DNA of 64,000 nt from Alphaproteobacteria bacterium (GTDB taxonomy: Bacteria; Pseudomonadota; Alphaproteobacteria; UBA9219; RFNS01), in the NCBI GenBank assembly GCA_016124955.1, contig WGMR01000002.1:62001-126000 (forward strand). Reading direction: 5' to 3'. Under the pieces are notes generated by a model, which made no database searches, was not told the DNA's origin, and saw only the letters and a list, made by a program, of their open reading frames with translations. A program made the translations under genes and the position numbers. This document shows, piece after piece, positions 1-64,000 of the stretch (position 1 is its first letter; each line of letters begins with the position of its first letter).

Positions 1-2
1 AA

Positions 3-674
3 CTGGCGGAATCCGCAATTGCGGAAGGCAAGACACACGCAGCCGGGGCGGAGGCGTTTCTACGGCAGCTCATTTGGCGGGAATTCAGCTATCACCTGCT
101 TTACCATTTTCCCGCCACTGCCGAAAAACCGCTGCAACCGAGCTTCGCGCATTTTCCATGGGATACGGATGAAGTGACGTTGCGTGCATGGCAACGCGGC
201 CGGACCGGGTTCCCTATCGTGGATGCGGGCATGCGGCAATTGTGGCAGACGGGCTGGATGCATAACCGCGTGCGGATGATCGTCGCTTCGTTCCTCGTGA
301 AAGATCTTCTAATCCCGTGGCAAGAAGGCGCGCGGTGGTTTTGGGATACGCTGGTCGATGCCGATCTTGCGAACAACACAGCGGGCTGGCAATGGATTGC
401 GGGTTGCGGCGCCGATGCCGCACCCTACTTCCGTATCTTCAACCCCGTGTTGCAGGGCAAGAAATTCGACCCGCGGGGCGATTACGTGCGCCGCTTTGTG
501 CCGGAACTGGCGAAGCTGCCGGATGCCCATATCCATGCCCCGTGGCTTGCTCCACCCGAAACGCTTGGCAAAGCCGGGGTTATACTTGGCAAAAACTACC
601 CCGAACCGATCGTTAACCACGCGGCGGCGCGCTTGCGCGCGCTCGATGCCTACCGGCAAACCCGGAAAGCCTAG
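3..674 (+). CDS. phr: Deoxyribodipyrimidine photolyase, C-terminal part (cut by window edge)
   Basis: Repairs UV-induced pyrimidine dimers using light and FAD. The reading frame is open from base 3 and its start lies outside the window. The visible 223 residues are the FAD-binding helical domain of the cryptochrome/photolyase family: WREFSYHLLYHFP near the beginning, then TGFPIVDAGMRQL, MHNRVRMIVASFLVKDL, and the DLANNTAGWQWIAG stretch that lines the flavin pocket, ending in a normal C-terminus. No frameshift is seen. The motifs suit a class I CPD photolyase; a (6-4) photolyase is less likely but cannot be excluded without the N-terminus. Confidence 0.93.
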   Translation: MAESAIAEGKTHAAGAEAFLRQLIWREFSYHLLYHFPATAEKPLQPSFAHFPWDTDEVTLRAWQRGRTGFPIVDAGMRQLWQTGWMHNRVRMIVASFLVKDLLIPWQEGARWFWDTLVDADLANNTAGWQWIAGCGADAAPYFRIFNPVLQGKKFDPRGDYVRRFVPELAKLPDAHIHAPWLAPPETLGKAGVILGKNYPEPIVNHAAARLRALDAYRQTRKA

Positions 675-677
675 GGC

Positions 678-768
678 TTACAGATAGTTATGGGCGACCG
701 CGCGCACGATTTCGGCATGGTTGACAAGCGAAGGCGTTTCCACGATCTTGCAGCCCTGAATTTGCAGG
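678..768 (-). pseudogene. Possible remnant of a C-terminal coding segment
   Basis: On the minus strand about 29 codons read like a protein C-terminus (QGCKIVETPSLVNHAEIV followed by RAVAHNYL and a stop), but an in-frame stop lies just upstream and there is no start codon or ribosome site. It sits between the photolyase gene and rpmG. I do not recognise the family. It could be the decayed tail of a lost gene or a chance open stretch. Confidence 0.25.
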
Positions 769-795
769 CATTACAGAGATAAACAAGGATCAGTC

Positions 796-957
796 ATGGC
801 CAAGGTAAAGACCGCCGTTAAGATGGAAAGCACGGAAGGCACCGGCACGATTTACGTGACGAAGAAGAACCCGCGCAACCAGAAGAAGCTTGAGCTTCGC
901 AAGTACGACCCGAAGCTGCGCAAGCACGTGATGTTCAAGGAAGGCAAGCTGAAGTAA
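796..957 (+). CDS. rpmG: 50S ribosomal protein L33
   Basis: Small basic protein of the large ribosomal subunit, 53 residues, starting [17 protein letters not shown] and ending [11 protein letters not shown]. The [12 protein letters not shown] and [14 protein letters not shown] blocks are typical of L33. It has no cysteine, so it is the zinc-independent form. The start is preceded by the purine-rich AAGGATC. It is a single gene, and the stop codon of the convergent TPR-methyltransferase gene abuts its own stop. Confidence 0.96.
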
Positions 958-2271
958 TCACTTCCTTGCCACAAACATCGTGCCGACAACCGGCAGGCCG
1001 GATTCAAGCCGCAACGTAAAATCTTCACATACCAGAACTTCGTAGCCGTGCCGGGTCGCCAGCCTGCGCAGATAGCTTTGCTTGTGCGCGAAACGCTTCA
1101 CAAGATTGAGCGCGTAATCCACCCCGGCATTTTCGCTCAGCATTTCGGTGGTCAGCGCAAACAGGCCGCCGGGGCGCAGCGCGCCATGCACGGCTTCGAA
1201 CAAACGTTCGAGCGGCCCGATATAAGGCAGCACATCGACCACGACCGCGATATCGGTCTCAAGGCCGTTTTCCTTCATCACATCGACAATGTCGCCGGTG
1301 TAAAGCTTGTCATAAAGGCGGCGCTGGCGCGCCTGATTGAGCATGGCTGGCGAAAGGTCGATCCCCACCAGGCTTTTCGCGCATGACTTGAACACAAGCC
1401 CCGGCAGCCCCGTGCCGCAACCGAGATCGAGAACGTCATAGCGCCTGCCCGCTTCAAGAAACGGCCCCAGCGCTTCCCGCATCACCGTTGGCGCCTTGTA
1501 CCCAAGCACGCTGATGAGCTTGTCATCGAAATGTTCCGCGATCATGTTGAACAGGCCCCGCACATATTCGCTCCCGAGCCCGCTCGGCCCCGTATATTCC
1601 GCCAGTTCGACCATGCCGCGCATATTGTCGTCCGGTTTCAGCGCCATGTAATGATCGAAGGCTTTTCTGGCCTTCTCGATCGCGCCGATGGTCGCGTAAG
1701 CGCGCCCGAGATGAAGCCACGTATCGGCATGATCGGCGTTATGCCATGCCAGATTTTCAAGCAAAGCGACGGCTTCGGTATGGCGCTGCAGCCATATCAG
1801 CGCCATGCTGAACTTGATGGAAAAATCGACACCCGGGCTGGCGCCAAGCAGAAAAATTTCCTGCGCCACCTCGGCCGCTTCCCGCCAGCGTTCCTGCGCG
1901 GCCAGCAGATGACATAGCTCGCACATGCCCGGCACATTGCCGGGCACGCGTTCGATGAAGGCGCGGAGCATTTCTTCCGCCTCCCCATCCTTGCCATGCC
2001 AACGGTACAGGCGCGCGAGATCACCCGCCACGCCGCTGCGCGCTGGTGCAAGCGCATGCGCACGCTGCATCGCTTCCAGCGCTTCGTCCTTCAGGCCAAG
2101 CTTGATCAACACCCGCCCAAGCGCAACCCAGCCTTCCGCTTCGCACGGGGCATGCTTGAGCGCCTTTTTGAAGCAGGCGACGGCTGCAAAAAATTCATCC
2201 CGCGCGGTGCAGCCATAGCCTTCGATCATCTGCGAGGCAAAGTCATTGCCCACCGGGCTGTCTTCAGTCAT
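958..2271 (-). CDS. TPR-repeat protein with C-terminal SAM-dependent methyltransferase domain
   Basis: Two-part protein of about 437 residues. The N-terminal half has tandem tetratricopeptide repeats (for example EGWVALGRVLIKLGLKDEAL and HLGRAYATIGAIEKARKAF), which usually bind proteins. The C-terminal half is a class I methyltransferase with the SAM-binding motif DVLDLGCGTGLPG followed by LVGIDLSPAMLNQAR. The target is unknown; an S-adenosylmethionine-dependent small-molecule or protein methylation is likely. A start at 2283 would add MGTG; I prefer 2271 because GGGAA lies just upstream. Its start is only about 10 bp from the divergent rlmJ start. Confidence 0.85.
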   Translation of the reverse strand: MTEDSPVGNDFASQMIEGYGCTARDEFFAAVACFKKALKHAPCEAEGWVALGRVLIKLGLKDEALEAMQRAHALAPARSGVAGDLARLYRWHGKDGEAEEMLRAFIERVPGNVPGMCELCHLLAAQERWREAAEVAQEIFLLGASPGVDFSIKFSMALIWLQRHTEAVALLENLAWHNADHADTWLHLGRAYATIGAIEKARKAFDHYMALKPDDNMRGMVELAEYTGPSGLGSEYVRGLFNMIAEHFDDKLISVLGYKAPTVMREALGPFLEAGRRYDVLDLGCGTGLPGLVFKSCAKSLVGIDLSPAMLNQARQRRLYDKLYTGDIVDVMKENGLETDIAVVVDVLPYIGPLERLFEAVHGALRPGGLFALTTEMLSENAGVDYALNLVKRFAHKQSYLRRLATRHGYEVLVCEDFTLRLESGLPVVGTMFVARK

Positions 2272-2281
2272 ACCTGTTCCC

Positions 2282-3112
2282 ATGAACTACCGTCACGCCT
2301 ACCATGCTGGCAATATTTGCGATGTTGTCAAACACGCCGTCCTTACCATGCTGCTCGGGCACATGGCGCAAAAGGACACGCCCTTCGCCGTGCTTGATAC
2401 CCATGCGGGAACCGGGCGTTATAACCTGACCGACGAACGCGCCCAGAAAACCGGCGAGGCCGATGGCGGCATCCGCACCCTGATCAAGGCCGACCCCATC
2501 CCCGAACTTGAGGATTACTACAAGATCATCCAGAAGCTGAACGGCGGTTATATTGTCAATATATATCCGGGTTCGCCGCTTGTCGCGGCGGAGATGCTGC
2601 GCCCGCAAGACAGGCTTGCCGCCTGCGAATTGCACGAAGAAGATTGCAGCGCGCTGAAAACCTTGTTCCGGCATAACAAGCAGGCACATGTGCACGCACG
2701 CGACGGCTATGAAGCGATGGGCGCGCTGTTGCCGCCGCCCGAAAAGCGCGGCCTTGTGCTGATCGACCCGCCCTACGAACAGCCGGATGAATTCGGCAAG
2801 GTCGCCGCCATGGTCGGCAAGGCCATGACACGCTTTCCGTCCGGCATCTATATGATTTGGTACCCGATCAAGGACCGCGCCGCCATCTGGCGGTTTCAGG
2901 AACATATGGCACAAACCGCCATCCCCAAACAGTTGATCGTGGAATATATTTACGGGCGCGAAGAACGCGGAGACCGGTTGAACGGCAGCGGGCTGCACAT
3001 CATCAACCCGCCCTGGAAACTTGATGAAAAGCTCGCGGCGCTGATGCCAAAGCTGCATGCGGCGATGCCAACCGGCTTTTCGGAAACCCGGATCAAGTGG
3101 CTGACGGCCTGA
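2282..3112 (+). CDS. rlmJ: 23S rRNA (adenine(2030)-N(6))-methyltransferase
   Basis: Methylates A2030 of 23S rRNA. The N-terminus MNYRHAYHAGNICDVVKHAV is the signature of this family, and the N6-adenine catalytic motif appears as LIDPPYEQ. Length is 276 residues, as expected for RlmJ (YhiR/ComJ). An upstream in-frame ATG at 2246 would add 12 residues that are not family-like. There is no clear ribosome site before 2282 (the upstream bases are pyrimidine-rich), so translation may be leaderless. Confidence 0.94.
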   Translation: MNYRHAYHAGNICDVVKHAVLTMLLGHMAQKDTPFAVLDTHAGTGRYNLTDERAQKTGEADGGIRTLIKADPIPELEDYYKIIQKLNGGYIVNIYPGSPLVAAEMLRPQDRLAACELHEEDCSALKTLFRHNKQAHVHARDGYEAMGALLPPPEKRGLVLIDPPYEQPDEFGKVAAMVGKAMTRFPSGIYMIWYPIKDRAAIWRFQEHMAQTAIPKQLIVEYIYGREERGDRLNGSGLHIINPPWKLDEKLAALMPKLHAAMPTGFSETRIKWLTA

Positions 3113-3117
3113 ACCGG

Positions 3118-4275
3118 TCAACCGGCGGTTTTGACGCTGAATTTCTTGGCAAGGCCGATCACGGCATCAATGCCCTCTTCGCTCAGGCCATGATACATCG
3201 GCAGACGCACAAGCCTATCGACGATATCCTCGGTCACCGGGCACGGCGCCGATATATTGGCGAAACGTTTGCCATATTCCGACGTATTGAGCGCGTGGTA
3301 ATGAAAGACCGGATGGATGCTTTCCTTCTTCATCATTTCGATAAATGCGCTGCGGGCTTCCAGTGACGGCATCAGCATATAGAAAAGATGGTAGCTCGGC
3401 TCGCATTCGGGCGGGACGGTGGGAAGCTTGATATCCTGCTCGCTCGCCCATTCCAGCAGCCCGTTGTTATATGCGTTCCAGATATCGCGCCGCTTGGCTT
3501 GTATCGCCTTGCGCGATTCAAGCTGCGCCCACAGAAAGGCCGCAAGCAGATCGGCCATCGTGTAGTTCGAACCGATATCGACCCATGTGTATTTATCAAC
3601 CTCGCCGCGCAGGAAGCGGTCACGGTTCGTACCCTTGGTGCGGATCACTTCGGCCCGCGGCACCAGGCTCATATCGTTGATCAGCAGTGCGCCGCCTTCG
3701 CCGCAGCTGATGTTCTTGGTTTCATGGAAGCTTTGCGTCGCCATCACGCCAAAGGTGCCGAGCGTCTTGCCCTTGTAGCGGGCGAACAGGCCGTGGGCGT
3801 TATCTTCGACCACAGGAATGTTGTGGCGCGCGGCAATTTCGCAGATCGCTCCCATTTCCGCGCCAATGCCGGCATAATGCACCACCACGATCGCCTTGGT
3901 GCTTGGCCGGATCAGACTTTCCAGCTTGCTTTCATCGAGATTAAGCGTATCGGGCCGGATATCCGCGAACACAATGTTGGCACCGCGTATGGCGAAGGCG
4001 TTTGCCGTGGAAACGAAAGTGAAGGAAGGAACGATCACTTCGTCCCCCGGGCCTATATTGAGCAACAGGCCGGAAAGTTCCAGCGCATGGGTGCAGGACG
4101 TTGTGAGCAGAACATGTCCCGCGCCGGTTTCCTGTTTCAGCAGCTCTTCACATTTTTCCGTGAACGGGCCATTGCCGGCGACATGCTTGTTTTCGATCGC
4201 TTCGCGAATGTAATCGAGCTCGTGCCCGATCAGCGGCGTTTTGTTAAACGGTATTTTGAAGTTCGCAAAGACCAT
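3118..4275 (-). CDS. dTDP-4-amino-4,6-dideoxygalactose transaminase-like (DegT/DnrJ/EryC1/StrS family)
   Basis: PLP-dependent sugar aminotransferase, 385 residues. It resembles enterobacterial WecE/RffA along its whole length: IPFNKTPLIGHELDYI at the start, PGDEVIVPSFTFVSTANAF, and SFHETKNISCGEGGA with the PLP-binding lysine, then RTKGTNRDRFLRGEVDKYTW and DIGSNYTMADLLAA. In enterobacteria this enzyme makes dTDP-Fuc4N. No other pathway genes lie nearby, so the sugar here is an inference. A 17 bp palindrome lies about 30 bp before the start. Confidence is high for the family, moderate for the substrate. Confidence 0.85.
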   Translation of the reverse strand: MVFANFKIPFNKTPLIGHELDYIREAIENKHVAGNGPFTEKCEELLKQETGAGHVLLTTSCTHALELSGLLLNIGPGDEVIVPSFTFVSTANAFAIRGANIVFADIRPDTLNLDESKLESLIRPSTKAIVVVHYAGIGAEMGAICEIAARHNIPVVEDNAHGLFARYKGKTLGTFGVMATQSFHETKNISCGEGGALLINDMSLVPRAEVIRTKGTNRDRFLRGEVDKYTWVDIGSNYTMADLLAAFLWAQLESRKAIQAKRRDIWNAYNNGLLEWASEQDIKLPTVPPECEPSYHLFYMLMPSLEARSAFIEMMKKESIHPVFHYHALNTSEYGKRFANISAPCPVTEDIVDRLVRLPMYHGLSEEGIDAVIGLAKKFSVKTAG

Positions 4276-4306
4276 GGGCGCGCCTTGAGAAGCTGCAGAA
4301 AGGCAA

Positions 4307-4323
4307 TGACAGTGATACTGTCA
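4307..4323. promoter_or_regulatory. Perfect 7-bp-arm palindrome (possible operator)
   Basis: TGACAGTGATACTGTCA is a perfect dyad with a 3 bp centre, in the intergenic region between the divergent WecE-like gene (start 4275) and the SPFH gene (start 4493). Its position suits a repressor site for the minus-strand gene. I know of no regulator with exactly this site; the ACAG...CTGT order is opposite to a LuxR-type box. Confidence 0.35.
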
Positions 4324-4492
4324 GCCTAGGTAAGAGATGTTAAGAATTAATCAAGATTTTCCAATAGTGTTTTTCCTATAAACCGCAACCAAATCGCTCC
4401 GGAGCTGGGTTTTTGCATATTTGCAACAAAGTTGCCTGCGGGGCGCGCCGATGTTAGCTTGCCGGCATTGTCAATATGACCGGGAGCCCGCC

Positions 4493-5452
4493 ATGGCCTT
4501 CATGATTTTTGTGATTACACTGCTGATTTTCGCCGTTCTTCTTGTTGCTTTGACGGTCAAGACCGTGCCGCAGGGCTATCAGTACACAATCGAACGTTTC
4601 GGACGCTTTACAACCAGCCTGACGCCGGGTTTGCACTTCATCGTGCCAATTATCGATATTGTGGGCAAGAAAATCAACATGATGGAACAGGTGCTTGACG
4701 TTCCTTCACAGGAAGCGATTACACGCGACAACGCGATGGTGACGATCGACGGAGTCGTGTTCTTCCAGATTCTGGATGCAGCCAAGGCAGCCTATGAGGT
4801 CACAACGCTTGAGATCGCCATCCTGAACCTGACCATGACCAACCTGCGCACCGTCATCGGGAGTATGGATCTCGACGAACTGCTCTCCCAGCGCAACAAG
4901 ATCAACGTCCAGCTTTTGCATGTGGTGGACGAAGCGACCACCCCCTGGGGCGTCAAGATCACCCGTATCGAGATCAGGGATATCCAGCCCCCGGATGACA
5001 TGCTGCACAGCATGGCCCGCGTGATGACGGCAGAGCGCGAACGCCGCGCCGTGGTGACCGAGGCGGAAGGTATCCGCGAAGCCGCGATCAAGAAAGCCGA
5101 GGGCCAGAAGCAAGCCGCGATCCTTGAAGCCGAAGGCCGCCGCGAAGCCGCATACCGCGATGCCGAGGGGCGCGAGCGCAGCGCCGAGGCGGAAGCCAAG
5201 GCAACGCAGGTGGTTTCGCAGGCCATCGCCAGCGGCGACGTGAACGCGATCAACTATTTCGTCGCGCAGCAATATATGGGCGCGTTGAAAAGCTTCGCGG
5301 CATCGCCGAACCAAAAGCTGGTTTTCATGCCGCTGGAATCTTCAAGCGTCATCGGCGCGCTTGGCGGCATTGCCGAGCTGGCCAAGGATGCGATAAGCCA
5401 GAACGCAACCGCGAGCGCGGCCAAGCGTTCGTCCGTCCCCCCGTCAAGATAG
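4493..5452 (+). CDS. SPFH/band 7 membrane protein, QmcA-like
   Basis: Stomatin/prohibitin-type protein of about 319 residues that assembles into membrane microdomain scaffolds and modulates membrane proteases. One N-terminal membrane segment ([20 protein letters not shown]) is followed by the band 7 domain ([38 protein letters not shown]), then an alanine/glutamate-rich coiled-coil with repeated EAEG units. The start at 4493 has GGGAG five bases upstream; an upstream in-frame ATG (4421) adds an unlikely Cys-rich stretch. It forms an operon with the NfeD-like gene nine bases downstream, the usual pairing for QmcA/YbbK. Confidence 0.9.
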
Positions 5453-5461
5453 GGCTCGCCC

Positions 5462-5899
5462 ATGTTTGAAGAAATTGTGTTCTGGCACTGGTTCGGGGTT
5501 GCGGCCGTGCTGATGGCCATGGAAATGCTGGCGCCCGGGGCTTTTCTGCTTTGGATCGGCATTGCTTCCGCAATTACCGGGGTTGTGCTTTTGGCGCTGC
5601 CCGAACTGAGCCTGCAATGGCAGCTGCTTGCTTTCAGCGTTCTTGCCGTGCTTGCCGTTGTGCTTTCCCGCAAATTCATCAAGCGCAGCGATAGCGGCAC
5701 GACCGACCCGGCGTTGAACCAGCGCACCATGCGCTATGTAGGGCAGACGGTGACGCTGGAAACCGCGATCGAGGGCGGCAGGGGCCGCGCGACGGTGGGC
5801 GATAGCAGCTGGATTGTCAGCGGGCCTGATCTGCCCATAGGCAGCAAGGTGAAGATCGTCGGCAGCGACGGCGCCGTGCTGCGCGTCGAAAAGGCGTAA
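5462..5899 (+). CDS. NfeD-like short membrane protein
   Basis: Membrane protein of 145 residues with two to three N-terminal hydrophobic helices and a C-terminal OB-fold domain (RYVGQTVTLETAIEGGRGRA, VKIVGSDGAVLRVEKA). It is the short NfeD type that is encoded with SPFH proteins and is thought to cap or anchor the band 7 oligomer. It lies nine bases after the SPFH gene and converges on rlmE. Confidence 0.88.
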   Translation: MFEEIVFWHWFGVAAVLMAMEMLAPGAFLLWIGIASAITGVVLLALPELSLQWQLLAFSVLAVLAVVLSRKFIKRSDSGTTDPALNQRTMRYVGQTVTLETAIEGGRGRATVGDSSWIVSGPDLPIGSKVKIVGSDGAVLRVEKA

Positions 5900-5904
5900 G
5901 CGCC

Positions 5905-6612
5905 TTACCTTTTCCTGTAGCCCTGCGCGACCAAATAGGTTTCAGCCGATTCCTTGCGGCTTGACGGGGGTTTGACGTATTTGACCGTGCGGAAATCCCG
6001 CCGCAACTGCTGCTGCAATTCCTTTTCCGCTCCGCCCAAAAACAATTTGCACACAAACGTACCGCCGGGCGCAAGCACATCGCGCGCGAATTCATAGGCC
6101 GCTTCGGCCAGCAACATGATGCGGATGTGGTCCGTGCCGCTGTGGCCCGTAGTCCCCGCCGCCATATCGCTCAGCACCAGATCGGCCGGACCTTCAAGCG
6201 CATCCATGAGCCGTTGCGGCGAATCTTCCGCCATAAAATCCGCTTCGAACAAAATGACATCCGGCAACGGATCCATCGGCAGGATATCGAGCGCAACCAG
6301 ACGGCCGCGCGCGCCGATTTTCGCCGACACCACCTGCGACCATCCGCCCGGCGCGGCACCAAGATCGACCACGCGCATGCCCGGCCGCAAAAGCCTGTGC
6401 TTTTCATCAAGCTGCAATATCTTCCACGCCGCGCGCGAACGATACCCTTCGCGCTTCGCCGCCGTGACATACGGGTCATTCAGCTGCCGCTGTAACCAGC
6501 GCTGCGAGGAAGGCTTGTGGCTGCGGGCGTTTTTCAGCCGCGTCGCTTCCTGCCGCAAATGCGGCATCGCGGTTTTGCGCGGTTTCTTGCCGCCGGATTT
6601 CTTCGATGTCAT
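5905..6612 (-). CDS. rlmE: 23S rRNA (uridine(2552)-2'-O)-methyltransferase
   Basis: FtsJ/RrmJ enzyme that methylates U2552 in the ribosomal A loop. 235 residues; SRAAWKILQLDEKH, VVDLGAAPGGWSQV (SAM site) and DLVLSDMAAGTTGH match the family, with the K-D-K-E catalytic set (K at VCKLFLGG, E near the end). A basic N-terminal extension (KKSGGKKPRKT) is common in alphaproteobacteria. Its ATG overlaps the TGA of the upstream ppx gene, so the two are translationally coupled. Confidence 0.95.
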   Translation of the reverse strand: MTSKKSGGKKPRKTAMPHLRQEATRLKNARSHKPSSQRWLQRQLNDPYVTAAKREGYRSRAAWKILQLDEKHRLLRPGMRVVDLGAAPGGWSQVVSAKIGARGRLVALDILPMDPLPDVILFEADFMAEDSPQRLMDALEGPADLVLSDMAAGTTGHSGTDHIRIMLLAEAAYEFARDVLAPGGTFVCKLFLGGAEKELQQQLRRDFRTVKYVKPPSSRKESAETYLVAQGYRKR

Positions 6613-7583
6613 GGCCGGCCAATCTGTTGCAAAAGATCGGTCAGCATGCCTTCGCGCAGGCCGCGGTCCCCCACCCGGAATTCGGGGATCGGCCAGACAT
6701 CGAAGATTGCCTGCAAAATGGCGCAGCCCGCGACCATCAGATCCGACCGCTCCTGCCCGATGCTCGGAATGCCGGCACGGCCCGCCAGATCAAGCACGCG
6801 CAACTTGTCGATCATCGCGCGCGCGTCCGAAGCCAGCATCGTGCTGCCGTCGATCAAAGAACGTTGATAGCGCACCATGTTGCGATGCGCCGCCGCCAGC
6901 GTGGTGATGGTGCCCGAACAGCCCGCCAGCTGCACCTTGCGGTCGCGGATCATGGTGTTGATGCCGTGCTCGTTATCGAATTCGCGCAAAATGCCGCGCA
7001 CCAGGTTGGTCATGGCGCGGTAATCCTCGTCGCTCACGCGGTCTTGCCCGAATTGCTCGGTCAGGTTCACGACGCCATAGGGCACCGATATGTGATTGAT
7101 CAGCGCCGGGCGGCCATCGGGCTCCATACGCAGCCAGATGATTTCGGTCGAACCGCCGCCGATATCAAAGATAAGCCCATGTGGCTGCGCCGTTGTAAGC
7201 AGGGGCGTACAGCCAAGCATGGCGAGGCGCGCTTCTTCGGCTGTCGTGATGATTTCGAGCGGGATGCCGGCCTGCGTGCGCACCGCATGCATGAAATCCG
7301 TGCCGTTATCGGCGCGGCGGCAAGCTTCGGTCGCGACCGCGCGTATATGCGTGACGCGGTTGCGTTCAATTTTCTCGCGGCAGACCTTGAGCGCCTCGAT
7401 CCCGCGCTGCACCGCTTCGGGGGATATGCTGCCAGTCTTGCCGAACCCTTCGCCCAGCCGCACGATGCGCGAAAAGGCATCGACCACGCGGAAACCCTGC
7501 GGCTGGCCCTGCGCGGGCTCCGCCACCAAAAGGCGGCAATTGTTGGTGCCAAGATCAATGGCGGCGAGCACGGGCGCGGGCAT
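6609..7583 (-). CDS. ppx: Ppx/GppA phosphatase (exopolyphosphatase / pppGpp phosphohydrolase)
   Basis: Actin-fold phosphatase, 324 residues. LAAIDLGTNNCRLLVAEP is the phosphate 1 motif, LIFDIGGGSTEII the phosphate 2 motif, and AVATEACRRADNG is typical. Short Ppx/GppA proteins like this lack the C-terminal HD-like domains of E. coli Ppx. The substrate may be polyphosphate or pppGpp; the latter would link it to the two RSH genes near 35 kb, but sequence alone cannot decide. Coupled to rlmE by an ATGA overlap. Confidence 0.88.
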   Translation of the reverse strand: MPAPVLAAIDLGTNNCRLLVAEPAQGQPQGFRVVDAFSRIVRLGEGFGKTGSISPEAVQRGIEALKVCREKIERNRVTHIRAVATEACRRADNGTDFMHAVRTQAGIPLEIITTAEEARLAMLGCTPLLTTAQPHGLIFDIGGGSTEIIWLRMEPDGRPALINHISVPYGVVNLTEQFGQDRVSDEDYRAMTNLVRGILREFDNEHGINTMIRDRKVQLAGCSGTITTLAAAHRNMVRYQRSLIDGSTMLASDARAMIDKLRVLDLAGRAGIPSIGQERSDLMVAGCAILQAIFDVWPIPEFRVGDRGLREGMLTDLLQQIGRP

Positions 7584-7752
7584 GGCTTATCCTTCCACGC
7601 TCTCTGGTTAACATAGACGCGGCCCCCGGCAAAAGCATTTTTACAAGTGTTTTCAAATAATTGGCATGGTTGGCAAAAGCGGCCGCTTGGGCTAGAAATG
7701 ATGCCCTTGCCGCCCGGGCCCATTATGGCCGACAGGCACGGCAAAAACCTGC

Positions 7753-7826
7753 TGGGGGATCGTCTAACGGTAGGACCCGTGACTCTGACTCACGTTGTCT
7801 AGGTTCGAATCCTAGTCCCCCAGCCA
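7753..7826 (+). tRNA. tRNA-Gln (anticodon CTG)
   Basis: Full cloverleaf: acceptor stem TGGGGGA pairs with TCCCCCA, anticodon stem CGTGA/TCACG encloses loop CTCTGAC with anticodon CTG, and the T loop is GGTTCGAATCC. Discriminator G and a genomically encoded CCA follow. The next gene starts only 12 bp after the CCA. Confidence 0.96.
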
Positions 7827-7838
7827 AATTTTACAGCC

Positions 7839-9116
7839 ATGCCCGACCCACGCATTACCATCATCATCCCCGCCTATAACCGCAGCGCCGCGCTCGCGCA
7901 GGCGCTTGATTGCGCGCTGCGCCAGACCTGCGGCGATTTCGAGCTGTTTGTGGTAGGCGATGACTGCACCGACGAAAGCGAAGCGGTTGCGACCGGGTTC
8001 AACGACCCGCGCATTCACTGGCACAATTTGCCGAAGAATTCCGGCGGACCTTCGGCGCCGCGCAATGCCGCGCTGGCACTGGCGCGCGGCGCATACATCG
8101 CCTATCTTGATCAACATGATCTGTGGCGCGCCGACCATCTTGAGACATGCCTGCGCACGGCGGAAAGCAGCGGCGCGGACATTACAGTCAGCCGCGCCAT
8201 AAGCTTTGGCCCGCCTGGATCAGGCGTTATGTATGCAAGCGGCATTCTGCCGCACAGCCGCTACAGCCCCGATTTGCTGTTCCCCGCCTGTTCGTTGTTC
8301 CACAAAAAAGACCTGGTCGAGAAAATCAGCCTGTGGGCCGAAGCGCGGGTATGCCGCTTGCCGTGCGAGGGGGATTTCATCCACCGCGCGCATCTTGCAA
8401 AATGCAATTTCACGGCCACAGATGCGTTGACCGCCTTCAACTTCCCCGCCGCGTGGCGACGCAACATCTATCTGAAACCAGGCGCCGAGGAACAAAGCGC
8501 TTTCGCGGAAAAGATGCAACGCGGCGATGCCGCATGGAGCATACAGCTTGAAGAGGATTTTGGTGCGTTGCGCAGCCAGCCGGCCGGCATGCTTGCCATG
8601 CCCGATGGCTGGGCGCTTTTACCGGGCCAGACCGCGAAAACGGAAAGGCAGGGCAAAGGGCTTGGCACTATGCCGGCGAGCGAACCGTTAACGGCGCCGC
8701 GCAGCTTTACAATGGAAGAGCAAGTTTGCGTGCTTGAATGGGGCCAGATCGAACCGCACCCGCTTTACGGCACTTACCGCTGGAGCGGACCAAGCCGTAC
8801 GCCAAGCATCGTACTGCCCGTAACAGTAACGAACGGCGCAAATATACGGATATTCGTGACCGGCACGCTGCACGAGGATGACATGAGCAGCATCCGCCTT
8901 AGCTGCAACGGTAAACCGGTCACGCACCGGATTGAACCCGGCGGCCCGGGCACCGCATGGCTAGTTGCCGATTGCGGCGTGGAAACACGGGGCGACAACC
9001 TCACCATCACCATACATACCCCGTGCACGAGACGGCCTTGCGATATCGGGCTCAACGCCGATACGCGGCAGCTTGGCGTTGCCGTCAACCGCATTGAGCT
9101 ACAACCATCCAGCTAA
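7839..9116 (+). CDS. Family 2 glycosyltransferase with extra C-terminal beta-rich domain
   Basis: 425 residues. The first ~270 form a GT-A fold: RITIIIPAYNRSAAL at the N-terminus, VVGDDCTDES (nucleotide-binding DD) and LDQHDLW at residues 90-96, which is an unusual form of the DxD-type metal site. Residues ~285-425 are a separate domain of short beta strands ending GLNADTRQLGVAVNRIEL; I do not recognise it with confidence, though similar tails occur on sugar-modifying proteins. First gene of a six-gene same-strand cassette, 12 bp after tRNA-Gln with no room for its own promoter. Sugar donor and acceptor are unknown. Confidence 0.82.
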   Translation: MPDPRITIIIPAYNRSAALAQALDCALRQTCGDFELFVVGDDCTDESEAVATGFNDPRIHWHNLPKNSGGPSAPRNAALALARGAYIAYLDQHDLWRADHLETCLRTAESSGADITVSRAISFGPPGSGVMYASGILPHSRYSPDLLFPACSLFHKKDLVEKISLWAEARVCRLPCEGDFIHRAHLAKCNFTATDALTAFNFPAAWRRNIYLKPGAEEQSAFAEKMQRGDAAWSIQLEEDFGALRSQPAGMLAMPDGWALLPGQTAKTERQGKGLGTMPASEPLTAPRSFTMEEQVCVLEWGQIEPHPLYGTYRWSGPSRTPSIVLPVTVTNGANIRIFVTGTLHEDDMSSIRLSCNGKPVTHRIEPGGPGTAWLVADCGVETRGDNLTITIHTPCTRRPCDIGLNADTRQLGVAVNRIELQPSS

Positions 9117-9211
9117 CCCATTGAAATATAATGGTTGTGTTTTAGCTGTTTGGCATTATATTACGTGCATATGCAAATCACTGGCAGCAAAACCGACGGA
9201 ACCCATTTTCC

Positions 9212-9640
9212 ATGTTTCTGATTATTAACGAAGCACGCATTGTCCACGATACGATTGATGGCGAGCTGGTCATGATCAATCTCGATAACGGCAACTATTA
9301 CACAATGAACGAATGCGGCGCGCTGGCATGGTCGTTGCTGCAACATGGCGCCGATACACAAACCATCACGGGCAAGCTGGCGGAAGCCTATGGCAACAAC
9401 GCAAGCGTGACTGAAGATGCGTTGCGGGCTTTCTTCCGGAATATTCTGGCAGAAGGGCTGGTAAGCGAAGTTGCCGCGCAAGAAGTAAAAGGCACGCCCG
9501 CATGCGCCGCGCCCGCACAGCCCTTCGCCCCGCCACAACTTTCCGTTTTCACCGATATGCAGGAGCTGCTTTTGCTCGATCCGGTGCATGAAACCAGCGA
9601 GCAGGGTTGGCCCTACACAAAGCCCGCCGCGCAAGGCTAG
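9212..9640 (+). CDS. PqqD-family peptide chaperone-like protein
   Basis: 142 residues. Residues 1-90 have the PqqD/RRE fold pattern: VHDTIDGELVMINLDNGNYY, MNECGALAWSLLQHG, then a helical part ending ILAEGLVSEV. PqqD-type domains bind leader peptides of ribosomally made, modified peptides and present them to enzymes. A proline/alanine-rich tail of about 45 residues follows. It sits directly before an HprK-like kinase (stop and start three bases apart) in a cassette that resembles what NCBI calls the HPr-rel-A system, whose function is unknown to me. The region upstream (9117-9211) is visibly AT-rich. Confidence 0.82.
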   Translation: MFLIINEARIVHDTIDGELVMINLDNGNYYTMNECGALAWSLLQHGADTQTITGKLAEAYGNNASVTEDALRAFFRNILAEGLVSEVAAQEVKGTPACAAPAQPFAPPQLSVFTDMQELLLLDPVHETSEQGWPYTKPAAQG

Positions 9641-9642
9641 CC

Positions 9643-10728
9643 ATGCCGGTTGCCATGAAGGCATGCGGCGATGTCCCTGCCCCGTTTTGCGGGGGCGAAT
9701 ATTTTGTGCAAGCGCGCGAAGCCTTCGGGCAAGCATGCAAGCAGGCCGGGGAAACGCGGCGCTATTTCCGCCTCGGCCTGCAAACCATGTGTCTGCATTT
9801 TGCGGGCGACGGGCTGAAAAAAACGCTGCCGCGCGCGATGGCGCATATTGAAACCGCGCAACCCGCTACGTCGCCAGACCTGACCGTGCTTTGCTGGGAT
9901 AGCGCCAGCACCGGCACCGCCCTGCCCGCGCCGCCATGGCCTGCGGAAGCCTGCCTCGCAAAGGGGTATATTGAAGGGTTCAACGACAGAAATTATCATA
10001 CCGTATGCCAGCCCGGCACGGGTGTGCTGAACCTGTATGACGCCGCCGCACGAACCGGGATTTACTGGGCCGCCAGCCCGGCCGCGATCCCCTATTGGGA
10101 ATACAGCTTCCCGATGCGCGGCATCATCCATTGGTGGACCGAACGCAGCGCGCTGCAACTTGTACATGCGGGCGCGCTCGAGCTGCCGGGCAAGGGCGGC
10201 GCGCTTCTGGCGGGCAAAAGCGGCAGCGGTAAATCAACCACCACGCTCGCTTGCCTTGGCGGTGCGCTCCGTTTTGTTTCCGACGATTATGTGCTGACCC
10301 AACCCGGCGAACCTGCATGCGCATATGGCCCGTACAGCACCGCAAAGCTTGTGCCGGAAAATGTGGCGCGGTTTCCCCACCTTGCGGCCAAGGTCAGTAA
10401 CCCGGGCAAGCTGGATGCCGAAAAGGCGCTGATATACGTGCACGACCATTTCCCCGCCCAGACCAGCGGCGGGTGCCCCATCAATGCCATCTTGCTGCCG
10501 CGCGTCACCGGCGGCGCAGCCACCACGCTTCACCCTGCAGGCGCCGGGCAGGCATTGTTTGCGCTAGCGCCCACCACGGTGCTGCACCTTGAAGGACATA
10601 GCAAACTGACGTTCGAGAAGATCAGCAATTTGGTACAAGGCATTCCTTGCTACTGGCTGGACCTCGGCACCGATCTGGCGCAAATTCCAGCCGTGATTAC
10701 CCGTTTCCTGGAAAGCGGACAACCATGA
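9643..10728 (+). CDS. HprK-related P-loop kinase (HprK-rel-A type)
   Basis: 361 residues with a Walker A motif GKSGSGKS at residues 191-198 and a SDD motif at 213-215, the arrangement seen in the catalytic domain of HPr kinase/phosphorylase. The N-terminal ~150 residues are unique to this group. Bona fide HprK phosphorylates HPr on serine; relatives next to PqqD proteins and nucleotidyltransferases are thought to modify other targets, and in paeninodin-type lasso peptide clusters a kinase of this fold phosphorylates the peptide. No precursor peptide is seen here. The start at 9643 is chosen over 9607, which overlaps the PqqD gene. Its TGA overlaps the next ATG. Confidence 0.82.
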   Translation: MPVAMKACGDVPAPFCGGEYFVQAREAFGQACKQAGETRRYFRLGLQTMCLHFAGDGLKKTLPRAMAHIETAQPATSPDLTVLCWDSASTGTALPAPPWPAEACLAKGYIEGFNDRNYHTVCQPGTGVLNLYDAAARTGIYWAASPAAIPYWEYSFPMRGIIHWWTERSALQLVHAGALELPGKGGALLAGKSGSGKSTTTLACLGGALRFVSDDYVLTQPGEPACAYGPYSTAKLVPENVARFPHLAAKVSNPGKLDAEKALIYVHDHFPAQTSGGCPINAILLPRVTGGAATTLHPAGAGQALFALAPTTVLHLEGHSKLTFEKISNLVQGIPCYWLDLGTDLAQIPAVITRFLESGQP

Positions 10729-11459
10729 AGCAGCGCCCCTATGTCAGCGTCATCGTGCCCTACTACAACGCTTCGCGCCATATCGGCGAAGCGCTGGCCA
10801 GCATACGCGCGCAGGCTTATGAACCGCTCGAGATTATTGTGGTCGATGACGCATCGGACGAAGAGCACGCCGCTTGCCCGGATCTGATCGCGCCGGACGT
10901 AACCCTGTACTGGCTGAACATCAACGGCGGCCCCGCCGCCGCGCGCAACGCCGGGCTGGACCGCGCGCAGGGCGAGCTGATCGCCTTTCTCGATGCCGAT
11001 GATCTCTGGCCCGAAGGCAAGCTGGCGGCGCAAGTCGCCGCGATGCAGGCCGACCCTTCGATCGATATCGCAACCGGCAAGATCAAATATGTCTGGCTTG
11101 ATGGCGCGCGCGACCCCAATTATAAATTGCCGGAAGACAACACCATCAACCATGTCAATCTCGGCGCGCTTATTGCGCGGCGCGAGGTCTTCGACCGGAT
11201 CGGTTGCTTCGATGCCACCAAACGTTTCAGCGAAGACCAAGATTGGTGGCTGCGCGCCCGCGAACACGGCATGAAAGTACATATGGCCGACGAAACCACG
11301 CTGATCTACCGCCGCCATGAAGGCAACATGACCCGGCACTGCGAGGTTAAGGCCATGGGCATGCTGGAAACGCTGAAGCAATCGCTTGACCGCCGCCGCG
11401 CCAAGGCGGGCGCAGCCGGCAACCTGCCCGCCTTCAAGGCGCCGAAGAAGGCGGTGTAG
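10725..11459 (+). CDS. Family 2 glycosyltransferase
   Basis: 244 residues of GT-A fold: YVSVIVPYYNASRHI at the N-terminus, EIIVVDDASDE, GGPAAARNAGLDRA and the metal-binding DADD at residues 90-93; RFSEDQDWWLRAREHG is the usual ED acceptor-side motif, and the TLIYRRHEGNMTRH block is typical. The ATG overlaps the stop of the HprK-like kinase, so the two are translationally coupled. A longer reading from 10647 would run inside the kinase gene and is not family-like. The sugar transferred is unknown. Confidence 0.88.
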   Translation: MKQRPYVSVIVPYYNASRHIGEALASIRAQAYEPLEIIVVDDASDEEHAACPDLIAPDVTLYWLNINGGPAAARNAGLDRAQGELIAFLDADDLWPEGKLAAQVAAMQADPSIDIATGKIKYVWLDGARDPNYKLPEDNTINHVNLGALIARREVFDRIGCFDATKRFSEDQDWWLRAREHGMKVHMADETTLIYRRHEGNMTRHCEVKAMGMLETLKQSLDRRRAKAGAAGNLPAFKAPKKAV

Positions 11460-11462
11460 CGC

Positions 11463-12161
11463 ATGCCCAGCCAGCCTTCCATAAGCGTCGTTATCCCGAG
11501 CTACAATCAGGCTCGCTATCTTGGCGAAGCGATCGAAAGCGTGCATGCGCAAACATTGCAGCCGCACGAGATTATTGTTGTCAACGATTGTTCGACCGAT
11601 AACACGCGCGAGATTCTTGCCCGCTACAGCGATGTGAAGGCCCATCATAAACCGGTAAACGAAGGGCTTGGTGCGGCGCGCAACACGGGCATCAGTCTCG
11701 CGCAGCATGAATGGATATCTTTTCTCGATTCGGATGACGTATGGCTGCCGCACAAGCTGGAAAAGCAGGTTGAGGCATTGCGCACCGCACCGGGCGCGGA
11801 AATTGCCTTCGGCCTGATCGAACAGTTCCACAGCCCTGAACTTGCACCCGAACGCAAAGCCACGCTGGCGGGGCACGGTAAGGTGCTGAGCGGCGTGAGC
11901 GGCAGCGTTATGCTGGCGCACCGCAATGTTTTCAAAAGAGCGGGTTTATTCCATAACGGGTTCAAACTTGGCGAATTCATCGACTGGTTCGCGCGCGCGC
12001 AGGAAGCCGGCATCATCCATGTCGGCGTGCCGGAAATCATAGCCCGCCGCAGATTGCACGGCGAGAATATGTCGCTGACCATGAAAAACCGCAGGCAGGA
12101 ATATCTTGGCGTCCTCAAGACGGCGCTTGATCGCCGCCGCGCCGCTACAAAAGCATGCTGA
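11463..12161 (+). CDS. Family 2 glycosyltransferase
   Basis: 232 residues, a paralogue of the preceding gene: SISVVIPSYNQARYLGEA, EIIVVNDCSTDNT, NEGLGAARNTGI and DSDD at residues 89-92, with a matching C-terminal block (RRRLHGENMSLTMKNRRQ). Starts three bases after the previous stop, and its own stop overlaps the start of the nucleotidyltransferase gene. Two adjacent paralogues plus the upstream family 2 enzyme suggest stepwise assembly of a short glycan or decoration of one acceptor at several sites. Confidence 0.88.
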   Translation: MPSQPSISVVIPSYNQARYLGEAIESVHAQTLQPHEIIVVNDCSTDNTREILARYSDVKAHHKPVNEGLGAARNTGISLAQHEWISFLDSDDVWLPHKLEKQVEALRTAPGAEIAFGLIEQFHSPELAPERKATLAGHGKVLSGVSGSVMLAHRNVFKRAGLFHNGFKLGEFIDWFARAQEAGIIHVGVPEIIARRRLHGENMSLTMKNRRQEYLGVLKTALDRRRAATKAC

Positions 12162-13102
12162 AGATCGCGCCAATAAGCGGCGGATGCACGCCAAACCCTG
12201 AACAAATCACGTTCCTGAAGGCCTGCCTGTTCCCCGCGCCGCAAGCCGTAGCGGCGTGGCAGGAGTGGCAAAACGGGCGCACGCTCGATGTCATTGATGA
12301 AGCGCTTTTCCGCCAGATGCCGCTTTTGTACCGGAATTTGCATCAGGCAGGCTATGACGGGAAGGAAATGCCTTTGCTGAAAGGGGTGGCGCGGCGCAGC
12401 TGGTATTGCAATCAGATGCTTTCCCGCGCAGTCGCGCAACTTTGCGAAGCTTATGCCGCCGCCGGGGTTCGTCCGCTGTTGCTTAAAGGGTTGGCGCTTT
12501 CCCGGCTGTATTACCCCGATCCGTTCGTTCGCCATATGAGCGATTGCGACCTGCTCGTGCGCCCCGAACAGGTAGGCGATGCAATCAAAGCCATGCTGCG
12601 CCTTGGATGGAGGCCCAGCCTGCCGCTGCCGGACAATTTCATCGAAAACATGCACGGTGCGACCTTCGAAAACCCGGCCGAGCTATGCGTGGACCTTCAT
12701 TGGCGCCTGATCGAGGACCGCCCGGTGCAGAATGACGACACGCAATGGGCGCGGGCGCAAAGCATCGCGATAGAAGGCATCGAGATCGGCACGCTGAGTG
12801 CAACCGATCACTTGTTGCATGTGTGCCTGCATGGCTATCGCTGGAACCCGCTGCACCCCATGCGATGGGTCGCGGATGCCTGGCATATATTGCAGCATGA
12901 CCGAGCTTCCATCGACTGGAACATCCTGATTGCGGAAGCGCACAGACGCAAGATGACCTTGCGGCTGCGCAAGGCACTTGGGTTCCTGCGGCAGAAGTTC
13001 GGCGCACCCGTGCCGCTATGGGCCATGTTGCGTCTTTATGCCTTCATCCCCCGCTACGACGAGGTCCGCGCCTTCAAGGCTGCGACGCAGCACGCGGCAT
13101 AA
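12155..13102 (+). CDS. Nucleotidyltransferase family protein (NTP_transf_5 type)
   Basis: 315 residues. The diagnostic stretch LLLKGLALSRLYYPDPF followed by RHMSDCDLLVRP (residues ~108-136) carries the conserved KG and the DxD pair of the minimal nucleotidyltransferase fold; LCVDLHWRLIED lies near residue 175. Proteins of this type often sit beside HprK-like kinases and PqqD proteins and may transfer a nucleotide or act as a partner of the kinase. Last gene of the cassette, overlapping the upstream glycosyltransferase by seven bases. Confidence 0.8.
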   Translation: MLKIAPISGGCTPNPEQITFLKACLFPAPQAVAAWQEWQNGRTLDVIDEALFRQMPLLYRNLHQAGYDGKEMPLLKGVARRSWYCNQMLSRAVAQLCEAYAAAGVRPLLLKGLALSRLYYPDPFVRHMSDCDLLVRPEQVGDAIKAMLRLGWRPSLPLPDNFIENMHGATFENPAELCVDLHWRLIEDRPVQNDDTQWARAQSIAIEGIEIGTLSATDHLLHVCLHGYRWNPLHPMRWVADAWHILQHDRASIDWNILIAEAHRRKMTLRLRKALGFLRQKFGAPVPLWAMLRLYAFIPRYDEVRAFKAATQHAA

Positions 13103-13197
13103 GAAACGCCGCAAATCTTATTCTTGCCAAAATGCCCGGTTATTGGGAGTAAGGTAGCAGATCTTTTAAACCAGCCCGGAAGGCCGCTCCACTGGCT

Positions 13198-14586
13198 ATG
13201 CACCCGAACAAAACCAAGTTTCTGGCCGTTTTGCTTACCCTGCTTGCGGTAATTGTGGCCGCTGCCGCCCTGGCACCCTGGAAAACGCTGATCGAAACAC
13301 GCCTGAAAGGCATGCTTGCGGCACAGGGCTTTACGAATGCGGAGCTGACGGTGGCCGGGCTTGGCCTTCGCGGCATCAAGCTTGAGAATATTTCACTCGG
13401 CGGAAATCCGCCGCTGACGCTTGGTAACGTGACGATAGGTTTTGCGCTGCCCGACCTTGTGGCGGGGCGCCTTGGCAGCCTGAACCTTGCAAACCTTTCG
13501 TTTGCGGTCGAACAGAAAAGCGATAGTTGGGTGGTTCCCGGGCTGCAGGAATGGCTGGAAAAACAGCCGGCAAGCGATGGGGCCAAAACCACGATCCCGG
13601 TAACCGCGGATGCGCTTGCCGCCATACCGCTTGATCGTGCGGCGTTAGCGGACAGCACGATCCATATCGCGGGCAGGCCGTGGCAGATGGATGTTCCGCT
13701 TAACATCGCATGGCAAAAAGCGCCCGCGCCTTCCCTGACTTACCGCGCGAACGGTCTGCATTTCGGCATGCCGGGCATAAGCGTATCTTCGGGTGATGCC
13801 GGCATTGAAACCGCGCTGGATGAACAGGCCGGGCAATGGAACGGAACATGGAAGATACAGGATGTGGCGATTGATAGCGCCGATCTGCAGATGCCGCCCT
13901 TGAACGGCAGCGGCACGATCACAGCCAAGGAAGAGCAGGTTGTGCTGAGCGGCGCGTTTGGCAGCGCGGACGGCAGCCATGCCGCCGCCTTCACGCTCGA
14001 TTACGCGCTGAATAACAAGGAAAAGTCACAATTCGTCCTCACCCGCGCCAAGATGCCGTGGCAAGGTGGGGAATTGTCGGTGCAAAATGTTGTCGTACCA
14101 CTCGGGATAACGCGGGCGATTAAGATCAAGCTGGATGTTCATCAGGTGCCGATCGGAATGTTTATGCAAACCTTGACGGGCGAGAAAGCCACCGCAACCG
14201 GCGCCGTTTCCGGCACGATCCCGGTTACGATCCATCCCGATGGGAACGTGACGGTTGAAAAAGGCAAACTGGAGGCGGAGGGGCCGGGCACGATCGCAAT
14301 GGCGCCGGACGCCATCCCCGGCGATAATCAGCAGGTCGCGCTGGTGCGCGATATTTTACAAAATCTGCACTACACGCTTTTGTCGTTCGAGACCAGCAGC
14401 GGCCGCGATAACCGCATATCCGTTCGCATGGCGCTGGAAGGCAACAACCCGGATGTGCAGCAAGGCCGTCCGGTAAAATTGAACGTGCATTTGACCGGCG
14501 ATGTGCTAGACTTCGTGCAGCAAAATATCCTGCTACTCACGGACCCCGAAAAACTCTTGCGACAGGAAGAAAATGCGAACCCTTAG
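13198..14586 (+). CDS. YdbH-like intermembrane phospholipid transport protein (short form)
   Basis: 462 residues: an N-terminal membrane anchor (FLAVLLTLLAVIVAAAALAPW) then a long periplasmic repeat of beta strands (GLGLRGIKLENISLGG, LVAGRLGSLNLANLSF) ending in the IYDBH-type C-terminus. In E. coli, YdbH is an AsmA-like bridge of about 880 residues that carries phospholipids between inner and outer membranes with YnbE; this protein is about half that length. Identification depends strongly on the two genes that follow, which match YnbE and YdbL. ATG at 13198 has no strong ribosome site; the last bases overlap the next start. Confidence 0.78.
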   Translation: MHPNKTKFLAVLLTLLAVIVAAAALAPWKTLIETRLKGMLAAQGFTNAELTVAGLGLRGIKLENISLGGNPPLTLGNVTIGFALPDLVAGRLGSLNLANLSFAVEQKSDSWVVPGLQEWLEKQPASDGAKTTIPVTADALAAIPLDRAALADSTIHIAGRPWQMDVPLNIAWQKAPAPSLTYRANGLHFGMPGISVSSGDAGIETALDEQAGQWNGTWKIQDVAIDSADLQMPPLNGSGTITAKEEQVVLSGAFGSADGSHAAAFTLDYALNNKEKSQFVLTRAKMPWQGGELSVQNVVVPLGITRAIKIKLDVHQVPIGMFMQTLTGEKATATGAVSGTIPVTIHPDGNVTVEKGKLEAEGPGTIAMAPDAIPGDNQQVALVRDILQNLHYTLLSFETSSGRDNRISVRMALEGNNPDVQQGRPVKLNVHLTGDVLDFVQQNILLLTDPEKLLRQEENANP

Positions 14587-14767
14587 CCTCTCTCTCCTGC
14601 CCGTCTTGGCCTTTATTGTGCTTGCCGCCTGCACACCGACCGTACAGGTGCAGGCGCCCGACAAACCGATCGAAATCAACCTGAACGTGAACATCGAACA
14701 GCGCGTCAAAATCGAGATTGAAAAGGACGTGAAGCAGGCTATCAGCAAGAACAAAGATATCTTCTAA
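14573..14767 (+). CDS. YnbE-like outer-membrane lipoprotein
   Basis: 64-residue lipoprotein: signal peptide with lipobox LAAC (cysteine near residue 20), then TPTVQVQAPDKPIEINLNVN and a lysine/glutamate-rich end (RVKIEIEKDVKQAI). This is the YnbE pattern. YnbE stacks as a beta strand on YdbH at the outer membrane. It overlaps the ydbH-like gene by 14 bases and precedes the ydbL-like gene by eight, giving the full ydbH-ynbE-ydbL order. Confidence 0.87.
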   Translation: MRTLSLSLLPVLAFIVLAACTPTVQVQAPDKPIEINLNVNIEQRVKIEIEKDVKQAISKNKDIF

Positions 14768-14775
14768 CGGAGGCC

Positions 14776-15105
14776 ATGATGAAACCCCGCTTATTTGCCG
14801 CCCTTACACTCGCTTTGACGCTCGCGGCGCTTCCCGCCTTTGCGCTTGATCTGCAGCAGGCGCGCGGCGCCGGGCTGGTTGGCGAAAAGCTGGACGGCTA
14901 TGTGACTGCGTTGCAGCCTTCGCCCGAGGTGAATGCGCTGGTGGCAGAAGTCAACACCAAGCGCCAGCAGGAATATGCCCGGATATCGCGGGAAAATGGC
15001 CAGCCGGCCAATATTGTCGCCAAGCTGGCGGCGGAGCAGATCATCAACAATCTGCCCGCGGGAGCGCGCTACCAGGATGCGGCAGGTAACTGGAAAACGC
15101 GCTAG
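14776..15105 (+). CDS. YdbL-like periplasmic protein (DUF1318)
   Basis: 109 residues with a cleavable signal peptide (LTLALTLAALPAFA, then LDLQQARGAGLVGEKLDGYV). The DUF1318 core (VNALVAEVNTKRQQEYARIS, AKLAAEQIINNLPAG) matches YdbL, a periplasmic factor thought to assist or control YnbE-YdbH assembly. A ribosome site GGAGG lies just before the start (at 14769). Last gene of the operon; it converges on the GH15 gene. Confidence 0.88.
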   Translation: MMKPRLFAALTLALTLAALPAFALDLQQARGAGLVGEKLDGYVTALQPSPEVNALVAEVNTKRQQEYARISRENGQPANIVAKLAAEQIINNLPAGARYQDAAGNWKTR

Positions 15106-15114
15106 AATTTTGTA

Positions 15115-16917
15115 TTAAAGAACCGCTTCCCATGACCGCGAGAGCCTGAGCGCGGTCTGGATCAAGCCCACCATGGAATAGGTCTGGGGGAAATTGCCCC
15201 ATAATTCCCCGGTATCCGGGTGGCAACCTTCGGACAACAACCCGAGATGGTTACGGCGCTCCAGTATGTGGGTAAAGACATCGCGCGCTTCTTCGGCGCG
15301 GCCCACATTATGCAACGCCTGCGCATACCACAAGCTGCATATCGTGAAAGATGTTTCTGGCGTGCCAAAATCGTCGGCATGTCTATAACGGAACAGAACA
15401 TGCCCGTGCCTTAGCTGTTGCTCAACAACGGATAGGGTTTTCAGGAAACGTTCGTCATACCAGGGCAACAGGCCGATTTCCGGCAACAACAGAAGGCTGG
15501 CGTCCAGGTCATCACCGCCGAAAGTCGATGTGAAAGTCTGGCGCACCGGGTTCCAAGCACGCTCGAGGATCTGTTCCTGAATTGGCACCGCAATAGCCAC
15601 CCATTTCTTCGCATCTTCAGGCCTGTTCAACTGCTGCGCAATCTTGCCAAGACGGTCACATGCCGCCCAGCACATCGCCGCCGAATAGGTGTGAACGGCC
15701 GCGCTGTTGCGGTACTCCCACAACCCGGCATCCGGCTTGTCCCACAGCGCCGCAGCATGATCGCCAAGCCCTTCAAGCAAGGTAAAGAGCTGGTGATCGT
15801 CCGCGTGATCAAGCCTTTCGTCGAAAAAGCTTTGCACCAGCGCAAGGATGATGCTGCCGTATGAATCGTTCTGCGTCTGGTGGAAAGCTTGGTTACCGAA
15901 GCGTACCGGACCGTTATCCCGGTAGCCGCGCAGATGCCCGATAATATTTTCCGGCACATCGTTCTCATAGCAAAGGCCGTAGAGCGGTTGCAGCAACTGG
16001 CCTTGCGCCATCACCACAATATTTTTCACATAGCCGATATAGCTTTCCATGGTCTTGATCGCGCTAAGCCGGTTCAACGTCTGCACAACGAAAAAGGCAT
16101 CACGCAACCAGCAGAACCGGTAATCCCAGTTGCGCGAGGTGCCCGCATATTCCGGAATCGACGTGGTAAGCGCCGCCACCACACCGCCGGTTTCTTCATA
16201 GCTGCATAGTTTAAGCGTAATGGCGGCGCGCACCACCACATCCTGCCATTCAAACGGCAGAGCAAGGTTGCGGACCCAATCGCGCCAATAATAAAGGGTT
16301 TCATCAAGGAATTTTTTGCTAACGCGTGCCGGCGAATCCTGTAACGGTTCATCCGGTCCCAGGATGAGCGTCAGTTCTCCCTGCAACACAAACGGCGTTT
16401 CCTGATGGATCAGGTTTGCGTAGCCGCCCGCGGTCAGGCGCAAGGTCTGTTCGCCTGTAGCAAAGCGAATGTGATTGCTGCCAAGAACCCTGTCAGCGGC
16501 CCCGGCGCCTTTGTTGACGGCGGGCCTTAGCCGTACGGTTATCCGCGGCATGCCGCTGATACATTCCAGGCGCCGCACCAGCATGCTTGGATGAAAGATG
16601 CGCCCATAATGGCGATAGCGCGGCGCGAAATCCGTGATCTTCACGGCGCCGCCATGCTTGTCATACAGCACGGTTTCAAGAATGGCGGTGTTACGCAGAT
16701 ACTGTTGCTCGGAACGAACCTGATCGACAAGTTCAATGGAGAAAAATCCGTATTTATGGGCATCCGACCCCATGATCAACGAGCAAAAGGCCGGATCGGA
16801 ATCGAAACGGGGGAAACAGCCCCAGACGATGTTGGCCTTTTGATCGATCAGGGCGGCGATGGCCGAGTTGCCAATGACGCCGAGGTTAAGGTTTTGTTCC
16901 GAAGGACTTGTTTGCAT
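15115..16917 (-). CDS. Glycoside hydrolase family 15 protein (trehalase/glucoamylase type)
   Basis: 600 residues. The N-terminus LGVIGNSAIAALIDQKANIVWGCFPRFDSDPAF and its beta-sandwich domain are typical of bacterial GH15 proteins, followed by the (alpha/alpha)6 barrel with NWDYRFCWLRDAFFVVQTL and the catalytic-region ETSFTICSLWYAQAL. Family members cleave alpha-1,4 glucans or trehalose; many cytosolic ones are trehalases. No signal peptide is seen, so action on cytosolic trehalose or glycogen fragments is likely. Stands alone between ydbL and dipZ. Confidence 0.88.
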   Translation of the reverse strand: MQTSPSEQNLNLGVIGNSAIAALIDQKANIVWGCFPRFDSDPAFCSLIMGSDAHKYGFFSIELVDQVRSEQQYLRNTAILETVLYDKHGGAVKITDFAPRYRHYGRIFHPSMLVRRLECISGMPRITVRLRPAVNKGAGAADRVLGSNHIRFATGEQTLRLTAGGYANLIHQETPFVLQGELTLILGPDEPLQDSPARVSKKFLDETLYYWRDWVRNLALPFEWQDVVVRAAITLKLCSYEETGGVVAALTTSIPEYAGTSRNWDYRFCWLRDAFFVVQTLNRLSAIKTMESYIGYVKNIVVMAQGQLLQPLYGLCYENDVPENIIGHLRGYRDNGPVRFGNQAFHQTQNDSYGSIILALVQSFFDERLDHADDHQLFTLLEGLGDHAAALWDKPDAGLWEYRNSAAVHTYSAAMCWAACDRLGKIAQQLNRPEDAKKWVAIAVPIQEQILERAWNPVRQTFTSTFGGDDLDASLLLLPEIGLLPWYDERFLKTLSVVEQQLRHGHVLFRYRHADDFGTPETSFTICSLWYAQALHNVGRAEEARDVFTHILERRNHLGLLSEGCHPDTGELWGNFPQTYSMVGLIQTALRLSRSWEAVL

Positions 16918-16977
16918 GCATTATTTCATACACAAAACGCGCGCGCCCGCAAGAAGTATCCCCTACTGCCAGCCTGT

Positions 16978-18648
16978 TCAGCCACCGAAGGTGAAGGCAT
17001 AGGCCTGCAGACCCGGCGCATCCGCCTGTAATTCGAGCAGACCGTTGCCTGCCTTACCGAGATCAACAAGCTCATACAAAGATTCGTTATCCACCGCCAC
17101 AATGCCGCCCGGCGCATCTTTTCCTGCCGCATCGCCAACAGGCTTGCCGTTCAGCAGAACGCGCACATTGACCGGCTTGCCGTCCGTATTTCCCATCACA
17201 AGGAATACCTTGCGGGCATAAAAATTAAACCTGAGCGCTGATCCTTCCTTTTCCGCAACGATATGTTCCGGCGTAAATCGCCACGCGCCTTCAAGCGCCC
17301 AGCCATTCAGACCAAGAAAAGACGGAAAACCGTACTGCGATGCAGCATCGCGCTTCACACCCTCCGGGCTTGCAAAATGCTCGGTCCGCAGGTGACCAAG
17401 ATAGGTTTCCGGTGATTGCAGGAACGACCCGCGCGCGCCGTCATTGCCGCCCACGGGCGCCTCCGCCCGCTCGGCCCCAAGGCCAAGCAGCGCGCGGATG
17501 TTGTTTTCGGTCACGTCATACTGGCCTTCGCCGAAATGCTGGTAAACCACCCTGCCATCCTGATCGATCAGATAGTGTGCGGGCCAGTAGCGGTTGCTGA
17601 AATTGCGCCAGGTCACAAAATTGTTATCGAGCGCGACAGGATATTGAATTCCGTATTTCTCGGTTGCGTTCCTGACGTTATCCAGCTTCTTTTCGAACGC
17701 AAATTCCGGCGTATGCACGCCGATGATCACGAGGCCCTTGTCATGGTATTTCTCATGCCATTTGGTGATGTGGGGCATCGTGCGAATGCAATTGATGCAG
17801 GAATAGGTCCAGAAATCGATCAGCACGACCTTGCCGCGCAAATCGGCCAGCCGCAGCGGGTCTGAATTAACCCAGCTTTCGATCCCGCCGATTTCAGGCG
17901 CGGGATAGCTGCGCGGCAGCGCATGCTGCAAGGTTGGCGTGCTTTCCGTTTGCGGCGCTTCGCCGTTGCCGGTGGCGGCCAGCAGCGCGACATCGGCACC
18001 CGACCAGATCAGCGCCGCCATGGCGATGATAATAACGCCGAGGCCGCGCCGCAGTGCGGCGGCGTGTTTTTTGAAGAAGTTCATGTGGTTCATCGCTTTT
18101 CTCCCCATCAAGGCTATGAGCAGCATCGGTATGCCCGCGCCGAGCGCGAACATGGCAATGGTCAGAACGGCCGCCAGATCGGTTTGCGCCTGAATAATCT
18201 GCACGACCGCAACGGCCAAGATCGGCCCCGCACAAGGCGTCCAGACAAGGCCGATCAGGCTGCCAATGCCGACACCGCTCCAGAAGCCGTTGCCGCCTTG
18301 CCAGCGCGACCCGAAATTTTGCCCGAAATTCGCGAGCCCTTGCGTGGCCGCCATAAGTTTCCCGGAAAGTTTTTCCGAAAACAGCATCAGCCCAAACCCG
18401 ACAAGCAGCGCGAGCGCGACATCACGCACCACCGCGCCATCAATCTCAAAGAACGCGAACAATTGCCGCGCCAGCAGCGCGAACAACGTAAAGGATAGAA
18501 TAAAGCCAGCAATGATGCCGAGCGGTCGCGCCTTCCCGCCATCGAGCGAGGAAGCCAGCACGATAGGCAACACCGGCAGAATACAGGGCGAGATAACAAG
18601 CCCGATCCCTTCGAGCAACGCGAGCTGAGCCAGATATAATGTTTCCAT
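16978..18648 (-). CDS. dipZ: DipZ-type fusion: CcdA membrane domain, thioredoxin-like domain, C-terminal sandwich domain
   Basis: 556 residues. Residues 1-215 are a six-helix CcdA/DsbD-like transmembrane electron carrier with the paired cysteines in SPCILP (C22) and TPCAGP (C139). Residues ~245-395 are a periplasmic TlpA/AhpC-like domain with the redox motif CINC at 284-287 after LIDFWTYS. Residues ~400-556 are a beta-sandwich domain (FYARKVFLVMGN, VRVLLNGKPVGD) found in DipZ proteins. It moves reducing power from the cytosol to the periplasm for disulfide reduction, for example in cytochrome c maturation or oxidant defence. Confidence 0.9.
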   Translation of the reverse strand: METLYLAQLALLEGIGLVISPCILPVLPIVLASSLDGGKARPLGIIAGFILSFTLFALLARQLFAFFEIDGAVVRDVALALLVGFGLMLFSEKLSGKLMAATQGLANFGQNFGSRWQGGNGFWSGVGIGSLIGLVWTPCAGPILAVAVVQIIQAQTDLAAVLTIAMFALGAGIPMLLIALMGRKAMNHMNFFKKHAAALRRGLGVIIIAMAALIWSGADVALLAATGNGEAPQTESTPTLQHALPRSYPAPEIGGIESWVNSDPLRLADLRGKVVLIDFWTYSCINCIRTMPHITKWHEKYHDKGLVIIGVHTPEFAFEKKLDNVRNATEKYGIQYPVALDNNFVTWRNFSNRYWPAHYLIDQDGRVVYQHFGEGQYDVTENNIRALLGLGAERAEAPVGGNDGARGSFLQSPETYLGHLRTEHFASPEGVKRDAASQYGFPSFLGLNGWALEGAWRFTPEHIVAEKEGSALRFNFYARKVFLVMGNTDGKPVNVRVLLNGKPVGDAAGKDAPGGIVAVDNESLYELVDLGKAGNGLLELQADAPGLQAYAFTFGG

Positions 18649-18702
18649 GCGGTTTTTCCCTTGCCCTGTATTCAGTTATACGCGCCGGAACGCCGGTTGG
18701 TT

Positions 18703-18747
18703 ACATGGCACAATATTATTGTCTTATTTTGGCCATGTAGGGTAAAT
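18703..18747. promoter_or_regulatory. Nested palindromes and promoter between dipZ and the small membrane gene
   Basis: The region between the divergent genes contains ACAATATTATTGT (18710-18722), a 13 bp palindrome, flanked by ACATGG (18703) and CCATGT (18733-18738) in inverted order. A plus-strand promoter fits TTGTCT (18719-18724), 17 bp spacer, GTAAAT (18742-18747). This looks like an operator over a divergent promoter, but the regulator is unknown. Confidence 0.35.
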
Positions 18748-18782
18748 ACAAAGCCTCTGATGCAACCTTCCTGGGGATAATG

Positions 18783-19100
18783 ATGGAAAAGGCCGGTCTT
18801 TGGCTCAGCATGCTTGCAGCGGTTGCTATGGCGCTGTTTATTCTGCCCGGCGTGGTGGCCATGAACCAGGGCCGCATGCTGCGCAACATAGCTATATGGC
18901 TTGCGGTGTTCGCGCTGCTGGGCTGGATTTATAAGGCGTTCGGCCCGTTCGATACGGCGGCGGAAAGCCGCCACGGTGCCATTTCCCCGCCCGCGCAGGA
19001 AAGCGAGGGCGATGACAGGGCCGGCCGTAATATCGAAGATGCGCTGGAACAGGAACTTCGCTACAACAACGACGACAGCTTCAGCCCGCCGCAAGAGTAG
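18783..19100 (+). CDS. Small two-helix membrane protein, unknown function
   Basis: About 105 residues. Two hydrophobic helices (LWLSMLAAVAMALFILPGVV and NIAIWLAVFALLGWIYKAF) are followed by an acidic hydrophilic tail with many D, E and N residues. I do not recognise the family with confidence. The start could be 18780 or 18783 (two adjacent ATGs). Its end overlaps the end of the convergent cinA-like gene by 20 bases. Confidence 0.6.
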   Translation: MEKAGLWLSMLAAVAMALFILPGVVAMNQGRMLRNIAIWLAVFALLGWIYKAFGPFDTAAESRHGAISPPAQESEGDDRAGRNIEDALEQELRYNNDDSFSPPQE

Positions 19101-19833
19101 CTTCGGTATCCTGCTTGCGCACCAGCGCCAGCAATTCTTCCGCCGCCAGTTTAATCGCGCCTTCATCCGTTCCGCGCGCCACAAGCGCGGTGCCGAAGCT
19201 GCCGCCCTTGAACCATGGATAGGAACCGATTTCCACCGCAGGGTGGCGCAGCACAATCTCGGTCATTTCATCGGCAATCGTGCTTTCGGCCACGAGCGAA
19301 TGAATGGTCATGGATTTAATCGCGGGGCCATGCCGCAAGCCAACGACGATGCTATCGAACATCGATTGCATAATGCCGGGAATACCCGCCAGCACAAAAA
19401 CATTGCCCACCCTGCAGCTCGGGGCGCCGCTGATGGGGTTGTCGATCAGCTCCGCGCCTTCAGGCATCAGCGCCATGCGCAGCCGCGCGGGGGTAATGCG
19501 TTCGGCATAATGCTTTTCGATACGCTTGCGCGCTTCCGGTTGCTCGGTAAGTTTCACGCCGAAGGCGGCGGAAACCGAAGCCATGGTGATATCATCATGC
19601 GTCGCGCCGATGCCGCCGGTTGTAAACAAATAAGTATGGTTCGCGCGCAGCGTGTTCACAGCCTCCACGATCGCTTCGGTCACATCGGGCACCACCCGCG
19701 TTTCCAGCAAGCGTATGCCGCATTTGGTCAGCCCCCTGGCGATGTAATTGAGGTTCAGATCCTGCGTCCTGCCGGACAGGATTTCGTTGCCGATAATAAG
19801 GACGGCGGCGGTGGGGGCTTCGGGTGCGTTCAT
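19081..19833 (-). CDS. CinA-like molybdopterin-binding domain protein
   Basis: About 250 residues matching the N-terminal (MoCF-like) domain of competence/damage-inducible protein A: AAVLIIGNEILSGRTQDLN at the start, TYLFTTGGIGATHDDITM, and GNVFVLAGIPGIMQSMFD. The C-terminal nicotinamide-nucleotide amidase domain is absent, so this is the stand-alone form; related domains have ADP-ribose pyrophosphatase activity. A start at 19851 would add six residues. Downstream of the hppA terminator and likely transcribed on its own. Confidence 0.9.
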   Translation of the reverse strand: MNAPEAPTAAVLIIGNEILSGRTQDLNLNYIARGLTKCGIRLLETRVVPDVTEAIVEAVNTLRANHTYLFTTGGIGATHDDITMASVSAAFGVKLTEQPEARKRIEKHYAERITPARLRMALMPEGAELIDNPISGAPSCRVGNVFVLAGIPGIMQSMFDSIVVGLRHGPAIKSMTIHSLVAESTIADEMTEIVLRHPAVEIGSYPWFKGGSFGTALVARGTDEGAIKLAAEELLALVRKQDTEATLAAG

Positions 19834-19860
19834 GCCATGCTTATATGACAAACCGGGGCA

Positions 19861-19897
19861 AAAGAAAAACCCCCGCCGGTTGCCCGGCGGGGGTTTT
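19861..19897 (-). terminator. Rho-independent terminator after hppA
   Basis: Ten-base-pair GC stem CCCCCGCCGG (19870-19879) and CCGGCGGGGG (19884-19893) with a four-base loop, flanked by A-rich sequence on one side and TTTT on the other. It follows the stop of hppA on the minus strand, with the T tract read from the AAAGAAAAA side. Confidence 0.9.
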
Positions 19898-19919
19898 ATT
19901 CATTGCCGTTAACCGTACT

Positions 19920-22013
19920 TTATGATGCCAGCACAGCCAGCAGCAGGATGGCGACGATGTTGATGATCTTGATCATCGGGTTCACGGCGGGGCCGGCGGT
20001 GTCCTTGTAGGGGTCACCAACGGTATCGCCGGTCACGGCGGCCTTGTGGGCTTCCGAGCCCTTGCCGCCATGGTTGCCTTCTTCGATGTACTTTTTGGCA
20101 TTATCCCACGCGCCGCCGCCCGAGGTCATCGAGATAGCAACGAACAGGCCGGTCACGATCGTGCCCAGCAGCATGGCGCCAAGCGCGGTGAAGGCTTGCG
20201 CCTGCCCCGCGACCGCGTTGACCGCAAAATACACCACGATGGGCGCAGCCACGGGCAAAAGCGAAGGAACGATCATTTCCTTGATCGCCGCACGGGTCAG
20301 CATATCGACCGCCACGCCGTATTCCGGCTTGGCCTTGCCTTCCATGATGCCCTTGATCTCCTTGAACTGGCGACGGACTTCCTGCACCACCGTGCCGGCA
20401 GCGCGGCCCACGGCCGTCATGCCCATCGCACCGAACAGGTAAGGCAGAGCACCGCCGATAAAAAGACCAACGACCACATACGGGTTCTGCAGATCGAACG
20501 ACACCTTCACATCGGGGAAATAATGCTTCAGATCCTCGATATAGGCCGCGAACAGCACAAGCGCCGCGAGGCCGGCCGAGGCGATGGCGTAGCCCTTCGT
20601 CACGGCCTTGGTGGTGTTGCCAACGGCATCGAGCGCGTCGGTCGTGACGCGGATGTCCTTCGGCATGTTCGACATTTCGGCGATACCGCCGGCGTTATCC
20701 GTGACCGGGCCGTAGGCGTCGAGCGCGACGATCATACCGGCAAGCGCCAGCATGGTGGTCGCGGCGATGCCGATCCCGAACAGGCCAGCCGACGAAAACG
20801 CGGCGATGATGCCGATGGAAATCACGATGACCGGAAGGGTGGTCGATTCCATCGAGACCGCAAGGCCCTGGATGATGTTGGTGCCGTGGCCGTTGGCCGA
20901 AGCTGCCGCCACGCTCTTTACGGGGCGGAAAGCTGTCGAGGTGTAGTATTCGGTGATCCACACCATCAGCGCCGTCACGACCAGCCCGATGAGCGAACAT
21001 TCGATCAGGTTCTGGCTGGTGATGGAAAGGCCGGAAGCGGTCTTGAATACCGCATCCATGCCCAGCAGCTTGTCGGTCACGCCATAGATAAGCGCGCCCG
21101 ATGCGATGCCGGTGACAATAAGCCCCTTATACAGTGCACCCATAATGTTCTTCGAAGCGCCGAGGCGCACGAAGAAGGTACCAACCACGGAAGCAAAGAT
21201 GCAGACCGCGCCGATCAGCAGCGGGTACATCATAAGCTGGTCCTGCGCGGCGCCGCTGAAGAAGGTAGCGGCCAGCAGCATGGTTGCGACCATCGTCACC
21301 GCATAGGTTTCGAACAGGTCGGCGGCCATGCCGGCGCAATCGCCCACGTTATCGCCCACGTTATCGGCAATCACGGCGGGGTTGCGGGGGTCATCTTCCG
21401 GGATACCGGCTTCGACCTTACCCACAAGATCGGCGCCCACATCGGCGCCCTTGGTGAAGATGCCGCCGCCGAGGCGCGCGAAGATCGAGATCAGCGATGC
21501 GCCGAAGCTGAGCGCAACCAGCGCTTCAATGACCTGCCGCAGTTCGGTCGCGCCGAGCCAGGTGCAGTTCTTGAGCGCAAAATAATAACCGGCGACGCCA
21601 AGAATACCGAGGCCGACAACCAGAAGGCCGGTGATCGCGCCTGCCTTAAACGAAATACCGAGCGCGGCCTGAAGGCCCTTTTGCGCCGCGGCGGCCGTGC
21701 GCACGTTGGCGCGCACAGAAACGTTCATGCCCACATAACCGGCTATACCCGAAAGCACGGAACCGATGATGAAGCCGATCGCCACATGCTTGCCGAGGAA
21801 ATAGCCGAGCACGATACACACGGCCACACCGACAATGGCGATGGTTGTGTACTGACGGTTCAGGTAGGCCTTCGCGCCTTCCTGAATGGCGGCGGCGATT
21901 TCCTGCATCCGCGCGGTGCCCGCATCGGCAGAAAGAATCTGCTTGGCGGTGACAAGGCCATAGAGCAGTGCCAGCACACCGCAGCCGAAAACGATCTGGA
22001 ACGCTAAATCCAT
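19920..22013 (-). CDS. hppA: K(+)-insensitive pyrophosphate-energized proton pump
   Basis: Membrane-bound H+-translocating pyrophosphatase, 697 residues and about 16 membrane helices. It uses PPi hydrolysis to pump protons. The acidic PPi-binding loops are present: [38 protein letters not shown] and, near the C-terminus, [17 protein letters not shown]. The residue that separates potassium-independent from potassium-dependent enzymes is lysine here (GNTTKA), so it should be K+-independent, as in Rhodospirillum rubrum. It is followed by a strong terminator; its upstream region now ends 110 bp away at an inserted transposon. Confidence 0.96.
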
Positions 22014-22114
22014 TGCTTACTCCTTGATATTATTCATCCGGCAGGCATGATTGACAGGCCCGCGCGAGGTCGGCAGCGAGAATGCCTAAATATGCCAAGG
22101 CATGCAAGGGGCTG

Positions 22115-22122
22115 GTTTTTCG
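22115..22122 (+). repeat. Target-site duplication, left copy
   Basis: GTTTTTCG directly outside the left inverted repeat; an identical copy lies directly outside the right repeat at 24997-25004. Removing the element and one copy restores a continuous sequence. Confidence 0.9.
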
Positions 22123-22139
22123 GGTAGTGGGTCCGTTTG
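22123..22139 (+). repeat. Left terminal inverted repeat of the transposon
   Basis: GGTAGTGGGTCCGTTTG, identical over 17 bp to the reverse complement of 24980-24996. Similarity ends after the 17th base. Confidence 0.92.
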
Positions 22140-22186
22140 ACGGGCCGAGCCGCTAGACGCCGCACAAATCCCTGCCATAATACAGC

Positions 22187-22423
22187 ATGGCCAAAACACG
22201 CATCAAGCGCCCCAGAGACCCCATAGCTCTCGCCAAGTTGATCGGTGACATAGCCACCGGACAACAGTCCGATAGCGTTGAGGACGGTAAAAACCCAGCC
22301 GCCGTTGCCCTAGGCAAGCTGGGCGGAAAGAAGGGCGGTAGAGCCAGAGATATTAAGTTAACGGCTCAAAGGAAGCATGAAATAGCTTCGGCAGCAGCCC
22401 GGAAGCGTTGGCATAAGACTTAG
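22187..22423 (+). CDS. Passenger gene: small basic protein, histone H1-like repeat type
   Basis: 78 residues, strongly basic. The core KNPAAVALGKLGGKKGGRAR followed by LTAQRKHEIASAAARKRW is a pattern found in many small bacterial proteins sometimes labelled histone H1-like; DNA binding is plausible but unproven. First gene inside the transposon, ending in convergent overlap (four bases) with the next gene. Confidence 0.7.
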   Translation: MAKTRIKRPRDPIALAKLIGDIATGQQSDSVEDGKNPAAVALGKLGGKKGGRARDIKLTAQRKHEIASAAARKRWHKT

Positions 22424-22881
22424 GGGGCTATCGTCCAAAGCCCCTTTCCAGCCAAGGCAATCTTGCAGTTCTTCTTCTTACGAACCGACTTGTACAAGGT
22501 TGTGGCTACGATGACGCGGGTATCCTTGCCCTCAACCTTTTTACCGCCAGCCACTATTTTATCTACAAGTTCGTTTGTGGTAAGTGGCTGATTTTCCTTA
22601 GATAAAACCTTAACGGCAGCTTCGTATATGCTAAGGTTTTCATAGTCATTTTGTATATTCGTAGGCACAATATTGGACGTTTGGTTTGCATTTTTAGGTG
22701 CCAAACCAGCAGACAAAATCAAGCTGTTACGACCAGCGAAATAGCCGCATTCTAAGATGTTTTCAAAGGCATCTATAGCCTCATCAATTTCAAAAATGGC
22801 GTCTTCAAGTTCTTTTCGTTTGGCCTTTAAATCGGCCAAAGAAATCACCTGATCGCCAACATGCGATTGCTCGTTTTTCAT
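22420..22881 (-). CDS. Passenger gene: coiled-coil protein with winged-helix (HARE-HTH-like) domain
   Basis: 153 residues. Residues ~15-45 form a heptad-like helix (LADLKAKRKELEDAIFEIDE); residues ~85-153 look like a winged-helix domain of HARE-HTH/RpoE-delta type (LSIYEAAVKVLSKENQPL, TNELVDKIVAGG, ATTLYKSVRKKKN). It may bind DNA or a nucleoprotein, perhaps as a regulator of the element. I do not know a characterised homologue. Confidence 0.65.
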   Translation of the reverse strand: MKNEQSHVGDQVISLADLKAKRKELEDAIFEIDEAIDAFENILECGYFAGRNSLILSAGLAPKNANQTSNIVPTNIQNDYENLSIYEAAVKVLSKENQPLTTNELVDKIVAGGKKVEGKDTRVIVATTLYKSVRKKKNCKIALAGKGLWTIAP

Positions 22882-23173
22882 TGCAAAAACCTCGGTTTTA
22901 TGATTCTATATCCCTGCTAGGGAAGGAGCCTTTCGGCTCCCCATTGGCCCATACCGATTACCGCTCAAGCGCCCTTCCAAAAGCCTCAGGGCGGGTCGGG
23001 TTAGGGCTTAGCTTCTAAACATCTGAAACTCCAAGTAAAATTGGCTTCCGACTCAGGCATCGCGCCTGAGCCGGTTGCCATTCTATTCCGGCTTCATTCC
23101 AAAAATCAATGGCAAAAGTGGCAAGTTGCCTGCAATATTGACAATGCCTATACGCTCAAGCATAATGGTCCGT
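22882..23173. other. Intergenic region inside the transposon with two hairpins
   Basis: Non-coding stretch of about 290 bp between the HARE-HTH-like gene and the transposase. It holds the hairpins GGAGCCTTTCGGCTCC (22925-22940) and CTCAGGC...GCCTGAG (23052-23070) and likely the transposase promoter. Neither hairpin has a convincing T tract on the plus strand. No further gene is visible. Confidence 0.4.
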
Positions 23174-24007
23174 ATGAACAAGCTGCCCCCACAGAAACGC
23201 GCTCAAATCCTCGGCATGATGGTCGAAGGTATGTCCATTCGCTCAATCTGCCGTTTGCTTGGTGTGGGCAAGAACACCGTGGCGCGTCTGCTCGTTGATG
23301 CTGGCCAAGCGTGCGCTGAATATCAAAACCAAGCGTTCCGTAATCTGCCGTGTAAGAAAGTTCAGGTCGATGAAATTTGGAGTTTTGTTTACGCGAAAGC
23401 TAAGAACGTTCCTGATGATAAAGAGGGCATGGCTGGCGATGTTTGGACTTGGACTGCGATTGACGCTGAAACCAAGCTGGTTCCTTCCTTTTTCATGGGT
23501 GATCGCAGCGCCAATAGCGCAAACATTTTTATGCAGGATTTGAAAGAACGTCTGGCTGGCCGCACACAGATCACTAGTGACGGCCATAAGGCGTATATCG
23601 AAGCTGTGGAAAATGCTTTCGGCAAAGAAGTGGATTTCGCGCAGCTTGTGAAAATTTACGGTAACAGCGGTGAAGGCCACCAGCGTTATAGCAAATCAGA
23701 GTGTGTTGGTACGCACAAGGAGGTAATAAGAGGCAAGCCCGATCAGAACCACATAAACACCAGCTTTGTTGAGCGCAGCAACCTAAGTATGCGAATGGGC
23801 CTGCGCCGCTTCACGCGCTTGACAAACGCCTTTAGCAAAAAAATGGAAAACCACTATTACGCGATGGCGATTTACTTCATGCACTATAACTTCGTGCGTA
23901 TTCACCAGACGCTACGTTGCACGCCAGCGATGGCGGCGGGGGTCAGCAAAACCCTGTGGTCAATGGAAGATGTTGTTAAGGTTATTGATGATTTTGAGCA
24001 ACGATAA
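23174..24007 (+). CDS. IS1-like DDE transposase
   Basis: 277 residues from the start MNKLPPQKRAQILGMMVEGM, chosen because the family begins there; longer readings add no homology. A helix-turn-helix spans about residues 15-43 (SIRSICRLLGVGKNTVARLL). Candidate catalytic residues are D66 (VQVDEIWSF), D136 (TSDGHKAY) and E200 (NTSFVERSNLSMR). RRFTRLTNAFSKKMEN and YNFVRIHQTLRCTPAMAAG are hallmarks of the single-ORF IS1-like group. No frameshift is needed, so the gene appears intact and the element may be active. Confidence 0.9.
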   Translation: MNKLPPQKRAQILGMMVEGMSIRSICRLLGVGKNTVARLLVDAGQACAEYQNQAFRNLPCKKVQVDEIWSFVYAKAKNVPDDKEGMAGDVWTWTAIDAETKLVPSFFMGDRSANSANIFMQDLKERLAGRTQITSDGHKAYIEAVENAFGKEVDFAQLVKIYGNSGEGHQRYSKSECVGTHKEVIRGKPDQNHINTSFVERSNLSMRMGLRRFTRLTNAFSKKMENHYYAMAIYFMHYNFVRIHQTLRCTPAMAAGVSKTLWSMEDVVKVIDDFEQR

Positions 24008-24221
24008 GGTCATACAATCTTATGGCAGCTTCGGCAGATGCCGCTTTGCCAATTACGTCTATTCCGGCTTGTGGGTTGTGCAAATCTACTTCATAAATGA
24101 AGTACCCGTGGTCACCACCGAGTCCGTGACCGCAGACCTCGCGATAGGTCTGAGACGACAAAGGCGAGATACAAACCATGCGCTTGTCATCTAGCTGAGT
24201 GGAAAGGAAAACATCTTCCAT
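23982..24221 (-). CDS. Passenger gene: 79-residue protein of unknown function
   Basis: Reads MEDVFLSTQLDDKRMVCISP onward and ends SAEAAIRLYDLIVAQNHQ, a composition that looks like a real folded protein. It fills the gap between the transposase and the 251-residue gene on the opposite strand; its end overlaps the transposase end by 26 bases and its ATG shares the CCATGG palindrome with the next gene's ATG. No family recognised. Confidence 0.5.
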   Translation of the reverse strand: MEDVFLSTQLDDKRMVCISPLSSQTYREVCGHGLGGDHGYFIYEVDLHNPQAGIDVIGKAASAEAAIRLYDLIVAQNHQ

Positions 24222-24975
24222 GGGAACCTCTTCAAAGAAATATAAGTATCATCCGAACCCACGCCTCTCGGCAAATCAGGTAGCGGAATATCTTACGGCA
24301 ACCTCGACACGCCGGAAAGGAATTATTCGCGACGCCAAGTTTCCGAAGACAGCAGTGGTCGCCCGATATGACGCTGCCAGAGAAGCCTTAATAAAACATT
24401 TATCGGACGACACTCGTTCCCACCACGTTTTGAGTGAGGCTATCATTGGCCTCGACAGGCGTGAGGAGTCAGCAGGGGCAACAAGCTGGATAAAGAATGA
24501 TTGCCGTCTGTCAAAGGAAGCTATCGTAGCTTTCCAACGGGCATACAATAAACTTGGCGTTAGCAAGCTGGTTTTTCGGTCTGCACCCGGTCGCGTGCTG
24601 CAACTCGAAATCGAAGGCGTCAAACTATCCATCGCTTTGGACTTAATTGCTTCTCGTACCGACAGTTCGGGAACCAAAAGAGTCGGCGGAGTGATTTTTA
24701 TGTTCAACAAGTCGGACTCCTCACCCAAGAGCAAAAAGAACAAAGCCGAAGTTGCAGCTTTGTTGGCGCTTCAATTCATCGAAAAGCACCTCAAGCATTT
24801 GGGGCAACCTGACCCCAAGCTGTGCATTGCCATTGATGTCTTTGGAGGCGAGGCTTACCCGGTTAAGGGCAGCAGTCGGCGTCTTAAAGACATCGGTAAT
24901 TCCTGTGAGGAAGTGGCCCTGTGGTGGCCAAAAGTTAAGCCGCCTGTGGATTATGACGGGCCTCCCGTAACATAA
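24220..24975 (+). CDS. Passenger gene: 251-residue protein of unknown function
   Basis: About 251 residues from ATG 24220 (an upstream GTG at 24199 would add seven). AAGGAA lies 11 bases before the ATG. The N-terminus is basic (SSKKYKYHPNPRLSANQVAEYL, RRKGIIRDAKFPK); the middle has LEIEGVKLSIALDLIA and VGGVIFMFNKSD; the end has DVFGGEAYPVKGSSRRLKDIG. I recognise no domain; a nuclease-like alpha/beta fold is conceivable but unsupported. It ends four bases before the right inverted repeat, so the element is packed to its edge. Confidence 0.65.
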   Translation: MGTSSKKYKYHPNPRLSANQVAEYLTATSTRRKGIIRDAKFPKTAVVARYDAAREALIKHLSDDTRSHHVLSEAIIGLDRREESAGATSWIKNDCRLSKEAIVAFQRAYNKLGVSKLVFRSAPGRVLQLEIEGVKLSIALDLIASRTDSSGTKRVGGVIFMFNKSDSSPKSKKNKAEVAALLALQFIEKHLKHLGQPDPKLCIAIDVFGGEAYPVKGSSRRLKDIGNSCEEVALWWPKVKPPVDYDGPPVT

Positions 24976-24979
24976 TTTC

Positions 24980-24996
24980 CAAACGGACCCACTACC
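24980..24996 (-). repeat. Right terminal inverted repeat of the transposon
   Basis: CAAACGGACCCACTACC, the exact reverse complement of 22123-22139. Confidence 0.92.
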
Positions 24997-25004
24997 GTTT
25001 TTCG
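24997..25004 (+). repeat. Target-site duplication, right copy
   Basis: GTTTTTCG, identical to 22115-22122. Confidence 0.9.
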
Positions 25005-25032
25005 GGCTAAACTTGGGTTTCTGACAGCCAAA

Positions 25033-26070
25033 TCAAATAGTAAAAGGAACCGGGCTGATATTGTGGGAAGGCGTCGATCTCACACGCCATTCGACATGCC
25101 TGCCAACTGCTTTGCCTAACAGCCCGACGGTCAGGGCTCCGCCATACGCACCAGCAAAGGTTGCCGCAGCCGTCATCATCCATGCGACCGGCGCCACAGG
25201 CAGCATTGGCAGCAAGGCAAAACCGGCAATCGCAAGCGCTACGCTACCAAGCACGGCAAGCCCGTGCGCTTGCGAAAAACCGCCCTTCTCGCTCAGGAAT
25301 GAATGCGTGTAGCCATACACCGCTGCACCAGCCAGCATAATGCCCGCCGCACCAAGCAGCGCCGGCATAAAGAGCGGGGATGCAGCAATACCTGTGGCCA
25401 GTAGCCCGTTGCCGGTCACAAGCCCGGCTGCAACCTGGAACAGGCCATGCCCAACGCCAAGCTTGACCCCGGCCAAGGCGGTGACACCGGCACCAATAGC
25501 AAAACCCGATGTTGTGCCAAGTTTCTGACCATATCTTTCAAAAAGCAGCGGACCTTTGGGGTTTTTAAGCGCCCATCTTGCGGAATCCTCGATTTCGGCG
25601 CGATGAACCGCGCGCAGATCGCGGTTCACTGTGCCAAAAGCAAGGTTCCCCGCCGTCCAAAGCAGACGCATGGCCTGCACCGCTGCAATGGTTGCCAACG
25701 CCCACCCGAGCAGCGGCATAGACGACCAGGCAAGAAAAGCGCCGATAGAAAAACCCGTCACATGGACAAGACGGTCGGTTACCAAGTTCCACGCAGCATT
25801 CCGCAGGCCCGTTTCACTGGCTACCGCAGGCGCAACCCGCGCAGCCTCGTCGCCCGGCCGTTCGGTGAAATACAGGTTGCCGAATAACCGGCGATCATCC
25901 TCGCCCGGTTCGCCAAGCCGAAGCCTTCCGATGACGGGGGTTTCCTTGAAGGTCATCACTGTCTGCGCAGTAACCCAGCGAACAGCGGCTTTGGCGGCTT
26001 CGCGGAACATCCATCCAATTTCTTTACGTGCTACATGTAATTTAAATCTTACAGACATTCCGTCAGCCAA
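25033..26070 (-). CDS. Conserved-looking membrane protein, unknown function
   Basis: 345 residues with a hydrophilic N-terminal third (about residues 1-100) and roughly seven hydrophobic segments after it (for example GFSIGAFLAWSSMPLLGWAL, GIAASPLFMPALLGAAGIML, VAWMMTAAATFAGAYGGAL), rich in glycine and alanine. No domain recognised. The transposon lies 28 bp beyond its stop codon, so the gene itself is intact. Confidence 0.6.
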   Translation of the reverse strand: MADGMSVRFKLHVARKEIGWMFREAAKAAVRWVTAQTVMTFKETPVIGRLRLGEPGEDDRRLFGNLYFTERPGDEAARVAPAVASETGLRNAAWNLVTDRLVHVTGFSIGAFLAWSSMPLLGWALATIAAVQAMRLLWTAGNLAFGTVNRDLRAVHRAEIEDSARWALKNPKGPLLFERYGQKLGTTSGFAIGAGVTALAGVKLGVGHGLFQVAAGLVTGNGLLATGIAASPLFMPALLGAAGIMLAGAAVYGYTHSFLSEKGGFSQAHGLAVLGSVALAIAGFALLPMLPVAPVAWMMTAAATFAGAYGGALTVGLLGKAVGRHVEWRVRSTPSHNISPVPFTI

Positions 26071-26160
26071 ATTTTTTATCCGAAAAACGCGCGGACACTA
26101 TCATGTAACGCCGCGCCACTACAAGCTTCCCGGTATTCGGATATTTACCATAAGTTCATA

Positions 26161-26179
26161 TGCCGGGCAGCGCCCGGCA
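26161..26179 (-). terminator. Hairpin after the FliL-like gene
   Basis: Perfect 8 bp stem TGCCGGGC/GCCCGGCA with a 3-base loop, about 25 bp after the stop of the FliL-like gene on the minus strand. There is no clear T tract, so it may be a 3'-end processing hairpin rather than a terminator. Confidence 0.45.
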
Positions 26180-26201
26180 TAAGTTTTATGAAGAAATATG
26201 G

Positions 26202-26684
26202 TTAAACCGGCCGTTGCGCCACGGCCTGGATCAGCACATCGTCGATGATGCCGCGGCCCATGATCTCTTCGGCCGCCTTGATGATACGGTCCTTGACGAA
26301 ATCGAGATCGACCATCTCGCCGTGCAGCTTGCTGGCATCGAGATGGCCGTAGATCGAACGCGTAAAGGCATCGATCAGGCGCGGCAGCTTTTCACGCACC
26401 TTGTCGGAAGTGGCAAGATCCTTCACCTGTATCGCGACAATCATGCTTACGATCTGCTTCGGCCCTTCATCGGTGATGACAGGAAAGAGCAGCGGGCCGA
26501 CGTTAATATAAGTAGGCCCGGAATTAAGCAGCCCGCCGACGCCGCCGCTTTTCTTTTTTTCGCCATGCCCGTTGTCGCCAGAACTTTCGGCGGCATGGTC
26601 TTCCGCCAGCGCCGCATGCGTGCCCAGCACCAGCCAGCCAAAGGCAAGCGCTATACATAAAGCTAGGGCGGAAAAGCGTTTCAT
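26202..26684 (-). CDS. FliL-like membrane/periplasmic protein
   Basis: 160 residues: signal peptide or anchor (LALCIALAFGWLVLGTHAALA), a polar linker (HAAESSGDNGHGEKKKSGG), then a FliL-type domain (YINVGPLLFPVITDEGPKQI, VREKLPRLIDAFTRSIYGH, DRIIKAAEEIMGRGIIDDVL). FliL supports the flagellar stator, but similar proteins occur outside flagellar loci; no flagellar genes lie in this window. The downstream gene set is rib/nusB. Confidence 0.7.
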   Translation of the reverse strand: MKRFSALALCIALAFGWLVLGTHAALAEDHAAESSGDNGHGEKKKSGGVGGLLNSGPTYINVGPLLFPVITDEGPKQIVSMIVAIQVKDLATSDKVREKLPRLIDAFTRSIYGHLDASKLHGEMVDLDFVKDRIIKAAEEIMGRGIIDDVLIQAVAQRPV

Positions 26685-26762
26685 AACCCCATATGGTACG
26701 CGGTTATGGTTTACGGAGTGCTAACGGCAAACGGCTTAGTATTCAGGGTGTTGCCACGGGGT

Positions 26763-27266
26763 CTATTTCAGCGCCCTGGCAACCTTGTCCAGCACGGCAT
26801 TCACCATGCCCGGCTCCTTGCCTTCGCAAAAAGCGTGGGTGACATCGACATAATCGGTGATGATCAACCCGGGGGCGGTTTTGGGGTTGTTCAGCAGTTC
26901 GAACACCCCGGCGCGCAGAATGGCACGCAAAATCGCTTCAAGCCGCTGCAACGGCCAGCCGGCATCGAGCGCGCCCGCGATCAGCGCGTCGATTTTTTCC
27001 CGCTCCGCCGCCGCGCCGCGCACGATATCCGCGACAAGCACATTATCGGGTTTCACCAATTCACCTTCCGGCGGTTCGACAGGATCAACCGCCACATCGG
27101 TACGGGTCAGAACGGTCTTGAGCGCGTCATCGATCTTTTCCGGACCCAGTTCGAGCCGGTAAAGCGTTTGCGCGGCCACAATGCGGGCGCTACGCCGTGC
27201 TGCGCTTTGTCCGCCTGCCTTGCCGCCCGGTGCGGCAGGGTTGGTTGCTGGCGTTTGCACGGTCAT
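26763..27266 (-). CDS. nusB: Transcription antitermination factor NusB
   Basis: 167 residues. After a proline/alanine-rich N-terminus, ARRSARIVAAQTLYRLEL, LVADIVRGAAAEREKIDALI, ILRAGVFELL and IITDYVDVTHAFCEGKEPGMVNAVLDKV match NusB, which acts with NusE on rRNA operons. Its start overlaps the end of ribH by four bases; last gene of the rib operon, as in many alphaproteobacteria. Confidence 0.95.
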   Translation of the reverse strand: MTVQTPATNPAAPGGKAGGQSAARRSARIVAAQTLYRLELGPEKIDDALKTVLTRTDVAVDPVEPPEGELVKPDNVLVADIVRGAAAEREKIDALIAGALDAGWPLQRLEAILRAILRAGVFELLNNPKTAPGLIITDYVDVTHAFCEGKEPGMVNAVLDKVARALK

Positions 27267-27790
27267 GCGCGGCCCGGCACCCAGCGCCGCTTCGCGTTGG
27301 TCAGGCGGAAATGCCCCTTCAGCTCGATCATCGCAAGGCAGGCTTCGGCCGCCTCGGCGCCGCGATTCATGCCCGCGGGGTCCGCGCGCTCAACGGCCTG
27401 TTCGCGCGTGTTGCAGGTTAGAATGCCGTTGCCGATGGCAAGCGCATAGCGCATCGCCAGCTCCTGAAGGCCACGCGCGCTTTCGGTGCCGACAATCTGG
27501 TCATGCATGGTGCCGCCCTTCAGAACGCAGCCGAGCGCAACATAGCCATCGAAGCGGCGGCGCATGGCGTCGAAATCAAGCGACTTGAGCGCATAGACGA
27601 TAGCCGCCGGAATTTCGAGCGAGCCGGGCACGGTGATCTTTTCATACGTTGCACCGTTGGTTTCCAGCACGGTTGTCACGCCCTGCAGCAACATGTTGGC
27701 GATATCGTCGTAGAAACGCGCCTCGACAATCAGCACATGGGGTTTTTGTTCAAAATTGAAACTGCGCGGCGGTTTCTTTTCGGTCAGCAT
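27263..27790 (-). CDS. ribH: 6,7-dimethyl-8-ribityllumazine synthase
   Basis: Condenses 5-amino-6-ribitylamino-uracil with dihydroxybutanone phosphate. 175 residues from MLTEKKPPRS; the motifs VPGSLEIPAAI, GYVALGCVLKGGTMHDQIV and GNGILTCNTREQAVERAD are diagnostic. The start at 27790 is only one base from the upstream gene's stop (27792); a longer reading to 27847 would lie within ribBX and is unlikely. Confidence 0.96.
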   Translation of the reverse strand: MLTEKKPPRSFNFEQKPHVLIVEARFYDDIANMLLQGVTTVLETNGATYEKITVPGSLEIPAAIVYALKSLDFDAMRRRFDGYVALGCVLKGGTMHDQIVGTESARGLQELAMRYALAIGNGILTCNTREQAVERADPAGMNRGAEAAEACLAMIELKGHFRLTNAKRRWVPGRA

Positions 27791-27791
27791 G

Positions 27792-28913
27792 TTATTTGCT
27801 CCGCCTGATAGGTTGCTGGGCCACGATCTTGAGCCCATAGGCTTCAAGCCCGACCACGTTCTTGGGCGCGTTGGAAAGCAGGATCATGTCGCGCACACCG
27901 AGATCGAGCAATATCTGTGCGCCCACGCCGTAATCGCGCAGCGCGCGCGGCAGGCCCGCATCACCCTCCTTGCGCTGCTCTATGCGGGTGGAAAGGCTCG
28001 TTGGCATGGGTTCGCGCAACAGCACGACAACGCCCCTGCCCGCTTCGGCCACCATACGCATCGCAGCCTGCAATTCGCCGTTGCGGCCCTGCGCCTTGTC
28101 GCCCAGCACATCGTCAAGCACGCTTAGCGCATGCATGCGCACAAGCGGCGGTGTATCGCCCGCCGTCAAATCGCCCTTCACCAGCGCGACATGTTCGGCA
28201 TAAGCCACCTTGTTCACATAGACATGCATGGTAAATTCGCCGCCATCGGCACTATTCAGCGCGGATGTCAGCTTACGCTCCACCACCGTTTCGGTACGGC
28301 GGCGATAGGCGATCAGATCGGCGATGGTCCCGACCTTCATGCCGTGTTTTTGCGCAAAGCTAACAAGATCGGGCAGCCGCGCCATCGTGCCGTCTTCATT
28401 CATGATCTCGCAGATCACGCCGGCAGCATTAAGCCCTGCCGCACGCGCAAGATCCACCGCCGCTTCGGTATGGCCGGCGCGCACAAGCACGCCGCCTTCG
28501 CGCGCCATCACGGGGAATATATGGCCGGGGGTCACAATATCCTGTGCGCCTGCGCCTGCGGCGATCGCGGTCTGAATTGTGTGGGCGCGGTCGGCAGCCG
28601 ATATGCCGGTCGTGATGCCTTCGCGCGCCTCGATCGAAACCGTAAAAGCGGTCTGGTGACGCGTGCGATTATGCGCGCTCATCATATGCAAGCCGAGCTG
28701 CTCGACCTTCTTGCCTTCGAGCGCGAGGCAAATCAGCCCGCGCCCGTGGCGCGCCATGAAATTGATCGCCTCAGGGGTCGCGAATTGCGCGGGAATGACA
28801 AGATCGCCTTCGTTTTCGCGGTCTTCGTCGTCGGCGAGGATAAACATCCTGCCCTGACGCGCCTCTTCGATGATCTCTTCGGGCGATGAAATAGCCTTGC
28901 CGATATCGCCCAT
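27792..28913 (-). CDS. RibBX: DHBP synthase fused to a degenerate GTP cyclohydrolase II-like domain
   Basis: 373 residues from MGDIGKAIS. Residues 1-205 are 3,4-dihydroxy-2-butanone 4-phosphate synthase ([10 protein letters not shown] at 28-37, [18 protein letters not shown], and [16 protein letters not shown]). Residues ~206-373 follow the RibA fold but have no cysteine where GTP cyclohydrolase II needs three for zinc (the stretch is [16 protein letters not shown]). That matches the RibBX variant described in proteobacteria, in which the second domain lacks cyclohydrolase activity; a separate RibA is expected elsewhere. A reading from 29030 would run into ribE. Confidence 0.92.
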
Positions 28914-28918
28914 AACGC

Positions 28919-29533
28919 TCAGCGCTGCCCGGCCGTCTGGGCGTCCAGCAGACGGCCCAGATACCGGGCCATCATGTCCACTTCTATGTTCACGCCGTTG
29001 CCGGGCTGCAGAGTGCCGAAATTCGTCCATTGCCGTGTATGGGGTATGATGTTGACGCCAAAAGCGGCTTCCGGCCCCGTTTCTAGCACATCATTTATGG
29101 TAAGCGATACACCATCAAGCGTTACTGCACCTTTTGGCGCTATGTATCTGGAAAGGCTGGAAGGAACGGCAATTACAAAACGCAGTGAATCCCCCTCCGG
29201 CGTACGGCTTTTGATTGTGCCGGTACCGTCCACATGGCCTTGTACAAGGTGACCGCCAAGCTCGTCCCCCGCGCGCAGGGAACGCTCAAGATTAACCTTC
29301 GTGCCTTGCCGCCACCCGCCCGCCGTGGTTTTACCAAGCGTTTCGGCTGAAAGCTGGACCATAAAGGCCGCCGCCTGCTTTTCCACGACGGTCAGGCAAA
29401 TGCCGTTACAGGCGACGGAAGCACCGAGATCGAGATCAACCAGCGGCAATTTGGTGGCAATGGTCAGCGTGCGGTCACCCGCCTGCTGCACCGCCAGCAC
29501 TTCACCCACATCCTGTATGATACCGGTAAACAT
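28919..29533 (-). CDS. ribE: Riboflavin synthase, alpha chain
   Basis: Final step of riboflavin synthesis by dismutation of lumazine. 204 residues with the two lumazine-binding repeats: MFTGIIQDVGEV plus ACNGICLTVVEKQ, and LGGHLVQGHVDGTGTI plus LDGVSLTINDV. Between nrdR and ribBX; the usual ribD gene is missing from this spot, with only 12 bp between ribE and nrdR. Confidence 0.96.
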   Translation of the reverse strand: MFTGIIQDVGEVLAVQQAGDRTLTIATKLPLVDLDLGASVACNGICLTVVEKQAAAFMVQLSAETLGKTTAGGWRQGTKVNLERSLRAGDELGGHLVQGHVDGTGTIKSRTPEGDSLRFVIAVPSSLSRYIAPKGAVTLDGVSLTINDVLETGPEAAFGVNIIPHTRQWTNFGTLQPGNGVNIEVDMMARYLGRLLDAQTAGQR

Positions 29534-29545
29534 GGCCGCCCTCGT

Positions 29546-30004
29546 TCAGGCGCTTTCCTTCTTCAACGTATCGACGAATTCGTTGAAATCGCCGGGCGAA
29601 CGGAAATCCTTGTACACGGACGCATAGCGCACATAGGCAACGTGATCGAGCGCGAGCAGCGTTTCCATGACCAGCTCGCCGATCTTCTTGGTGGCCACTT
29701 CGTTATCGCCCAGCGATTCAAGCTGACGCACGATGCTGTTGATCACGCGATCGAGCCGCTCTTCGTCAACCGGGCGCTTGCGCAGCGCGATCCGCATCGA
29801 CCGCTCAAGCTTCTCGCGGTCGAAAACTTCCTTTTCCCCGTCGGTCTTGAGCACAATAAGGTCGCGCAACTGCACCCGTTCGAACGTGGTGAAGCGCGCC
29901 CCGCAATTGCCGCAAAAACGGCGGCGGCGAATGGCCGCGCCATCATCCGTCGGGCGGCTGTCCTTCACCTGCGTATCGCTATGACCACAAAAGGGGCAGT
30001 GCAT
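29546..30004 (-). CDS. nrdR: Transcriptional repressor NrdR
   Basis: 152 residues. Zinc ribbon [17 protein letters not shown] ... [17 protein letters not shown] followed by an ATP-cone ([31 protein letters not shown]). It represses ribonucleotide reductase genes when dATP is bound. Six bases separate it from the upstream glyA stop. Confidence 0.97.
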
Positions 30005-30010
30005 GGCGCT

Positions 30011-31327
30011 TTATGACCCTTGGTAAATGGGAAAACGCTTACACAAACCGGCAACCTTGGCACGCACCTTTTGTTCGGCGGCGCTGTTGTCATCCGGGTT
30101 GGCGGCAAGGCCTTCAAGCACTTCGGCAATCAGATCGCCGATTTGCGTGAATTCGGCCACGCCAAAACCGCGCGTCGTGCTGGCCGGGCTGCCTACACGA
30201 ATACCGGATGTAACCATCGGCGGCTGCGGATCGAACGGAATGCCGTTCTTGTTACAGGTTATTCCGGCATTATGCAGGGAATGATCGGCTGCCTTTCCGG
30301 TTAAGCCCTTCGGACGCAGATCGACAAGCACAAGGTGACTATCGGTGCCGCCGGAAACAATGGCAAAGCCATGCTTGACCAGCGTAGCCGCAAGCACCTT
30401 GGCGTTTTCAATAACGTTTTTCGCATACACCTTGAATTCCGGGCGCAGCGCTTCGCCCAGCATTACCGCCTTGGCGGCGATAACGTGCATAAGCGGGCCA
30501 CCTTGCAGGCCCGGAAACACAGCCGAATTCAGCTTCTTCGCGAGCGCCGGGTCGTTTGTCAGGATCATGCCGCCGCGGGGTCCGCGCAACGTTTTATGCG
30601 TGGTCGTGGTCGTCACATGCGCGTGGGGCACCGGGCTCGGATGCACGCCACCGGCCACAAGACCGGCAAAGTGAGCCATATCGACCATGAAGTAAGCGCC
30701 AACTTCATCGGCAATTTTGCGGAAGGCTGCAAAGTCCGGCGCACGCGGATAGGCAGAGCCCCCGGCGATGATCATTTTCGGCTTGTGTTCCAGTGCAAGC
30801 TTGCGAACTTCATCCATATCGATCAGATGCGTTTCGGGATCAACCTTGTACCCGACGGCCTTGAACCATTTGCCGGAAACGTTGACGGGCGAGCCGTGCG
30901 TCAGATGCCCGCCGCACGCAAGATCAAGACCCAGAAACGTATCGCCCGGCTGCAGCAATGCGAGGAACACGGCCTGGTTCGCCTGCGCACCGGAATGGGA
31001 TTGCACATTGGCGAAAGAACAGCCGAACAGTTTGCAGGCGCGCTCGATCGCAAGGTTCTCGGCGATATCGACGGCCTCGCAGCCCCCGTAGTAACGTTTG
31101 CCCGGCAAGCCTTCGGCATATTTATTGGTCAGAACCGAGCCTTGCGCTTCCAGCACGGCGCGCGAAACGATGTTTTCCGAGGCAATCAGTTCGATTTCCG
31201 TTTGTTCGCGCTTCAATTCCGCCTGGATGGACGCATAAAGCTCCGGATCGCTTTGCGCGACAGAGCCGTTGAAGAAAGTATCGTACTGCGTTTCGCCCAT
31301 TGTCTGCGCCTTTGCTGCTGAAGTCAT
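30011..31327 (-). CDS. glyA: Serine hydroxymethyltransferase
   Basis: 438 residues from [16 protein letters not shown]. It interconverts serine and glycine and loads tetrahydrofolate with one-carbon units. [35 protein letters not shown] and the PLP-lysine block [16 protein letters not shown] are diagnostic, and [14 protein letters not shown] follows. A reading from 31435 extends into rpiB and is not family-like. Co-directional with rpiB 20 bp upstream and nrdR downstream. Confidence 0.97.
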
Positions 31328-31347
31328 GATTTTCTGTTTCCTTCCTT

Positions 31348-31797
31348 TTATAATCCGCCGAGTTTTGCAAGTTTCTCGCGCCGCTCGCCATAGCGGCCGC
31401 CGAGGAAATCCGTTTTGACGAAAGCATCGAGGCAATCGAGCGCAACTTCGCGCCCGATCACGTGCGCGCCAAGCGCCATCACATTCGCATCGTTATGCTG
31501 ACGCGCCAGCTTCGCGAGCGTCGAATTGTGGCACACCGCGCAAATGATGCTTTTGTAGCGATTCGCGACCTGCGCGATGCCGTTGCCGGTACCGCATATC
31601 AGGATGCCGAGCGCCGCCTTGCCCGCCGCCATCGTTTGCGCCATTTTCAGCGCGTAATCGATACTGTCGCAGCGTTCTTCGCTGTCGGTGCCGAGATCGA
31701 GCACGCCATAACCCTGTTTGCCTGCGTAGGCCACAAGCTCGGTCTTCAGGGCAAAGCCGCGATGGTCGGCAGCGAAGGCAATGGTCTGTTGGGCCAT
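31348..31797 (-). CDS. rpiB: Ribose 5-phosphate isomerase B
   Basis: 149 residues. [55 protein letters not shown] and [22 protein letters not shown] match RpiB. The catalytic cysteine lies in LICGTGNG. First gene of the operon running to nusB, the standard alphaproteobacterial order. Confidence 0.96.
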
Positions 31798-31894
31798 GAA
31801 TATCCCGCATACATGAAAAAGCCGCTGGCAAATTAGCAGAGATGATTGCCTAACTCTAGGGCTTAAAGGCCATTATTTATCAAGATTTTGTGGC

Positions 31895-33055
31895 CTAGGC
31901 CGCGCGGTATTGCCCGGCATCCGCCGCAAGCGCAGCCGCAAGACGGCGAATATCGCCTTCCGCATGCGTGGCCGAGAAGGTCAGGCGCAGACGCGCCGTT
32001 CCGCGCGGCACCGTGGGCGGGCGAATGGCGGCGACCAGAAAGCCTTGCGCTTCAAGCCGTTGCGAAGCCGCCAGCGCCGCTTCCTCCGCGCCGTACAAAA
32101 CCGGCACGACTGTGCTTTGCGGCACGGGTAGGCCAGCGAGGCTGCAAAACAGCTTCGCGTTACCGAGCGCGCGCTGCGCCAGCATCGCGTCCGCTTCGAT
32201 CAGCTCAAGCGCCTTGATCGCGGCCCCGAGCGTCGCGGGCGGCAACGCAGTCGAATAGATCAGCGAACGCGCCTTGTTCTTTATATAGGCGATAACATCC
32301 CCGCCGCCACACACATAGCCGCCATAAGAACCGGCCGCCTTCGACAACGTGCCCATTTGCAAATGCGGTTTCACATTCCAATGCGCCGCCGAACCCCTGC
32401 CCCCGCCGAGCACGCCGAAACCATGAGCATCGTCGGTCAGCAACCACGCATCATGCGCCGCCGCCAGCTCCATGATGGCGGGCAGCGGCGCCAGATCGCC
32501 ATCCATGCTGAACACGCCTTCGGTAATGATCAGCGCGTGCCGCACCGCCGGGCGGTGTTCCGCCAGTTTGCGCGCGAGATCCTGCGTATCGTTATGCGCA
32601 AACAAAACGGTTTGCGCGCCGGAAAGCCGCGCGCCACGCTCCATGCATGAATGGTACAGTTCATCGGCAAGAATAATATCGCCCGCCGCGGCAAAACAGG
32701 GAATGATGCCTATGTTGGCGAGATAGCCCGAACCGAACACACAGGCGGCTTCCGCGCCTTTCAGCCGCGCGAGTTTTTCTTCAAGCACATCATAAAGCGG
32801 GTGATTGCCTGTCACGAGCCGGGAGGCGCCGGCACCCGCGCCATAGCGATCGACCGCCGCCTTGGCCGCGGCGCGCACTTCGGCGTTCTGCGCGAGCCCA
32901 AGATAATCGTTGCTGCAAAAACTGATCAGCCGTTCGCCGCCGCGTGTGACGGCCATGCCTTCGGCGCAATCCGTATCCTTGATGGTACGCAAAAGCCCGT
33001 GATGCGCAATAGACGCCAGCTTGGCCCGCGCAAAATCGTCAATCGTGCCGCCCAT
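31895..33055 (-). CDS. bioF: 8-amino-7-oxononanoate synthase
   Basis: PLP-dependent alpha-oxoamine synthase, 386 residues: LISFCSNDYLGLAQNAEV, GAGASRLVTGNHPLYDVLEE, LLTDDAHGFGVLGGGRGS and the PLP lysine in GTLSKAAGSYGGYV. It makes the biotin precursor from pimeloyl-ACP and alanine. Three bases follow the rsh stop, so it is probably cotranscribed with rsh. No other bio genes are nearby. The 2-amino-3-ketobutyrate ligase and ALAS relatives are less likely by the N-terminal pattern. Confidence 0.9.
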   Translation of the reverse strand: MGGTIDDFARAKLASIAHHGLLRTIKDTDCAEGMAVTRGGERLISFCSNDYLGLAQNAEVRAAAKAAVDRYGAGAGASRLVTGNHPLYDVLEEKLARLKGAEAACVFGSGYLANIGIIPCFAAAGDIILADELYHSCMERGARLSGAQTVLFAHNDTQDLARKLAEHRPAVRHALIITEGVFSMDGDLAPLPAIMELAAAHDAWLLTDDAHGFGVLGGGRGSAAHWNVKPHLQMGTLSKAAGSYGGYVCGGGDVIAYIKNKARSLIYSTALPPATLGAAIKALELIEADAMLAQRALGNAKLFCSLAGLPVPQSTVVPVLYGAEEAALAASQRLEAQGFLVAAIRPPTVPRGTARLRLTFSATHAEGDIRRLAAALAADAGQYRAA

Positions 33056-33058
33056 GGG

Positions 33059-35374
33059 CTAGCGCGCCTTGGCGCGTTCGACCGACGTAACCGCGGTGTT
33101 GGCGCGCAGCGCGGCGATGACGGCATTGAGATGCTTGACGTCCTTCACCTCGACATCCACCAGAAGATCGAAGAAATCGGGCGAACGGTTGGTGATCTTC
33201 AGGTTGGTGATGTTGCCCTGCGATTTGCCAATGATGGTCGTGACCGTACCGAAGCTGTTGGGCAAATTTGTGATCACCAGCACGAGCCGGCCGACAAGCT
33301 TGGCTTCCTTGCTATGGCCATCGTCCCACGCCACATCGATCCAGCGTTCGGGCGCGGCCGCAAAGCTGTCGAGCGTTTCGCAATCGGTCGTATGGACGGT
33401 CACGCCCTTGCCGGTGGTGACGATGCCCACGATCGGATCGCCCGGTATCGGGTGGCAACAGCGCGCATAATGCACCGCCATGCCGGGAATAAGCCCCTTC
33501 AGCGTCAGCGGCTGATCGCCTTCGCGCGGACGTTGCCGCGCCTGCGCGGTTGCGACCGCCTGTTCGGGCGTTTTTTCCGGCACGCGCAATTTGCGTTCGG
33601 GGAACGCGGCATGAAACACATCGCGCGGGGTTTGCAGCGAAGCGCCGATATTTGCGTACAGATCATCAACCGCCTGTGCCTGGAACTGTTTCAGCACCGC
33701 TTCGAGCGGTTTTTCGGTGAATTCCAGCCCTTCTTGCTTGAAAAGCTTTTCAAGGATGGAGCGGCCGAGCGTGACATATTCTTCCCGCTGCTGCGTGCGC
33801 ACAAAGCGGCGCAGACGGGCGCGCGCCTTGCCGCTGACGACGAACCGCTCCCATTGCAGCGAAGGCTGCGAACCTTTTTGCGTGATAATCTCGACCTGAT
33901 CGCCGTTATGCAGCTGTGTGCGCAACGGCACCATGCGCCCATTTACCTTGGAGCCGACACAGGTATCGCCGATCTGGCTATGCACAGCATAGGCAAAATC
34001 GACCGGCGTCGCACCGCGCGGCAGCGCCACCAAATCGCCCTTGGGCGAAAAGCAGAACACCTGATCCTGAAACAGCTCCAGCTTCGTGTGTTCGAGAAAT
34101 TCTTCGGGCTTTTGCGCATGCTCGACGATATCAAGCAGTTCGCGCAACCAGCGATACTGTTTGCCTTCCGTCTTGCCCGCACCGGATTTGTAGGCCCAGT
34201 GCGCCGCAACGCCAAGGTCCGCGACCTCGTTCATATCCTTCGTACGGATCTGCACCTCGATGCGCTGCCGCGCCGGACCGATGATGCCGGTGTGCAGGCT
34301 TTGATAATGGTTGGGCTTGGGGGTCGAGATGTAATCCTTGAACCGGCCGGGCACCACGGGGTAGTTGCTGTGCAGAATGCCGAGCACCTGATAGCATTGC
34401 TCGATCGCATCCACGACCACGCGGAACGCCATGATGTCCGACAATTGTTCGAACGTCACGTTCTTGCGCTGCATCTTCAGCCAGATCGAATAGGGCGCCT
34501 TTTCGCGGCCCGCCACCTCGGCCTTGATCCCCGCCTGCTGCAATTGCTGACGCAGTTCGACGAGAATTTTGTTGATCGCGTCGCTGCCTTCGCTGCGCAG
34601 ATAGCTAAGGCGCGCCACAATACTGTCGCGCGCGTCGCCGTTCAGTTCGGCGAAAGCAAGGTCTTCCAGCTCGTGCTGCATTTTCTCGATACCGATGCGC
34701 TCGGCCAGCGGGGCATAGATATCGAGGGTTTCGCGCGCGATGCGCTTGCGCTTGTCCGCGTTCGGGATGTGATGCAGGGTACGCATATTGTGCAACCTGT
34801 CGGCCAGCTTGATCAGCAGCACGCGGATATCTTCCGACATCGCGAGCACGAGCTTGCGGAAATTCTCGGCCTGCTTGGCCTGATCGTTCTGAAATTCGAT
34901 GCGCGAAAGCTTGGTCACGCCATCGACCAGACGCGCCACTTCCGGCCCGAACAGCTTTTTGATGTCCTCGATCGTCGCGACCGTATCTTCCACCGTATCG
35001 TGCATCAGCGCCGTTGCGATGGTCGCGGTATCGAGCTTCATGTCCGTCAGGATGCCCGCAACCTCGAGCGGATGGGAAAAATACGGATCGCCCGAAGCCC
35101 GCGTTTGCGTGCCGTGCGCCTTCATGGAAAACACATAAGCCTTATTTAAAAGGTCTTCGTCGATGTTCGGATCATAGGCGCGGACGCGCTCAACCAGCTC
35201 ATACTGGCGCATCATGCGCGCGGGCTTCGGGTGCGGTTTGGGCACGGCTTCGCCCGCCGCCGCTTCAGCATTCTTGGCGTCGGTCACGAGCGGGAGGGCG
35301 GTATCGTCAGGCGCAGTCACGTAAAACCCAAACTTATCAATATGCTGGTTGGCCGATGCAGCCAATCCTATCAT
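33059..35374 (-). CDS. rsh: Bifunctional (p)ppGpp synthetase/hydrolase (Rsh)
   Basis: Long RSH, up to 771 residues. From the ATG at 35374: HD hydrolase with SHPLEVAGILTDM (H101) and LMHDTVEDT (H125, D126), the IKLADRLHNMRTL helix, the synthetase domain (GREKAPYSIWLKM, HYQSLHTGIIG, RIEVQIRTKDMNE), TGS (FCFSPKGDLVALPRGATPVD), a conserved-cysteine region (HYARCCHPIPGDPIVGI) and a C-terminal ACT domain. The conserved family N-terminus is MMRQYELVERVRAYDP at residue 54 (35215), so the true start may be there, at 35320 (GTG) or at 35374. Lies just after a second RSH homologue. Confidence 0.95.
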   Translation of the reverse strand: MIGLAASANQHIDKFGFYVTAPDDTALPLVTDAKNAEAAAGEAVPKPHPKPARMMRQYELVERVRAYDPNIDEDLLNKAYVFSMKAHGTQTRASGDPYFSHPLEVAGILTDMKLDTATIATALMHDTVEDTVATIEDIKKLFGPEVARLVDGVTKLSRIEFQNDQAKQAENFRKLVLAMSEDIRVLLIKLADRLHNMRTLHHIPNADKRKRIARETLDIYAPLAERIGIEKMQHELEDLAFAELNGDARDSIVARLSYLRSEGSDAINKILVELRQQLQQAGIKAEVAGREKAPYSIWLKMQRKNVTFEQLSDIMAFRVVVDAIEQCYQVLGILHSNYPVVPGRFKDYISTPKPNHYQSLHTGIIGPARQRIEVQIRTKDMNEVADLGVAAHWAYKSGAGKTEGKQYRWLRELLDIVEHAQKPEEFLEHTKLELFQDQVFCFSPKGDLVALPRGATPVDFAYAVHSQIGDTCVGSKVNGRMVPLRTQLHNGDQVEIITQKGSQPSLQWERFVVSGKARARLRRFVRTQQREEYVTLGRSILEKLFKQEGLEFTEKPLEAVLKQFQAQAVDDLYANIGASLQTPRDVFHAAFPERKLRVPEKTPEQAVATAQARQRPREGDQPLTLKGLIPGMAVHYARCCHPIPGDPIVGIVTTGKGVTVHTTDCETLDSFAAAPERWIDVAWDDGHSKEAKLVGRLVLVITNLPNSFGTVTTIIGKSQGNITNLKITNRSPDFFDLLVDVEVKDVKHLNAVIAALRANTAVTSVERAKAR

Positions 35375-35384
35375 AGACCAGTAT

Positions 35385-35403
35385 GGTTAGGGCAACCTTA
35401 ACC
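35385..35403. other. Hairpin between the two RSH genes
   Basis: GGTTAGGG/CCTTAACC, 8 bp stem with one G-T pair and a CAA loop, located between the stop of the RSH-like gene (35407) and the rsh start. No T tract. It might slow or process a shared transcript. Confidence 0.35.
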
Positions 35404-35406
35404 CCA

Positions 35407-37326
35407 TCAAGGGCTTGGCATGCCAAGGAAGCGCCGGGTCCGCCTGTGCTGCGGGTTCATGATGGCTCTTGTAATGTAGCTCGTGCCTTCGGGTGTTCTG
35501 GCGCATTTTGCCCATGATGGCGGAACAAACTTCATCGCGCCCTTAACCTGAATTTGCGTACAATTACGCAGCGGCCTGCACAACAACACATGATCCAGAC
35601 GTTGCCTCCGCCCGCGATTGACCGTGACATATTTCGGCAACGGCTTATTCCCGTAAGCGACGGCCAGAAAATCCACGACGCGCGAGTCGGCGGGCAAATC
35701 ATAAATCTCGCCGCGGTGATCGACAACACTAATGCCCGTATCTACGACTGTCGGCAGGTCACCCGTACCATTGCCATGGCCCCAAAGCCGCTCACGCACG
35801 CTTTGCATGCGCGCACGGTCTTGCTCGCTTGTGACCTGACCGGGAATTTTGTACTGCACGTGGGAAGCAAGGCCGTATTCGGCAAGCCGGTGCATCGCCC
35901 AGCTGCGGATCTGCACTTCGAACTTGCGGCCCTTGCCGTCCACCAGCACCGCGTGCAACGCCTGATACCCATTTGGGCTGCGCCGCTTCTGTACGGGGCA
36001 GCCCCAGTCATCAACACCGACATAAGGCGCATCCGCATGAATATAGTCAGTTATATCAACAATCTTCAGGCCGCTTTCCTTGAGCGCCTTGAGCGTCTTC
36101 CAGCAATCGCGTATGTCACCGGTATGCGTAAGATCCGATGCATTGTCCGCATCACCAACAACAACCCTGTAAGCCGTGCCATCATCCAGGTCCGCGGCAC
36201 CGTAGTCTGGCTTGTATTTTGGATGAAGAGGATTCCTTCGTTCCTGAATTTTTCCATATGCAGCGGCAACGCGCTTGACCCGGCCGCTAACCTGTGGAGC
36301 AAACCTCTGGCCTTTATGGGTACTCCATACATTGCCCTCCAGCGCTTCAAGGATACGCCTTTCGCCGGCTGCAATCATTTTGGCTCCGCCCTTGCCAAAC
36401 AATTTGCCGCTATACTGATCACCCGTCGGGTTGAAAAGCACCTCCATTTCCTGCTCCGTCCGTTCATAAGCGGACGGATCTCTGTACTTTAAAAGCGAGT
36501 CCTTGATTGCGCCAACCGCATCATACCAGCCGATATACTCGGCCATCGGAATGTACAGCTTTTCTGCATACAGAAGCATTTCATCCCGAATTCTTTTGTC
36601 CGCAATCTGATCAAGTGCTGAAAGGCGGCGCACCATTTCCGCGATCTTGATCGGAAAAACGCGAACATGCGGCGTGCGCAACATCATGGCCAGGTTCCGC
36701 GAAAAGTATTCGTTCTGCTTTTCCGGCTTCAGCTTCATCACATTTTTCAGTGACGGCATGGCGGTCATCAGGGATGCATCCCCGGCGAGCTCCAGCGCCT
36801 CGCTCATGGCGCCGGCAAATTGTTGATAGTCTGCGGAATCGCCGCGTGATTTCCGGTATGCCGCCCAGACCTCGCCTTCAATTCTATCTCTTAGATCGGG
36901 CCGGAAAGCCAAAATATTCTGGAACAGCGCCGCGATAACCGCTTCTGCTTTTGATTCCGTCCGGCCATCGAGATTAAGACGCGCGACAGAGGCCGCCGAA
37001 ATAAAATTATGTGTGCGGGAATTAAGGAAGTAAGCCTTCATATCTTTGCGTGAAGTCCAAAGATCCTTGGGCCTTCCAGTCAAGAAGGAACGGACGACAT
37101 TGCCGCCTCGTCTGATTTCACCATTCAGCCTAAGGGCGACTTTGGCGGCGGCACGCACCAGATCAATATCAATGTCGCGACAATAGTCCTCACAGTCATT
37201 GACAAGCTGCGTGATACTTCTGTCGGCACTGCCGGTGACGGACGCCCCGATATCACTGAAATCCAGTGAATCGTTGTGCGCAAAAATGTCATCCGCAATA
37301 ATCGGTGCGCCGGAGGTATGGTTCAT
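35407..37326 (-). CDS. Divergent RSH homologue with lost HD hydrolase motif, synthetase signature kept
   Basis: 639 residues. Collinear with long RSH but diverged. The region where the HD domain should be (about 40-240) has no HD pair: where Rsh has HDTVED it reads FQNILAFRP, and where Rsh has KLADRLHNMRTL it reads KIAEMVRRLSAL. The helical linker (AEKLYIPMAEYIGWYDAVG) is still recognisable. The synthetase block keeps G348-R349-K351, Y357-K359, D382 in DDGTAYRVVV, NGYQALH (452-458) and FEVQIRSW with E470. TGS follows (HRGEIYDLPADSRVVDF, 537-553); ZBD and ACT are missing. AGGTGAT lies before the start. It probably makes (p)ppGpp without degrading it, or is a regulatory pseudoenzyme. Confidence 0.88.
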   Translation of the reverse strand: MNHTSGAPIIADDIFAHNDSLDFSDIGASVTGSADRSITQLVNDCEDYCRDIDIDLVRAAAKVALRLNGEIRRGGNVVRSFLTGRPKDLWTSRKDMKAYFLNSRTHNFISAASVARLNLDGRTESKAEAVIAALFQNILAFRPDLRDRIEGEVWAAYRKSRGDSADYQQFAGAMSEALELAGDASLMTAMPSLKNVMKLKPEKQNEYFSRNLAMMLRTPHVRVFPIKIAEMVRRLSALDQIADKRIRDEMLLYAEKLYIPMAEYIGWYDAVGAIKDSLLKYRDPSAYERTEQEMEVLFNPTGDQYSGKLFGKGGAKMIAAGERRILEALEGNVWSTHKGQRFAPQVSGRVKRVAAAYGKIQERRNPLHPKYKPDYGAADLDDGTAYRVVVGDADNASDLTHTGDIRDCWKTLKALKESGLKIVDITDYIHADAPYVGVDDWGCPVQKRRSPNGYQALHAVLVDGKGRKFEVQIRSWAMHRLAEYGLASHVQYKIPGQVTSEQDRARMQSVRERLWGHGNGTGDLPTVVDTGISVVDHRGEIYDLPADSRVVDFLAVAYGNKPLPKYVTVNRGRRQRLDHVLLCRPLRNCTQIQVKGAMKFVPPSWAKCARTPEGTSYITRAIMNPQHRRTRRFLGMPSP

Positions 37327-37428
37327 ACATCACCTAAAATAACGCAAAATCAAATACAGGCAGGCTTTCGCCAGCTATAAAAAAGGCAAAACAAGCCTCA
37401 TATGCACATATAGATAGAAACGGGCGGA
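37327..37428 (-). promoter_or_regulatory. AT-rich leader between rpoZ and the RSH-like gene
   Basis: The 102 bp between the rpoZ stop and the RSH-like start is AT-rich compared with neighbours. On the minus strand AGGCTTGTTTTGCCTTTTTT, a short hairpin followed by a T run, could be a weak terminator for rpoZ. A good ribosome site (AGGTGAT) precedes the RSH-like ATG. Confidence 0.35.
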
Positions 37429-37854
37429 TCAGCGGTCGGTAATGTCCGCGTCTTCAAACGAGGCACCGCCGGAGGCCGGCATATCGCTGGCTACAGTTTC
37501 GGTGCCTTCTTCTTCGCCCATTTCCTCTTCGCTGATTTCTTCGTCAGCGCTGTCATCGTTGCCCATGACCCAGCTCTGTTGTTCGCCGGCCATCAGTTCT
37601 ACAACCTCTTCTTCGGGCTGGTCGGGCTCAACGCGGCGCTGCAGGCCCTTGATGAGGGATTCCTGAAGCGTTTCAAGCTCGAGCTTTTCTTCCGCAATCT
37701 CGCGCAGCGCGACGACGGGGTTTTTATCGCGGTCGCGTTCGACCTGCAGCAGCGCGCCGGAACCAATCTCGCGCGCACGGCGCGCGGAAAGAAGAACCAG
37801 TTCGAACCGGTTCGGAACCTGCACCACACAATCTTCAACCGTAACGCGCGCCAT
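37429..37854 (-). CDS. rpoZ: RNA polymerase omega subunit
   Basis: 141 residues. [30 protein letters not shown] is the conserved omega core with the [11 protein letters not shown] helix; a long acidic tail (residues ~70-141, rich in E and D) is an alphaproteobacterial feature. Omega helps (p)ppGpp bind RNA polymerase, and in this class rpoZ is usually directly followed by rsh; here the RSH-like gene lies in between. Confidence 0.95.
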
Positions 37855-38250
37855 GTTTTCCTCGTTTGTCAGTCATGCCTTGGAACGATCAGCAAGCTTT
37901 GCAGTTAACGTTAACCCGCAACACCTGCTCGTAGCTACCTATAAGCACGAGCAACCTGCCAAAATCAATATCCCGTCTTATGGGCCGGAAGCATACCCGC
38001 TTAATCCGGCGCTTGTAAAGCAAAACGGCCCACGAATTGGTTGCAAGCCGGTGCCTTTATTTGGTATGTCTGCCTCTTGTTGCAGTTAATATTTTGCTAT
38101 AGATTTTTGCAATTGATTCGGGCACTTAGCCTTGCGCGACAGCCCGGATGGCGCTTTAGTGTATTTGGGTGTAGTCTGTAGAGACAGGCGTGTTTTTCAA
38201 GCAGGTCGCTATAGTTCAGCCCGTGTTTCAGGATCAGGAAAGGTCTTCGG
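37855..38250. promoter_or_regulatory. Divergent control region between rpoZ and the NYN gene
   Basis: 396 bp without a convincing gene. It contains the 12 bp palindrome GTTAACGTTAAC (37904-37915) and AT-rich stretches (TTAATATTTTGCTATAGAT near 38086) likely to hold promoters for both directions. A 78-codon open frame on the plus strand lacks recognisable protein features. Confidence 0.4.
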
Positions 38251-38895
38251 ATGATTTTCTATAAAGAAGAGCGTATGGCCCTTTTTATCGATGGCGCCAA
38301 TCTGTACGCCGCAGCCCGTGGACTTGGGTTCGATATCGATTACAAGCGCTTGCTTGAACTCTTCGCCAACAAGGGCCGGCTTGTACGCGCCTTCTATTAC
38401 ACCGCGCTGGTGGAAAACGAAGAATACTCCCCGATCCGTCCGCTGGTCGATTGGCTCGATTACAACGGCTACACCATGGTCACGAAACCGACCAAGGAAT
38501 TTACCGATGCATTCGGGCGCCGCAAGATCAAAGGCAACATGGATATCGAACTCGCGATCGACGTTATGGAAATGTCGGACGAGCTTGAGCATATCGTTAT
38601 CTTTTCCGGCGACGGGGATTTCCGCCGTCTGGTCGAAGCCGTGCAGCGCAAGGGCGTACGCATCAGCGTCGTCAGCACCATGCGTTCGCAGCCGCCGATG
38701 GTGGCCGATGAACTGCGCCGCCAGGCCGATAACTTCATCGAACTCCAGGAACTCGCACCCTTCATCGCCCGCGCCACCCGCGAAGGCGGCCAGCAGGCCC
38801 CGGGCCAGCAGCCGATGAAGGAAGTCGCCCAGAACCTCGCCACCTCGCGGCAGGAAATGGAAGACGAAGACGGCGATGTCGAAGAGGTTGCGTAA
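38251..38895 (+). CDS. NYN domain (LabA-like) putative RNase
   Basis: 214 residues. PIN-like NYN domain with the acidic metal sites in ALFIDGANLYAAAR, KGNMDIELAIDVM and VIFSGDGDFRRLVEAV, followed by a hydrophilic tail rich in Q, E and D. NYN proteins are predicted or shown ribonucleases acting on RNA quality control or processing. GGAAAGG precedes the ATG at 38251. Followed by a shared terminator, convergent with smpB, an arrangement common in this class. Confidence 0.88.
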   Translation: MIFYKEERMALFIDGANLYAAARGLGFDIDYKRLLELFANKGRLVRAFYYTALVENEEYSPIRPLVDWLDYNGYTMVTKPTKEFTDAFGRRKIKGNMDIELAIDVMEMSDELEHIVIFSGDGDFRRLVEAVQRKGVRISVVSTMRSQPPMVADELRRQADNFIELQELAPFIARATREGGQQAPGQQPMKEVAQNLATSRQEMEDEDGDVEEVA

Positions 38896-38920
38896 GCGAA
38901 CACCCACCCCATCTATAATG

Positions 38921-38951
38921 AAAAAGCCGCCCCTCGCAGGGCGGCTTTTTT
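38921..38951. terminator. Bidirectional terminator between NYN gene and smpB
   Basis: GCCGCCC (38926-38932) and GGGCGGC (38939-38945) with a 6-base loop, AAAAA before and TTTTTT after, so it can end transcription from either side. Confidence 0.92.
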
Positions 38952-38966
38952 ATTATGCGAATTTTC

Positions 38967-39458
38967 TTAGCCCCGTTCGCGCATCACGCGGCTTTTTTCC
39001 CGCTGCCAATCGCGTTGCTTGATGGTTTCGCGCTTGTCACCCTTGGTCTTGCCCTTCGCAAGGCCAATCTCGACCTTCGCAATACCACGCTTGTTGAAAT
39101 AGAGCGCGAGCGGAACCAACGTCATGCCATCGCGCGCGACCGCGCCCATAAGTTTTCCAATCTCGCGCTTATGCAGAAGCAACGGGCGCGGCCGCCGCGC
39201 ATCATGCTGTAAATGGTCGCCTGCCTTGCCATAGGGCGCGACATACATATTGAAGATATGCATCTGCCCGCCCTTATCGCCCGCATACGCATCCTCGATG
39301 CTCGCCTGCCCCGCACGCAACGATTTGACCTCGGTGCCCGTCAGAATAATCCCGGCTTCGAACGTATCGGCAATGTGGTAATCGAAGCGCGCACGGCGGT
39401 TGAGCGCGATCGAGCGCCGCGCCTTCATGCGTTCTTCTTTTTTCTTGTCTGCCGTCAT
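38967..39458 (-). CDS. smpB: SsrA-binding protein
   Basis: About 163 residues from MTADKKKEERM (a start at 39473 adds MRAE and T). SmpB brings tmRNA to stalled ribosomes. SIALNRRARFDYHIADTFEAGI, GTEVKSLRAGQASIEDAY and VPLALYFNKRGIAKVEIGLAKGK match the family, with a basic C-terminal tail RDWQREKSRVMRERG. Divergent from the lytic transglycosylase gene. Confidence 0.95.
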   Translation of the reverse strand: MTADKKKEERMKARRSIALNRRARFDYHIADTFEAGIILTGTEVKSLRAGQASIEDAYAGDKGGQMHIFNMYVAPYGKAGDHLQHDARRPRPLLLHKREIGKLMGAVARDGMTLVPLALYFNKRGIAKVEIGLAKGKTKGDKRETIKQRDWQREKSRVMRERG

Positions 39459-39542
39459 CGTTTCTGCCCGCATTGACTTGACGCGCCCCGCCGCACCCTA
39501 TACGCACGAGGGAGGCCACGCCGGAACCCGCCCTAACTAACC

Positions 39543-41522
39543 ATGATTGCCCGTTTTTTAACAGCCTGCCGCGCACACGTCATCCTTTTGGCGCTGATCC
39601 TGCTGGCTGTGGTATCCGTACCGCATACAGCATCGGCGCAGCAAAGCCTGAGCGATACCGACAAAAAGCATTATAAAGAAGCGTTTCGCGCGCTCGATCG
39701 CAAAAAGACCGGCGATGCGCTGGCCTTCGCCCGCCGCGCCAAGGACCAGACCCTGGCCGAGGTGATCAAGGCCGGGGCCCTTGGCCTGCCCGGCAACCCA
39801 TTCAGTTTCGCCGATACCATCAGCTTCATCGAAACCCATGATGACTGGCCCGGGCTTGATGATATCCGCCGCATGGCCGAAGAAAAAATGCCCGATAGCT
39901 GGCCGGCGCAGCAAACGGTCAACTGGTTCACGGCGCACCCCGCCCTGACCATGAACGGTTTCTATCGCCATATGGATGCGCTTTTTGCCACCGGCCAGAC
40001 CGCACAGGCCGCGTTGCTGATCCGCGGGCGGTGGACCGGCGGCAACTTCACCCGCGACGAATTGCGCGCCTTCCGCGCGCGGTTCAGCAGCACATTGCGC
40101 CCGCAAGACCATTGGGCCCGCACCGACCAGCTTATCTGGGATGAAGCCTACGATGCCGCCCGGCGCATGTATGATTTGATATCGACCGACCGGCAGGCGC
40201 TGGCCGAAGCACGCATCGCCTATGGAGAAATGGACCGCAATGCCGAGGCGCGCGCCGCACGCGTGCCGGGCAGCCTGCGCGACGACCCCGGATTGCTATA
40301 CGAACGCTTGCGCTGGCTGCGCAACAAATCGCGCGACGACGAAGCGGTTCAGATACTTTTGCATCCGCCGTCCGATCTTGGCGTGCCGAAAAAATGGTGG
40401 GCCGAACGCCACATCATCATGCGCCGCATGATCGAGTTGCGCGATTTGCAAACCGCCTATCAGCTTACCCATAACCATGGGCAGACCGAAGGGCTGGCGC
40501 TGCAACAAGCCGAGTTCATGGCCGGGTGGCTCGCCTTGCGCTTCTTCAATAAGCCGGAGCATGCTGCCAAAAGCTTCTTGAACCTGTATAACGGTGTTTC
40601 CACGCCGGTTAGCAAATCGCGCGGCGCTTACTGGCTCGGCCGCACCTATGAATCGTTGCGCGATACCGCGACCGCGCGTCACTGGTACGATATCGCGGCA
40701 ACGATGGGTACCACCTTCTACGGTCAGCTCGCGCTCGCGCGCCTGCATCCCGGCGGCATGCTCAAGATCGCAGAGCCAGACGTGCCGGAAGCCGCGCGCA
40801 GCGCCTTCAAGCGCGGCGTCACCGCCACGATTATATGGCAGCTGCAACAAATCGGGCAGAATGACCGTACGGAAAGGTTCATGATCGCGGCCGCATGGCA
40901 CGCGACCGCACGCAACGATTACGCCCTGCTCGCCGAACTTGCGAAACGCATGGGCAAGCCGGAACTGATGGTCAAGGCGGCCAAGAAGGCGGCGGCCAAG
41001 AACTTTATTTTGCCCGTCAGCGGTTTTCCCGTTCTTGATAACAAGCTTCCATCCCGGCCCGAAGCCGCCCTGATCCATGCGATCATCAGGCAGGAAAGCA
41101 TGTTCAAGGCAGACGCCGTCAGCCCCGCCGGCGCGCGCGGGCTCATGCAACTTATGCCGAGCACGGCGCGCATGGTCGGCAAGAAACAAGGTATCAAGGT
41201 TTCAAATACGACGCTGTTCGGCGAAAGCACCAACATACGGCTCGGCAGCGCCTATCTGGCGGAGCGGATCGATGGCTTCGGCGGTTCGCTGCCGCTGGCG
41301 ATCGCGGCCTATAATGCGGGGCAGACCCGCGCACGCCAGTGGATCGAGACATTCGGCGATCCCCGCAGCCCGCGACTCGACCCCGTTGACTGGATCGAAT
41401 TGATCCCCATCTATGAAACGCGGAACTATGTGCAGCGCGTGATCGAGAATCTGCAGATATACCGTGCAAGGCTGGGCGGCGGGCAGGCGGCGCTTGGAAT
41501 CATGGACGATTTAAGACGGTAG
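39543..41522 (+). CDS. Lytic murein transglycosylase (Slt70-like)
   Basis: 659 residues. Signal peptide (VILLALILLAVVSVPHTASA), a long superhelical domain of helical repeats (FTRDELRAFRARFSS, GAYWLGRTYESLRDTATA), then a C-terminal SLT domain with the catalytic glutamate near residue 516 in IIRQESMFKADAVSPAG, then ARGLMQLMPSTARMVG and IAAYNAGQTRARQWI. It cleaves glycan strands of peptidoglycan to anhydromuropeptides in the periplasm. Confidence 0.93.
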   Translation: MIARFLTACRAHVILLALILLAVVSVPHTASAQQSLSDTDKKHYKEAFRALDRKKTGDALAFARRAKDQTLAEVIKAGALGLPGNPFSFADTISFIETHDDWPGLDDIRRMAEEKMPDSWPAQQTVNWFTAHPALTMNGFYRHMDALFATGQTAQAALLIRGRWTGGNFTRDELRAFRARFSSTLRPQDHWARTDQLIWDEAYDAARRMYDLISTDRQALAEARIAYGEMDRNAEARAARVPGSLRDDPGLLYERLRWLRNKSRDDEAVQILLHPPSDLGVPKKWWAERHIIMRRMIELRDLQTAYQLTHNHGQTEGLALQQAEFMAGWLALRFFNKPEHAAKSFLNLYNGVSTPVSKSRGAYWLGRTYESLRDTATARHWYDIAATMGTTFYGQLALARLHPGGMLKIAEPDVPEAARSAFKRGVTATIIWQLQQIGQNDRTERFMIAAAWHATARNDYALLAELAKRMGKPELMVKAAKKAAAKNFILPVSGFPVLDNKLPSRPEAALIHAIIRQESMFKADAVSPAGARGLMQLMPSTARMVGKKQGIKVSNTTLFGESTNIRLGSAYLAERIDGFGGSLPLAIAAYNAGQTRARQWIETFGDPRSPRLDPVDWIELIPIYETRNYVQRVIENLQIYRARLGGGQAALGIMDDLRR

Positions 41523-41574
41523 CCAAGCCTGCCATAATTTTGCTAGGATTGGCCTGCAAGAGTGGGAGCCTGAT

Positions 41575-41904
41575 ATGAACGAGCTGCTGACCACATTAGC
41601 GCTGTTTACCACCTTTACCGCCATCGGCGCGGGGGTGATGTGTGTTCTTTGGCTGCAAAAGCTGCGCCGCGCACTCGCCAAAGCCCTGAACGAGGCCACC
41701 AACCAACAGATTCGTACAACCCAACGCCTCGCGGATGCCGTGAGCGCTGTGCAGCGCCAGCAAAAAATGTATGAACAACAACTGCACAACCTCGCGCAGG
41801 CCAATATGCGGCTGCGGCAGGAAGTTGTGGCGGTCGCACAGCGCGTCGAGCGCGGCGAAAGCGAAAACCGCGCCGACAACGGTTCGGACCGGATCCTGCA
41901 CTAG
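41575..41904 (+). CDS. Small membrane-anchored coiled-coil protein
   Basis: 109 residues: one N-terminal membrane helix (ELLTTLALFTTFTAIGAGVM) and then a glutamine/alanine-rich coiled coil (TQRLADAVSAVQRQQKMYEQ, LRQEVVAVAQRVERGE). No domain recognised. It lies 52 bp after the transglycosylase; GGGAG precedes the ATG. Confidence 0.65.
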   Translation: MNELLTTLALFTTFTAIGAGVMCVLWLQKLRRALAKALNEATNQQIRTTQRLADAVSAVQRQQKMYEQQLHNLAQANMRLRQEVVAVAQRVERGESENRADNGSDRILH

Positions 41905-42000
41905 GGCTCCGCGTGCAGCCGGGGTCTTGAATTCCCCGCAAACATACCCATATCCATCATACGCGCCGCAGACCAAACCTCCCACAGGCAATGGTGATCG

Positions 42001-42699
42001 ATGCTTACAATCCGCCCCGCCGCTTCGCGCGGCCAAACGACCGCCGGCTGGCTCGATAGCCGGCACAGCTTTTCCTTTGCCGATTATTATGACCCCGATC
42101 ATATGGGTTACCGCAGCTTGCGCGTCATCAATGACGACAGTATCAAGCCCGGCGCCGGGTTCCCCACGCACGGCCACCGCGATATGGAAATTGTCACCTT
42201 CGTGATGCAGGGCGCGCTTGCCCACAAAGACAGCCTCGGCAACGGCGCCAGCATCAGCCCGGGTGAAATCCAGCGCATGAGCGCGGGCACCGGCATTCGC
42301 CATAGCGAATTTAACCCAAGCAACGATAACCCCACCCGCCTGCTGCAAATCTGGATCATCCCCGAAGCGCAGGGCACGGAACCGGGCTATGAACAGAAGC
42401 ATTATGACAAAACCACAACCAGCGGTCGCTTCGGGCTGATCGGTTCCCGCGACGGGCGCGATGGTTCCGTGCAAATCAGACAGGATGTAAACCTGTATTG
42501 CGCCCATTTGCCGGCGGGAATCACTGCCAGCTTCGCGCTGCCGAAGGACCGTTTTGGCTGGCTGCAGGTCGCGGAGGGTACAATTTCGGCGAATGAGCAA
42601 GAATTAACGGACGGCGATGGCGCATCATGGAATGACCCGGCATCAATTACTTTCAAGGCCAAGAGCGATTCCACTATCCTCTTGTTCGACCTTGCGTAA
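42001..42699 (+). CDS. Pirin family protein (YhaK-like)
   Basis: 232 residues, bicupin. DSRHSFSFADYYDPDHMGYR, the metal site PTHGHRDMEIVTFVMQGAL and RMSAGTGIRHSEFNPS are typical of YhaK and pirin-type proteins, some of which show quercetinase activity. YhaK itself lacks a clear activity and reacts to oxidants. Stands alone. Confidence 0.92.
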   Translation: MLTIRPAASRGQTTAGWLDSRHSFSFADYYDPDHMGYRSLRVINDDSIKPGAGFPTHGHRDMEIVTFVMQGALAHKDSLGNGASISPGEIQRMSAGTGIRHSEFNPSNDNPTRLLQIWIIPEAQGTEPGYEQKHYDKTTTSGRFGLIGSRDGRDGSVQIRQDVNLYCAHLPAGITASFALPKDRFGWLQVAEGTISANEQELTDGDGASWNDPASITFKAKSDSTILLFDLA

Positions 42700-42885
42700 G
42701 TATTTTTTGGAAATAACTGCGCACAATTCCGGTCAAATTTTATCTAAGATTTCTGTAAGTAAAACAATGGGTTAAAGCGGTTTTTTTTAGCCGGAATTCA
42801 CCTGTTGTTAAGCATGCCAATGCTATTCCTGAATGTACGGAAGGCATTACGACGAAGGCCATTTTTTAAAGATTTGGATAGAACG

Positions 42886-43287
42886 ATGAAACAGGATCGC
42901 CTCCTCCAGCTCGCACGCAACGCCCTCATGGTCGCCGGCCATGAAATGGGCAAGGAAGGCGATCATTGGCCCGTGATCAAGGCCACCATCGCCGGCATCA
43001 CCAAGGATTACGAAGAACTGCAGATCGAGCGCGCCGTGAGCGCCGAGCTTGAAGAACACATGGGCGATATCGTCTGCGAATACGAGGAAATGCTCGCAAG
43101 CTGCGACAACCCTGCGCTGCGCGCCGAACTGGAGCCCGTCGTGCGCGAGATGCGCGATGTGTATGAAGCGAATTTTGCCCCCGTCGATCACAGCAAGATC
43201 GGCAGCCCCGAAGACAAGGATGCCCCGGGCTTCGTGCCGTGGCGCAGCGCCGGTCATATCATCAAGAGCTTGATGGAGAAGAACTGA
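42886..43287 (+). CDS. Hypothetical protein, helical, coupled to the next gene
   Basis: 133 residues from MKQDRLLQLARNALMVAGHE, chosen because AGAACG-type purines precede it and the upstream reading from 42805 is basic and unlike a protein start. Mostly helical and acidic (ELQIERAVSAELEEHMGDIV, EYEEMLASCDNPALRAEL). I do not recognise the family. Its stop overlaps the ATG of the next gene. Confidence 0.6.
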   Translation: MKQDRLLQLARNALMVAGHEMGKEGDHWPVIKATIAGITKDYEELQIERAVSAELEEHMGDIVCEYEEMLASCDNPALRAELEPVVREMRDVYEANFAPVDHSKIGSPEDKDAPGFVPWRSAGHIIKSLMEKN

Positions 43288-43625
43288 TGCAGACCCATGA
43301 AACGAGCAACGGTTTTCCGACCGAAGTTGATCTTATCAACGAATTGGCCGGGTTCCCCGAAGACGTGGTGAACGAGAAGCGCGCGCGCCGCAAGGGCGGC
43401 CGCGATTCACTCGGTCACTTCAGCAAACTCGCCCGTACGGTAGCGGTGATGGCGAAGCGCCACGGCGCCAAGGCGGTGATGGCCAAGGCCAACAACCTGA
43501 TGAACCGCGTCAGTCAACTGGTCAAGGCCGTGACGCAGCCGACGAAAACCGCAGCCAATGTCGCGTCCGCCCGGCCCGCAGCCGCGGCACGGGCAAGCTT
43601 CAATCCATCGCCCCGACCGAATTAG
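43287..43625 (+). CDS. Hypothetical protein with basic C-terminal half
   Basis: 112 residues from MQTHETSNGFPTEVDLINEL. The acidic N-terminal part is followed by a basic, alanine-rich stretch (RRKGGRDSLGHFSKLARTVA, AKRHGAKAVMAKANNLMNRV). Translationally coupled to the preceding gene through a TGATG overlap, so the two may act together. Followed by a clear terminator. Confidence 0.55.
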   Translation: MQTHETSNGFPTEVDLINELAGFPEDVVNEKRARRKGGRDSLGHFSKLARTVAVMAKRHGAKAVMAKANNLMNRVSQLVKAVTQPTKTAANVASARPAAAARASFNPSPRPN

Positions 43626-43672
43626 CGCGCAACAGATCCCATCATGTTCCCCTGCATGATGGCACCCCCGAA

Positions 43673-43704
43673 GCCCGGATGGCCGCAACCATCCGGGCTT
43701 TTTT
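43673..43704 (+). terminator. Rho-independent terminator
   Basis: GCCCGGATGG (43673-43682) and CCATCCGGGC (43689-43698), 6-base loop, then TTTTTT. It ends the two-gene hypothetical operon. Confidence 0.92.
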
Positions 43705-43794
43705 CTGTGGCCCGCACACCGGCCATGGTTGACGCTGGCAGCCGGTTGCGCCTATGCGTTATGGAACCAACCTTTGAACTGACGGTTCCCGCCC

Positions 43795-44553
43795 GTGCCC
43801 GAAATAATCGCCCCGGTCATTAGCGCCCTTCTTGGCCTTCTCAGCGCCTGCTTCGCCGGGCATTGGGGCTGGCGCATGGCCGACCGGCTGCCGGGAGAAC
43901 CGGCCTGGCCGCAATGCGCCTATTGCCAGCGCGCCGCAAGGTGGTGGGAATTGCTGCCGGTGCTCGGTTGGCTGATCCGGCGCAAGCCGCTCGCGCTTGT
44001 TTGCCCCTGCGGCCAGCGCGGCATGCAGTGGATGCAACCGGCGATGGAGATCATGGGCATGCTGCTTGGGCTCTATGCCGGGCTGATGTTCGGCTGGTCG
44101 TGGGCGATGGTATGGCTCAGCCTCTGTTTCGGTATTTTGCCCGCGATTGCGCTGATCGACCTTTATTTCGGCATCATCCCCGATATGCTCAACATCGCGC
44201 TCGCTGTGCTCGGGCTCGCATGGCTTCTTGCGGGCGGCGGGGAGCTGACGACCGGCCTCGCGATCGCCGGGATCATGCTGATGTTCGCGCTCGCGCTCGC
44301 GCTCGGTTACAGCAAGCTGCGCGGCAAGGATATGCTCGGCTTCGGTGACGTGAAGTTCTTCGGCGCCGCCGGGCTTTGGCTGCAGCCCGAATTGCTGCCC
44401 TGGTTCCTGATCATCGCGGGCGCGCTCGGCGCCGTGGGCGGCCTGTTGTGGCAGCGTGCGGGCGGCGGGGAGCAATCCCCCTTCGCCCCCGCCATGGTGA
44501 TTGCCTTCGCCGGGTGCCTGATGCATCAGGTCGCAATGGCCGCTTTTGCCTGA
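43795..44553 (+). CDS. A24 family prepilin peptidase
   Basis: 252 residues, GTG start, about eight membrane helices. It has the aspartate motifs of TFPP/PilD peptidases (AIALIDLYFGIIPD and KDMLGFGDVKFFG) and N-terminal cysteine pairs (CAYCQR, CPCG) that bind zinc in PilD-like enzymes. It cleaves and may methylate type IV pilin-like leader peptides at the inner membrane. No pilus genes are nearby. Confidence 0.87.
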   Translation: MPEIIAPVISALLGLLSACFAGHWGWRMADRLPGEPAWPQCAYCQRAARWWELLPVLGWLIRRKPLALVCPCGQRGMQWMQPAMEIMGMLLGLYAGLMFGWSWAMVWLSLCFGILPAIALIDLYFGIIPDMLNIALAVLGLAWLLAGGGELTTGLAIAGIMLMFALALALGYSKLRGKDMLGFGDVKFFGAAGLWLQPELLPWFLIIAGALGAVGGLLWQRAGGGEQSPFAPAMVIAFAGCLMHQVAMAAFA

Positions 44554-44602
44554 ACCCCAGAAAACGCTGGCCTGATTCCCGCGGACGGATTACTCATAGT
44601 CC

Positions 44603-46192
44603 ATGCATTTCGCCCGCGCCCTCTTTACCGTGAGCAGCCTGACGATGGGCAGCCGCGTCGCCGGTTTTATCCGCGACGTGGTAACCGCCGCGCTGCTCGG
44701 CGCCGGGCCGATGGCGGACGCCTTCTTCGTCGCGCAACGCCTGCCCAACCTGTTCCGCAACCTGTTCGCCGAAGGCGCCTTCAACGCATCCTTCGTACCG
44801 CTTTATACATCCGAACAACAAAAGAACGGTGCGTCACAAGCACAGCATTTCGCGGGCGAAGCGCTGGCGATGATGTTGCTGATCCTTATTCCCTTTACCG
44901 CCATCGTCATCTTCGGCATGCCATGGATCATGTACGGGCTTGCGCCCGGTTTCGCCGACGATCCGGAAAAATATCACCTCGCGGTCAGTTTCAGCCAGAT
45001 CACCTTCCCCTACCTGCTGCTGATTTCGTTGACCGCGCTTCAAACCGGCGTGCTGAATGCGGACGGCAAGTTCGCGCCCGGCGCGGCAGCGCCCATTCTC
45101 TTCAACATCATTATGGTGATCGGCCTCTTCATGGCCGCGTTGTTTGGCTGGCACCCGGGCTATACGCTGGCAATTTCCGTCACAATCGCAGGCGCGGTGC
45201 AGTGCGTGTGGCTTTGGGCGTTTTGCCGCCGCTATAAAACCTTTATCCCGCTTTTGTGGCCGCAATTGTCGCAGCGCGTGCGCTTGCTGTTCAAGCGCAT
45301 TGGCCCCGGGGCGCTTGGCGCGGGTGCGGCGCAGATCAACCTGCTGGTTTCCACCATCCTCGCTTCGCTGCTGCCTTCGGGCGCGGTTTCATACCTGTTC
45401 TATGCCGACCGGCTCAATTCGCTGCCGCAAGGCGTGATCGGCGTCGCGGTCGCGACCGCGCTGCTGCCCATCCTTTCGCGCCATGTCGAAGCGGGCAACG
45501 AAGGCGCGGCGCGCCATTATTTCAGCCGCGGAATCGAAATTTCTCTGGCCATCGGCCTGCCCGCCGCCATCGGGCTGATGCTGGCGGCGGAGCCGATCAT
45601 TCGCACCCTGTTCGAACATGGCGCGTTTTCGGCGGATGATACGCGCGGCACTTCGCAGGCGCTGATGGCATACGCCATCGGCATCCCCGCTTTTCTGCTG
45701 GTGAAGGTTTTAAGCGCTTCACTGTTCGCGCGGCACGATACCGCGACGCCGGTGAAGGTCGCGATCGTGGCCGTGATCAGCAACATCGTGCTGACTCTTC
45801 TGCTGCTGGAACCGTTGCAGCATGTCGGCATTGCGCTCGCGAACGGCATTGCAACATGGATCAATGCCGTTCTGCTTTATTACTTCCTGCACAAAAGCGG
45901 GCGCGTGCTGGCGGACGAACAGCTGAAAAAACGCCTGCCGCGGCTCGTGCTGTGCTCGGCTATCCTGGCGGGAATCGTGTACGGGCTTGATTTTCTGCTG
46001 GCGGATTATTTCGTCGCCGACAAGCTGATGCAGGAAGTTGTCGCACTGACCGTTCTGCTGGGCGTTTCCGTGCTGGCTTTCGCGGCACTGGTGCAAGCCA
46101 CGGGCGCCTGGCGCTGGCAGGATATGGTCACTATCCTGCGCCGCAAAAGCGACAGCCCCGCAGCCGATAGTGACAACCTGCCGCCAGCCTGA
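44603..46192 (+). CDS. murJ: Lipid II flippase MurJ
   Basis: 529 residues, about 14 transmembrane segments, MOP superfamily. SSLTMGSRVAGFIRDVVTAA, AFFVAQRLPNLFRNLFAEGA and FNASFVPLYTSEQQ are the conserved N-terminal MurJ motifs; RLNSLPQGVIGVAVATALLP follows. It flips the peptidoglycan precursor lipid II across the inner membrane. It lies just upstream of trpS, as is common in alphaproteobacteria. Confidence 0.94.
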   Translation: MHFARALFTVSSLTMGSRVAGFIRDVVTAALLGAGPMADAFFVAQRLPNLFRNLFAEGAFNASFVPLYTSEQQKNGASQAQHFAGEALAMMLLILIPFTAIVIFGMPWIMYGLAPGFADDPEKYHLAVSFSQITFPYLLLISLTALQTGVLNADGKFAPGAAAPILFNIIMVIGLFMAALFGWHPGYTLAISVTIAGAVQCVWLWAFCRRYKTFIPLLWPQLSQRVRLLFKRIGPGALGAGAAQINLLVSTILASLLPSGAVSYLFYADRLNSLPQGVIGVAVATALLPILSRHVEAGNEGAARHYFSRGIEISLAIGLPAAIGLMLAAEPIIRTLFEHGAFSADDTRGTSQALMAYAIGIPAFLLVKVLSASLFARHDTATPVKVAIVAVISNIVLTLLLLEPLQHVGIALANGIATWINAVLLYYFLHKSGRVLADEQLKKRLPRLVLCSAILAGIVYGLDFLLADYFVADKLMQEVVALTVLLGVSVLAFAALVQATGAWRWQDMVTILRRKSDSPAADSDNLPPA

Positions 46193-46222
46193 TATTCAGG
46201 GCTATCAATCGCGGAGCCTTCC

Positions 46223-47230
46223 ATGACACGGCGTATCCTTTCCGGCATGCAACCGACCGGCAGCCTGCACCTCGGTAATTACCTTGGCGCGCTGCGCAAC
46301 TGGGTCGCGCTGCAGGCGGATTTTGAATGCTTCTATTGCGTGGTCGATCTGCACGCAATCACCACGCCGCAAGACCCCGCCGCGCTGCGCGAAGCCATCC
46401 ATACCACCGCCGCCGCCTATATCGCCGCCGGGGTCGATCCGGCCAAAAGCACGCTGTTCGCGCAAAGCGCCGTGCCCGGCCATGCCGAACTGGCCTGGAT
46501 TTTATCGAACCATACGCCGCTCGGCTGGCTCGACCGTATGACGCAGTTCAAGGAAAAGAAAAAACGGAACCACGATCAGGAATTGCTCGGGCTCTATTCC
46601 TACCCCGTGCTGATGGCGGCGGACATTCTGGTTTACAAAGCCACGCATGTGCCGGTGGGCGAAGACCAGAAACAGCATCTGGAACTGGCGCGCGATCTCG
46701 CGGGCGCCTTCAACCGCCAGTACGGCAACGAATACTTCCCGCTGCCGGAACCGCAGATACTGGGCGAAGCGACGCGCGTGATGTCGCTGCGCGACGGCAC
46801 GAAGAAAATGAGCAAATCGGACGAAAGCGATTATTCGCGCATCACTCTCACCGACGATGCCGATGCCATCGCGCTCAAGATCAAGCGCGCCAAGACCGAC
46901 CCCGAACCGCTGCCCGCCGACCTGAAAGCGCTTGAGGCACGGCCGGAGGCCGATAACCTCGTGACCATCTATGCCGCACTGGCAGGTGTTACGCGCACCG
47001 AAGCCATGGGGCAGTTTGCGGGGCAGCAATTCTCGGCCTTCAAGAACGCGCTGACCGAAACGGCGGTCGCGAAAATTGCCCCCATCACTGCACGTATGCG
47101 TGAATTGCTGGCCGACAGAGCGGAGCTTGATAAAATGCTGGCAAAGGGCGCGGAAAAAGCGGGCGCACTGGCCGAAAAACATATCGCCGAGGTTAAGGAT
47201 ATCGTCGGTCTGTGGAAGCCGGGCCGCTAG
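46223..47230 (+). CDS. trpS: Tryptophanyl-tRNA synthetase
   Basis: 335 residues, class I synthetase. RILSGMQPTGSLHLGNYLG holds the HIGH-like motif and DGTKKMSKSDESD the KMSKS motif; GEDQKQHLELARDLA and TPLGWLDRMTQFKEK are typical of TrpRS. It attaches tryptophan to tRNA. Downstream of murJ with 30 bp between; converges on pgeF. Confidence 0.96.
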   Translation: MTRRILSGMQPTGSLHLGNYLGALRNWVALQADFECFYCVVDLHAITTPQDPAALREAIHTTAAAYIAAGVDPAKSTLFAQSAVPGHAELAWILSNHTPLGWLDRMTQFKEKKKRNHDQELLGLYSYPVLMAADILVYKATHVPVGEDQKQHLELARDLAGAFNRQYGNEYFPLPEPQILGEATRVMSLRDGTKKMSKSDESDYSRITLTDDADAIALKIKRAKTDPEPLPADLKALEARPEADNLVTIYAALAGVTRTEAMGQFAGQQFSAFKNALTETAVAKIAPITARMRELLADRAELDKMLAKGAEKAGALAEKHIAEVKDIVGLWKPGR

Positions 47231-47231
47231 G

Positions 47232-48011
47232 CTATTGCACCAAACAAATCGCTGAAATCAGGCTGCCGGTTTTCCCCCCGCCCTGCTGCGTTGTACGGCG
47301 GTAGCTGAAGAACCGCTCCGGTTCCTTATGCGTATCGGCGGGCGAAGTGCTGACAATCACCACGCCCAGCGCCCGCAACCGGGCGATACAGAAACCCGGA
47401 AGATCGAACATATAGTGGCCCGAGCGAAACGCGGGGCGGAAGAATTTTTCATTTTCTTCACCAAGCGCCATGAAGGGCGCGGGGAATTCCGGGCCCACTT
47501 CATAGCTATTCTGCCATATACAGGGGCCGATGGCGCCGACGATGCGCCCCGGCCGCGCGCCAAGCGCGCCCATGGCTTCCACCGTGTTTTCGATCACCCC
47601 CGCCACCGCGCCGCGCCAGCCGGCATGCGCCGCGCCGATCACGCCCGCGCCGCTATCGGCCAGCAAAACCGGCACGCAATCCGCCGTAAGGATACCGAGC
47701 GCGATGCCCGGTTGCGCCGTTACCATAGCGTCCGCTTCCGGCCGTTCCGCCGGGGCCCATGGTTTTTCGACCGCCACGACCATGGGCGAATGAATCTGGT
47801 AGCAGCTAAGAAGCTTTGCGGGCTCAACCCCGAGCGTCGTGGCCACGCGGCGGCGATTTTCTTCCACGCGCGTAACATCATCGCCGCTTTTCCAGCCATT
47901 GTTGAGCGAAGCGTAAACCCCTTCGCTCACGCCGCCTTCGCGCGTGAAGAACCCGTGGCGGATATTTTCCAGTGCGGCAAAATCGGGCGAACGGAGCGGC
48001 TGCAAGGTCAT
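47232..48011 (-). CDS. pgeF: Peptidoglycan editing factor PgeF (laccase-domain, DUF152)
   Basis: 259 residues. The zinc/histidine-cysteine residues of the family are present in the IHSPMVVAV, ADCVPVLL, GAAHAGWRGAVAG and GPCIWQNSYEVGPEF stretches. PgeF trims aberrant serine-containing muropeptide precursors; homologues were once called multicopper polyphenol oxidase or YfiH. Start overlaps the end of midA by four bases. Confidence 0.92.
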   Translation of the reverse strand: MTLQPLRSPDFAALENIRHGFFTREGGVSEGVYASLNNGWKSGDDVTRVEENRRRVATTLGVEPAKLLSCYQIHSPMVVAVEKPWAPAERPEADAMVTAQPGIALGILTADCVPVLLADSGAGVIGAAHAGWRGAVAGVIENTVEAMGALGARPGRIVGAIGPCIWQNSYEVGPEFPAPFMALGEENEKFFRPAFRSGHYMFDLPGFCIARLRALGVVIVSTSPADTHKEPERFFSYRRTTQQGGGKTGSLISAICLVQ

Positions 48012-49087
48012 GAGATCGGATCGAACCCCGGCAAATGCGGCATGGCGGCATCGGCGATGCCCAGAACCTTGAAAAGCACGCCCATCTGCGACGGGCTCAC
48101 AAGCCGGTGCAGCGCGACCTCTATCTCCTCGCGCTGCTCGTTACTGGCCTGCACCCAAAGCTGCTTGGCGCGCACTTCCACGCCCAATTGGTGCAGGAAC
48201 ATGCCCTGGCTGACCATGCCGCGCACCTGCGCCCCGCCGGCATCGACCGCGCGGCGCAACGCGGCGAAATCCACATGCGCGGTCAGGTCGGCATCGCCCA
48301 GCCGCTCGAACGGCGAAATTACCTCGTGATTGGCCTGCGCCTGAAAGGTGTTGCGGCCAGGCGGCTCGCTGTAGCCGTAATCGACGAACAGCCCTGCGCC
48401 GCGATGCGTGGCGATATGGTGCGAAAGCTTGCGCAAAACATCCTGGGCAACGGGATTGATCTCGATCACCGTGCCGAGCTTGGTGATCTTGCGGCCCTGA
48501 AGCAGCAGCGTGGTCGCCTCGTCCGGCTGCATCAACGCAAAGCAAAGCTCGCCGCCCTCATATGCGATCACGCGTTCGGACCAGCCTTCATCCGTCAGCT
48601 CGAATTGGCGGATCGGCAGACTATCAAAGAATTCATTGGCCATCACGCAAAGCGGCAGTGCGGGAATTTCTTCAAGGTCATCGATCCAGCGCGGGTTGTA
48701 GCCACCTAGCTTCTCGGTCTGCATCGCGCGCAGCGTTTCGTTGCTATCGAGCAGGAAAAGCTGCATCGCAGCGGCAAAGCCCGGCATACGCGAAGCGGCG
48801 CGCAACATGTCTTCCATCATCGTGCCGCGCCCCGGGCCAAGCTCAAGCAGCACGAACGGATCCGGTCGTCCGCACTTTTCCCATGCATTGGCGAACCACA
48901 GGCCTATCAGCTCCCCGAACATCTGGCTGATTTCCGGCGCGGTGATGAAATCGCCCCGCTTCCCGATCGGATCGTGCTTGCGGTAATACCCGTATTCAGG
49001 ATGCTGGAGCACCAGCTCCATGAATTGTGCGATGGTGATATAGCCCTGCGCCGCGATCATGCGCTTGATGATGGGTGCCAGCGCCAT
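48008..49087 (-). CDS. SAM-dependent methyltransferase, MidA/NDUFAF7 family
   Basis: About 359 residues from MALAPIIKRMIAAQGYITIA. GKRGDFITAPEISQMFGELI, FVLLELGPGRGTMMEDML (SAM motif) and VMANEFFDSLPIRQFE match COG1565. The mitochondrial homologue NDUFAF7 dimethylates an arginine of complex I subunit NDUFS2, so a role in respiratory complex I maturation is plausible. The start at 49087 overlaps the lgt end; a longer reading from 49171 would sit inside lgt. Confidence 0.9.
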   Translation of the reverse strand: MALAPIIKRMIAAQGYITIAQFMELVLQHPEYGYYRKHDPIGKRGDFITAPEISQMFGELIGLWFANAWEKCGRPDPFVLLELGPGRGTMMEDMLRAASRMPGFAAAMQLFLLDSNETLRAMQTEKLGGYNPRWIDDLEEIPALPLCVMANEFFDSLPIRQFELTDEGWSERVIAYEGGELCFALMQPDEATTLLLQGRKITKLGTVIEINPVAQDVLRKLSHHIATHRGAGLFVDYGYSEPPGRNTFQAQANHEVISPFERLGDADLTAHVDFAALRRAVDAGGAQVRGMVSQGMFLHQLGVEVRAKQLWVQASNEQREEIEVALHRLVSPSQMGVLFKVLGIADAAMPHLPGFDPIS

Positions 49088-49089
49088 TC

Positions 49090-49908
49090 CTATGCACCCC
49101 GGATTTTCCGCGCCGCCTTGCCGCGCGCATAAAGCACAAGCCCTGCCCCGACCACCAGCATCGGCATGCACAGATATTGCCCCATGGTCAGCCCGCCCGC
49201 CAGATAGCCCAACTGCACATCGGGTTCGCGGAAGAATTCGACCGAAAAGCGGAACAGCCCGTAGCCGGCAAGGAAAACGCCGCTCAGCGTGCCCGGCCGT
49301 TGCCGCACCGCCGGCATGCGCGCAAGAAAGAAAAGAATTGTGAAAAGCAGAACGCCTTCAAGCGCGGCTTCATAAAACTGGCTCGGATGCCTCGGCATAT
49401 CCCCGCCGCGCGGAAACACAACGCCCCACGGCACATCCGTCACGCGGCCGAACAGCTCGGCATTCACGAAATTGGCAATGCGGCCGAAGAAAAGCCCGAT
49501 CGGCACCGCGCAGCAGATCAGATCGCCGAACGCAAGGATAGAAAATTTCCGGATACAAGAGAAAATGATGATAGCGGCGATCACGCCCGCCGCGCCGCCA
49601 TGAAACGACATGCCGCCATGCCATACCTGCAGGATATCAAGCGGGTTCTGCAAAAAATAATCGAATTGGTAAAAAAGCACATAGCCCGCGCGCCCGCCGA
49701 TGATAACACCGAGCACGGCCCAAACGAGGAAATCATCGTAATCTTGCGGGCCGGGCGGCGCCTTGTTCTTTGCCGCCAGCGCCATGCAATAGCGCCAGCC
49801 CAGCAAGAACCCGGCCAGATAGGCCAGTGCATACCAGCGGATCACAATCGGGCCCGCTTCGAAGGCAACGGGGTCTAGTGGCGGAAAAAGAATGGCGAGC
49901 ATTTGCAA
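49090..49908 (-). CDS. lgt: Prolipoprotein diacylglyceryl transferase
   Basis: 272 residues, seven membrane helices. It adds the diacylglyceryl group to the lipobox cysteine of lipoproteins, such as the YnbE-like protein in this window. GPIVIRWYALAYLAGFLLGW, GGRAGYVLFYQFDYF, VWHGGMSFHGGAAGV and FFGRIANFVNAELFGRVTD contain the conserved residues, and SQFYEAALEGVLLF follows. First gene of lgt-midA-pgeF; divergent from the UbiK-like gene. Confidence 0.96.
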   Translation of the reverse strand: MQMLAILFPPLDPVAFEAGPIVIRWYALAYLAGFLLGWRYCMALAAKNKAPPGPQDYDDFLVWAVLGVIIGGRAGYVLFYQFDYFLQNPLDILQVWHGGMSFHGGAAGVIAAIIIFSCIRKFSILAFGDLICCAVPIGLFFGRIANFVNAELFGRVTDVPWGVVFPRGGDMPRHPSQFYEAALEGVLLFTILFFLARMPAVRQRPGTLSGVFLAGYGLFRFSVEFFREPDVQLGYLAGGLTMGQYLCMPMLVVGAGLVLYARGKAARKIRGA

Positions 49909-49984
49909 ACTTCATGGGCCAAGGTTAAAAACTGATTCCCTAGTCATACGTCATTCCCGCCCATGCGGAAACGAGGAAAAAACC

Positions 49985-50314
49985 ATGCCCAAGCGCGAAA
50001 TAATCGAAGATATCGGCCAGCTTCTGGCCGGGCTTTTGCAGCGGGATGGGCTGCGCGCCGGTTTGCGCGCAAAAGCGAAGGGCCGTGCCGAACTTCTTGC
50101 CAAGCGGCTCGATCTTGTAACGCAGGCGGAATACGCGCCCTTGCGCGCAATGATAGCGGCGGCGCGCACGCGGCAGGAAGAAATTGCGACGCGGCTGGCG
50201 CGCGTCGAAAAGCATCTTGGTATCGCTGTCAAGCCCAAGGTTAACAAAAGTAAAGAATCCACAAGCGTTAAAATTCGTAAAAGCAAAAAAACTGCACGCA
50301 AACGCCGCGCCTGA
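49985..50314 (+). CDS. Accessory factor UbiK family protein (BMFP)
   Basis: 109 residues from MPKREIIEDIGQLLAGLLQRD. AELLAKRLDLVTQAEYAPLR and ARTRQEEIATRLARVEKHLG are the coiled-coil part of the BMFP/UbiK family, which helps aerobic ubiquinone synthesis with UbiJ in E. coli. The C-terminus is unusually lysine/arginine-rich (KKTARKRRA). The gene's last ~60 bp already contain a GANTC site (50255). Confidence 0.8.
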   Translation: MPKREIIEDIGQLLAGLLQRDGLRAGLRAKAKGRAELLAKRLDLVTQAEYAPLRAMIAAARTRQEEIATRLARVEKHLGIAVKPKVNKSKESTSVKIRKSKKTARKRRA

Positions 50315-50473
50315 CGCGGACGATGACTCTGATTTGACTCATAATTTTGAGTCTTTTGAATCACTTATTCATCGCAGCATGAGTCACTTGGCGGTTACGC
50401 ATAGTGTGACTCAAACAACACGTACTCGTTGCCATAGAGTTTTCTTGAATCGCAATGTCTTGCTTGGGGACTC
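50255..50473. promoter_or_regulatory. Dense cluster of GANTC (CcrM) methylation sites
   Basis: GANTC occurs at 50255, 50325, 50336, 50349, 50358, 50381, 50408, 50447 and 50469: nine sites in about 220 bp and eight in 149 bp, against roughly one per 256 bp by chance and fewer in GC-rich DNA. The stretch is AT-rich and lies between the UbiK-like and YbjN-like genes, overlapping the end of the former. In alphaproteobacteria GANTC is methylated by CcrM in a cell-cycle-dependent way, so this looks like a methylation-responsive control region for the YbjN-like gene. Confidence 0.75.
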
Positions 50474-50520
50474 CTGCGCTGATACTTGAGATAGGGTGTG
50501 TTCAAACAAGGGTCATGCAA

Positions 50521-51024
50521 ATGTCGCTGCTCACAACGACCGAAGCCGCAACCTTCCATAATCCGCTCGACGTGATCGAAGAAATCGTGGTCGCCAACGA
50601 ATGGCTGTTCGAGCGTTCAGGCGATGACGAGATGGTCGTCGAACTCGCGGGCCGCTGGTGCCATTACCGCATGTTCTTTGTGTGGCAGCGGGAAATCTCG
50701 GCGCTGCAGTTTTCGTGCCAATTCGATCTCAAGGTGCCGACCAACAAGCGCACCGGCGTCAACGATCTTCTGGCCGCCATGAACACCAAGCTCTGGCTCG
50801 GCCATTTCGAGCTGTGCCCGGAAGACGCCAGCCCCATGTTCCGCCACACGCTGCTGTTCCGCGGCGCCAAAAGCTCGAGCGTGGAAATGCTGGAAGACCT
50901 TGTTGAAATCGCGCTCACGGAAAGCGAACGCTTCTACCCCGCGTTCCAGTTCGTGATCTGGGGCGGCAAGGATTCGGGCCAGGCGCTCACGGCCGCGATG
51001 ATCGACACCGCCGGCCAGGCCTAA
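50521..51024 (+). CDS. YbjN domain-containing protein
   Basis: About 167 residues from MSLLTTTEAATFHNPLDVIE. DEMVVELAGRWCHYRMFFVW, SALQFSCQFDLKVPTNKRTG, LAAMNTKLWLGHFELCPED and MLEDLVEIALTESERFYPAF fit the YbjN family of type III-secretion-chaperone-like fold, whose cellular role is poorly defined (stress and motility phenotypes in E. coli). AAGGG lies nine bases before ATG 50521; ATG 50515 is too close. Preceded by the GANTC cluster. Confidence 0.82.
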   Translation: MSLLTTTEAATFHNPLDVIEEIVVANEWLFERSGDDEMVVELAGRWCHYRMFFVWQREISALQFSCQFDLKVPTNKRTGVNDLLAAMNTKLWLGHFELCPEDASPMFRHTLLFRGAKSSSVEMLEDLVEIALTESERFYPAFQFVIWGGKDSGQALTAAMIDTAGQA

Positions 51025-51081
51025 GAAAAAACCCATAAATTGCCCTTCGCGCAAAGCCGCCAATCCGGCTATCATGCGGGC

Positions 51082-51879
51082 ATGAGCAAACTCCTCCTTG
51101 CCGGATGCGGCACCATGGGCGGCGCGCTGTTGAATGGCTGGCTGAAGGCCGGGCTTTCACGCGAAATCGTCGTCATAGAACCCAACAGGGGCGCGCTGGC
51201 CGATCATGCCGCCGTCAACTGGCTGGCGGATGCCGCACAAATCCCCGCCGGTTTCACGCCCGATGCCGTTGTGCTTGCTGTAAAACCACAAGTGATGGAC
51301 AGCGTGCTTGCGGCCTATACGAGCCTTGCGGGCAAAAGCCTGTTCCTTTCCATCGCTGCGGGGCGGACGCTGGCTTCCTATACGAAAATTCTGGGCAAAA
51401 ACGCCGCCATCGTGCGGGCGATGCCCAACCTGCCCGCCAGCATCGGCATGGGCGCCAGCGCAGGGCTCGCGAACACGCAAACCAGCCCGGCACAGCGCGC
51501 GCTGGCGGAAAAGATCCTCGGCGTTGTGGGGGATTTCGCCTGGGTCGAGGATGAATCCCTGATCGATATCGTCACCGCGCTTTCCGGAAGCGGCCCGGCC
51601 TATGTTTTTATGCTGGTCGAAGCGATGGCGGCGGCGGGGGAAAAGCTTGGTTTGCCGCCCGGTCTTTCCATGCGTCTCGCGCGGCAAACGGTTGTAGGGA
51701 CCGGTGCGTTCCTGCAAAGCGCAAAACACAGCACGGCCGAGTTGTGCGACGACATGACCCGCATCAAGGGCACAACCGAAGCGGGCGTGAACCAGCTTAT
51801 GGCCGACGAAACGTTCGCAAAACTTATATTCAAGGCGATCGAGGCCGCTTCAAAACGCAGCCGCGAGCTGGCACAATAG
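51082..51879 (+). CDS. proC: Pyrroline-5-carboxylate reductase
   Basis: 265 residues from MSKLLLAGCGTMGGALLNGW. It reduces pyrroline-5-carboxylate to proline using NAD(P)H. The Rossmann motif lies at the N-terminus; AVKPQVMDSVL, IVRAMPNLPASIGMGAS and SGSGPAYVFMLVEAMAAAGEKLGL are typical, and the DDMTRIKGTTEAGV block near the end is the dimerisation/active-site region. Longer reading from 51040 adds a non-conserved N-terminus. Confidence 0.95.
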   Translation: MSKLLLAGCGTMGGALLNGWLKAGLSREIVVIEPNRGALADHAAVNWLADAAQIPAGFTPDAVVLAVKPQVMDSVLAAYTSLAGKSLFLSIAAGRTLASYTKILGKNAAIVRAMPNLPASIGMGASAGLANTQTSPAQRALAEKILGVVGDFAWVEDESLIDIVTALSGSGPAYVFMLVEAMAAAGEKLGLPPGLSMRLARQTVVGTGAFLQSAKHSTAELCDDMTRIKGTTEAGVNQLMADETFAKLIFKAIEAASKRSRELAQ

Positions 51880-51883
51880 GAAG

Positions 51884-52498
51884 ATGAAAAAAGCCCGTAG
51901 CAATAACCGGAATAACGGCGACGACCGGCTTTTTAAAACCGTGCTCGCGCTCGCGGCAAGGCATGGCTGGGCAGCGCTGACCATGGCACAGATCGCGCGC
52001 GCCGCAAAAACCAGTACGGCAAAACTGAAGCAGCGTTTTCCCGGGAAAGCCGATCTGCTCCGGGCCATCATTGGCCACTTCGATACCATGATGTGCAAGG
52101 GCAAGGCCGAAGGCGATACCATGCGCGACCGGCTGTTCGATATATTGATGCGTCGGTTCGAATTGATGCAGCCGCACCGCACGGGCATCACCCGTATTAT
52201 GGATGAGGCACGCGAAGACCCTTCCCTGCTTTGCACCATTGCGCCCGCGCTGCGCGGAACCGTGCTTGCCGCGCTGCGGGCCGCCGGTGAAGGCGGGAAC
52301 GGCACGATTAAAGGCAAGCTGGGCAGCGAGACGAAAGCGGCGGGGCTTGGCATGGTGTGTCTGTATGCCGGGTTTGCATGGCACAACGATACCAGCCGCG
52401 ACCTTGCAAAAACCATGGCTGCGCTTGATCGCGGGCTCGGCTATGCCGAAGCGGGCATGAAATTCCTTGCCCGCAAAACCGCCCGAACCAGCCATTAA
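51884..52498 (+). CDS. TetR-type transcriptional regulator
   Basis: 204 residues. N-terminal TetR helix-turn-helix (LFKTVLALAARHGWAALTMA, AKTSTAKLKQRFPGKADLL) and a helical C-terminal ligand-binding/dimerisation domain. The ligand is unknown. It follows proC by four bases and may be cotranscribed. A COQ9-like relative, whose fold resembles TetR, is a less likely alternative. Confidence 0.78.
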   Translation: MKKARSNNRNNGDDRLFKTVLALAARHGWAALTMAQIARAAKTSTAKLKQRFPGKADLLRAIIGHFDTMMCKGKAEGDTMRDRLFDILMRRFELMQPHRTGITRIMDEAREDPSLLCTIAPALRGTVLAALRAAGEGGNGTIKGKLGSETKAAGLGMVCLYAGFAWHNDTSRDLAKTMAALDRGLGYAEAGMKFLARKTARTSH

Positions 52499-52598
52499 CC
52501 AACATGCTTTCGGAGCTTTACAGCACACCTGTTTGTGCCTAGCCTTTCGTGCATATTCTATTTTCTCGTGTACATAAGCTTTCAGTTAGGGGGCGAAT

Positions 52599-53069
52599 AT
52601 GTCCGAATATTTGCAAGATCGCGGTGTCAGCCTTTTTGATCCAAGCTATGCCCTTGTCGCACAGCCGGTTGACCCGGCAATCGTCGCAAGCAGGGCGGCC
52701 AAGGCGGCGACGGGAAAAGAAATTTTGGCAACGTCCAGAATGCAAGCCTTGATGGCCATAGTTGACCGGATTGCCGCCAGTGCCAACATCACAACCGAAT
52801 ATATTGCCTTTGCCGAAGGCATGACTGTTCAGATTCAAAACGATAAACCGGCTGTCAGGCTCGTCGCGCAGCTTGCGGACGGCAGCCCGTTCATAACCAC
52901 GCGGGTTTCTCTGCATGGCGCGCCAGAGGAAATCAGAACAGCCGTAACGAAGGCCACCCAACAAATTGCAACGACAAGAAGCCGTATGGTGGCAGAGGCG
53001 GCGGAATGGAAAAGCCGCCCGGTCGTGCCATCGGGCGATGGCTTCCGCCGCAGCGGCCCGGGCGGCTAG
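52599..53069 (+). CDS. Hypothetical protein
   Basis: 156 residues, MSEYLQDRGVSLFDPSYALV at the N-terminus, GGGG ribosome site upstream. Helical, with MQALMAIVDRIAASANITTE, then a beta-like part (MTVQIQNDKPAVRLVAQL), and a basic/serine-rich end. No family recognised. Confidence 0.5.
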   Translation: MSEYLQDRGVSLFDPSYALVAQPVDPAIVASRAAKAATGKEILATSRMQALMAIVDRIAASANITTEYIAFAEGMTVQIQNDKPAVRLVAQLADGSPFITTRVSLHGAPEEIRTAVTKATQQIATTRSRMVAEAAEWKSRPVVPSGDGFRRSGPGG

Positions 53070-53127
53070 CCGACCGCGACCGGGCAAGGCTGCATACGCC
53101 CGCCCAGCCGCAATTCTTAAAATCTGG

Positions 53128-53156
53128 GTGACAAGAAGCGTGCACATGCCTATAAA
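53128..53156 (+). promoter_or_regulatory. Sigma70-type promoter of the phasin gene
   Basis: GTGACA (53128-53133), 17 bp spacer, TATAAA (53151-53156), placed about 40 bp before the phasin start, on the same strand. Confidence 0.5.
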
Positions 53157-53195
53157 TGGGACGCGCTGCTCCTCCCTATGGAAAGGCCCTCCCAG

Positions 53196-53663
53196 ATGGC
53201 AAAAACCACCAAGAACCCGTTTTTCGAAACCGACTTCAGCAAATTCATGGACGTCAGCAAGATGATGTCCGACTTCAAGATGCCCGATATGGGCTTTGAG
53301 GCCGTGATGGCCGCGCAACGCAAGAATGTCGAAGCGCTTGCCGCCGCCAACCAGCTGGCGTTCGAAGGCTTTCAGGCGCTCGCACGCCGCCAAAGCGAGA
53401 TGGTGCGCGAAACCGTGCAAGAAACATCCTCGCTTATGAACGACGCCATGGGCAGCGGCGCGCCCGAAGACAAAATGACGCGGCAGGCCGATCTCGCGAA
53501 GCAGACGCTGGAAAAATCGCTCAACAACATCAAGGAACTTTCGGAGCTTCTCGCCAAGGCGAACTACGAAGCGGTCGAAGTTCTCAGCAACCGCATGCGC
53601 GAAGGCCTTGAAGAAATGCGCGGCCTCGTCGATGAAGCGCAGAAGGCTCAGACAAAAGAATAA
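53196..53663 (+). CDS. Phasin family protein
   Basis: About 155 residues from MAKTTKNPFFETDFSKFMDV (a start at 53178 would add six). Long amphipathic helices with VEALAAANQLAFEGFQALAR and RQSEMVRETVQETSSLM are typical of PhaP-type granule-associated proteins, which coat polyhydroxyalkanoate granules. GGAAAGG lies ten bases before 53196. No phaC or phaB is in the window, so the association with PHA is inferred. Confidence 0.9.
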   Translation: MAKTTKNPFFETDFSKFMDVSKMMSDFKMPDMGFEAVMAAQRKNVEALAAANQLAFEGFQALARRQSEMVRETVQETSSLMNDAMGSGAPEDKMTRQADLAKQTLEKSLNNIKELSELLAKANYEAVEVLSNRMREGLEEMRGLVDEAQKAQTKE

Positions 53664-53666
53664 GCC

Positions 53667-54002
53667 GTGACCATCGCGTGGCAGGATTTCGAGCGCGTCG
53701 ATATCCGCGTCGGCACCATCGTGAAGGCGGAGCCCTTCCCCGAAGCGCGCAAGCCTGCCTATAAGCTGGTTATCGATTTCGGGCCGGAAATCGGCACCCG
53801 GCGCAGCTCAGCCCAGATCACCAGGCATTACACGCCTGAAAGCCTTACGGGACGCCAGGTTTGCGCCGTGGTGAACTTTCCGCCCAAGCAGATCGGGCCC
53901 TTTATGTCGGAATGCCTGACGCTCGGGATGCCGGACGAAAACGGTGAGGTCGTGCTGATCGCGCCGACACAAAACGTCCCGAATGGCGGAAAACTGTTCT
54001 AA
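53667..54002 (+). CDS. CsaA-like tRNA-binding domain protein
   Basis: 111 residues, GTG start. [39 protein letters not shown] and [22 protein letters not shown] are the OB-fold tRNA-binding domain in its stand-alone CsaA form. CsaA shows export-chaperone-like activity in Bacillus and binds tRNA or nucleic acids. Three bases after the phasin stop, so cotranscribed. Confidence 0.9.
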
Positions 54003-55351
54003 ACCGGCAACCTTACATGCGCGCGCAGACCGCCGAGCGCGCTGTCTTCCAGCAACACATCGCCGCCGTGAAAACGCGCAATGTCACGCGCGATCGTAAG
54101 CCCGAGCCCGACGCTGCCCGCCGTAGTGTTGCGCGATTCATCAAGCCGCACGAACGGCCGGAACACCTCTTCCCGCTGTTCGGGCGCCACGCCGGGGCCA
54201 TCATCATCAATGTAGATATCGATCACGTTCGTGCGCACACCGACAGTGATAACAACCTGTTTCGCGTGATGCGCGGCGTTGTTCACGAGATTGCCGATGC
54301 AGCGCTTCATCGCCTGCCGCCGCATGGACAGCGTGACCGGCTGCGGCATTTCCAGCGATACATCGGGGTTGTAACGGCGGGCGGCGGCCACAATTTCATT
54401 CAGCAGTTTCTCCACATCGACCTGCGTAACCTGCTCGGCTTCCTCGCCGCGGGCAAAAGCGAGATAGGCCTCGACCATCGCTTCCATCTCGGCGATATCG
54501 GCGCGCAGTTCGGCCAATTCGGGAGAATCCCGCATCAATTCCAGTTGCAGTTTCATGCGCGTTAATGGCGTGCGCAGATCGTGCGAAACGCCGGAAAGCA
54601 TGGCGGTGCGCTGCGTGATCTGGCGACGCAGACGGTCGCGCATCATCAGCAAAGCGGCGGAAGCCTGCCGCACCTCGATCGCGCCTTCGGGCTTGAAATA
54701 GGGCACATCGCGGCCCTTGCCGAATTCCTCCGCCGCGTCGGCCAGCCGCCTGATCGGCCGGATCTGGTTGCGCATAAACACAAGCGCAATGATGGAAAGC
54801 AGGATGGAGGAACCGATCATCCAGCTGATAAAAACCGCGGTCGTCGGCGTATAGACGCGCCGCTCGGGCGAAAGCACAACCAAAAGCCCGCTCGGCATGC
54901 CTATACGCATGGCGATGGTTTCGGGTGCCGCGTTCATATCGATCGTAAACCCATAGCTGATGCGGTCATGCAGCGCGACCGCGAGCATATCCTTGATCGC
55001 CTGCTGGCCGCTATTTCGTTCGGGCGGCAACGGTTCGCCCGGCTTGAAGACGACCGAAAGGTCCATCTTATCCTGCGCCAGCCGCACCAGCCTATCCATC
55101 TGCGCCTGCCCCGGCTTGTCTTCGATCATATCGACAAGCAAGCCGACATCGCCCGCCACCGCATAGGTCAGACGGTGGGTCATGGTTTGCCAGTGGCGGT
55201 CGAAAAAGACGTAAGTGGCGGCCACTTGCGAAAGGATCACGGGCGTGACGATGATCATCAGCGTCCGCCCGAACAGCGTACGCGGCAGGAAGCGCTTGAT
55301 CAGCCGCACGAAAAGCGGCTTCTGGATATAGGTGCCGCGCGGTTCGTTCAT
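53999..55351 (-). CDS. Sensor histidine kinase, EnvZ-like
   Basis: 450 residues. Two transmembrane helices (residues ~30-50 and ~172-192) flank a periplasmic sensor of about 120 residues; then HAMP, the HisKA box [13 protein letters not shown] with phosphoacceptor H257, and a HATPase_c domain with N358/N359 ([13 protein letters not shown]), DDDGPG (382-387) and GLGL (415-418). It forms a cognate pair with the response regulator upstream, overlapping it by four bases. Confidence 0.94.
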
Positions 55352-56064
55352 GCGTTATTGTCCGGTACAAGCATATACCCTTCGCCGCGCACCGTGATCA
55401 GGTAGCGCGGATTTTTCGGGTCGTTTTCGATCTTGCGGCGCAGGCGCGTGACCTGCACGTCGATGGTGCGATCGTTCACCGTGATCTTGCCGCGCTCGGC
55501 CAATTGCTCGCGGCTCACAACTTCGCCCGGCACGGCGGCAAGCACGCGCAGCAAGCGGCCCTCCATATCGGTAAGGCCGATTTGCTCCTTGCCCGCACGC
55601 AACTCGTCCCGCGCGATATCGAACAGCCATTTACCCAAGCGCACTTCCGCCTGCGTTTGCTGGGGCTTTTGCACGCGGCGCAAAATGGCATTGATGCGAA
55701 GTAACAGCTCGCGCGGCTCGAACGGCTTGGGCAGGTAATCGTCCGCCCCCACTTCAAGCCCGGCAATACGGTCGCCCGCTTCCCCCCGCGCGGTCAGCAG
55801 CAGCACGGGTAATTTCTGCGCAATATCGCTTTCGGGCGCGCGCAGGCTTTTTGTAAGATCGAGCCCGCTTTCGCCCGGCATCATGATATCGAGCACAATA
55901 AGATCGAACCCGAAGTGATGCAGCTTGTGCCGCGCATCCTTGGCGTTGTTGGCGGTGGTGACCAGAAAGCCCTGGTCTGCAAGATAGCGCCGCAATAATT
56001 CGCGCAAACGGTCATCGTCATCGACGACCAGAATGTGCGGTTTTTCTGCATGGTTTTCGGGCAT
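55348..56064 (-). CDS. OmpR-family response regulator
   Basis: 238 residues. The receiver has acidic DDDD (15-18), phosphoacceptor D59 in FDLIVLDIMMPGESG and K113 in YLPKPFEPREL, followed by a winged-helix output domain (LTDMEGRLLRVLAAVPGEVV, VQVTRLRRKIENDPKNPRYL). Resembles E. coli OmpR. Forms a cognate pair with the EnvZ-like kinase. Target genes unknown. Confidence 0.94.
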   Translation of the reverse strand: MPENHAEKPHILVVDDDDRLRELLRRYLADQGFLVTTANNAKDARHKLHHFGFDLIVLDIMMPGESGLDLTKSLRAPESDIAQKLPVLLLTARGEAGDRIAGLEVGADDYLPKPFEPRELLLRINAILRRVQKPQQTQAEVRLGKWLFDIARDELRAGKEQIGLTDMEGRLLRVLAAVPGEVVSREQLAERGKITVNDRTIDVQVTRLRRKIENDPKNPRYLITVRGEGYMLVPDNNA

Positions 56065-56175
56065 TTACGTCACATCTCCCTGCGGCGCAAACCTAGCAGA
56101 TAAATATGTGGCGCGAAAAGGCTTGACGGAACGGGGCCGCTTTCTGCTAAATGGCCGCCCTATCGGCCAGGATAC

Positions 56176-56250
56176 GGGTGTTTAGCTCAGCGGGAGAGCA
56201 CTACCTTCACACGGTAGGGGTCGTAGGTTCAATCCCTACAACACCCACCA
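56176..56250 (+). tRNA. tRNA-Val (anticodon CAC)
   Basis: Acceptor stem GGGTGTT pairs with AACACCC; anticodon stem CTACC/GGTAG encloses loop TTCACAC with anticodon CAC; T loop is GGTTCAATCCC; discriminator A and encoded CCA follow. The next gene starts 15 bp later. Confidence 0.96.
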
Positions 56251-56265
56251 TCCACCGGCACGCAT

Positions 56266-56721
56266 ATGACGAAAAAACACCTTACAACCGCCCTGACGCC
56301 CGAACTGTATTGCAGCGATTTCGGCGCCAGCCTAGCATTCTATACGCAGGTTCTTGGCTTCACGGTCCAGTACAAGCGCGACGAGCACGGCTTCGCCATG
56401 CTGGAGCGGCAAGGTGCGCGCATCATGATCGAGCAACTCGCACAAGGCGAAAGGACATGGCTGACCGGCCCGCTTGAACAGCCTTACGGGCGCGGCATGA
56501 ATTTCCAGATCGAAACAGACAGGATTGATGAACTTTTTGCCCATGCCCGGAAATGCAGCGCGGCTATTTTCCTTCCGATCGAGGAACGATGGTATCGCCG
56601 TGACGATACATACCTCGGCAACAGGCAATTCCTTGTACAGGATCCGGACGGCTATCTGCTGCGTTTCTTCGAAGATTTAGGCGAACGCGCCGAACCGCCG
56701 GGCCTTGGCGAGGCGAAATAA
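56266..56721 (+). CDS. VOC family protein (glyoxalase/bleomycin resistance type)
   Basis: 151 residues with the paired beta-alpha-beta-beta-beta modules: LTPELYCSDFGASLAFYTQV at the start, GRGMNFQIETDRIDELFAHA in the middle, QFLVQDPDGYLLRFFEDLG at the end. The metal-binding set is incomplete to my eye, so the activity is uncertain. Downstream of tRNA-Val and before mltG. Confidence 0.87.
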   Translation: MTKKHLTTALTPELYCSDFGASLAFYTQVLGFTVQYKRDEHGFAMLERQGARIMIEQLAQGERTWLTGPLEQPYGRGMNFQIETDRIDELFAHARKCSAAIFLPIEERWYRRDDTYLGNRQFLVQDPDGYLLRFFEDLGERAEPPGLGEAK

Positions 56722-56739
56722 CGCGGCTAGCATAGCCGT

Positions 56740-57834
56740 GTGACCGACGAATCTGCAGATAACGCCGAACCGGCCGCGCCGCAGCCGGAAAGCGCGCACC
56801 CCGCCGCCGCAACGCAAAGCGATGCGCCGCCGCCGCGCCGTGCCGGTTTTGGCCGGCGGCTCGGGCGCATGATCGGCGGGCTTTTTATTGTCGGCATCAT
56901 CGTCATCCCCGTTCTGTTCGCCACGCTCATTTTTGCCCCCGGCCCGCTGGAAAGCGAAAAGACCGTGGTGATCGAACGCGGTTCAAGCACAGGCAGCATC
57001 GGCGTACAGCTCGCGAATGCAGGCGTGATCGACCAACCTATGTTGTTCTATATCGCCGTGCGGCTTGCGCACCCGGGCGGGCTGCAGGCAGGGGAATATA
57101 AATTCAAGGCAAGCGCCAACCTTTCTTCCATCATCTACAAGCTGCACAAGGGCCGCACGGAAGTGCGCACGCTCACCATCCCCGAAGGCCACACGGTGGC
57201 CGAGATTATAGAACAGCTGCGTGACGAACCGACGCTCGGCGGCCTTATCACACAAACGCCGCCGGAAGGTTCGCTGTTGCCTGAAACATACCGCTATGCC
57301 TATGGCGACGGGCGCAACGAATTCATGCAGCGCATGCGCGACCACATGGAAAAAACGCTGGCCGAGCTTTGGCGCATGCGCGACCCGGCGACACCGCTTA
57401 AATCGCCCGAAGAGGCGCTGATCATGGCCTCGATCGTCGAAAAGGAAACCGGCGTGGCCCCTGAACGCGCGCGCGTGGCCGGCGTGTTCATAAACCGGCT
57501 GAAGCGCGGCATGCCGCTGCAATCGGACCCGACCGTGATTTACGCGCTGACACGGGGCCAAAAGCCGCTCGATCGCGGCCTGACGCGCGCCGATCTCGCT
57601 TTCGCCTCTCCCTACAATACCTACGTAACGCCAGGCCTGCCGCCCGGCCCCATCGCCAACCCCGGCCGGGCCGCATTGGAAGCGACGCTGCGCCCGGAAC
57701 GGCACAACTATCTCTATTTCGTGGCGGACGGCAGCGGCGGGCACGCCTTTTCGGAAACGCTGGGCGGACACAACGATAATGTAGCGAACTGGCGCAAGAT
57801 CAGCGCCGCGGCGCGCAAAAAGGCGAAGCCGTAA
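56740..57834 (+). CDS. mltG: Endolytic murein transglycosylase MltG
   Basis: 364 residues, GTG start. A cytosolic proline/alanine-rich N-terminus precedes one membrane helix (residues ~45-66); the periplasmic LysM-like part is followed by the YceG domain with SLLPETYRYAYGD and the ASIVEKET motif (230-237) containing the catalytic glutamate, then VFINRLKRGMPLQSDPTVIY. It cuts nascent glycan strands and sets their length. Converges on holC. Confidence 0.94.
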   Translation: MTDESADNAEPAAPQPESAHPAAATQSDAPPPRRAGFGRRLGRMIGGLFIVGIIVIPVLFATLIFAPGPLESEKTVVIERGSSTGSIGVQLANAGVIDQPMLFYIAVRLAHPGGLQAGEYKFKASANLSSIIYKLHKGRTEVRTLTIPEGHTVAEIIEQLRDEPTLGGLITQTPPEGSLLPETYRYAYGDGRNEFMQRMRDHMEKTLAELWRMRDPATPLKSPEEALIMASIVEKETGVAPERARVAGVFINRLKRGMPLQSDPTVIYALTRGQKPLDRGLTRADLAFASPYNTYVTPGLPPGPIANPGRAALEATLRPERHNYLYFVADGSGGHAFSETLGGHNDNVANWRKISAAARKKAKP

Positions 57835-58287
57835 TCAGGCTGCCGCTTGCTTGGCCCAGCCGTTATCGCCTTGCTGCCAGTAACTGAGCGTGAAGCCCTT
57901 TTCCTTGCATTCCTGCCAGCGCTGGCGCGCGGCGGCGACCGCCTCTTCGTTTTCGCCGTCAAAGATATCGCATACGCGCTCGTAATCGCCTTGCTGCTGC
58001 GAAACCGCGCCATCGGTCAGGAACAGAACCTGCGCACCGTTCGGCCTTTCATCGCTTTCCGTCAACCAAATGGGCTGCAGCGCCGCTTCGCCGTCCCTGG
58101 CGCTGCCGTGCGGCAAAAAACTGTCGCGACCGGAAACCCACAAATGCCTGTTTAGCGATTCAACCCGTTCCGGGGAAGACGCCATCACAACCGCCTTCCA
58201 GCCGCGTTCGCGCGTTTTTTCCAGCAAGGCGGGCAGAACCTCTTCAACGTTGTTGCGCGTCAGATGATAGAAATGCACCTCGGTCAT
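57835..58287 (-). CDS. holC: DNA polymerase III subunit chi
   Basis: 150 residues from MTEVHFYHLTRNNVEEVLPA. It bridges the clamp loader to single-strand binding protein. RGWKAVVMASSPERVESLNR, HLWVSGRDSFLPHGSARDG and RVCDIFDGENEEAVAAARQR match HolC. The start overlaps the end of pepA by four bases; the longer reading to 58506 is within pepA. Confidence 0.95.
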   Translation of the reverse strand: MTEVHFYHLTRNNVEEVLPALLEKTRERGWKAVVMASSPERVESLNRHLWVSGRDSFLPHGSARDGEAALQPIWLTESDERPNGAQVLFLTDGAVSQQQGDYERVCDIFDGENEEAVAAARQRWQECKEKGFTLSYWQQGDNGWAKQAAA

Positions 58288-59774
58288 TTTTCGGCCCGCG
58301 CCGCCACGAATTCGTGCAACAGACGCACCCCGTAGGCCGAAGCCCCCTTGGCCGCCGTGGGCCGCGCCGCCTTGAGCCATGCCATACCCGCGATATCGAG
58401 ATGCGCCCAATTGACACTCTTTTTGATAAAGCGCTGAATGAATTGTGCGGCGACGATGCTGCCCGCCTTGCCCGCCCCGATATTTTGCATATCGGCCGCG
58501 TCGCAATTCAGATCACGGTCATAGGCATCGCCAAGCGGAAGCCGCCACAGCTTTTCATCCACCGCCTTGCCCGCCTTCGTCAAATCTTCCGACAAGGCAT
58601 CGTCATTGCTGAACAGGCCGGCATATTCGTCGCCGAAAGTCACGAGGATCGCACCCGTAAGCGTCGCCAGATCAACAATTGTATGTGCCTTATGGTGCAC
58701 CTGCGCGTACCAGACGGCATCCGCAAGCACCAGCCTGCCTTCCGCGTCCGTATTCAGAACCTCGATCGTCTGGCCCGACATCGATTTCACGATATCCCCT
58801 GGGCGCTGCGCGTTGCCGTCCGGCATATTTTCGACCAGGCCGACAATGCCGACCACGTTCGCTTTCACCTTGTTGGCGGCAATCGCCTTCATCGCGCCGA
58901 TCACGGCGCCCGCACCGGCCATATCCCACTTCATATCGCCCATGCCCGGCGGGGGCTTAAGCGAAATGCCGCCGGTATCGAAGGTTACGCCCTTGCCCAC
59001 AAGCGCCAGCGGCTGCTTGTTTTTGGCGCGCGGCGCGCCTTCCCAGACCATGCTGACGAGCCGCGGCGGGCGCACGCTGCCCTGCGCGACGCCCAGCAAC
59101 GCCCCCATACCAAGCTTTGCCATCTGCTTTTCATTGAGCACTTCCACCTTCACGCCGAATTCCTTCAGCGTCCGGCATACGGCCGCCATACTTTCGGGGT
59201 ATATGACGTTGGCGGGTTCGGAAACCAGATCGCGGGTCGTGAACACGCCTTCCGCGATGCGCCCGAGCGCGGCATAGGACGCGCGCGCAGATGCCTGCGC
59301 CGCCGCCGCGACCGCCAGCGATTTCAGCGCGGGCTTCGCTTTGTCTTTCGTCAAATACTTGTCAAAACGATAGGAACGCAATTGCGCGCCGAAGGCGGCG
59401 TGCGCCGCCGCTTCGCCCGCCGCCAGCTTCATACCCTTATGATCATCCACCGCAAGCGTCGCGGCGCTTTCCTTGCCGTTCAGCGCGGCGACCGCGCCGC
59501 CGCCAGCATTCTGCAGCGTAACCAGGCAAGCGTCTTCCGGCTTGCCGATGCCGACAAGCACGAGGCGCGCAAGCCGGGTTTTCGCGGGCGCGAGCAGCAC
59601 AAGCGCCTGCCCCTTCTTGCCTTCAAACTTACCGCCCCTCATCGCACGCGTAATGGCTCCGCCGGTTTTCTTATCGAGTTTCACGCCAAGCGGCCCCAGT
59701 TTGCCCCCGGCAGCAACAGTGAGCGCGGCGGCGCCCGTGGCGGGGATGGTGTGGCGTAAAAACGTGATTTTCAT
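58284..59774 (-). CDS. pepA: Cytosol (leucyl) aminopeptidase
   Basis: 496 residues, M17 family. The active-site signature NTDAEGRLVLADAVWYA and the metal-ligand region ALVGKGVTFDTGGISLKPP, GDMKWDMAGAG are present. It removes N-terminal residues from peptides and can bind DNA in E. coli. Divergent from lptF; translationally coupled to holC. Confidence 0.96.
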   Translation of the reverse strand: MKITFLRHTIPATGAAALTVAAGGKLGPLGVKLDKKTGGAITRAMRGGKFEGKKGQALVLLAPAKTRLARLVLVGIGKPEDACLVTLQNAGGGAVAALNGKESAATLAVDDHKGMKLAAGEAAAHAAFGAQLRSYRFDKYLTKDKAKPALKSLAVAAAAQASARASYAALGRIAEGVFTTRDLVSEPANVIYPESMAAVCRTLKEFGVKVEVLNEKQMAKLGMGALLGVAQGSVRPPRLVSMVWEGAPRAKNKQPLALVGKGVTFDTGGISLKPPPGMGDMKWDMAGAGAVIGAMKAIAANKVKANVVGIVGLVENMPDGNAQRPGDIVKSMSGQTIEVLNTDAEGRLVLADAVWYAQVHHKAHTIVDLATLTGAILVTFGDEYAGLFSNDDALSEDLTKAGKAVDEKLWRLPLGDAYDRDLNCDAADMQNIGAGKAGSIVAAQFIQRFIKKSVNWAHLDIAGMAWLKAARPTAAKGASAYGVRLLHEFVAARAEK

Positions 59775-59808
59775 GGCGCTTCCCGGCTGAAATGTTACGA
59801 TTCTGTAT

Positions 59809-59836
59809 ATAATATTGGGTTTCGGGCGATTGTCAT
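59809..59836 (-). promoter_or_regulatory. Candidate pepA promoter
   Basis: Read on the minus strand: ATGACA (59831-59836), 16 bp spacer, TATTAT (59809-59814), about 35 bp before the pepA start. The intergenic region also has two GANTC sites (near 59800 and 59855). Confidence 0.4.
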
Positions 59837-59903
59837 AGCCGCTTTTGCCTGCGCAGAATCTGGGCTATTTTAGCCCGGCCCTAACCATCAGCCTCCGGAC
59901 AGC

Positions 59904-61028
59904 ATGCACCGCATCGATCACTACATGATCCGTCAATTGGCGATTGCCAGCATTTTTATCACGCTGGCGGCGACCGTTGTGCTTTTGTTCGCGATGTCGT
60001 TCCGGTTGCTATCGCTTGTCATCGAAAGCGCCGCCACGCTTGGCATATTCATGAACCTGATGGCGCTGACGATACCAACCTTCCTTTCGCTCGTGCTCCC
60101 CATCGCGGTGGCGATTGCAACCGTGTTCGTTTATCACAAACTTTCAGTCGATTCCGAAATCGTGGTCATGCGCGCGGCCGGCATCAGCCCGCTACGGCTG
60201 GCGGCGCCCGCGCTGATTGTTGGCGGCGGCGTGACCGTGCTTTGCTTCATTGTCACGCTCGCACTCTCCCCCTGGGCCAACAGCGAGCTTGTCAAATTGC
60301 AGTACGAAGTACGGAACAATTATTCCGTGCTGCTGATCCGCGCCGGCACCTTTAACGATATTGCGCCGGGGCTGACCTTCTACACCCGCGGGCGCGACAA
60401 GGATGGCAGGCTTGAAGGCATTTTGATCCATGATACGCGCAAGGACGATGTTACCGTGACAATCATGGCCAAGAACGGCACCATCGTCAGCGAAGACGGC
60501 AAGGAACCCAAGATCGTGGTGTTCGACGGCGTGCGGCAGGAATTCAACCGCGCCGACAACACGCTCAACCAGCTCGATTTCCAGAATTACACCTTCGATC
60601 TTCGCCTGCTCGCAAGCGGGAGCTACAGCCGCGTGCCCGATCCGCGCGAAATACCTGTGCACGGACTGATCGAACAGTATCACGAATATAAAAACCTCGA
60701 TTACGCCTATAGCCGCCGCTTTTTGGCCGAGATATTCCAGCGTTTCGCCACGCCGCTGCTGGCGGTAGGCTTTGCCAGCATTTGCGCAGCGTTGATGCTG
60801 GGCGGCGAATTTAACAGGCGCGGCATGGGCAAACGGCTGGTTTCGGCCGGGCTGGCCATTACGCTGATGCAGGGCGTCAGCCTCTGGATCACCAACCTCG
60901 TGACCAAGGAACTGGCGCTCGCACCCACGCTGTATTGCACAACCCTTTTGCCGCTGCTGATCGGGCTGTGGCTTTTGACGCGCGTGCCGGTGTACACGCA
61001 GCCGTCCGGCGCGGAGGCACGGGCATGA
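59904..61028 (+). CDS. lptF: LPS export ABC transporter permease LptF
   Basis: 374 residues. The YjgP/YjgQ pattern is clear: MHRIDHYMIRQLAIASIFIT and LTIPTFLSLVLPIAVAIATV in the first helices, a periplasmic beta-jellyroll domain (about residues 125-260), and FATPLLAVGFASICAALMLG in the last helices. With LptG and LptB it extracts LPS from the inner membrane. First gene of lptF-lptG-surA-pdxA; its end overlaps lptG. Confidence 0.95.
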   Translation: MHRIDHYMIRQLAIASIFITLAATVVLLFAMSFRLLSLVIESAATLGIFMNLMALTIPTFLSLVLPIAVAIATVFVYHKLSVDSEIVVMRAAGISPLRLAAPALIVGGGVTVLCFIVTLALSPWANSELVKLQYEVRNNYSVLLIRAGTFNDIAPGLTFYTRGRDKDGRLEGILIHDTRKDDVTVTIMAKNGTIVSEDGKEPKIVVFDGVRQEFNRADNTLNQLDFQNYTFDLRLLASGSYSRVPDPREIPVHGLIEQYHEYKNLDYAYSRRFLAEIFQRFATPLLAVGFASICAALMLGGEFNRRGMGKRLVSAGLAITLMQGVSLWITNLVTKELALAPTLYCTTLLPLLIGLWLLTRVPVYTQPSGAEARA

Positions 61029-62113
61029 ACCAGAGCTGGATCATCTTCCGCTATATCGGGCGGCACTACGTTACATGGTTGCTGATCTTCCTGTTCGGCC
61101 TTGCGGGGATTATCTGGCTGTTCGAAACCGCCGAGCTGCTGCGCCGCGCCGCCAGCAAGGACACAGGCATCAGCATTGTGCTGCTGATGGGGCTTTTCAA
61201 ACTGCCGGAGACGATCGACCGCGCCCTGCCCTTCGTTATATTGTTCGCGGCGCTTTTCACCTTCTGGCGCATGACGCGCAGCCAGGAACTTATCATCGTG
61301 CGCGCAGCAGGCGTTTCGGTCTGGCAATTCCTGATGCCGGTGCTGACGGCAACTATTTTGTTTTCCGTGGTCAATGTCGCCGTTATCAACCCGATCGGCG
61401 CGCGCATGGTCGCGCACTATTATGAAATGGAAGCCACCTATTTGCGCCACCATTCGACGCTCGAGCTGACGGGCGCGGGGCTTTGGTTGCGGCAATTCCA
61501 GGACGGCAAGGAATATTTGCTGCACACCGACAAGGTCGAGCTCGACCCGCTGCGCCTCAGCCCGCTGATGGCGATCATTTACGGACCGGACAACAAGTAT
61601 GCCGGGCGCATAGACGCGCGCCGCGCCGTGCTTGAAGAAGGCCGCTGGCGGATCCACGATGCATGGCTCAACGAGCCTGGCAAGCAACCGAAGTTCATGC
61701 CGGAAATGCAGATCACGACCGACATGACTTACGAAAAAATCCAGGAAAGCATGGCTTCGCCCCGTACCGTTTCATTCTGGGAACTGCCGCAATTCATCGT
61801 CGCGCTGCAATCGGTCGGGTTGCCGGTGTTGCGCCACAAGCTGCAGCTGCACGCGCTGCTGGCGCAGCCGTGGTTTTTGTGCGCCATGGCGTTCTTTGCC
61901 GCCGCTTTCGCGCTGCGGCTGAACCGGCAGGGCGGTATTTTATTCATGGTTTCCGCCGGCGTAGTGGTGGGAATTCTCGCCTTCACGCTCAACAATGTGC
62001 TGGTGGCGCTGGGCACCACACAGATCATCCCCGTCTTGCTTTCTGCATGGGCTGCGCCCATCATGTGCATCATTCTGGGCATCGCCGCGCTTTTGTATCT
62101 GGAGGATGGTTAA
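61025..62113 (+). CDS. lptG: LPS export ABC transporter permease LptG
   Basis: About 362 residues from MNQSWIIFRYIGRHYVTWLL. Partner permease of LptF with the same architecture: helices, periplasmic domain, helices (FRMTRSQELIIVRAAGVSVW, KFMPEMQITTDMTYEKIQE). The ATG overlaps the lptF stop (ATGA). The next gene is surA after three bases; lptD, which is commonly between them in alphaproteobacteria, is not present. Confidence 0.95.
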   Translation: MNQSWIIFRYIGRHYVTWLLIFLFGLAGIIWLFETAELLRRAASKDTGISIVLLMGLFKLPETIDRALPFVILFAALFTFWRMTRSQELIIVRAAGVSVWQFLMPVLTATILFSVVNVAVINPIGARMVAHYYEMEATYLRHHSTLELTGAGLWLRQFQDGKEYLLHTDKVELDPLRLSPLMAIIYGPDNKYAGRIDARRAVLEEGRWRIHDAWLNEPGKQPKFMPEMQITTDMTYEKIQESMASPRTVSFWELPQFIVALQSVGLPVLRHKLQLHALLAQPWFLCAMAFFAAAFALRLNRQGGILFMVSAGVVVGILAFTLNNVLVALGTTQIIPVLLSAWAAPIMCIILGIAALLYLEDG

Positions 62114-62116
62114 ATA

Positions 62117-63409
62117 ATGCCGGTAAGACAGGTTTTCCGCCTTATCATGCTGCTCGCCTGCGCCCTTGGCGCCACCGCTCTGCCCGGCCGCGCGCTGGCC
62201 CAGCGCGTCGATGAATTGCCGGGCGCACAAAGCTATCTGAGCGACCGTATCGCCGCCATCGTGAACGACAGCGCCATCACCGGCAGCGATGTCGAAAACC
62301 GCTATCACCTCGCGCTCGTTTCATCCGGCATGACCGAAAGTGCCGAAGCGCGCAAACGCATCATGCCCCAGGTCATACAATCCCTGATCGACGAACAAAT
62401 CCAGATGCAGGAAGCCCGGCGGCTTGATATCACCATCGGCACCGCCGATGTCGATCAGGCCCTGGAAAAAATCGCGGCCGATAACGGCATCACCACCGGC
62501 ATGCGCCTGTTCCTCGCCAGTCAGGGCGTTTCACCCGCCACGCTCGAAGACCAGGTCCGCGCCAGCCTGAGCTGGGTGAAGGTCGTGCAGCGCACGTTAC
62601 GCCCACGCGTCGAGATCGGCGACGACGAGGTTGATGCGGTGATCGACCGCATGCGCGCCAGTTCGGGCAAGCAGGAATACCTTGTCAGCGAAATTTTCCT
62701 GCCCAATGATAACCCGGCCGAAGAAGCGCAGGCACAGGCATTTGCCGAACAGATCAAGAAGCAGATCGATCAGGGCGCGCCCTTCGTCGCGGTGGCGCGG
62801 CAGTTTTCGCAAGGCACCGGCGCCATGAACGGCGGCGACCTTGGCTGGATCCAGCAAGGCCAGCTGCCGGGCGAGATCGATAGCGCGCTGAAGACCATGA
62901 ACGAAGGTGAAATCGCGGGGCCGATCAAGACATCGAGCGGCTTCCACATCATCGCCGTGCGCAGCATACGCACCATCAATATCGGCGAGCCGGGCGAAGC
63001 CGCCGCCAGCGTCGCACAGATATCGGCGCAAGTGACCCCGCCGCAAGACCGTGCCGCCGTGATGGAACAGGCCAAGACAATTCGTACCGCGCTGGTCGGC
63101 TGCACCGATCTTGAAAAGCGGCTTTCCGGCTATTCCGGCTGGCGCTACCAGAATATGGGCCAGCACAAGCTGGACGAATTCCCCGAATGGCTGGCGGAAA
63201 TCGTCAATACGCAGAAAATCGGCGAAGCGAGCGCACCCGTCCCCACCGGCGCGGGCATTACGATGTTTTATGTTTGCAACCGCGCAGTGCCCGACAGCGT
63301 CGATCGCGATGCGATTGCCAACGCCATCGGCCTCGAGCGGCTTGAAAACCTGGCGCGCCGCAAGCTGCGTGACCTGAAGCGCGCCGCCTATATTGATATC
63401 CGCACCTAG
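62117..63409 (+). CDS. surA: Peptidylprolyl isomerase SurA
   Basis: 430 residues. Signal peptide (LIMLLACALGATALPGRALA), the N-terminal chaperone module (SDRIAAIVNDSAITGSDVEN, GMTESAEARKRIMPQVIQSL), and one parvulin domain (QEYLVSEIFLPNDNPAEEAQ, GGDLGWIQQGQLPGEIDSAL, SSGFHIIAVRSIRT). It chaperones outer-membrane proteins such as LptD in the periplasm. Followed by pdxA, the order known from E. coli and alphaproteobacteria. Confidence 0.93.
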   Translation: MPVRQVFRLIMLLACALGATALPGRALAQRVDELPGAQSYLSDRIAAIVNDSAITGSDVENRYHLALVSSGMTESAEARKRIMPQVIQSLIDEQIQMQEARRLDITIGTADVDQALEKIAADNGITTGMRLFLASQGVSPATLEDQVRASLSWVKVVQRTLRPRVEIGDDEVDAVIDRMRASSGKQEYLVSEIFLPNDNPAEEAQAQAFAEQIKKQIDQGAPFVAVARQFSQGTGAMNGGDLGWIQQGQLPGEIDSALKTMNEGEIAGPIKTSSGFHIIAVRSIRTINIGEPGEAAASVAQISAQVTPPQDRAAVMEQAKTIRTALVGCTDLEKRLSGYSGWRYQNMGQHKLDEFPEWLAEIVNTQKIGEASAPVPTGAGITMFYVCNRAVPDSVDRDAIANAIGLERLENLARRKLRDLKRAAYIDIRT

Positions 63410-63412
63410 GCC

Positions 63413-64000
63413 ATGAAAAGGCCGCTTGCCGTCACCATGGGCGAACCCGCCGGGGTCGGCGGGGAAGTTATGCTCGCCGCCTTCGCGGCGCGGGCGCAGC
63501 ACAAACTTCCGCCCTTTGTGGCATTCGACGACCCCGAACGGCTGCGCACGCTGGCCGGCCAATTGGGTATCGAAGCCGAAATCGCTGAAATACGGGCGCC
63601 GGGCGAGGCAGCCGCGCTGCCCCGCGGCCCGCTGCCGGTCGTGCCCGTCAAGCTGGCCACGCGCTGCCAGCCGGGCAAGCTCGATGCCGCCAATGCCCCC
63701 GCCGTGATCGAAAGCATCAAGCGCGCGGTCGAAGCCGTGCAGCGGGGCGATTGCGCAGGCGTCGTTACCGCGCCGATCCAGAAAAGCACGCTGCAGCAGG
63801 CGGGGTTCAAGCACCCCGGGCATACCGAATTTCTTGCCGAACTTGCGGGCATAAAAACGCCGCCCGTTATGCTGCTGGCGGCGCAAGGGCTGCGCGTCGT
63901 CCCCGTGACGGTACATGTGCCGCTGCGCACGGTGGCCGAAGCGCTGACAACGGAAAAAATCGTTGCCATCGCCGCCATAACGGCGGAAGACCTGCACCGC
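63413..64000 (+). CDS. pdxA: 4-hydroxythreonine-4-phosphate dehydrogenase, N-terminal part (cut by window edge)
   Basis: 196 residues are visible and the frame is open to the window end. MKRPLAVTMGEPAGVGGEVM, GVVTAPIQKSTLQQAGF and HPGHTEFLAEL match PdxA, a pyridoxal 5'-phosphate synthesis enzyme; the H in GHTEFLAEL is a metal ligand. Three bases separate it from surA, so it is cotranscribed with lptF-lptG-surA. The C-terminal half lies outside the window. Confidence 0.93.
   Translation, partial: MKRPLAVTMGEPAGVGGEVMLAAFAARAQHKLPPFVAFDDPERLRTLAGQLGIEAEIAEIRAPGEAAALPRGPLPVVPVKLATRCQPGKLDAANAPAVIESIKRAVEAVQRGDCAGVVTAPIQKSTLQQAGFKHPGHTEFLAELAGIKTPPVMLLAAQGLRVVPVTVHVPLRTVAEALTTEKIVAIAAITAEDLHR

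Follow-up and report, generated by a model that had tools for sequence, protein, structure and literature searches.

A second long RSH protein with a replaced hydrolase site, encoded at a seemingly exchangeable position between rpoZ and rsh in an alphaproteobacterial order

Our analysis of a 64,000-nucleotide stretch of alphaproteobacterial DNA (the window) revealed an intact gene for a second long RSH protein, P0001, flanked by rpoZ and by an rsh that is itself complete and bifunctional; in P0001 the ligands of the HD hydrolase are replaced and the core catalytic residues of the synthetase are conserved. Related genes recur patchily in the order to which this genome belongs, and two congeners differ gene-for-gene at the same position. 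We assign a probability of roughly 0.6 to the reading, drawn from sequence comparison, that a lineage-specific second long RSH has turned into an accessory synthetase of alarmones (or one with an altered acceptor), with Rsh as its eraser, perhaps driven by conflict.

The features of the locus are collected in Table 1. The paralogue is separated from rpoZ by 102 bp and from rsh by 32 bp (5 bp in one related genome, G003; record JAGOHT010000062.1, an Alphaproteobacteria MAG); frameshifted leftovers of C-terminal domains were excluded because of the short distance between its stop codon and rsh. The interval after rpoZ holds a weak terminator-like hairpin, and a stronger G+C-rich hairpin with a T-run was seen by eye at this interval in two other genomes (G004 and G008). 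The promoter scan of the locus gave nothing above chance, and Rfam gave no match. A gene for a NYN-domain protein (PF01936; 38251-38895, plus strand) stands divergent from rpoZ, and its counterpart lies beside rpoZ in nearly all readable loci of the order, at 75-86% identity.

Table 1. Features of the locus and of related loci (positions in the window unless a locus handle is given; residue numbers of P0001).
Feature	Position	Strand	Basis
Hydrolase-dead long-RSH paralogue CDS (P0001), 639 aa	35407..37326	-	ORF; 7 other genomes with homologues at this site
rsh, complete bifunctional HD-SYNTH-TGS-HEL-CC-ACT, 771 aa	33059..35374	-	Pfam
rpoZ (omega subunit)	37429..37854	-	ORF, locus comparison
Pseudo-HD domain, residues 54-300	36427..37167	-	Alignment; HD-like helical fold in model matching SAH/Rel HD
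Replaced HD motif, residues 135-141	36904..36924	-	Alignment
Replaced ADRLHN motif, residues 227-235	36622..36648	-	Alignment
Synthetase domain, residues 335-500	35827..36324	-	Pfam RelA_SpoT 347-492; conserved catalytic columns
Synthetase R349/K351	36274..36285	-	Conserved catalytic columns
Synthetase D382	36181..36183	-	Conserved catalytic columns
Synthetase Y454/H458	35953..35967	-	Conserved catalytic columns
Synthetase E470	35917..35919	-	Conserved catalytic columns
Acceptor-loop insertion, ~20 residues (430-451); K297 and K304 equivalents lost	35974..36039	-	Alignment
TGS-like beta-grasp domain, residues 530-600	35527..35739	-	Model; structural match to 6htq
Helical domain, first helices, residues 603-634, then protein end without ZBD/CC or ACT	35425..35520	-	Model, structural match
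Terminator-like hairpin, rpoZ-paralogue interval, weak	37383..37399	-	8 such sites in the region vs 3.7 expected
Paralogues at second site, by holA near dnaK/grpE (three genomes of one genus: G013, G023, G027)	L150:4485-6296, L095:3248-5200, L151:3900-4469	+, -, +
Gene of a MarC-family membrane protein (PF01914), immediately following the paralogue slot, three congeners	L071:3491-4111, L072:9317-9937, L158:10395-11003	-, +, -

Apart from P0001 and Rsh, this 1.93 Mb, 99% complete genome encodes no RelA_SpoT protein. RelA_SpoT was the sole Pfam domain to pass in P0001 (E 4e-16, residues 347-492), its TGS lying under the threshold by sequence, and the neighbouring rsh product matched HD_4, RelA_SpoT, TGS, AH/RIS and ACT. 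The AlphaFold model of P0001 (pLDDT 74.5, pTM 0.76) comprises an HD-like bundle of helices, a synthetase of alpha/beta type, a TGS with a beta-grasp fold, and another three helices. Its HD and synthetase parts match the catalytic half of Rel (6s2u; Z 20.7 over 333 residues), and its TGS with the start of the helical domain matches B. subtilis Rel (6htq; Z 9.8, residues 529-631), evidence not wholly independent of Rsh, as Rsh rows were present in the alignment that fed the model. The model of the G008 paralogue, poorly resolved in its C-terminal part, shows the same HD and SYNTH fold (Z 22.6 to B. subtilis Rel), so that models of two very different versions of the protein match the Rel fold, and HD_4 is still detectable in the paralogues of G004 (1.7e-10), G014 and G003. 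With an HD fold and SYNTH in one chain, followed by TGS, P0001 belongs to the long-RSH superfamily: it is a long RSH in which a pseudo-HD domain, a synthetase and a TGS lead into the beginning of a helical domain, with no ZBD/CC or ACT.

The two catalytic sites were compared in an alignment of the ten full-length paralogues (pairwise identity 21-43%) with Rsh and with RelA and SpoT of E. coli, in which 345 columns were scored. The HDxxED ligands are replaced in all ten paralogues, which places them outside the bifunctional Rel/SpoT class ([HS]); in P0001 AALFQNILAF stands for TALMHDTVED, and IKIAEMVRRL for IKLADRLHNM. Its synthetase retains GRVK, D382, NGYQALH, FEVQIR and SHVQYK. In RelSeq numbering, the equivalents of R241, K243, D264, Y308 and H344 are invariant in the ten paralogues, and those of K251, Y299, H312, E323 and Q325 are kept in nine of them. 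The 14 synthetase-site columns show a mean of 86% identity to Rsh versus 22% for the other columns (p=5e-10), while the ten HD-site columns, at 16% (p=0.64), are no more conserved than background. Furthermore, synthetase-site residues make up 10 of the 18 columns in which conservation reaches at least 90% (Fisher p=7e-12). The retention of the synthetase site beside a hydrolase site at background level argues for a working monofunctional pyrophosphokinase rather than a pseudoenzyme, and catalysis by the paralogue is likely, to judge from these residues.

The acceptor side of P0001 is altered, with T in place of K297, S in place of K304 and A in place of S247 (same numbering), and the G027 paralogue has undergone further losses; together with the inserted loop, these changes suggest that the acceptor of P0001 may be other than GDP/GTP. 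At the RXKD/EXDD position, P0001 has T-D and the G002 paralogue R-N, and K is kept (K-D or K-N) in seven others (G003, G004, G006, G008, G013, G014 and G024). These results bear out an earlier note on this DNA, which had described a second, divergent RSH of 639 residues between the two genes, collinear with Rsh through synthetase and TGS, ending without ZBD and ACT, and deprived of its HD hydrolase; no intact HD site appears in the alignment. The statement of that note that the synthetase residues are kept stands for GRVK, D382, NGYQALH and FEVQIR, but not for some residues of the acceptor side.

The distribution of the gene was followed in 33 genomes of the order, most of them in fragmented assemblies, by a profile search of the family and subsequent reading by genomic position. 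Among the 26 genomes with rpoZ and rsh readable on one contig, an RSH-like ORF lies between the two in eight, from three families (G000, G002, G003, G004, G006, G008, G014 and G024); each rpoZ-rsh gap above 1 kb holds such a gene, and at the remaining 18 loci rpoZ stands beside rsh with a gap of 18-408 bp. The paralogues at the second site, by holA, share 31-55% identity with one another, while the rsh products of these genomes are 86-88% identical; the G023 copy is interrupted by a contig end. The order contains at least 11 such genes. The coupling of the paralogue to Rsh is not strict, since other genes intervene before rsh in G002 and G006 and the paralogue lies elsewhere in the three genomes with the holA site. 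In G002 the separating genes form, by eye, a sugar-nucleotide/glycosyltransferase-like cassette (L034:5158-13541), so that larger inserts can be accommodated in the slot. In G006 they are represented by a 459-aa ORF (L086:3699-5078, minus strand) with no Pfam or PADLOC match.

In a class sample of 386 genomes, a hydrolase-dead paralogue was recognised in none of the 381 outside the order, a count that very diverged copies could escape. A second profile match turned up in eleven of these genomes; they were judged from the extent of the match and the length of the ORF (G326 by reading) and were set aside as two Rsh-type matches (G231), split Rsh, short synthetase- or hydrolase-only proteins, and an HD-only RSH (G326). 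An insertion at this place, called unusual for alphaproteobacteria in the earlier note, is so in the class sample but recurs at 8 of 26 loci within the order. By tblastn, the phage and plasmid collections contained no relative closer than ordinary Rel/SpoT-like proteins (22-28% identity among the matches listed, some of the "phage" records resembling bacterial contigs). The viral-contig scan found nothing, and no defence genes were found near the paralogue. PADLOC matches to PDC-S33 were rejected as reflecting the shared RelA_SpoT domain, for which canonical Rsh scores higher.

In the tree, the branches of the paralogues are much longer than those of Rsh. On these long branches nine of the ten paralogues stand apart from RelA/SpoT and the G008 protein, with a branch length at the limit, is unplaceable; a single clade of all ten was neither established nor rejected (p 0.51). 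The paralogues of G002, G003 and the other member of family f1 fall into one clade, in line with the Rsh tree. Between G002 and G003 the paralogues are 43% identical and the rsh products 84%; between G013 and G027 the values are 31.5% and 88%. This divergence could be fast vertical evolution, and pN is below pS in the paralogue pairs other than G004/G008.

Fast vertical evolution cannot account for the difference between the congeners G004 and G008. Their flanking proteins are nearly the same (NYN 98.6%, rpoZ 95.7%, MarC 96.6%, rsh 97.2% identity) and the flanking DNA is about 87% identical, whereas the paralogues share 23.2% identity and give no blastn match. The DNA similarity stops 7 bp before the paralogue start codon and is back 1 bp before the start of marC, which in G008 overlaps the paralogue end. 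The paralogue has reached saturation at its synonymous sites (pS 0.79), with dS of 0.78 in rsh and 0.67 in marC. Since selection at the protein level does not speed synonymous change, the two versions share a deeper common ancestor than their flanks, by replacement or by differential loss from an old tandem pair. In G010, a third congener, the slot is empty, with 95 bp between rpoZ and marC and nothing in between. Hence the rpoZ-rsh locus seems to include a slot whose gene is exchangeable; replacement is seen in one genus, where differential loss of tandem copies could give the same pattern.

The paralogue family shares features with several known systems and fits none of them fully. RelA[hS] of beta- and gammaproteobacteria is likewise a long RSH with an inactive HD domain and a kept synthetase, accompanied by another RSH with a working hydrolase, and its HD replacement is similar (AALLFPLAD in E. 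coli, AALLYPPYA in G004). RelA[hS], however, is a full-length protein that is passed on mostly by vertical descent and does not co-occur with a Rel (PMC3153485). It has the complete C-terminus (TGS, HEL, ZBD, RRM/ACT) and an acidic EXDD-type motif and occurs with SpoT, whereas the paralogue stops after TGS and the first helices, has no such motif and shares its genome with one bifunctional Rsh. The likeness to the RelA/SpoT split drawn in the earlier note therefore holds for a dead HD domain beside a bifunctional Rsh, and does not extend to a protein that is truncated and hyper-divergent, occurs patchily and is swapped from one congener to another. RshB of Bacteroidetes, with a strongly diverged HD domain, and RshC of Bacillus, truncated in the helical domain and without CC and ACT (PMC3153485), are lineage-specific second long RSHs as well. 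They belong to different phyla and are both classed [HS], and a fixed slot beside rsh or a replacement between congeners is not reported for them; it is by these published descriptions that the paralogue is set apart. The toxSAS proteins (FaRel2, PhRel2) and CapRel have the SYNTH fold, and the donor-site set R, K, K, D with an acceptor Tyr described for FaRel2 (PMC11782079) is also that of the paralogues; the partner domain of CapRel is fast-changing, and Rsh-HD could parallel the SAH hydrolase that is the antidote in the FaRel system (PMC11782079). Contrary to the 639-aa long RSH with its pseudo-HD and TGS, these are short proteins with an antitoxin or a pseudo-zinc-finger, and no separate antitoxin ORF lies between rpoZ and rsh in the window. 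The family is best filed as a long-RSH variant that is hydrolase-dead, C-terminally cut, usually located beside rsh, and exchangeable. No alphaproteobacterial second RSH with a pseudo-HD was found described in the open-licence literature, subscription papers being outside the scope of the search.

In the proposed mechanism, the HD half would be retained as a fold devoid of catalytic ligands, with the synthetase half under selection. We infer that the paralogue most likely uses ATP to synthesise an alarmone, be it (p)ppGpp or a close relative, and that the neighbouring bifunctional Rsh would erase this product with its HD domain. A signal may be received via the variable outer parts (pseudo-HD, acceptor loop and TGS); RelA-style sensing of starved ribosomes is unlikely for a protein that reaches no further than TGS and the opening helices of the helical domain and has neither ZBD nor ACT. 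The gene would occupy an exchangeable slot, in which it is acquired or lost and in which strongly differing versions of this protein kind take its place, and such a slot suggests a fast-changing trigger or target, plausibly one in evolutionary conflict, for example with phages. A conflict role for the paralogue is plausible, although no defence genes near it, no mobile copies in the collections searched and no specific PADLOC model speak for it directly. Long RSHs have been characterised as core regulators that are rich in interactions and inherited for the most part vertically, with "a low propensity for HGT" (PMC3153485); the long RSH described here is gained or lost, and exchanged gene-for-gene, at one fixed place beside rsh, with its synthetase chemistry preserved. 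If active, the paralogue would give alphaproteobacteria an equivalent of the way in which RelA and SpoT divide their labour; should it make something other than (p)ppGpp, or be triggered by a phage protein, a housekeeping stringent-response locus would be linked to bacterial immunity.

An alternative without a conflict role is that the paralogue serves ordinary stress physiology as an accessory (p)ppGpp synthetase of RelA-like type, an Rsh duplicate specialised as RelA is, whose divergence reflects relaxed evolution after loss of the ribosome-binding domains. We hold this to be possible, at well under even odds. The architecture would follow the logic of RelA[hS] (PMC3153485), the gene adjoins rsh, the f1 clade mirrors the Rsh tree and is thus largely vertical there, and pN is below pS; relaxation nevertheless leaves unexplained the gene-for-gene replacement between congeners with saturated synonymous sites, as well as the patchy distribution and the altered acceptor side. 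No firmer than tentative is the opposite view of a conflict or defence effector, a pyrophosphokinase of the toxSAS/CapRel type (alarmone or tRNA) that would recognise phage proteins through its variable parts and would be checked by Rsh or by autoinhibition. The presence, absence and replacement of the slot gene within one genus and the FaRel2-like donor-site residues and acceptor Tyr are in agreement with it, as are the diversification of the CapRel sensor domain (PMC9712102) and the ability of an SAH hydrolase to act as toxSAS antidote (PMC11782079), but the surroundings are housekeeping genes, neither an antitoxin gene nor mobile copies were found, and the PADLOC match is to the shared domain only. 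Extended to the whole order, the same idea would make the rpoZ-rsh junction an exchangeable slot for conflict-shaped, hydrolase-dead long-RSH effectors, immune-type nucleotide (or tRNA) pyrophosphokinases with diversifying sensor parts and the housekeeping Rsh as built-in eraser, which we consider a doubtful, though possible, generalisation.

The pseudoenzyme raised as an alternative in the earlier note, catalytically dead and modulating Rsh as a heterodimer, is improbable. Its adjacency to rsh, the loss of the K297 and K304 equivalents in P0001 and the known interactions of RSH proteins with one another and with regulators would suit such a role, yet the catalytic synthetase columns are exactly what ten highly diverged proteins keep, and D264, E323, R241 and K243 would be needless in it. 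Still less credible is a decaying duplicate without function: the branches are very long and C-terminal domains are lost, but all ten full ORFs are open, catalytic residues are selectively retained, the gene recurs at one site and pN is below pS. The accessory synthetase with Rsh as eraser is thus the reading we prefer.

Two of the candidates set aside in the class sample deserve mention in their own right. In G231 the two Rsh-type matches are of near-equal score (C3:1450510-1451859 and C13:4930-6258), one of them in a shorter open frame of 462 aa. The 696-aa RSH of G326, from another order (L152:3871-5961, plus strand), carries HD_4 (2e-22) and TGS and no recognisable synthetase, and is flanked by ORFs that appear ParB-like and relaxase-like by eye, possibly belonging to a plasmid or an integrative element; it possibly represents the converse case, a mobile alarmone hydrolase.
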